This document shows, piece by piece, positions 1 to 21,496 of a stretch of 21,496 bases of DNA. Within the stretch, counting starts at the first letter, position 1, and each line of letters begins with the position of its first letter. The notes below the pieces were generated by a model. The model had not been told where the DNA came from. It did no database searches and was given only the letters and a program-made list of their open reading frames with translations. The stretch lies in IMG/VR virus record IMGVR_UViG_3300009604_003287, positions 1-21,496 of that record; one strand, written 5' to 3'. The stretch is from a virus. The position numbers and the translations under genes were made by a program.

Positions 1-49
1 AGAACTTATTTTCCTCCAATGAATACTTCACTGGATCAAAAACATCCAT
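1..49 (-). CDS. 5' end of a structural-region gene, cut by the window edge
   Basis: An ATG at 49-47 on the minus strand follows a purine-rich GGAAGGGGGCGC stretch that can serve as ribosome binding site, and the frame stays open to the edge for 16 codons (MDVFDPVKYSLEENKF). It begins 17 bp after the stop of the preceding gene, in the same direction, as expected for the next gene of the head operon. Too little is visible to name a product; by position it could be a head-completion or tail protein. Confidence 0.5.
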   Translation of the reverse strand, partial: MDVFDPVKYSLEENKF

Positions 50-66
50 GCGCCCCCTTCCCTACG

Positions 67-468
67 TTAGTAGGTTGTGTTTGTGCGAACTGGATTCAGC
101 ACGACATGTACTGATCCTTCATATGCTGTTACTGTTCCCGTGTAATTCAGTGAGAGCTGTTCACCCTTATCGAGCTTCCTGTTTGCTAAGGTCGATGTCA
201 GGGTGGATTGAACAGGTGTATTGGCTGTGCTGTCCAGTGCCAAGGCTGAACTAATTGCCGTGGTCAGACTGGCTGGGGCCGTTCCTGATGCAGCCACACC
301 GACATCCAATGTCGTGCTGCTGGCTCCAGCCGTACTGTGCACTTCACGCACATCCATAATTTCATAATCTTGATCGGCCACGAAGATCCCCGTGTCAGCC
401 GCTTCTCCTGCTGAGATGGTATAGACCACATGAACCGGCGCGAGTCGAGCGATTGCTTTGATACCCAT
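67..468 (-). CDS. Putative head decoration or minor structural protein, 133 aa
   Basis: I do not recognise a specific family. The protein is rich in Ala, Thr and Ser, has no long hydrophobic segment, and reads as mostly beta (alternating Val/Thr stretches such as HVVYTISAG near the start and SVHVVLNPV at the end). It begins with ATG after an AGGGAAGT ribosome binding site and follows the major capsid gene by 62 bp, which is where many tailed phages encode a decoration (cement) or head-stabilising protein. A very stable hairpin lies in that gap. Function is inferred from position and size; a small tail or connector protein is the alternative. Confidence 0.55.
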   Translation of the reverse strand: MGIKAIARLAPVHVVYTISAGEAADTGIFVADQDYEIMDVREVHSTAGASSTTLDVGVAASGTAPASLTTAISSALALDSTANTPVQSTLTSTLANRKLDKGEQLSLNYTGTVTAYEGSVHVVLNPVRTNTTY

Positions 469-495
469 ACTTCCCTACTTTCTGGCGAAGTGGCA

Positions 496-517
496 GGGAG
501 GAGCCGAAGCCCCTCCC
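496..517 (-). promoter_or_regulatory. Stable cUUCGg hairpin between capsid and decoration genes
   Basis: On the minus strand the sequence forms a 9-bp stem (GGGAGGGGC pairing with GCTCCTCCC, one G-U pair) closed by a TTCG loop with the C-G closing pair typical of extra-stable UUCG tetraloops. No T-run follows, so it is not a classic intrinsic terminator. A role in mRNA stabilisation, 3'-end trimming or partial attenuation between a very highly expressed gene and the next one is inferred. Confidence 0.65.
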
Positions 518-530
518 CCACCTACTCAGT

Positions 531-1811
531 TTACGATTCGGCTACGTCTTCGATCTTCGCACCCGCTGCTGGGTTGTCACTCAGCAACTGACCCTGCCAG
601 TACCATGCCACCTCAAAGGTTGCATTGGAAGTCTGACGGAAGAATGGTGTGCCATCGAAGATTTCACTGACTGGACGTGGAGCCGCATTCTCACCGTGAC
701 CGATGTAGAAATGCTCCGTATCCATGCCAATAATGGTATTGGCCGCGAAATACGGCTCAACGTGCCATGGCTTGCCAGAGAATTTGTAGATTGAACGGCC
801 ATCGCCGCCCTTCTTCCCTTTTTGCCCTGACCCACCTTTACGACCAGCCCCACCACCGTCGAGTGCCTGGGGCGAACTCATCGCATAGAACACGTCATCC
901 TTGAGGAGTTCGTGGTAGCGACGAATAATAGCCAGGTTGCTCATATAGGCGTTGAGTTTAGCCCCGCCTTTTTCACGGACCAGATCTTCAAGCTGAAGCA
1001 TGAGATCTTCGGTCAGTGCGCGGTTGGTGCCACTGTTGTCCAGGACTGCGGATTCCCAGTACTCATTTCCAGCAGTACTTCGGTTAATGCCGCCAAAGTT
1101 CCCTGAAGGAGGATTGGCATCATCAATAATCCCCAGCAGCCCATCGGTGTGATAAATTGCCCCGGATTTCGTCGTGTTTTCAATACAGAAGAAATCCCCT
1201 GCGGCTGTGCCGCTTGGAGCCGAACCACTAATCGTAATGGTTCGATTCGGAACATCCACTGCCGAGACAGTCCGTGAGGCTGCCAAGTCAGCGTCGTTGT
1301 CAGACGCGTCAATCAGGTCAACCGTCATCCCGACATCCACACTTGGGAGTGCATCAACCGTAATGGTGGTCTGGTTGTCAGCGGCTGGCATGACAGCCAG
1401 TTTGCCTAGACCATCTGAAATGAAATCAGCATTGATCAATTTCAGGACGCGTCGGCGGAAGCCCTGCTCCATCATCTTCAACGCAGTCTGGAACGCAAAC
1501 TTTGAGTTCCGTGCGTCTTGGAGCAGTTTCCACGACATGTTGTACAGCCCCGTATATTCCTGGAGGCTGAAGGTGGCCTCTGCCGTGTCTGGGTTGAGGT
1601 TGGATGGCAACGCGCCACCTTCCGTAATACCCGTCCACGCGCCTGGGTTCTTCACCATAATTGGCATGATGAATTGCCCACGACCGCCCAGAGGCTTTTT
1701 CATTTTCTGGAACATGTTCCAGGTAACGACTTCCTCATTTAAGAGGTAGAGGACCTGATCTACACCATAGGTGTATTTCATTGCCTCAATAACATCAGTT
1801 GTACTAGCCAC
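531..1811 (-). CDS. Major capsid protein, HK97-fold type, 426 aa
   Basis: This is most likely the coat protein of the phage head. It lies directly downstream of a scaffold-like gene and after the portal and terminase. Its opening (an early helix with YGVDQVLYLLNEEV, then QFIMPIMVKNPGAWTGITEGG) matches the N-arm and E-loop style of HK97-fold capsids. Residues about 140-212 form a beta-rich, Ser/Thr/Asp-rich stretch that looks like an inserted domain, as seen in several capsid families. Residues about 319-339 are almost entirely Gly, Lys, Arg and Ser, suggesting a flexible basic loop. The start is a GTG preceded by GGGGGGAG at good spacing; no ATG competes nearby. The gap to the scaffold gene is 17 bp. 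The assignment rests on context and motif style, not on a database match. Confidence 0.85.
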   Translation of the reverse strand: MASTTDVIEAMKYTYGVDQVLYLLNEEVVTWNMFQKMKKPLGGRGQFIMPIMVKNPGAWTGITEGGALPSNLNPDTAEATFSLQEYTGLYNMSWKLLQDARNSKFAFQTALKMMEQGFRRRVLKLINADFISDGLGKLAVMPAADNQTTITVDALPSVDVGMTVDLIDASDNDADLAASRTVSAVDVPNRTITISGSAPSGTAAGDFFCIENTTKSGAIYHTDGLLGIIDDANPPSGNFGGINRSTAGNEYWESAVLDNSGTNRALTEDLMLQLEDLVREKGGAKLNAYMSNLAIIRRYHELLKDDVFYAMSSPQALDGGGAGRKGGSGQKGKKGGDGRSIYKFSGKPWHVEPYFAANTIIGMDTEHFYIGHGENAAPRPVSEIFDGTPFFRQTSNATFEVAWYWQGQLLSDNPAAGAKIEDVAES

Positions 1812-1828
1812 AAGAATCTCCCCCCGGA

Positions 1829-2653
1829 CTATTCATCTTGTCCAGGATTTAGCATGGGCCAAAGTTCATCAGCACGCTCTTGAGCTGATTTGTACCCACC
1901 TGTTTTCCCGCTGGTAAGTGATGACTCACCTCCCTTAAAGGGAAGCGGTGAAGTCTTAGCCTTTTCCGCAGCTTTTTTATCCATTTCCCTGAAGCCTTTT
2001 CGCATGGATTCAAGTCTGGTTCGCACCATCTCTGGATATTGCGCGTTCAAGTCTTTTCCTTCGTGAGAGAAATATACATCTCTCAGGTAGTCATCAGCCC
2101 ACGGCGCATCAGGAAGGCCATGCTCATCACGTAACTTCTGAAATCGGCTGTTTAGCTCTTGCTCGACTGACTTTGACTGGGAAGACCCGACCGTATCCTT
2201 AAGCGTTTTGTACTCTTTGTACATGTGCGCCATGGCTTGGTCACGTTGCTGGAGTTGTTGCTGAAGAGGGCTAATGCCTTCTCCCATAATTCGCTCCATC
2301 AACTGAGCCGCCGTGTTCCCATCCAGATACGGCATCGTTCGCAACTGGTCCAACAGTCCCTGCTGTTGCTGCTGCACTTGAGTCTGTTGTCCCTGTTGCT
2401 GCTGATTCTGCATCTGGTTTGCATACTGCTGCAACTGCTGCTGGTATTGCTGCATTTGCTGCTGTTGCGAGAACCGATCATTTTCCCATTGTCTCCGTTC
2501 ATCCGCGAGAGCTTGAGTTTTTTTCGTGAACTCTGCTTGTACGTCAGCAGGCCACGCTCCTGAATCGGATTGTTGTGATTGTTCTTGGTCGCCGCCTACA
2601 GTCTCATCAACTGTGCTTGTCTCGACTTGTTCAACCAGTTCCTCATCCGCCAT
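1829..2653 (-). CDS. Head scaffolding protein, Gln-rich coiled coil, 274 aa
   Basis: A soluble, highly charged protein with an acidic N-terminus (Glu/Asp-rich, residues 1-35), a long Gln-dominated segment (about 63-100) inside a predicted coiled coil, a second helical charged region (about 120-215) and a basic Lys/Ser C-terminal part before a short acidic tail. This composition and the position between portal and major capsid are typical of scaffolding proteins, which direct capsid assembly and then leave the head. The ATG at 2653 follows GAAAGGAGACATGGC; another ATG sits 5 nt upstream in a different frame. It is the first gene after the promoter at 2760-2789. No protease domain is seen, so maturation by self-cleavage is not suggested. 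Confidence 0.8.
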   Translation of the reverse strand: MADEELVEQVETSTVDETVGGDQEQSQQSDSGAWPADVQAEFTKKTQALADERRQWENDRFSQQQQMQQYQQQLQQYANQMQNQQQQGQQTQVQQQQQGLLDQLRTMPYLDGNTAAQLMERIMGEGISPLQQQLQQRDQAMAHMYKEYKTLKDTVGSSQSKSVEQELNSRFQKLRDEHGLPDAPWADDYLRDVYFSHEGKDLNAQYPEMVRTRLESMRKGFREMDKKAAEKAKTSPLPFKGGESSLTSGKTGGYKSAQERADELWPMLNPGQDE

Positions 2654-2759
2654 GCCATGTCTCCTTTCGAGTGGCCAGGGAGTGTGTTGGGTTTATTCCT
2701 GAATGGAGACCCTTGACATTGTTCGCCTGTCCGTATTCGTTCAACCGGCAATCAGATGA

Positions 2760-2789
2760 ATTATAAAGCTGATAGAGAGGTAGTGTCAA
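2760..2789 (-). promoter_or_regulatory. Consensus sigma70-like promoter for scaffold and capsid genes
   Basis: Reading the minus strand, a perfect TTGACA (2789-2784) and a perfect TATAAT (2765-2760) are separated by 18 bp. The scaffold start lies about 100 bp downstream with no gene between. Both hexamers are exact matches, so this should be a strong promoter that boosts the scaffold and capsid genes separately from the packaging genes upstream. Confidence 0.8.
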
Positions 2790-2791
2790 GA

Positions 2792-2818
2792 TGTAGGGGG
2801 GCTGGGAAACCCCCCACA
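2792..2818 (-). terminator. GC hairpin after the portal gene, possible terminator
   Basis: A stem of six G-C pairs (2796-2801 with 2810-2815), extended by three more pairs past a single bulged base, encloses an 8-nt loop. It begins a few bases after the portal stop codon and ends just before the -35 box of the next promoter. The minus strand lacks a T-run after it, so any termination would be weak or factor-dependent; an mRNA 3'-end protector is the alternative. Confidence 0.5.
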
Positions 2819-2826
2819 ACATGTAG

Positions 2827-5061
2827 TTATTGCACAGGACCGCGTGGACCGCGTTTTTCCAGTGCACTCTGGCGTGCTTGGAGTGCCTGAGCCAGAGCTT
2901 CTGGAGCTTCATCTGCGATCTTTGAACTTTCCTTGAACTGACCCATCGCCATATCAATGGCTTCTGCGGCAGCTTTGGCTGCTGCCTGTTGACTGGCCTG
3001 AGCCACAGCTCCCTGAATCATGGTGTTCTGCATGCCCTGTTCACGTTTTTCACTGGCTTTGACCATGATTTCACGGCATTTATTCCAGAACTCAGCAAAT
3101 CCCTGCTGAATCTGAGGACTCGCCCCCAAATACTCTGTCGTAGCCATGGATGCTTCCAATTCATCCATAATCACCTTGAGATTCCAGAACGGCATGGGAA
3201 TGTGAGGCGGAAGAGGTTCTCCAACCCATAGTTTCTCTACAAGGGATTTTGCCAATTTCCTGTAGCGAATCTCGGAATCTTCCCTTCCTGCGTCCCCCAT
3301 ACTCAAGTCAGCAGCGATTTTCTCTTTATCAATCCGCCCTGTTCTCTCGTCCATGTACAACACTGCCAGCGGTGACTGGAGGTGCTCCCGAATCCTGGCT
3401 TCTCTCAGTGCCCTCAATTCCGGGATCAGACTCCCTCGTTCGACTGTAATGGAGTAATCTGTCCCCGATTTCAGGATTTCAGAGTTCTGAAAGATAAACA
3501 CTTCATCTTTCATGTTTCTATCTGTGTAATGCAGGGTTCGATAGGTTGGATAGAACTGTTTGACCCGATTGATCCGCATTTCCTTGGTTTTTCCCATCTG
3601 TTTTCCAAGGTGCTGGTATAGCATGCCCCATTGCGTATCAATAATCTCCTGAAGCATCGGCACGGCCATAGGGCCTCTCATCTGGCCAGGAAACTTCTGG
3701 TCCTGCATCAAATCAGCCCCACCAGCAATCTGCTGCATCAATTTCATGGTCAAGTCCACTGACTGCATGAACCAGGCAGGTAATTGGGGCGGATCTCTCC
3801 TCTGGACCATCTTGATCCCAGCTTCATTCAAGCCGTTCTCAATCGGGGCAGGATAATCAGCAGGAATATCTTCCCGTTTCAATCCAGGTCCCAGTAGCTC
3901 ATCACCATAAATCGACGCATTCGCCTGTTCCCCAAGCTGACTAATTCTCTTATTGAGGAATCGCTGCGGGGCAATCAAATCACTGACGTAATCATTGCTC
4001 CAGAAACTCATAGTCGTTGGTCCCCAGTGGTAATCCACCAAGGGGATTTCCTCATAGGGATTGTCTCCATCATGGAGAATCTCTTCACCAGGAATAAAGC
4101 AGGAATATTTCCCTCTGGGGTTTTTGGCAGACATAGGCTGGAAGCGTTCCACGACCACCGCCAAATCCGGGTCATTCATGGTCCGAGTCCCCTGTACCCT
4201 TGGAATCAAGTCCTGTAAATGCACCGCCCCAGTTGGATCGCCAAATTGCTTGATGTCAGTACTGAGAATCCTGACTTCCTGGGCATCCTTGATATTTTCA
4301 ATGGTTTTATCGTTGACATCGTAATTGGCTTCAATCCACCCCAATGTTCTGATTTTGGCGATATAGACCGCCTGATCAGGACTCAAATCATCAACAGCCC
4401 TGACAGAGGAATCAATAAACACCTGCAAGGGACTCAGGATCTCACTCCCGATATCTCCAGTCAGTGTCATCTCTTCGACTACCTCAAACTGCTCTTTGGG
4501 TGCTCCCTGAGAGATTGCCATCTGTCTCATGGTTTCCGGGACCTGTTCCCCCGATTGGGTATCAGTCCACATCAATTCCCCGGATTCTTCATCAAACAGG
4601 GGCATAGGTTCCATGCAGGCATCTTTTTCCCAGGGGATGTATTCAAAGGCCACACCCCCAATGGACATCCACCACAACAGTTCCCATGTCCGGGATCCCT
4701 GATCGAGTTTCTCATCCAACGCCCGAACCAGCTTATCGACAACCTGGGCATTCCCGAGACTCTTCGGATCCTGCTTGTCAGCTCTGGCTTTGAAGATGGG
4801 GGCAATACTGGTCAGCCTCCCGATCATCTTATGCAGCATCTGTGCAGCGAGATTAAATACCAGATGCAGCTTATTGGGGTCTCTTCTCCGGGTAAACAGC
4901 ATTCGGTTTTGAGTTCCCACCCAATGCTCACCAGAAATGAATGAAAGGTTTGTCAGGATCCGTAATTCTACTGACCCGACATTCCTGGCCTTCTGCGCCC
5001 GAAGTCGATTGTAGTCTTCGGTGTAGTCAGCTAAATTTTCGGCTTCTTTTTTCTTTGCCAT
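2827..5061 (-). CDS. Portal protein, P22-type, 744 aa
   Basis: The portal is the twelve-subunit ring at the head vertex through which DNA is pumped. The length is close to that of the P22 portal (about 725 aa). The order of features also fits: an N-terminal helical, Lys-rich lead-in, then a stretch with a Trp-containing motif near residue 47 (FISGEHW), a mixed alpha/beta core, and a long Ala/Gln-rich helical C-terminus (about 670-744) that would form the barrel extending into the capsid. It sits directly after the terminase genes and before the scaffold, the usual order. The ATG at 5061 directly abuts a TAG stop in another frame, with GGGAGCG upstream as a modest ribosome binding site. The assignment is from length, order and composition. 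Confidence 0.85.
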   Translation of the reverse strand: MAKKKEAENLADYTEDYNRLRAQKARNVGSVELRILTNLSFISGEHWVGTQNRMLFTRRRDPNKLHLVFNLAAQMLHKMIGRLTSIAPIFKARADKQDPKSLGNAQVVDKLVRALDEKLDQGSRTWELLWWMSIGGVAFEYIPWEKDACMEPMPLFDEESGELMWTDTQSGEQVPETMRQMAISQGAPKEQFEVVEEMTLTGDIGSEILSPLQVFIDSSVRAVDDLSPDQAVYIAKIRTLGWIEANYDVNDKTIENIKDAQEVRILSTDIKQFGDPTGAVHLQDLIPRVQGTRTMNDPDLAVVVERFQPMSAKNPRGKYSCFIPGEEILHDGDNPYEEIPLVDYHWGPTTMSFWSNDYVSDLIAPQRFLNKRISQLGEQANASIYGDELLGPGLKREDIPADYPAPIENGLNEAGIKMVQRRDPPQLPAWFMQSVDLTMKLMQQIAGGADLMQDQKFPGQMRGPMAVPMLQEIIDTQWGMLYQHLGKQMGKTKEMRINRVKQFYPTYRTLHYTDRNMKDEVFIFQNSEILKSGTDYSITVERGSLIPELRALREARIREHLQSPLAVLYMDERTGRIDKEKIAADLSMGDAGREDSEIRYRKLAKSLVEKLWVGEPLPPHIPMPFWNLKVIMDELEASMATTEYLGASPQIQQGFAEFWNKCREIMVKASEKREQGMQNTMIQGAVAQASQQAAAKAAAEAIDMAMGQFKESSKIADEAPEALAQALQARQSALEKRGPRGPVQ

Positions 5062-5205
5062 CTAAAACGCTCCCAAGTGGGCATCAGGGGTATCTTCCAT
5101 TGGAATATCTCGTTCATTTGGGGAATCCATCTGGTCCGGCTTCTGATCTCGGGCCATATCCTGGCTGGTTATCATTTGATGCAACCTGTCGATCTCGTAC
5201 TCCAT
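5062..5205 (-). CDS. Small acidic ORF overlapping its upstream neighbour, 47 aa
   Basis: An ATG at 5205 (start MEYEIDRLHQ) follows GGGGATTCTGGAG and opens a 47-residue frame that stops exactly one base before the portal ATG. The frame stays open upstream to 5313 as well. It overlaps the 3' part of the 96-aa gene in a different frame. The product would be acidic and Met/Asp/Pro-rich, with no recognised domain. It may be a real translationally coupled small gene, an alternative C-terminus reached by frameshifting from the 96-aa gene, or an unused frame. Nothing in the sequence settles this. Confidence 0.35.
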   Translation of the reverse strand: MEYEIDRLHQMITSQDMARDQKPDQMDSPNERDIPMEDTPDAHLGAF

Positions 5206-5404
5206 CTCCAGAATCCCCAACCACTTCCTCAACTTTTGCTGCATCCATGTCATTTGCCACCGCCTGATCAAAAAGGGAATCAAACGTACGTGAGTCTGTT
5301 TTCCCTGTGTCATTATCCTTCCGAGTTAAAGCCAATGTGTGCATCATAAACTTCACTTTCGACTCAACGTCCCGTAATCGTTTCTCCACCTCATGTCTGT
5401 TCAC
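5114..5404 (-). CDS. Small hypothetical protein between terminase and portal, 96 aa
   Basis: The family is not recognised. The start chosen is the GTG at 5404: it is preceded by GGGAGGA at six bases and overlaps the terminase TAG stop by one base (TAGTG), the same junction used by the terminase gene itself. A longer reading from 5473 would overlap the terminase gene by 70 bp and has no comparable site. The N-terminal 30 residues are a charged helix (RHEVEKRLRDVESKVKF), the rest is Asp/Ser/Asn-rich and probably disordered. Small charged proteins between terminase and portal are common in phages and usually uncharacterised. Confidence 0.6.
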   Translation of the reverse strand: MNRHEVEKRLRDVESKVKFMMHTLALTRKDNDTGKTDSRTFDSLFDQAVANDMDAAKVEEVVGDSGDGVRDRQVASNDNQPGYGPRSEAGPDGFPK

Positions 5405-6984
5405 TACATTCCTCCCAAATGTGAATCTGCTGGTTGCCGTTTTTTCTTCTGCCTTAATGGATTCCCCATCCACTGGACAGAACCCGGAGGGGGTATAAAT
5501 GTTCGGGGCTTTTCAGGTGTTGTTGCGCGTGGATGCCTTGATAAGACATGTTCTACGCAGTCCAGTGCATGATCATTCACTTTTAAGCGTTCATATCTTC
5601 CACTGGCACTGGTATGGTCCGGCCATTGGGCATATTCCAATTCATAGGGCACCATCTCCAGCCACGGAGCCAGGAAAATCTGCTCATGCTGGAAATACTG
5701 TCTTGTGGCTTCCGTCCTGACTTCCCGCCCCCGTTTATTGGCCATGAGATGTACGCCATGGTGGATACACTCCTGCTTGAACTGACTGTTACTATCCACC
5801 CACGCTACGGGGCGTGTTTTCCACATCGCCGCCATGCGCTTCAAGGCCGCAGCCCAATTAACGATTGAACCTGATGGATCCAGTTCTGGTGTGTTGGCCA
5901 CATAACTATAATTTGTCAGTTCATCCAGAATATAGGCCTGCCCTTCGGGGCTGACTGCAATCACAGAGGCTGCACAATACGTTCCCGTATCTGCCCCAAT
6001 TTCAACACGCCAATCATCTGGCAACTTGAAATTTTCTTTCGTCGTTCCTGCTTCAGGATTATGCCACAGCCGTGGATGTGTTTGCAGGGTGAATTGACGA
6101 TCGCCACGTTGGTAATTGTAGACTCTCCCAACGTAATCTCCAAGCCGACCTAAATACGCAATCGAGAACTTTTCTCTCGTTAATAAATGCTTATCCCGGT
6201 CCATCGCTGACTGATCGAAACTGATGGGATTGACTATGGCTGGCACACCACACTTGCAGACCCATTCCTCAAAGTCAGGATTTCCGTGACCATTCTCGTG
6301 GAAGATATTCACCCATGGCCTGTCAGGAGTTGTGGGAAAGACCGCATACCCCTGTCGAACTCTCAGGTTCTGCGAGACTGACGTAAAGCATTCGATCCCA
6401 GGGAGCTGATAGGCCTCACAATAAATATAGGCATCGACCTCTTTTCCCTTAAGAGACTCCGAACGCTCCCAGGATCTTGCCTCAAATCTGGCCCCATTAT
6501 CAAGCTCCAACCACAACCGACCATCTTTGGGGCGGTTCTGCAATGAGCTATATTTCAAGTTCAATCCACGCTCAGAACACAAGGCTTCCAGAATGTATTC
6601 AAATTCCGGGGCGGTCATGTCATATTCATTCCCGACCAGATACACCAAGGCATTGGGAACGGCAGCAAACGCTGCCCCCCAAATTCCTGCCCCGAATGAT
6701 TTCCCTGATTTATACGCACCCAGTTCAGCTACGACTTTTGCCCTTCCAGCCTTACGGGGGAACAGCACACGTTTTTCTATCTTTCCCTGTGGAAGTCTGA
6801 CTTCTATTGTTGGTCGTTTCTCTTTCTTCTTGGCCACGATATCTGTCAGTTCATAGCCATCTGTTGTCACCCACCAATCTGCTTGGTGCTCTAATGGAAC
6901 AATCCCATTTTCCTTGCAGATGAATGCCCGGAATTGGGTGACAAGTCTATCCCGCATTGCAGGATCAACTGTTGTGGTTGCCAC
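5404..6984 (-). CDS. terL: Terminase large subunit, 526 aa
   Basis: This is the ATP-driven motor and nuclease that packages DNA into the prohead. The ATPase half has a Walker A site GAYKSGKS (residues 89-96) and a Walker B-like strand AYIYCEA (about 185-191), where Glu190 would be the catalytic carboxylate but the usual preceding Asp is Cys. The nuclease half has the RNase H-fold pattern of three acidic sites: Asp332 in IGADTGT, Asp397 in AWVDSN, and Asp471/Asp475 in NDHALD. A CxC pair (Cys243/Cys245) sits between the halves. The gene starts at GTG 6984, sharing one base with the upstream TAG stop. The product acts at the portal vertex with the small terminase and portal encoded beside it. 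Confidence 0.92.
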   Translation of the reverse strand: MATTTVDPAMRDRLVTQFRAFICKENGIVPLEHQADWWVTTDGYELTDIVAKKKEKRPTIEVRLPQGKIEKRVLFPRKAGRAKVVAELGAYKSGKSFGAGIWGAAFAAVPNALVYLVGNEYDMTAPEFEYILEALCSERGLNLKYSSLQNRPKDGRLWLELDNGARFEARSWERSESLKGKEVDAYIYCEAYQLPGIECFTSVSQNLRVRQGYAVFPTTPDRPWVNIFHENGHGNPDFEEWVCKCGVPAIVNPISFDQSAMDRDKHLLTREKFSIAYLGRLGDYVGRVYNYQRGDRQFTLQTHPRLWHNPEAGTTKENFKLPDDWRVEIGADTGTYCAASVIAVSPEGQAYILDELTNYSYVANTPELDPSGSIVNWAAALKRMAAMWKTRPVAWVDSNSQFKQECIHHGVHLMANKRGREVRTEATRQYFQHEQIFLAPWLEMVPYELEYAQWPDHTSASGRYERLKVNDHALDCVEHVLSRHPRATTPEKPRTFIPPPGSVQWMGNPLRQKKKRQPADSHLGGM

Positions 6985-7421
6985 TAACTTGCCTGACCTT
7001 TCGGTTCGTATTTATCCAGCATGTCTGAATAGAATCTGGACAACGGACTATCCTGACCTGCCATTCCTGCTATCTTCACCTCTAAGGCAGAACGGCAAGT
7101 ATCGGCTTTCAGCCTCTCCTTGCCGTCGATTTCCGCGTAATTTGAACTCCACAAAAAATAGGCCATCTCGTTGTAATGCTTCTTCAGGGCAACTTCCAAC
7201 CTCTGTTGGTCAGACATCTTATGCCATGCCTGACCCCCTGTATATTTTTCCAGGGCAATGAGTACTTCATCCTGACCTGGCCATGTTTCCGCGGCATCCA
7301 TGATTACTTCATCAGGCGTGTTGATATCCAGGAAATATCTCACTGAATCCCCGATTGGTGCCCCTGAAAGTAGCATCAACGCGAATTGATCTGCTTCTGC
7401 TTCGTTAAGTGCCCGAGTCAT
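6984..7421 (-). CDS. Probable terminase small subunit, 145 aa
   Basis: It sits directly upstream of the large terminase and is translationally coupled to it, which is the usual place of the small subunit that recognises phage DNA and regulates the motor. The protein is mostly helical: an N-terminal helical region (residues 1-45), a central Gln/Arg/Lys-rich helix (about 68-85, MSDQQRLEVALKKHYNEM) and a charged C-terminal helix. No clear helix-turn-helix is visible, which is unusual if this subunit binds DNA alone. The ATG at 7421 follows TGGAGA and overlaps the upstream HTH gene by 17 bp. The call depends on position, size and helical content. Confidence 0.6.
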   Translation of the reverse strand: MTRALNEAEADQFALMLLSGAPIGDSVRYFLDINTPDEVIMDAAETWPGQDEVLIALEKYTGGQAWHKMSDQQRLEVALKKHYNEMAYFLWSSNYAEIDGKERLKADTCRSALEVKIAGMAGQDSPLSRFYSDMLDKYEPKGQAS

Positions 7422-7776
7422 GTCGATTCTCCAGACCTGTTACTAAGAATCCAGGTGTACGTACCTCTTTTGGCATTTCTGCTGGAAATGAAATATGCAC
7501 TTTGCATCCACATGCCTCCGCATAGCGTAAAAACCACCGCAATGTACTGGTTCCGCCCTGTCCACGTTTTCGGTAGAGATATTGGTTGATACTTGCAGGT
7601 CTCACCCCCAATTTTGCTGCCAACATCTTTGTTGTCAACATCGATCGTTCTCTCATCGCTTTTAACAACCCCCCGAAACTCTCAGGGTCATCTGCAATCT
7701 CAAATTTCACCCCGGCTGTCCGAGGTATCCCACTGCCACTCCTTCTTTGGGGCCGTAATGTTGCTGGTCCAGTCAT
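7405..7776 (-). CDS. Cro/CI-type helix-turn-helix DNA-binding protein, 123 aa
   Basis: Residues about 33-95 look like an XRE-family HTH: FGGLLKAMRERSMLTTKMLA, then AAKLGVRPASINQYLYRKRG, followed by a helix WFLRYAEACG. The second helix plus turn plus recognition helix (LAAKLGVRPASINQYLY) is the clearest part. It is the first gene of the leftward packaging operon, with an ideal AGGAGG site five bases before its ATG and a strong promoter upstream. A repeated 9-mer lies over that promoter, which suggests it represses its own operon. Alternatively, because it is coupled to the small terminase gene, it could be the DNA-recognition part of the packaging machinery. Residues 1-32 are basic and probably flexible. 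Confidence 0.75.
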   Translation of the reverse strand: MTGPATLRPQRRSGSGIPRTAGVKFEIADDPESFGGLLKAMRERSMLTTKMLAAKLGVRPASINQYLYRKRGQGGTSTLRWFLRYAEACGCKVHISFPAEMPKEVRTPGFLVTGLENRHDSGT

Positions 7777-7794
7777 ATTTTCCTCCTATGTTGA

Positions 7795-7823
7795 ATACTA
7801 TCCCAAAAAGTATGGTCAGTCAA
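7795..7823 (-). promoter_or_regulatory. Sigma70-like promoter of the packaging operon
   Basis: On the minus strand TTGACT (7823-7818) and TAGTAT (7800-7795) are separated by exactly 17 bp, followed within 20 bp by AGGAGG and the ATG of the HTH gene. Each hexamer differs from consensus at one position. The -35 box overlaps one copy of the TATGGTCAG repeat, so it is likely to be regulated. Confidence 0.8.
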
Positions 7824-7988
7824 GCTACTATATCCCAGAACCTTAAATTGTCTAGAAAGGATGTTTCTATATGGTCAGAACCTGCACCCAAAACCCCCCT
7901 ACCCCCTTCCCTTATAAGACAGTCAATGAGGTATGAAGGTGGAAAACCGGACCGGGGCAACCGGACCAGCATTCTCAGCCTGACCATA
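7811..7988. repeat. TATGGTCAG repeats, candidate operators
   Basis: The 9-mer TATGGTCAG occurs at 7811-7819 and 7870-7878 and in inverted orientation (CTGACCATA) at 7980-7988; a partial match, CTGACCAAA, occurs at 8088-8096. The first copy overlaps the -35 box and spacer of the leftward promoter. Three exact copies in 180 bp within a divergent control region next to an HTH gene suggest binding sites for that protein, although the sites are not palindromic on their own. Confidence 0.5.
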
Positions 7989-8041
7989 TTTATTGGTAAT
8001 GTTCGGATATTTAGGGCGTGGACCTGTATACTTGCCCCGGT
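7951..8041 (+). promoter_or_regulatory. Long-range inverted repeat, possible structured leader
   Basis: ACCGGGGCAA (7951-7960) is perfectly complementary to TTGCCCCGGT (8032-8041). Directly inside it, CCGGAC (7961-7966) can pair with GTTCGG (8001-8006, one G-U), and ACCA (7983-7986) with TGGT (7994-7997). If transcribed rightward this would fold as a branched leader about 70 bases upstream of the first small gene. It could instead be a protein-binding site or chance. Confidence 0.35.
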
Positions 8042-8112
8042 GGATTTGGTCGGCTGTGACGTTCTGAGCATCCTGCTTGGAAACAGACTGACCAAAAGGA
8101 AAAGGTTCAACA

Positions 8113-8295
8113 ATGGACCGACTAGAACTCGGGGATATCAACCCTGAACCTAGCAAACTGCTGAAAAGGATTATCGGTATTACTCTGCGAGAGTTGGCGG
8201 CAGAGTGGAATAGTCCAGAAACCCCAAACAAGGCCGAAACGATAGCGGCTCTCAATCAAGTGCTGGAGCTGGTGGAGGGTTCAAAAAGTGTTTAG
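8113..8295 (+). CDS. Small hypothetical protein, 60 aa
   Basis: The family is not recognised. An AAAAGG site seven bases before the ATG supports the start. The protein is amphipathic and helical throughout (for example LLKRIIGITLRELAAEW, then TIAALNQVLELVEG), with no Cys cluster or membrane segment. It opens a run of five coupled small plus-strand genes, probably expressed early after infection. Such short helical proteins in early phage operons often bind a host protein, but nothing specific can be said here. Confidence 0.6.
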   Translation: MDRLELGDINPEPSKLLKRIIGITLRELAAEWNSPETPNKAETIAALNQVLELVEGSKSV

Positions 8296-8497
8296 GCATA
8301 CAATCACGGTCCGCTGCCCAAACTGCCAAAAGGTCAAAGTTCTAGGCCTAGCGCAACTCGACAAGGCCGTCCAGAAGGCTATAGGCTCAAGCGTTTATAT
8401 AGTCGATAATCCACAGAATATCCTATGGGAATTGGCCAGAGTCCTAGAGGATATCCAACGACAACTGGCAGAATTGAACACTAACCATGAGCAATAG
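8288..8497 (+). CDS. Small protein with a CPNC zinc-knuckle-like motif, 69 aa
   Basis: It starts at GTG 8288, eight bases after GGAGGG, and overlaps the previous stop by 8 bp. Residues 10-13 are Cys-Pro-Asn-Cys, with no second Cys pair, so any metal site would need dimerisation or other ligands. The second half (about 40-69) is a charged amphipathic helix, ending in Asn/His/Glu. No enzyme motif is visible. The coupling to its neighbours makes it likely to be a real gene; its role is unknown. Confidence 0.55.
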   Translation: MFRHTITVRCPNCQKVKVLGLAQLDKAVQKAIGSSVYIVDNPQNILWELARVLEDIQRQLAELNTNHEQ

Positions 8498-8531
8498 ACT
8501 AAGGCCGTGCTGCTTGGCCGTAGAGGAGCGT

Positions 8532-8885
8532 ATGAAAAGTAGACAGAACATTACAGATATAGAAATAACTAAGGAAGGATTGACCATTAAAGTGGTCCGG
8601 TTCTCCTACCAGACTCCCGTAGCTGTAGAGCTGCTAGAGCCTGTTATTACTAACGAACTGACCGATAACGGCGATGATTTTGTTGAGCACCAGACTGGGA
8701 TTTATGTCACCGACCAGTATCACAGCCCGACAACGTCAAAGCATGTCAATCAGTTTATCTACCATCCCTCAAGAGCCGATAAAGGTGGTTCAGTGCGGAA
8801 AATCAGCCCGGCAATGCTGGCCGCTCTTATCTATCCAGTAGGCGATAGCATTACCCTTCTCAGCCCCGGTTCGACTCGTGGTTGA
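8532..8885 (+). CDS. Hypothetical protein, 117 aa
   Basis: The family is not recognised. The start at ATG 8532 is preferred because GAGGAG precedes it, though spacing is short; an alternative ATG at 8487 adds 15 residues (beginning MSNRLRPCC) and overlaps the previous stop but has no ribosome binding site. The protein is beta-rich and acidic in the middle (ITNELTDNGDDFVEHQTGIY), with conserved-looking HSPTTSKHV and a C-terminal hydrophobic strand (PAMLAALIYPVGDSITLL). It overlaps the next small gene by 8 bp. Confidence 0.55.
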   Translation: MKSRQNITDIEITKEGLTIKVVRFSYQTPVAVELLEPVITNELTDNGDDFVEHQTGIYVTDQYHSPTTSKHVNQFIYHPSRADKGGSVRKISPAMLAALIYPVGDSITLLSPGSTRG

Positions 8886-8985
8886 GGTATTTAACAGCAC
8901 CCTAGCCGACTGGCCCCTGCTTATTATTGGGGGGCTGGTCGGGCTTCTTATCTATGCTTTATTTATCTATCAGAGGGAGGACTAG
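8878..8985 (+). CDS. Single-pass membrane miniprotein, 35 aa
   Basis: A GTG at 8878 opens a 35-codon frame. Residues about 14-30 (LLIIGGLVGLLIYALFI) form one transmembrane helix, preceded by a short acidic N-terminus and followed by a polar tail (YQRED). The frame starts inside the previous gene's last codons and its TAG shares a base with the next gene's GTG. It fills what would otherwise be a gap of 99 bp. Small phage membrane proteins of this kind act in lysis, lysis inhibition or superinfection exclusion; which applies is unknown. Confidence 0.55.
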   Translation: MVEVFNSTLADWPLLIIGGLVGLLIYALFIYQRED

Positions 8986-9176
8986 TGTCTAGACCAGATT
9001 CAAAACTCCCCAAGCATGCAAGCTATGACGCGGACCGAGCTGCTTGGGCTGAGCTGCCGCAAGTGCAGAAAATAGAACACAAGGATTCAACGGGTAAAAT
9101 CTGTGAAGTCGAGCTGGTCGAACGTGGCCCCCGGTATCTCGCGTGGGTCCAGAGTCGAGTGAGACGTTCTGGTTAA
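8985..9176 (+). CDS. Small basic hypothetical protein, 63 aa
   Basis: A GTG at 8985 is preceded by GAGGGAGG at four bases and overlaps the preceding TAG by one base. The protein is basic and polar, ending in RYLAWVQSRVRRSG, with two Trp and no Cys pairs or membrane segment. The family is not recognised. It is the last of the five coupled small genes; after its stop comes the structured non-coding element. Confidence 0.55.
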   Translation: MSRPDSKLPKHASYDADRAAWAELPQVQKIEHKDSTGKICEVELVERGPRYLAWVQSRVRRSG

Positions 9177-9215
9177 GTGTCAGGTTCCAAGAGTTGAAAC
9201 GTCTAAGTATTAGCG

Positions 9216-9319
9216 GGTCGGGTAGTGGGCAGCGTGACAACTGGAAACATGCAAATGTCACCATATCGAAGTGTTCATCGTGCGAGCACCTCTGTCCCAC
9301 TGTCCCGGCCTTTTTTTTT
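9216..9319 (+). ncRNA. Multibranched RNA element ending in a nine-T tract
   Basis: The plus strand can fold into nested stems. P1 pairs 9216-9222 (GGTCGGG) with 9304-9310 (CCCGGCC, one G-U). P2 pairs 9225-9232 (GTGGGCAG) with 9292-9300 (CTGTCCCAC, one bulged T). Inside the junction, P3 pairs 9234-9239 (GTGACA) with 9256-9261 (TGTCAC), and P4 pairs 9271-9276 (GTGTTC) with 9284-9289 (GAGCAC, one G-U). P1 is followed immediately by nine T's (9311-9319). It could be an elaborate intrinsic terminator for the small-gene operon, a small RNA with its own terminator, or a leader that controls read-through into the MoxR operon. Confidence 0.5.
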
Positions 9320-9334
9320 GTATCGACCTGGAGG

Positions 9335-9390
9335 TGGAAGTCGTATCTCTCGACTTCCAACTCATTTTGGAAGTCATTTTTGACTTCCAA
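9335..9390. repeat. Two tandem inverted repeats of GACTTCCAA
   Basis: Four half-sites alternate in orientation: TGGAAGTC (9335-9342), GACTTCCAA (9352-9360), TTGGAAGTC (9367-9375) and GACTTCCAA (9382-9390). The first pair has a 9-base centre, the second a 6-base centre. They end six bases before the -10 box of the MoxR operon promoter. The arrangement is typical of a dimeric regulator bound twice; if transcribed from upstream they would also form hairpins. Confidence 0.65.
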
Positions 9391-9392
9391 GC

Positions 9393-9401
9393 TGCTACAA
9401 T
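9393..9401 (+). promoter_or_regulatory. Extended -10 promoter of the MoxR operon
   Basis: TGCTACAAT at 9393-9401 combines a TG extension with a near-consensus -10 hexamer (TACAAT). No good -35 lies 16-18 bp upstream; that position is filled by the inverted repeats, consistent with a promoter controlled by a bound regulator. The first ATG is 36 bp downstream. Confidence 0.45.
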
Positions 9402-9436
9402 ACGCACCGGCCCGTGGCGGGTCAGAAAGGTAGAAC

Positions 9437-10528
9437 ATGGATAAATTACGAACAGATACGTTAACGTGGCTCGACCGCGATGAACCTATTTTTACGTTGT
9501 TAGATGCAGCGGTAGACAAAGAACCGGGGGAACCAAGTCCATTAGGGGTCATTGCACTCTGTGGAAGTTCTCAAGCTGGCAAGACTCGACTGGTCAATAC
9601 GTGGGCGGCTCGACACGGGGCCGACGTTCTCAGTATCCAAGCACAACTGGACCAACCGGAAGATATTTCTGGCTTTCCCTTTAGGACTGGCCAAGGCGTG
9701 AAATATACGCACCCGAATATTATTCCACCGGGCTTTATTGACCGAATCGGGGATTATGTGATTTTTCTCGACGAGTTAGACAAAGCGCAAGAATCAGTCT
9801 TGTCTTGTTTACTTACGTTGCTGGCTGAGCGACGGATTCGCTATACGAAGGTTAGGCCTCTGTCGATTGTGGTTGCCTGTAATCCTCCCAAGCGGCCATT
9901 GCCGAATCCTCTAATGGCAAGGTTATTGTGGGTTCCGTATCCACCTAAAGATTACGAAGTTCTCCAGCGAGAATCACTGGCTGAAGTAAGGCATTTACTG
10001 GAAGATATCTACCCGCCAGTTGAAGAAAACGTGCCTGAGTTAGATATCTGGTTTGGTGCAGGGCACCGGTTGGCCAGCTGGTATCAAACCCCCGAATTCT
10101 GGAAACCAGCGGTCCAGAGAATGGTGCTCTACGGTTCGTTCCCTGCCCAGAAAGCTGAGGCCATCGCACATAGGTTAGAAGAGCACGCTATCGTCGATGG
10201 CGTGGCGTGGGCAAGAGCTGCTGATGCGAGCCAAGTCCGTAGTTCGTTGGTTCCGGTTTTAATGAGTTCAACCATTCCAGTTCGCAATGACATTATGCGG
10301 ATTCTCCAGCAGAAAGCTACGCAGGACCAGACGGGAGAAATTGCACGAGCGTTGACGACTTGGTGTCAATCTCCAGCTGCCCAAGCTATCACGGACGCTA
10401 CGGGCCGGTTGGGTGGATTGACGATTGAAGAAATGCGAGAGCAAGCCGATAAGGAAATGGCTCGACTTGATAAAAAATTCAGAAAGGAAGAGAAAGATGC
10501 CCAAAAAGAAAATAACCCGGAGGTTTAA
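9437..10528 (+). CDS. MoxR-type AAA+ ATPase, 363 aa
   Basis: This AAA+ protein resembles the MoxR/CobS branch, ring-shaped ATPases that remodel partner proteins carrying von Willebrand A domains. Walker A is GSSQAGKT (residues 43-50), Walker B is VIFLDELDKA (108-117, Asp112/Glu113), sensor 1 is VVACNPP (Asn149), and NPLMARL (Arg162) fits the arginine-finger region. The C-terminal part is helical with a charged Lys/Glu tail (about 335-363). The ATG follows AAAGG. The gene overlaps the next one, a VWA protein, by 32 bp, the classic MoxR-VWA pairing. In phage genomes such pairs are often labelled CobS/CobT cobalt chelatase; nothing here suggests cobalamin synthesis. Substrate unknown. Confidence 0.85.
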   Translation: MDKLRTDTLTWLDRDEPIFTLLDAAVDKEPGEPSPLGVIALCGSSQAGKTRLVNTWAARHGADVLSIQAQLDQPEDISGFPFRTGQGVKYTHPNIIPPGFIDRIGDYVIFLDELDKAQESVLSCLLTLLAERRIRYTKVRPLSIVVACNPPKRPLPNPLMARLLWVPYPPKDYEVLQRESLAEVRHLLEDIYPPVEENVPELDIWFGAGHRLASWYQTPEFWKPAVQRMVLYGSFPAQKAEAIAHRLEEHAIVDGVAWARAADASQVRSSLVPVLMSSTIPVRNDIMRILQQKATQDQTGEIARALTTWCQSPAAQAITDATGRLGGLTIEEMREQADKEMARLDKKFRKEEKDAQKENNPEV

Positions 10529-11705
10529 GGGTCTAAGTCGTATGTCGGCCAAGCTTCTAGCACTAACCGATACGGTTGTGGAAACAGACGAAGTTGATAC
10601 GTGTGCGGTTGCAGTCAAGGATGGACGGGTCGAGCTTTTGCTCGGTCCTCTGTTCAGGAATTGCAAGGATGAAAATGCCAGAGAGCACATGTTACGTCAC
10701 GAGTGTTTTCATGTAATGCTCGACCACCAGAAACGCCAAGAAGAGCGTAATGGGGAACTGTGGAATCAAGTTACGGATTGTGCAATTCACGCGGGTGGTG
10801 CGGTAGATTGGCAATTGATTGATAAAGCCTGTGACATTGCAACATGCACATACGAGCGACTTGGGATTCCAGCAATGCCTCCAGAATTGGCGTATGACTG
10901 GTTGTCTAAAGAAAAAGGTCCGGGACCGGGACCAGACGGTAGTGGAGAGGGTCCAGCTGGCCAGCCCGGTAAAGGCGGTTGTGGGCGAGGCAAAGTGGAG
11001 TCAGATACGGACGAGAAAAGTAAGTCACGCGAGGCCGAAGTCATAGCCGAAGTGCTCCAGTCGTGGGAGGCTGAAGTTGAAGAAACAGGGTTTGACGGAG
11101 GCTTTACGGACCTTAGTAATGGGGTAGCGAATACGGACCGGAGCGGCGTAGGCCGTGGGAGCGGTCGAGAGCGGCCAGCAATATACAAAGTTCCAGCGTG
11201 GGTTGGCGAAGTGCTGGATAGGCTCCTAGAGAGGCATAACGCGAGAATAGACCGGGACCGAACATGGACGCGGGAACATCGCTACATTGAGTCTGGACTG
11301 CTGCCGGGACAAAAGCGTTCTAAGGGTTGGGAGGGTGTCTGGTGCATTGACGCGAGCGGTTCTATCGACCATGAAGCCGTAAACCAGATGATGAACGGAG
11401 CCTATCAGACACCAGAACTGGCCGGTTCAACGGTCGCAGTGTTCGACGATGGAATGCTCCACGATGAACTTATTCCTGTCCACGATTTAGGGGCGATTCA
11501 GGAAGCAATTAGTTCCGGCGGTGGCGGCACGAGCATCACAAAAGCGGGGAAGCAAATTGACAAGTTGACAGGAATGCAAACCCCAAAAGTGTGGTTGACG
11601 GATGCCTATTCGAGTGACGGAATACCCCTAAAATCTGACCAAGAATTATGGGTGCTATTTCAATACAATGGCGTTACCGTTGTAGACTATCCACGAGGGA
11701 GGTAA
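10497..11705 (+). CDS. VWA-domain protein with HExxH metallopeptidase motif, 402 aa
   Basis: The N-terminal region carries HECFH at residues 68-72, a zinc-metallopeptidase HExxH signature. The C-terminal region (about 275-402) is VWA-like, with a DASGS MIDAS motif (285-289), a Gly-rich GGGGTS loop (about 341-346) and TDAYSSDG near 368. Between them is a Gly/Pro-rich linker (about 140-170) and an acidic helical region. This order matches the DUF2201-type putative metallopeptidase plus VWA-like architecture (family knowledge). The ATG at 10497 is chosen because AGGAAG precedes it; an upstream in-frame ATG at 10425 would add 24 residues and overlap the ATPase gene by 104 bp. The ATPase next door probably remodels or activates it. 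Confidence 0.82.
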   Translation: MPKKKITRRFKGLSRMSAKLLALTDTVVETDEVDTCAVAVKDGRVELLLGPLFRNCKDENAREHMLRHECFHVMLDHQKRQEERNGELWNQVTDCAIHAGGAVDWQLIDKACDIATCTYERLGIPAMPPELAYDWLSKEKGPGPGPDGSGEGPAGQPGKGGCGRGKVESDTDEKSKSREAEVIAEVLQSWEAEVEETGFDGGFTDLSNGVANTDRSGVGRGSGRERPAIYKVPAWVGEVLDRLLERHNARIDRDRTWTREHRYIESGLLPGQKRSKGWEGVWCIDASGSIDHEAVNQMMNGAYQTPELAGSTVAVFDDGMLHDELIPVHDLGAIQEAISSGGGGTSITKAGKQIDKLTGMQTPKVWLTDAYSSDGIPLKSDQELWVLFQYNGVTVVDYPRGR

Positions 11706-11707
11706 AC

Positions 11708-12832
11708 ATGGAACTACGGAAGTATTTCGCAGGTAAGGATGTGAGCAATCGCTACGCTCACGAATGGGAGCAATGGCACAGTGAGGATTCCCAAATAGAG
11801 ATACTACAACGAGGTTTATATTCAGCCCATACGGACGATGACGAACTATCAGAAAGTGAGAAAGAAATTCAGGCCAAGTCCAAAGAAGTTTGGACGGGCA
11901 ATAATACGTTCATGTGGCATTGGGACGGCATTAGCGACAAGGTTAAGGGACTGGCAAAGCATCGCCAGCCTAACCTCGTGACAAGTGGAATTGCACAACA
12001 GTATCACGCACTATTAACCCCGCCATTAACAGCAGCATGCGGCCACCGTTGTGTCGCTGTAAGGTCAGAACTGGCACGAGAAACGACAAGTAATATCAAT
12101 AGGTTAGATAGATATTACGGGACGTATTACGGGCCTAATACAGAGCACCCGGAAGGCCTGACATCCGATAATATCGACGAAATTATGAAACTGATAGCAC
12201 GGGATATCAGTCAGCAGTCTTGTTGTCGTTGCCACAACGCAAAAGTTTGGTTTGGGCAAGGACCGCGCGCTACTTCTCAGAATTATCGTGAGGATAGTTT
12301 TCATGGTCTAACTACAGGCTTCATGGTTCAGGAGCAAGGATTTACGGACCACAAAACTCTCAGAATGCATAAAGGTGAATGGTATGCACTGACAAACGGT
12401 CCTCACTATTACTCAAACATCATCGAAGAGCACAAACGAAAAAGTGCGTTAAATTTAGAACATCTAGGATGGCATGCGGGTCTTATGCGGCCACGATTTA
12501 GGTTCCGTGAGCAAGAATATGGTGCAGTGCTAGGAGCTAATACATACTCAAAAAGCCGCCCAACATGGTTTAGTAATATCCGACTAGCAGACAATACCTC
12601 GGTTATATCTGGCTTGCATAATCCAAAGCGGTATCTCTGTCCAAACTGCCTGACAGCTGCTAAAGGCCTACCCCCACATTTATATTGGATAGCTCGTGGT
12701 TACTCTCTCAAAGAAGCAAAAGCGAAGCAGGAACGCGAGTATGCAGTCTTACAAGGGCGCGGTAAGCGTTGGCTTCAGTCTACAGTCTTGGATATAGAGA
12801 ACTGGGAAAAACTAGGTCAGCTGTATGCCTGA
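11708..12832 (+). CDS. Cys-motif protein of the MoxR/VWA cassette, 374 aa
   Basis: I do not recognise a family. The ATG at 11708 follows GGGAGGT, two bases after the VWA stop; an upstream in-frame start at 11648 lies inside the VWA gene and is not preferred. The Cys residues fall in three groups: CGHRC (111-115), CCRC (172-175) and CPNC (311-314), suggesting one or more structural zinc sites. The protein is rich in His, Tyr and Trp (for example HEWEQWH near the start, NGPHYY near 230) and has no Walker, nuclease or membrane motif. The next gene repeats the same Cys order in a quarter of the length. It may be the substrate, adaptor or effector of the MoxR/VWA pair. Confidence 0.7.
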   Translation: MELRKYFAGKDVSNRYAHEWEQWHSEDSQIEILQRGLYSAHTDDDELSESEKEIQAKSKEVWTGNNTFMWHWDGISDKVKGLAKHRQPNLVTSGIAQQYHALLTPPLTAACGHRCVAVRSELARETTSNINRLDRYYGTYYGPNTEHPEGLTSDNIDEIMKLIARDISQQSCCRCHNAKVWFGQGPRATSQNYREDSFHGLTTGFMVQEQGFTDHKTLRMHKGEWYALTNGPHYYSNIIEEHKRKSALNLEHLGWHAGLMRPRFRFREQEYGAVLGANTYSKSRPTWFSNIRLADNTSVISGLHNPKRYLCPNCLTAAKGLPPHLYWIARGYSLKEAKAKQEREYAVLQGRGKRWLQSTVLDIENWEKLGQLYA

Positions 12833-13091
12833 ATCGTGGAGAATCCCATATATCCGCAAATGCGGCCACTGGTGCGCGGGTCGATGGGCAGGAATGACCT
12901 GCTGCCTATGCATGACCATGCGTAAGGGTATGCTCAAGACCGACTGGGATTACGTGACGCTCATGCGAACCCTTGTCAGGGAATGTTGCGATACGTGCAA
13001 GGGACGCGAGCCTGAGCATTACGACGAAGCTAAGACGTTCATTGAGGACTTCGATGATGGAAATTATGACGCACGAATTGGTGAAGAATAA
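12825..13091 (+). CDS. Small Cys-rich probable zinc-binding protein, 88 aa
   Basis: The family is not recognised. Eight Cys are arranged as CGHWC (13-17), CCLC (26-29) and CCDTC (54-58), so CGHxC, CCxC and CxxC occur in the same order as in the 374-aa neighbour. The C-terminal third is acidic (EDFDDGNYD). The gene overlaps the previous stop by 8 bp with AGGTC upstream of the ATG, so the two are translated together. It is the last gene before a 309-bp non-coding region. A zinc-binding adaptor role is an inference. Confidence 0.65.
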   Translation: MPESWRIPYIRKCGHWCAGRWAGMTCCLCMTMRKGMLKTDWDYVTLMRTLVRECCDTCKGREPEHYDEAKTFIEDFDDGNYDARIGEE

Positions 13092-13115
13092 AATCAAAAA
13101 AAATTCCCCCCTATA

Positions 13116-13134
13116 AGGTCATCTGACCTATAAT
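13116..13134 (+). promoter_or_regulatory. AGGTCA/TGACCT inverted repeat overlapping a TATAAT box
   Basis: AGGTCA (13116-13121) and TGACCT (13124-13129) are separated by two bases, and the last T begins a perfect TATAAT (13129-13134). There is no matching -35 at 16-18 bp upstream. A regulator on this palindrome would directly cover the -10 box. Confidence 0.4.
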
Positions 13135-13221
13135 CTACACACTGACTCTTAGTATGGTTAAGGATTTGAGATTACGAGCGTAAACGCATGACGCTGCAAG
13201 GGTTATGCTGTCTCAGGGGTA

Positions 13222-13351
13222 TGAGACTTTATACGAGAATGAGACTCTGAGTCTCAAATATCAACGTAAATATGGCTAAATATAGGGGCGTGAGACTTCT
13301 CTAAGTATCTGTAAAAAAGGTATTTATTACATTATTAGATAGATAGTCTCA
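13222..13351. repeat. TGAGACT iterons with a 17-bp palindrome
   Basis: TGAGACT occurs at 13222-13228, 13240-13246 and 13291-13297, and inverted (AGTCTCA) at 13250-13256 and 13345-13351. The second and third sites form a perfect 17-bp palindrome, TGAGACTCTGAGTCTCA (13240-13256). Five copies in 130 bp far exceed chance for a heptamer. Confidence 0.65.
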
Positions 13352-13400
13352 TAGACATATATATTAAAGAGTCAACCTGTAGAGAGAAAGTGAGGTCAAT

Positions 13401-13724
13401 GTGGACATAGAAGAAGGTGGTTATAAGGATTGGGCAGTCGATGTAGAGCTGGGAGATGCGAACAGTTACCCGACCGAGGATTCAATCGAACATGTATATG
13501 TGGTCGTGACCGACAAAGATTCGGGGGAAGTTTACGAAGGGAAATTGTTTTTGGCGAATCCTGGTTCGGCAGCCCCAGCACCTGGGTCTTCTTCTCCAGA
13601 GGGCGAAACCCTAGCGAAGGTCGAAGAAGCCAAGCAAAAAGAATACTTTGACAGCCTGAAAGAAGAACGGTCACGGGACTTGATTAAGCATTTGATGGAA
13701 GCCCAACAACAAAAGCCTCAATAA
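13401..13724 (+). CDS. Hypothetical protein, 107 aa
   Basis: The family is not recognised. It starts at GTG 13401 with GAGG five bases upstream, the first gene after the repeat region. The N-terminal half (about 1-55) is acidic and beta-like (VYVVVTDKDSGEVYEGKLFL). A Pro/Ala/Ser linker (about 54-67) leads to a charged helix (about 70-107). This domain-linker-helix layout suits a small protein that binds a partner through its tail. Its stop overlaps the next ATG (TAATG). Confidence 0.6.
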   Translation: MDIEEGGYKDWAVDVELGDANSYPTEDSIEHVYVVVTDKDSGEVYEGKLFLANPGSAAPAPGSSSPEGETLAKVEEAKQKEYFDSLKEERSRDLIKHLMEAQQQKPQ

Positions 13725-13993
13725 TGAAAACAAAACGTATCAACAACGACAATCTCAAGCGTATCCATGTCAACCGCCATACCATGACGCGGAACTGGAA
13801 GAAAAAGGCCTACAAGGAAGCAATAGGCGTGGAGTATTACGAAGCAGGAAAGAAGCAAAAGGCCTACGCGCATGACGTTCGTGTCATGGGGCCGACGCGT
13901 ATTATACAGAGCCAAAAGCCCCTATCCTGCGGGGCGAAATGCTGGATTGAAACATATGCAGAGGTTGAATTAACAACATGGGAAGGAAAATAA
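13724..13993 (+). CDS. Small basic hypothetical protein, 89 aa
   Basis: The family is not recognised. The ATG at 13724 shares its A with the previous TAA stop. The first 30 residues are strongly basic (Lys, Arg, Asn, His-rich), compatible with nucleic-acid binding, followed by a Tyr/Lys-rich region and a CGAKC pair near residues 69-73. No helix-turn-helix or zinc ribbon is complete. The next gene begins one base after its stop. Confidence 0.6.
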   Translation: MKTKRINNDNLKRIHVNRHTMTRNWKKKAYKEAIGVEYYEAGKKQKAYAHDVRVMGPTRIIQSQKPLSCGAKCWIETYAEVELTTWEGK

Positions 13994-13994
13994 G

Positions 13995-14357
13995 ATGAGT
14001 GAAAAGATTGGAAACTGGCAAACACTGGGCACGACATGGGGTGACAAGAAAATTGTCTTGGACGCGAACTGGTCCGATGACAGATGCAAGATTGTCATGG
14101 CTATCATCCAGACCTCTGATGCCACGGTTGGTGACGTTCGGGGACATTTGGGGGACGTAACGCCTGAAGAATCCGAAACGCTGGAAGGGGCCAAGAAATT
14201 AGCCCTGCCTATCTTGATTGATGGCGTGGCCACCATTGCTCAACAAGATGAAAAAGCCTTGCAGGAATACGGGATCATGATCGGTGCCAAGATCCGTGAC
14301 ATTGCCATGGAACTCAAACCGATGTCCAGAGATCTGGATGAGATCAGCAGAGCGTAG
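13995..14357 (+). CDS. Hypothetical protein, 120 aa
   Basis: The family is not recognised. The ATG at 13995 follows GGAAGG at a slightly long spacing. The N-terminal 45 residues look beta-rich (GNWQTLGTTWGDKKIVLDANW), and the rest is helical, with alternating acidic and hydrophobic positions (ESETLEGAKKLALPILIDGV, then IMIGAKIRDIAMEL). There is no membrane segment or catalytic motif. A 39-bp gap follows, containing a short TCTCT/AGAGA hairpin. Confidence 0.6.
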   Translation: MSEKIGNWQTLGTTWGDKKIVLDANWSDDRCKIVMAIIQTSDATVGDVRGHLGDVTPEESETLEGAKKLALPILIDGVATIAQQDEKALQEYGIMIGAKIRDIAMELKPMSRDLDEISRA

Positions 14358-14396
14358 ATCTCTGGGATCAGAGAACCTTCCAGAAAGGGCGAAACC

Positions 14397-14819
14397 TTGG
14401 CAAAAGTAGGCCAGAGAATCATAGACCCTTCACAGATGGACCTCACAATCCTTGTATGTCGCATAGACACACGGGATATCAGGATTGGGAAACCAGATGA
14501 CCCTTACCAGTGTGCGGCTGCCAAAGCCTTGAACAGACGTTTGAAAAAGAAGTTTCGGGCAGTGGTGACGCAGACAGACCTCTGGATTCTCAATAGGTTG
14601 ACAGAGGAAGAACGGTTCCGGTGTACCTTGCCTCCTGAGATGCAGAAATTCGTCTGTGATTTCGACAATGGCATCCTGCCGTTGACGCACAGAATCAACT
14701 TTTATCTGCGCTGTCCAAGGGAGTTCCTGCAACCGAATCGGAATGCATTCTCGATTGAGAAACCGGATGACCCCTTTGCTCGTATTTTTATTGAGACGAT
14801 AAGAGAGGAACTAAACTAA
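14397..14819 (+). CDS. Hypothetical protein, 140 aa
   Basis: The family is not recognised. The start is a TTG at 14397, seven bases after AAGGG; an internal ATG at 14436 (residue 14) is the alternative. The protein has a basic central helix (ALNRRLKKKFRAVV, about 44-57) and two similar short stretches, GKPDDPYQ near residue 32 and EKPDDPFA near 120, similar also at the DNA level. Its stop shares a base with the ATG of the M15 peptidase gene. It precedes the lysis genes but shows no lysis motif itself. Confidence 0.55.
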   Translation: MAKVGQRIIDPSQMDLTILVCRIDTRDIRIGKPDDPYQCAAAKALNRRLKKKFRAVVTQTDLWILNRLTEEERFRCTLPPEMQKFVCDFDNGILPLTHRINFYLRCPREFLQPNRNAFSIEKPDDPFARIFIETIREELN

Positions 14820-15193
14820 TGGTAGTATTTAATGGCGTGAGGGAGAATGTCAGGTTCGCGTGGCTTGACCCGAACATGGTCATCGCCTTGAATTTGCTGG
14901 CTGTGTGGTCCGCGAGGCATGGCCTGGATATCCATATTACCTCGATGAATGACCATGCTCATTCAAAAAAGAGTCTTCATTTCCGCGATTTGGCACTGGA
15001 CTTCCAAGTGGGTAAAGGACAATTACAGACACAAGCAAGCCACAAACTTGCCATGAAGGATGTCGTCAATTACCTGAAAGCCGAACTGGGACTAGGATTT
15101 GATATCCTATATGGCGATGCAAACCATAAGACACATTGTCATGTGGAATTTGATGTGAAACAAAGGCGAGGCGCATGGACTATGGAAGTCTAG
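14819..15193 (+). CDS. Probable M15-type peptidase endolysin, 124 aa
   Basis: The pattern SLHFRDLALD (residues 52-61) fits the SxHxxGxAxD zinc-binding motif of the peptidase M15 family (D-Ala-D-Ala carboxypeptidase / L-Ala-D-Glu endopeptidase), with His54 and Asp61 as ligands. HCHVEFD (106-112) supplies the third His (His106 or His108). The usual Gly of the motif is Asp57 here. Phage M15 proteins of this size cut cell-wall peptides at the end of infection. There is no signal peptide or wall-binding domain, so release would depend on a holin; a holin-like gene lies three genes downstream. The ATG overlaps the previous TAA, with GAGAGGA upstream. The last codons overlap the next gene by 19 bp. 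Confidence 0.72.
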   Translation: MVVFNGVRENVRFAWLDPNMVIALNLLAVWSARHGLDIHITSMNDHAHSKKSLHFRDLALDFQVGKGQLQTQASHKLAMKDVVNYLKAELGLGFDILYGDANHKTHCHVEFDVKQRRGAWTMEV

Positions 15194-15468
15194 ACCCGGA
15201 TAATCCTGAAGCGATTAAATCCATCGCAAAGGAATTTAACTTGTCAACAGCAGAACTAATAGAAGCGTTGGAATTTACCGTGGCCATTCACCAAAATGCT
15301 GACATGGAGAATCTCTCCAAAGAGCAACGATTCATTGCCTGTATTGCGGCCATTGGAGCAATCTTGCAGGAAGATCGCTCATTGGAAGCCCAGCATGCTC
15401 GTGTATTGCAGATTGTCCAACTCTTAGATGGAGCCATGACCCATACCAAAGGGATGACATTACAATGA
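15175..15468 (+). CDS. Helical hypothetical protein in the lysis region, 97 aa
   Basis: The family is not recognised. The ATG at 15175 follows GGCGAGG and overlaps the endolysin gene by 19 bp. The protein is acidic and nearly all helical (residues 14-37, 48-68 and 71-90), with a moderately hydrophobic stretch FIACIAAIGAIL (about 53-64) that is too short and too polar at its edges for a confident transmembrane call. Its location between endolysin and holin allows a lysis-accessory role, but nothing shows this directly. Confidence 0.6.
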   Translation: MDYGSLDPDNPEAIKSIAKEFNLSTAELIEALEFTVAIHQNADMENLSKEQRFIACIAAIGAILQEDRSLEAQHARVLQIVQLLDGAMTHTKGMTLQ

Positions 15469-15641
15469 AGAAAGGTAGGCTAAGTCGTATGAAATTTTTT
15501 AGTTTTTGGGTGCAGTTTAATGATAAGAACCGGAAAGACCTCGTGACCATCTCAGCAACAAAAGTCCAAACAGCGTGGAAACTCATCACCGAGCGTTTCG
15601 AGGATGAGGATGTCACTATTACAGAACGGAGTAGCTTATGA
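15465..15641 (+). CDS. Small hypothetical protein, 58 aa
   Basis: An ATG at 15465 overlaps the previous TGA (ATGA), and the frame runs 58 codons to a TGA that itself overlaps the next ATG. An internal ATG at 15489 would give 50 residues and may be the better start, with AAGGTAGG upstream. The protein is basic at the N-terminus with aromatic residues (FFSFWVQF) and acidic at the C-terminus. No membrane segment or recognised domain. The stop/start overlaps on both sides are the main evidence that it is a gene. Confidence 0.55.
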   Translation: MKKGRLSRMKFFSFWVQFNDKNRKDLVTISATKVQTAWKLITERFEDEDVTITERSSL

Positions 15642-15796
15642 AATCATGGTGGAAATCGAAAACCTTCTGGCTGAATCTTGCCACACTTGGCGTGGCCTCA
15701 GCTGTAGAACAACCCAATCCTGAAGCCCTTGCACAAGTCTTAGCTGTGGCGAATATTGTGTTGAGGTTCTTTACCCGCACTGAATTGAGTAGTTAG
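15638..15796 (+). CDS. Holin-like small membrane protein, 52 aa
   Basis: The ATG at 15638 overlaps the upstream TGA. The protein begins MKSWWKSKTFWLN, followed by a hydrophobic segment (LATLGVASAV), a short polar hinge (EQPNPEA) and a second hydrophobic segment (LAQVLAVANIVLRFF) ending TRTELSS. The layout of short basic-aromatic N-terminus, two short hydrophobic helices and a final LRF-T motif resembles small phage holin-type proteins as I know them. A holin would make the inner membrane hole that lets the M15 endolysin out. It is the last gene before a strong terminator. The holin role is an inference from topology and neighbours. Confidence 0.6.
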   Translation: MKSWWKSKTFWLNLATLGVASAVEQPNPEALAQVLAVANIVLRFFTRTELSS

Positions 15797-15803
15797 CGGA
15801 AAT

Positions 15804-15832
15804 GGGCAGGCCCTAGTGGGTCTGCCCTTTTT
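15804..15832 (+). terminator. Intrinsic terminator of the lysis-end operon
   Basis: GGGCAG-G-CCC (15804-15813) pairs with GGG-T-CTGCCC (15818-15827) around a TAGT loop, with a G/T wobble inside the stem, followed by five T's (15828-15832). It begins eight bases after the holin-like stop. The stop codon of the convergent minus-strand gene (15813-15815) lies inside it. Confidence 0.88.
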
Positions 15833-16727
15833 CGTAGAGTCCTCGTGAGGCTTTATTCAAGATTCCCATATCCACTAACTTTTCCAACTGCCTATAAACA
15901 GTCGCTCGACTTGCAACATCTCCCATCATGCTAAGAATGTCCTGCGTGGAGAGACTTGATCCATCAGGGATCGATTGATAGATCGCTAAACCTACCGGAC
16001 CACAGGATTGGATCACACGATCGGCATCTGGCCCCATAGCTGAGAACAACCCTTGATCATCACGCGCTAACCAATGTGTTTCCGGTGCAGCTAAGTGACT
16101 CACGATATCTAATCGTGCTGCCTGTTCAGTTGATGTACCTTGTGTTTGTGATTCTTCTGGTGAGGTCAATGCAAGTTGCGTAGACGTAAATGCGCTAAGT
16201 GCTGAACTGCCTGAGATTCTGTCTTGAGGTCTGAGAAATTGAAAATCGGAACGAGCTTTGGTGGTGTGGTGGGTGCCGAGAATGGTATAGCCTTTGTCCT
16301 GACAATAACGATTCAGTCGTATGAGTTGTGGGGCGACCAGATGATAACGATTAAGGTCAACACCAAGAAAGATAATCAGGGGGTCAATGATGAACAATGG
16401 CCCTCCGAGACTATCGAGCAGTTTGAATAACAGACTCAGCGAGTCATACTGAAACATACGAATATCCACATCTTGGTTGTCAATCAACGACGTATGTGGG
16501 ATAGTCTGCATATCGAGTCCAACATCTTGGGCACGATGATACAGGGAGTGGATGGAGCGGTCACCAGCAAGGTAAGCGACTCCATCGGGTGGTGTGGGAA
16601 TATCAATGAACGATTGTTTTTGCCCCCAAGCATGCAATAACTGTAAGATCAGTGTGCTTTTGCCACTACCGGAGGCCCCAGCGAGCACGCTCACCTCGCT
16701 AGGGGGAAGGAATGTATTGAATTGCAT
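15813..16727 (-). CDS. RepA/AAA_25-type RecA-fold ATPase with winged-helix tail, 304 aa
   Basis: Walker A is GASGSGKS (residues 17-24), Walker B is LFIIDPL (111-117, Asp115), GTHHTTK (151-157) matches the HHxxK-type motif of the RSF1010 RepA / AAA_25 helicase group, and ISGSSALSAF (171-180) fits the following conserved Gly-Ser motif. Residues about 248-304 form a probable winged helix (QDILSMMGDVASRATVYRQL). Such proteins unwind DNA or load at origins. The ATG at 16727 is preferred because Walker A then lies 17 residues in; the longer frame upstream to 17120 runs antisense through the nuclease gene. No Shine-Dalgarno is seen, and a -10 box six bases upstream suggests a leaderless mRNA. It is the only minus-strand gene in the right half. 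Confidence 0.8.
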   Translation of the reverse strand: MQFNTFLPPSEVSVLAGASGSGKSTLILQLLHAWGQKQSFIDIPTPPDGVAYLAGDRSIHSLYHRAQDVGLDMQTIPHTSLIDNQDVDIRMFQYDSLSLLFKLLDSLGGPLFIIDPLIIFLGVDLNRYHLVAPQLIRLNRYCQDKGYTILGTHHTTKARSDFQFLRPQDRISGSSALSAFTSTQLALTSPEESQTQGTSTEQAARLDIVSHLAAPETHWLARDDQGLFSAMGPDADRVIQSCGPVGLAIYQSIPDGSSLSTQDILSMMGDVASRATVYRQLEKLVDMGILNKASRGLYEKGQTH

Positions 16728-16733
16728 CGAAGG

Positions 16734-16742
16734 ATGATAACA
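16734..16742 (-). promoter_or_regulatory. Extended -10 for the RepA-like gene, predicting a leaderless mRNA
   Basis: On the minus strand TGTTATCAT (16742-16734) is an extended -10 box. Six bases separate it from the ATG, which places the expected start of transcription on the A of that ATG. No convincing -35 is seen and there is no ribosome binding site. Confidence 0.45.
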
Positions 16743-16758
16743 CAGGAAGGAAATAGTA

Positions 16759-17838
16759 ATGGCTTTGATCGTGGTAGATCGAACAAGAATCGAAACTGAC
16801 TGGAAGTGTGCCAGAAAACGATACTGGCTCACGGAATATGATGGCTCTGGAATTGTCCCTGCGAGGGCAGCCACAGCTCTGAACTTCGGGATCGCGGTCC
16901 ACGAAGGGCTGGAAATTGTCACCGAGTATGACATCGGGGGTGCACAAGCAGCGACAGAACATCTCGAAAACCTCCCAGAATGGGGGGAATTGAGCGCAGA
17001 ACACCAACAGCTCTGCAAAGTGCTCCTGTGGGGATTCGCGAAGGCGGTGTGGCCTGAGTGGAAGAAGAATTTCGACAAAGTCGCTGTTGAACAGGAACTC
17101 GAAATGGAAGATAACGGCATTGTCTACATGATGAGGCCTGATTTGTTGTTGAGAGAAAAGAAATCGGGGGACTTGTGGTATCCCGATTTCAAGACCTACT
17201 CAGCAGCATGGGGGAATCGGAAGTGGATGCATGCCTTACAGCAGCAATTAACGGCGTTAGCCTGTGAAAAGGCTACAGGAGAGAGAATGGCCGGGGCGTG
17301 GGTGCAGGGGTTGTATAAAGGGAATATCAGGGCCGGAAAGCTCTACCATCCCCTGATGTATGGCTACCGGAAGTTTGGCAGTCCGGGGTTGTATCCAACG
17401 CAATATAGTTTGAAGCGCAAATCCGGCTTCGAGCGATTCTCCACAGCACAATTCGAGGGGACAAAACAAGTCCCCAAGACTGGTATCGAGGGCTGGATTG
17501 AATGGTTGTTGGAGAATGAACCGGATGCCGTAGCGAATTGCTTCCCGAGAACTCAGCCTATCTTTGTCAATTACGACATGATGAATGGATTCCTGAGACA
17601 ACGAAACTTCAGGGAGAAGATGATTGCCGAGGCAAAGGACATGCCCCATTTATCTCAGCAGCAAATCCTCGATGAAGTCTTTCCGCAGAATTTTAGTGAA
17701 TGCGAAGCCCAGTGGGGAGCGTGTCCCTATCTGGAATGTTGTTGGAACAAACAGGTGAATAAGGATCCTGTGCGATCTGGCATGTATAAACCCCGTGTAC
17801 CTCACCACAAGATGGAACGTGAATTGAAAGGAAAATAA
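16759..17838 (+). CDS. Cas4/RecB-like PD-(D/E)XK nuclease, 359 aa
   Basis: The nuclease core shows GIAVHEGLE (His in the RecB-family motif, about 44-52), RPDLLLREKK (motif II Asp, about 127-136) and YPDFKTY (the D-x-K motif, about 142-148), followed by a Gln-rich helix (HALQQQLTALA) that fits the RecB/Cas4 QxxxY-type region. Cys17 in KCARKRYW and a C-terminal cluster (Cys315, Cys322, Cys327/328) suggest a 4Fe-4S cluster as in Cas4 and AddB. In phages such enzymes act as exonucleases feeding recombination, and the Sak4-like ATPase is encoded just downstream. The ATG at 16759 follows GGAAGG. Spacing of the C-terminal cysteines differs from textbook Cas4, so the cluster is an inference. Confidence 0.82.
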   Translation: MALIVVDRTRIETDWKCARKRYWLTEYDGSGIVPARAATALNFGIAVHEGLEIVTEYDIGGAQAATEHLENLPEWGELSAEHQQLCKVLLWGFAKAVWPEWKKNFDKVAVEQELEMEDNGIVYMMRPDLLLREKKSGDLWYPDFKTYSAAWGNRKWMHALQQQLTALACEKATGERMAGAWVQGLYKGNIRAGKLYHPLMYGYRKFGSPGLYPTQYSLKRKSGFERFSTAQFEGTKQVPKTGIEGWIEWLLENEPDAVANCFPRTQPIFVNYDMMNGFLRQRNFREKMIAEAKDMPHLSQQQILDEVFPQNFSECEAQWGACPYLECCWNKQVNKDPVRSGMYKPRVPHHKMERELKGK

Positions 17839-17927
17839 TGGGAAAAGTATACCCCTTGACATTACTGGCATATCTGTTTATCCTCTTCCTGTTGGCCGTT
17901 GGCGTGGTCAGTGATATTTTGAATTAA
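17838..17927 (+). CDS. Membrane miniprotein, 29 aa
   Basis: An ATG at 17838 shares a base with the nuclease stop (TAATG), with AAGGAAAA upstream. Residues about 7-24 are one hydrophobic helix (LTLLAYLFILFLLAVGVV), with a short basic N-terminus and an SDILN tail. The gene fits exactly between the nuclease and the next ribosome binding site. Its role is unknown; it is oddly placed inside a DNA-processing operon. Confidence 0.5.
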   Translation: MGKVYPLTLLAYLFILFLLAVGVVSDILN

Positions 17928-17936
17928 GGAGTAGCA

Positions 17937-18818
17937 ATGGCAAAGCTGGAATTACCATCAGAATTATCTATTCTGTTGTATGGAGACACCGGTCATGGGA
18001 AGTCCACCATGATTGCAGAACTGGCAACCCAGTTAAAAATTGATCACGACAAGCGAACTGTGGTGTTCTTGGCAGACAAAGGGTCTGCGAAGCCCTATCG
18101 GAGCTTGGCGAAACATGGGGTTGTGGAGTTAATTGAACCCCAAGGTAATGCATGGCTGTGGGTGAATCATGCTATGCGTGGTGAAGTCAGGGTAGATGGC
18201 AAGAAATACCGTAGCGTAGCCAAAGATGATGTGGGCTTGATTGTCCATGAAGGCCTGACTGCGTATGCGGAACTGCTGATGTCCTCACTCGCTCAGATGT
18301 CTGCCGATGGCACCAATGTCGGAGGCGAGGGCGCGTGGAATGTCGTGATTCGTGAAGAAACAGATACTCTCAAGCTCGGCACCTCTAACCGTGCCCACTA
18401 TGGCATGGTGCAGTTGCAGATTCGTGAGGGTGTGTTAGCGCAGAAACCTGATGTCGCGCACATTTACACAGCGGGTGTCAGGCGGGGGGAAAGTTCCCAA
18501 AATACCCCCATTGTTGGACCCTTGGTTGTTGGGGAATCACTCACAGGGCAGTTGCCTCGGTGGGTGGACTACACCTTTCGGTGTGCGATGACCAATGGGA
18601 AGTACCATCTCCACCTTACTCCCCACTCAGACCCCCAACTGGGGGCGCGAACAGTGGTTCTGAGTAACCCCCGATTACCCCGTGAGGGAGCGTCGGTCAA
18701 AGTTCCGAATTCTGTGGAGCCTGCGAGTCTGGTCAAGGCCCTTGGGTTTATCCAAGCTCGGGAGCAAGCAGCAGAGGAAGAACTCATCAAAAAAATAAAT
18801 AACAAGGAGAAGAACTAG
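17937..18818 (+). CDS. Sak4-like RecA-fold ATPase for recombination, 293 aa
   Basis: Walker A is GDTGHGKS (residues 16-23) near the N-terminus, followed by VVFLADKG (42-49), a pattern typical of the phage AAA_24/Sak4 group of single-strand annealing-type ATPases. The Walker B region reads LIVHEGLTAYAE (about 101-112), where Asp is usually expected and His-Glu is found. The later strands (VAHIYTAGVRRGE) fit the sensor region. The last 40 residues are a charged helix. AAGGAG lies five bases before the ATG, and the next gene (possible ssDNA-binding protein) is coupled by a TAGTG overlap, which matches the frequent Sak4-SSB pairing known from phages. A RecA-like role in annealing or repair of phage DNA is inferred. 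Confidence 0.75.
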   Translation: MAKLELPSELSILLYGDTGHGKSTMIAELATQLKIDHDKRTVVFLADKGSAKPYRSLAKHGVVELIEPQGNAWLWVNHAMRGEVRVDGKKYRSVAKDDVGLIVHEGLTAYAELLMSSLAQMSADGTNVGGEGAWNVVIREETDTLKLGTSNRAHYGMVQLQIREGVLAQKPDVAHIYTAGVRRGESSQNTPIVGPLVVGESLTGQLPRWVDYTFRCAMTNGKYHLHLTPHSDPQLGARTVVLSNPRLPREGASVKVPNSVEPASLVKALGFIQAREQAAEEELIKKINNKEKN

Positions 18819-19369
18819 TGAGTGGAATCAATCCGGCTGAATTGTCTGCACCAGATCCGGGGCAGTGGGATGCATATGACCGTCCAGCAGCACCCCCTGT
18901 TCCATCAGGTCGTTACCTGATGAAAGCCCCGGATTCTGTTACCTATGAAGACCACGAAGGGTTGTTGCGTATCGTGGTGGACAACATCGAAATTGTCGAT
19001 GCCCCCGAAGGCAAAGACAATAAACTTCGCTTTGAGCGGTGCAGTTCCAAGCCCCGCACAATGGGACGGTTGGCTGGAAGTAGTCGTTTGACTGACTATC
19101 TCAAAGCCTGCGGCGTTCCTCCTGTCCGATCCACGGAGATGGATGAATGGGTGGCGGCAATCGAGCAAACCTTCGGAGCGACCTTTGAAGCGTTTGTGGA
19201 CTGGTCTTGCTATGACTCCGAAACAGCGGAGACTTTGGCAGACTCCTATAAGGACTTCGGGGATGACCCGGAGAATCCCGGTGAGAAGCTCCCGTATGTC
19301 GTGGAACCAACCAGTGGTCGGAAGGTTCCTGCGCGTGCGAGAATCCGCTACTACATCACGCCGAGATAA
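18818..19369 (+). CDS. Possible ssDNA-binding or recombination accessory protein, 183 aa
   Basis: No family is recognised with certainty. The start is GTG 18818, eight bases after AAGGAG and overlapping the Sak4-like stop by one base. The N-terminus (1-30) is Pro/Ala-rich and flexible, then beta strands follow (GLLRIVVDNIEIVDAP), a central helix (about 90-125), an acidic loop (DFGDDPENPGE) and a basic C-terminal strand (ARARIRYYITPR). The beta-rich layout, the position between a Sak4-like ATPase and a DNA polymerase, and the size fit a phage single-strand DNA-binding protein, but an acidic C-terminal tail, common in SSBs, is absent. Confidence 0.5.
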   Translation: MSGINPAELSAPDPGQWDAYDRPAAPPVPSGRYLMKAPDSVTYEDHEGLLRIVVDNIEIVDAPEGKDNKLRFERCSSKPRTMGRLAGSSRLTDYLKACGVPPVRSTEMDEWVAAIEQTFGATFEAFVDWSCYDSETAETLADSYKDFGDDPENPGEKLPYVVEPTSGRKVPARARIRYYITPR

Positions 19370-21496
19370 ATGTTAAACAAACCGCGAACGTGTCAGGGGT
19401 GTGAACTCCACACCCTTGGCACGGGTTTCTTGCAGCTAGACGGGCAAGGGACTTCGCGGGTTTTGTTGGTTGGTGAGGCCCTGGGGGAACAAGAAGCCCT
19501 CCAGGGCCGTCCTTTTATAGGGCCTGCCGGGAAGATCCTCGGAGACTGCTTTGCTCGTGCTGGCTTGGATAGGGATGCGTTCTGGATTTCCAATGCCTTA
19601 TGGTGTCAGCCTCCAGACAACAACATCCATGGGAATTATGCCACCCAAGCTCTGCATCAATGCTGGACTCAACATTTATGGCCGTTGATCCAGAAATTGA
19701 ACCCTGATGTGATTATGCCCTTGGGCAATACCGCGTTGAGACAGTTCTTCCCTGAAGGAGAGATTTTGAGTATGCGGGGGTATGTCCAACCGTGGAGAAC
19801 TTTTAACATTCTGCCGTCTGTTCATCCGAGTTATATCCTCAGAGGCAATCCGCATTTTGCGTCGGTATTGATTCGGGATTTACAGGTGGGAGTGGAGTTG
19901 GCGGAGAATGGGATGCAGCATCCGCAGACATCCTATGCCTTAGACCCCGGTCCTCCTGCAGCGCAGGCATGGGTGGACGAAGCCATTGACCAAGGGAAGA
20001 CCATTAGCTTTGATATTGAAACCGTTAACAAGAGAAGGGATGAAGATGAACTCGACCTGCGATCGAACAATCCTATCAAGCGGATTAGCTTTGCCTATGA
20101 GCCGTGGAAAGCTCTGAGTATCCCTGCCACCAAAGCCTATAGGCAGGTCATTGCCTCAGCCTTAGCCAGTGACAATCCCAAGATTGTCTGGAACATGGCG
20201 TTTGACTGTCCGAGGTTAGAGGCAGCAGGATATACGATCAATGGGACAGTCTACGATGGGATGATTGCGTGGCATGTGTTGCATTCTGACCTTCCCAAGA
20301 GTCTGGGATTCGTAGCTAGTATGTTATTGCGTGACCAGAAGCGATGGAAGCATCTGGGACGACAGAGTCCTGCCTATTACAACGCGGCAGACAGTGATGT
20401 GGCGTTGCGGATTACCCAAAAATGCTGGCAGCTGCTCAGTGAAGCTGGTATGTGGCGCATGTACACCGAACAGGTGGTGGACTGTGAGCCTGTGTATCAG
20501 CACATGCATAAAAAAGGGATGCGTGTTGATCAGGAACGCCGCAAAGATCACGCTATGACCTTGCACAAGAAATTGGGGGAGTTGGATGACCAGATACAAG
20601 ATCTTGTGCCTGCTGAACTCAAGCCCCATAAACTCTATAAGCAAAAAGACAAAGCCGAGAAGAAATTCCCGGATGGTCATGTGGTGACTGTGAACGCAGA
20701 GGTTAAACGGTGTCCTGATTGCGGCAAGGAAGGAAAACTCAACAAGAAACATCCCTGTGAGTCATCACTGGAAACCGTGCCACAACAAGTCGAAGCCTGG
20801 GAAGTTCCGCAGCCGTTTGTCGTGAGTTGGCAGGGAATTCAGCGGTGGCAGGATTATCACAAACATAAAGTGGTCAAGAGACAGGGGAAGCGTACAACTG
20901 ATGAAACAGCCTTGCGTGCTTTGATGCTGAAATACCCTAAAGACCCCCTCTATCCCTTGGTCTTGGATGTCAGGGAAGTCCAGAAACTGGCCGGGACATA
21001 TATCGGGAAAGTCGAGGCTGACTGGGAGACCAATGACATCAAAGTCGTTGGGGGGTTGCCGGTGTTGAAGGATGGTCGAGTGCATCCTACCATTACCAAC
21101 AACCCTGATACCCTACGGACTTCCATGGTCAATCCGAACCTGCAACAGATCCCTCATGGGGGAGGACTCCAATCTCTGGTCAAGGATATGTTTGTGGCTC
21201 CCAAAGGGATGACATTGTGGGAGATTGATTATTCAGGAATCGAAGCGGTGCTAGTTGGCTACTTTGCCCGTTCGCCCCAGTTGATTCGCTTAGCCAAAAT
21301 GGGGGTACATGATTACGTTAATGCCCATGCCTTGTATCAACTGGACAAAGCCATCCCTGAGTCAGACTTGCCCCAATTATCGTGGAGTGATGATGACTTG
21401 CGTGCGTCCTTGAAGTCTTTCAAGAAAAACTTCCCGAAGCAGCGATTCGTGCGAAAGCGGTTAGTCCATGGACATCATTACCGCATGGGGCCACAT
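19370..21496 (+). CDS. Uracil-DNA glycosylase fused to family A DNA polymerase, 3' end beyond window
   Basis: The frame opens at ATG 19370, one base after the previous stop, and runs 709 codons to the window edge. Residues 1-190 match a family 4-like uracil-DNA glycosylase: GEALGEQE (35-42), GRPFIGPAG (45-53), HPS (152-154), and four Cys (8, 11, 79 in NALWCQPPDNN, 98) placed like the 4Fe-4S ligands. Residues about 210-345 are a 3'-5' exonuclease: DIE (215-217), NMAFD (275-279), YNAAD (337-341). Polymerase motifs follow: NPNLQQIP (about 591-598), motif A DYSGIE (620-625) and, at the very end, a motif B-like K-x7-Y. A CPDC...HPC insert (448-463) lies between exonuclease and polymerase. It is probably the replicative polymerase. 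UDG-superfamily domains on phage family A polymerases have been described (SPO1-type, from memory). Confidence 0.88.
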   Translation, partial: MLNKPRTCQGCELHTLGTGFLQLDGQGTSRVLLVGEALGEQEALQGRPFIGPAGKILGDCFARAGLDRDAFWISNALWCQPPDNNIHGNYATQALHQCWTQHLWPLIQKLNPDVIMPLGNTALRQFFPEGEILSMRGYVQPWRTFNILPSVHPSYILRGNPHFASVLIRDLQVGVELAENGMQHPQTSYALDPGPPAAQAWVDEAIDQGKTISFDIETVNKRRDEDELDLRSNNPIKRISFAYEPWKALSIPATKAYRQVIASALASDNPKIVWNMAFDCPRLEAAGYTINGTVYDGMIAWHVLHSDLPKSLGFVASMLLRDQKRWKHLGRQSPAYYNAADSDVALRITQKCWQLLSEAGMWRMYTEQVVDCEPVYQHMHKKGMRVDQERRKDHAMTLHKKLGELDDQIQDLVPAELKPHKLYKQKDKAEKKFPDGHVVTVNAEVKRCPDCGKEGKLNKKHPCESSLETVPQQVEAWEVPQPFVVSWQGIQRWQDYHKHKVVKRQGKRTTDETALRALMLKYPKDPLYPLVLDVREVQKLAGTYIGKVEADWETNDIKVVGGLPVLKDGRVHPTITNNPDTLRTSMVNPNLQQIPHGGGLQSLVKDMFVAPKGMTLWEIDYSGIEAVLVGYFARSPQLIRLAKMGVHDYVNAHALYQLDKAIPESDLPQLSWSDDDLRASLKSFKKNFPKQRFVRKRLVHGHHYRMGPH

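Follow-up and report, generated by a model that had tools for sequence, protein, structure and literature searches.

The window, the whole stretch of 21,496 nucleotides (nt) analysed here, belongs to an IMG/VR virus record (Table 1); to judge by its company, the virus is probably marine. In its left part, structural genes (encoding the major head protein, a P22-like portal, and the large terminase) lie on the minus strand; the plus strand carries a series of small genes, followed by a MoxR-like ATPase gene and then by a gene for a VWA protein. The stretch 9437-11705 encodes the MoxR-like ATPase and a DUF2201/VWA protein, with PHROGs 1297 and 1314 as their matches; weak matches of the ATPase occur in N4-like phages (e.g., G7C and JWAlpha). 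The head genes of this virus differ from those of GenBank phages, among which the terminase has no match. The last gene of the small-gene operon encodes 63 amino acids, is 100% conserved in two relatives (L002 and L003), and yielded no match in comparisons with Pfam and PHROG. Its stop codon (9174-9176) lies 39 nt 5' of the closing stem of the element described below, and 260 nt separate the gene from the MoxR start (9437). On the minus strand, a sigma-70-type consensus promoter (2789-2760, TTGACA-18-TATAAT, 12 of 12 positions) is located upstream of the gene 1829-2653, adjoining the major head protein gene; promoter scans of this kind return overall about as many sites as shuffled sequences, and read with that reservation the site suggests transcription of this virus by the host polymerase.

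Within the gap before the MoxR gene, the plus strand is predicted to fold at 9216-9310 into a three-way junction of 95 nt, composed of a 17-bp closing stem and two 6-bp arms. The closing stem is GC-rich, its pairs being interrupted by one-base bulges at 9303 and 9295, and the inner gap of 59 nt that it encloses contains both hairpins. The outer pair (9216-9310) directly adjoins a run of nine T's, with 0 nt between stem and T-run; this run is the longest of the window, and no other T-run on the plus strand exceeds seven. Pair probability is above 0.9 for most pairs of the fold, and kissing between the loops of the two arms would, as judged by eye, involve at most four pairs. Refolding returned stems of 7, 7+3, 6, and 6 pairs, and the coordinates and the four-stem architecture closing on T9, as described in the first-pass annotation, are correct.

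Table 1. Position of the branched element and of neighbouring features, in window coordinates
Feature	Position	Strand	Remark
Record IMGVR_UViG_3300009604_003287	1-21,496		Virus, IMG/VR
63-aa gene	8985-9176	+	GTG start; last of upstream small-gene operon; from ORF list
Alternative fold	9178-9239	+	Terminator 5' arm pairs with sequence just 3' of stop codon
Closing stem, 5' arm	9216-9232	+	17 pairs with 9292-9310
Stem 1	9216-9222/9304-9310	+	7 pairs, one G-U
Stem 2	9223-9229/9296-9302 plus 9230-9232/9292-9294	+	7+3 pairs
Arm A hairpin	9234-9261	+	9234-9239/9256-9261, 6 pairs plus 2 inner pairs
Arm B hairpin	9271-9289	+	9271-9276/9284-9289, 6 pairs
Closing stem, 3' arm	9292-9310	+	Abuts T-run; 19-nt duplex, -29.1 kcal/mol
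T9 tract	9311-9319	+	U-tract of putative terminator; T8 in two near-identical contigs
Two adjacent palindromes	9335-9391		TGGAAGTCG..CGACTTCCA and TTGGAAGTCA..TGACTTCCAA; one shared arm sequence
Extended -10-like box TGCTACAAT	9393-9401	+	Hexamer 9396-9401; candidate MoxR-operon promoter
MoxR-like AAA ATPase gene	9437-10528	+	Opens downstream operon; Pfam AAA_5 above cut-off; phrog_1297

The stability of this fold is reflected in the comparison with shuffled sequences that the first-pass annotation had proposed: shuffling gives a mean minimum free energy (MFE) of -27.1 +/- 3.1 kcal/mol, whereas 9216-9310 itself has -42.5 kcal/mol (z = -5.0), and none of 200 shuffles is as low. The helix formed by the 19 nt immediately 5' of the T-run has -29.1 kcal/mol, versus -12.9 +/- 3.0 in its shuffled counterparts; none of 5000 dinucleotide shuffles is as good, and the best of them reaches -26.9 kcal/mol. 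In a looser test, which admits any structure closing on the T-run up to a distance of 134 nt, 22 of 1000 shuffles (2.2%) do as well, so the excess resides in the compact helix and not in overall stability. By local MFE taken alone the element has equals and superiors elsewhere in the window, several of which are coding; what stands out is the fold combined with the T-run. As a yardstick, all runs of at least six T's in 200 kb of E. coli K-12, 50 kb of T4, lambda, and the fetched relatives were scanned for helices ending on such a run with an inner span of more than 40 nt. Long-span helices of this class are common but weaker than the window element: the best values are -25.7 in E. coli, -27.0 in lambda, and -24.1 in the relatives, compared with -31.1 for the window element, which is stronger than any long-span helix in the E. 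coli K-12 and lambda sequences scanned (about 250 kb together) or in the fetched relatives.

Another feature of the gap is the promoter-like box TGCTACAAT, which lies 76 nt 3' of the T-run and 35 nt 5' of the MoxR start and constitutes the sole extended -10 match of its kind on both strands of the window. Between the terminator and this box, GGAAGTC/GACTTCC occurs four times with alternating orientation, forming the two palindromes, which look like candidate operators of the MoxR promoter. The paired palindrome form was not seen elsewhere in the window nor in other lineages, and palindromes are absent from the shorter terminator-to-promoter gaps of the two relatives considered below.

Relatives were sought among viral contigs by means of the MoxR and VWA proteins, an exact 17-base and 21-base pattern, and major capsid protein (MCP)/terminase searches. 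The element itself was found in only three nearly identical contigs, the window and two others (L008 and L009) that are 99.8% identical to it; the stem is identical and the region differs only by T8 in place of T9. As these sole carriers are identical over the stem, there is no variation in which covariation could be counted. The 17-base matches in L006 and L007 do not extend into the structure and were taken as chance. No further MoxR lineage was found in the full records of 29 relatives, the scan of cellular genomes gave weak ATPase matches only, and DNA comparison with phage GenBank records gave no match for the region. The related viruses L024 (about 2994-3107), L083 (about 8959-9098), and L066 (about 1065-1204) carry a similar structured stretch rich in GTGTTCGCG that may be a shared RNA element or a terminator; these stretches, which apparently recur across contigs, lie opposite in strand to the locus and end with a short T-run.

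Further MoxR lineages are represented by L004 (42% identity to the window MoxR), L087 (37%), and L098/L100 (30%). In L087 and L098 small genes also precede MoxR, one of them resembling a short membrane protein (by eye), and directly 5' of MoxR there is a single hairpin, of 12 bp followed by T8 in L087 and of 16 bp followed by T7 in L098. In each case a TAYAAT box comes after the terminator, 35 nt (window), 35 nt (L087), and 33 nt (L098) 5' of the MoxR start. The order of small-gene operon, terminator, TAYAAT box, and MoxR-like gene is therefore a terminator-then-promoter boundary kept across MoxR lineages only 30-37% identical to that of the window. The terminators of L087 and L098 differ in being single hairpins, whereas that of the window is branched and is separated from its box by two palindromes, the distance from T-run to -10 box being 76 nt in the window versus 24 nt in L087 and 12 nt in L098. 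In L004, with its closer MoxR, a terminator directly before MoxR was not found; one has to go about 0.9 kb upstream for the nearest candidate, which has four T's only. The view in the first-pass annotation that ordinary terminators are single hairpins thus holds for L087 and L098 at this spot, but does not hold as the sign of a different device: plain hairpins at the same spot in relatives make the window's structure a branched version of the same boundary. Judging from these sequences, the terminator appears to be branched only in the window's lineage, its job being ordinary and its shape unusual.

The element is most probably an intrinsic (Rho-independent) terminator of the upstream small-gene operon, insulating the small-gene transcript from a separately promoted MoxR/VWA operon. 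A stable GC-rich stem that ends within a few nt of a U-tract is expected of such a terminator, and here the distance is 0 nt; T9 (T8 in two relatives) compares with an expected minimum of about 6-8 for the transcribed strand; and the element lies after the stop codon at 9174-9176 and before the box at 9396-9401 and MoxR at 9437. Like known intrinsic terminators, it places a GC-rich stem abutting T's on the transcribed strand at the end of an operon, before a promoter-like box. During transcription, the two inner hairpins would form first, bringing the distant arms together and shortening the effective loop; the GC-rich 17-bp stem could then close completely, as far as the start of the U9 tract, and its closure might extract the weak rU:dA hybrid from the host RNA polymerase. 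Actual termination, its efficiency, and this order of folding are inferred.

The element differs from the single short-loop hairpin sought by terminator finders in its 59-nt inner gap and 95-nt span. Under the limits quoted for TransTermHP (loop of 3-13 nt, stem-loop of at most 59 nt; PMC12207403), a 95-nt three-way junction would not be called. The single-hairpin limit is one of the search program, not a mechanistic requirement; nevertheless, with 95 nt against a maximum of 59 nt, efficient termination is not to be assumed. No branched or multibranched terminator was described in the titles and abstracts searched, which cover open-access literature only and are weak evidence of absence. The element is accordingly filed as an unusual variant of the intrinsic terminator. 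The first-pass annotation had suggested a small RNA or a leader whose folding governs termination ahead of the MoxR operon. A part in termination has good support, whereas the leader reading lacks it in that form: TGCTACAAT lies 3' of the T-run, its equivalents in two lineages precede MoxR by 35 and 33 nt, and an element upstream of the promoter-like box of MoxR is not its leader. With the box downstream and kept in two distant lineages, the simplest reading is that the upstream transcript has its 3' end in the element.

That 9216-9319 is a chance structure or a piece of coding sequence is hardly credible. Two frames do cross it in the window, one of 96 aa (9143-9433, plus strand) and one of 187 aa (8989-9552, minus strand), but the translations of both are without support, and T8 in L008 and L009, contigs 99.8% identical to the window, breaks both. 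Since both frames are shifted by T8 versus T9, the element is not coding. Chance is opposed by a helix strength outside 5000 shuffles, and the syntenic terminators of two lineages argue against both chance and coding. A function on the minus strand is also unlikely, because read that way the homopolymer precedes the structure instead of coming after it. It seems unlikely, too, that the upstream mRNA leaves its 3' end behind as a small regulatory RNA or as a cap against nucleases, with the branched body as the functional RNA and U9 as a chaperone-binding tail, although such a role would be compatible with a terminator. The branched body is very stable, the U-tail long, and a candidate 3' end follows the stop codon; yet a promoter-like site just 5' of the element was looked for and not found, the element is confined to three nearly identical contigs, and relatives have plain hairpins. 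Rfam gave no match at gathering score, and weak, implausible ones only at E values up to 10; no curated covariance model of a riboswitch or cis-regulatory RNA matched at gathering score.

Regulated termination is suggested by the alternative fold 9178-9239 (MFE -20.6 kcal/mol, z = -3.2; 4 of 1000 shuffles as good), which shares the 5' arm with the terminator, so that the two are mutually exclusive, and which is predicted as the fold of lowest free energy for transcripts reaching as far as about 9300. The element might then be an attenuator, in which 9178-9197 pairs with the 5' arm of the stem, so that the terminator forms late or not at all; the arm would be released by a ribosome that ends the 63-aa gene and thereby occupies about 9178-9190, translation would favour termination, and read-through into the MoxR operon would be coupled to translation of the 63-aa gene. 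As in trp/tna-type attenuators, the predicted upstream fold would make the 5' arm of the terminator inaccessible. The downstream operon here seems, in contrast, separately promoted, with no need for read-through control since the MoxR operon appears to own a promoter box, and no equivalent of the alternative fold is apparent in the folds of L087 and L098. Moreover, this fold was noticed after the fact, and completion of the 3' arm tips the balance to the terminator state by more than 10 kcal/mol (-34.8 at 9305 versus -45.3 at 9310), all of which renders attenuation quite improbable. It is more doubtful still that a virus-specific switch operates, in which translation of the 63-aa gene would set the choice between 9178-9239 and 9216-9310, and the palindromes at 9335-9391 would act as a second layer at the MoxR promoter.

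If the putative intrinsic terminator is efficient, it would represent a natural three-way-junction intrinsic terminator of a kind missed by finders with loop or length limits, and the syntenic plain hairpins would provide a ready comparison of branched and simple forms at the same boundary; otherwise the element is an ordinary operon boundary.
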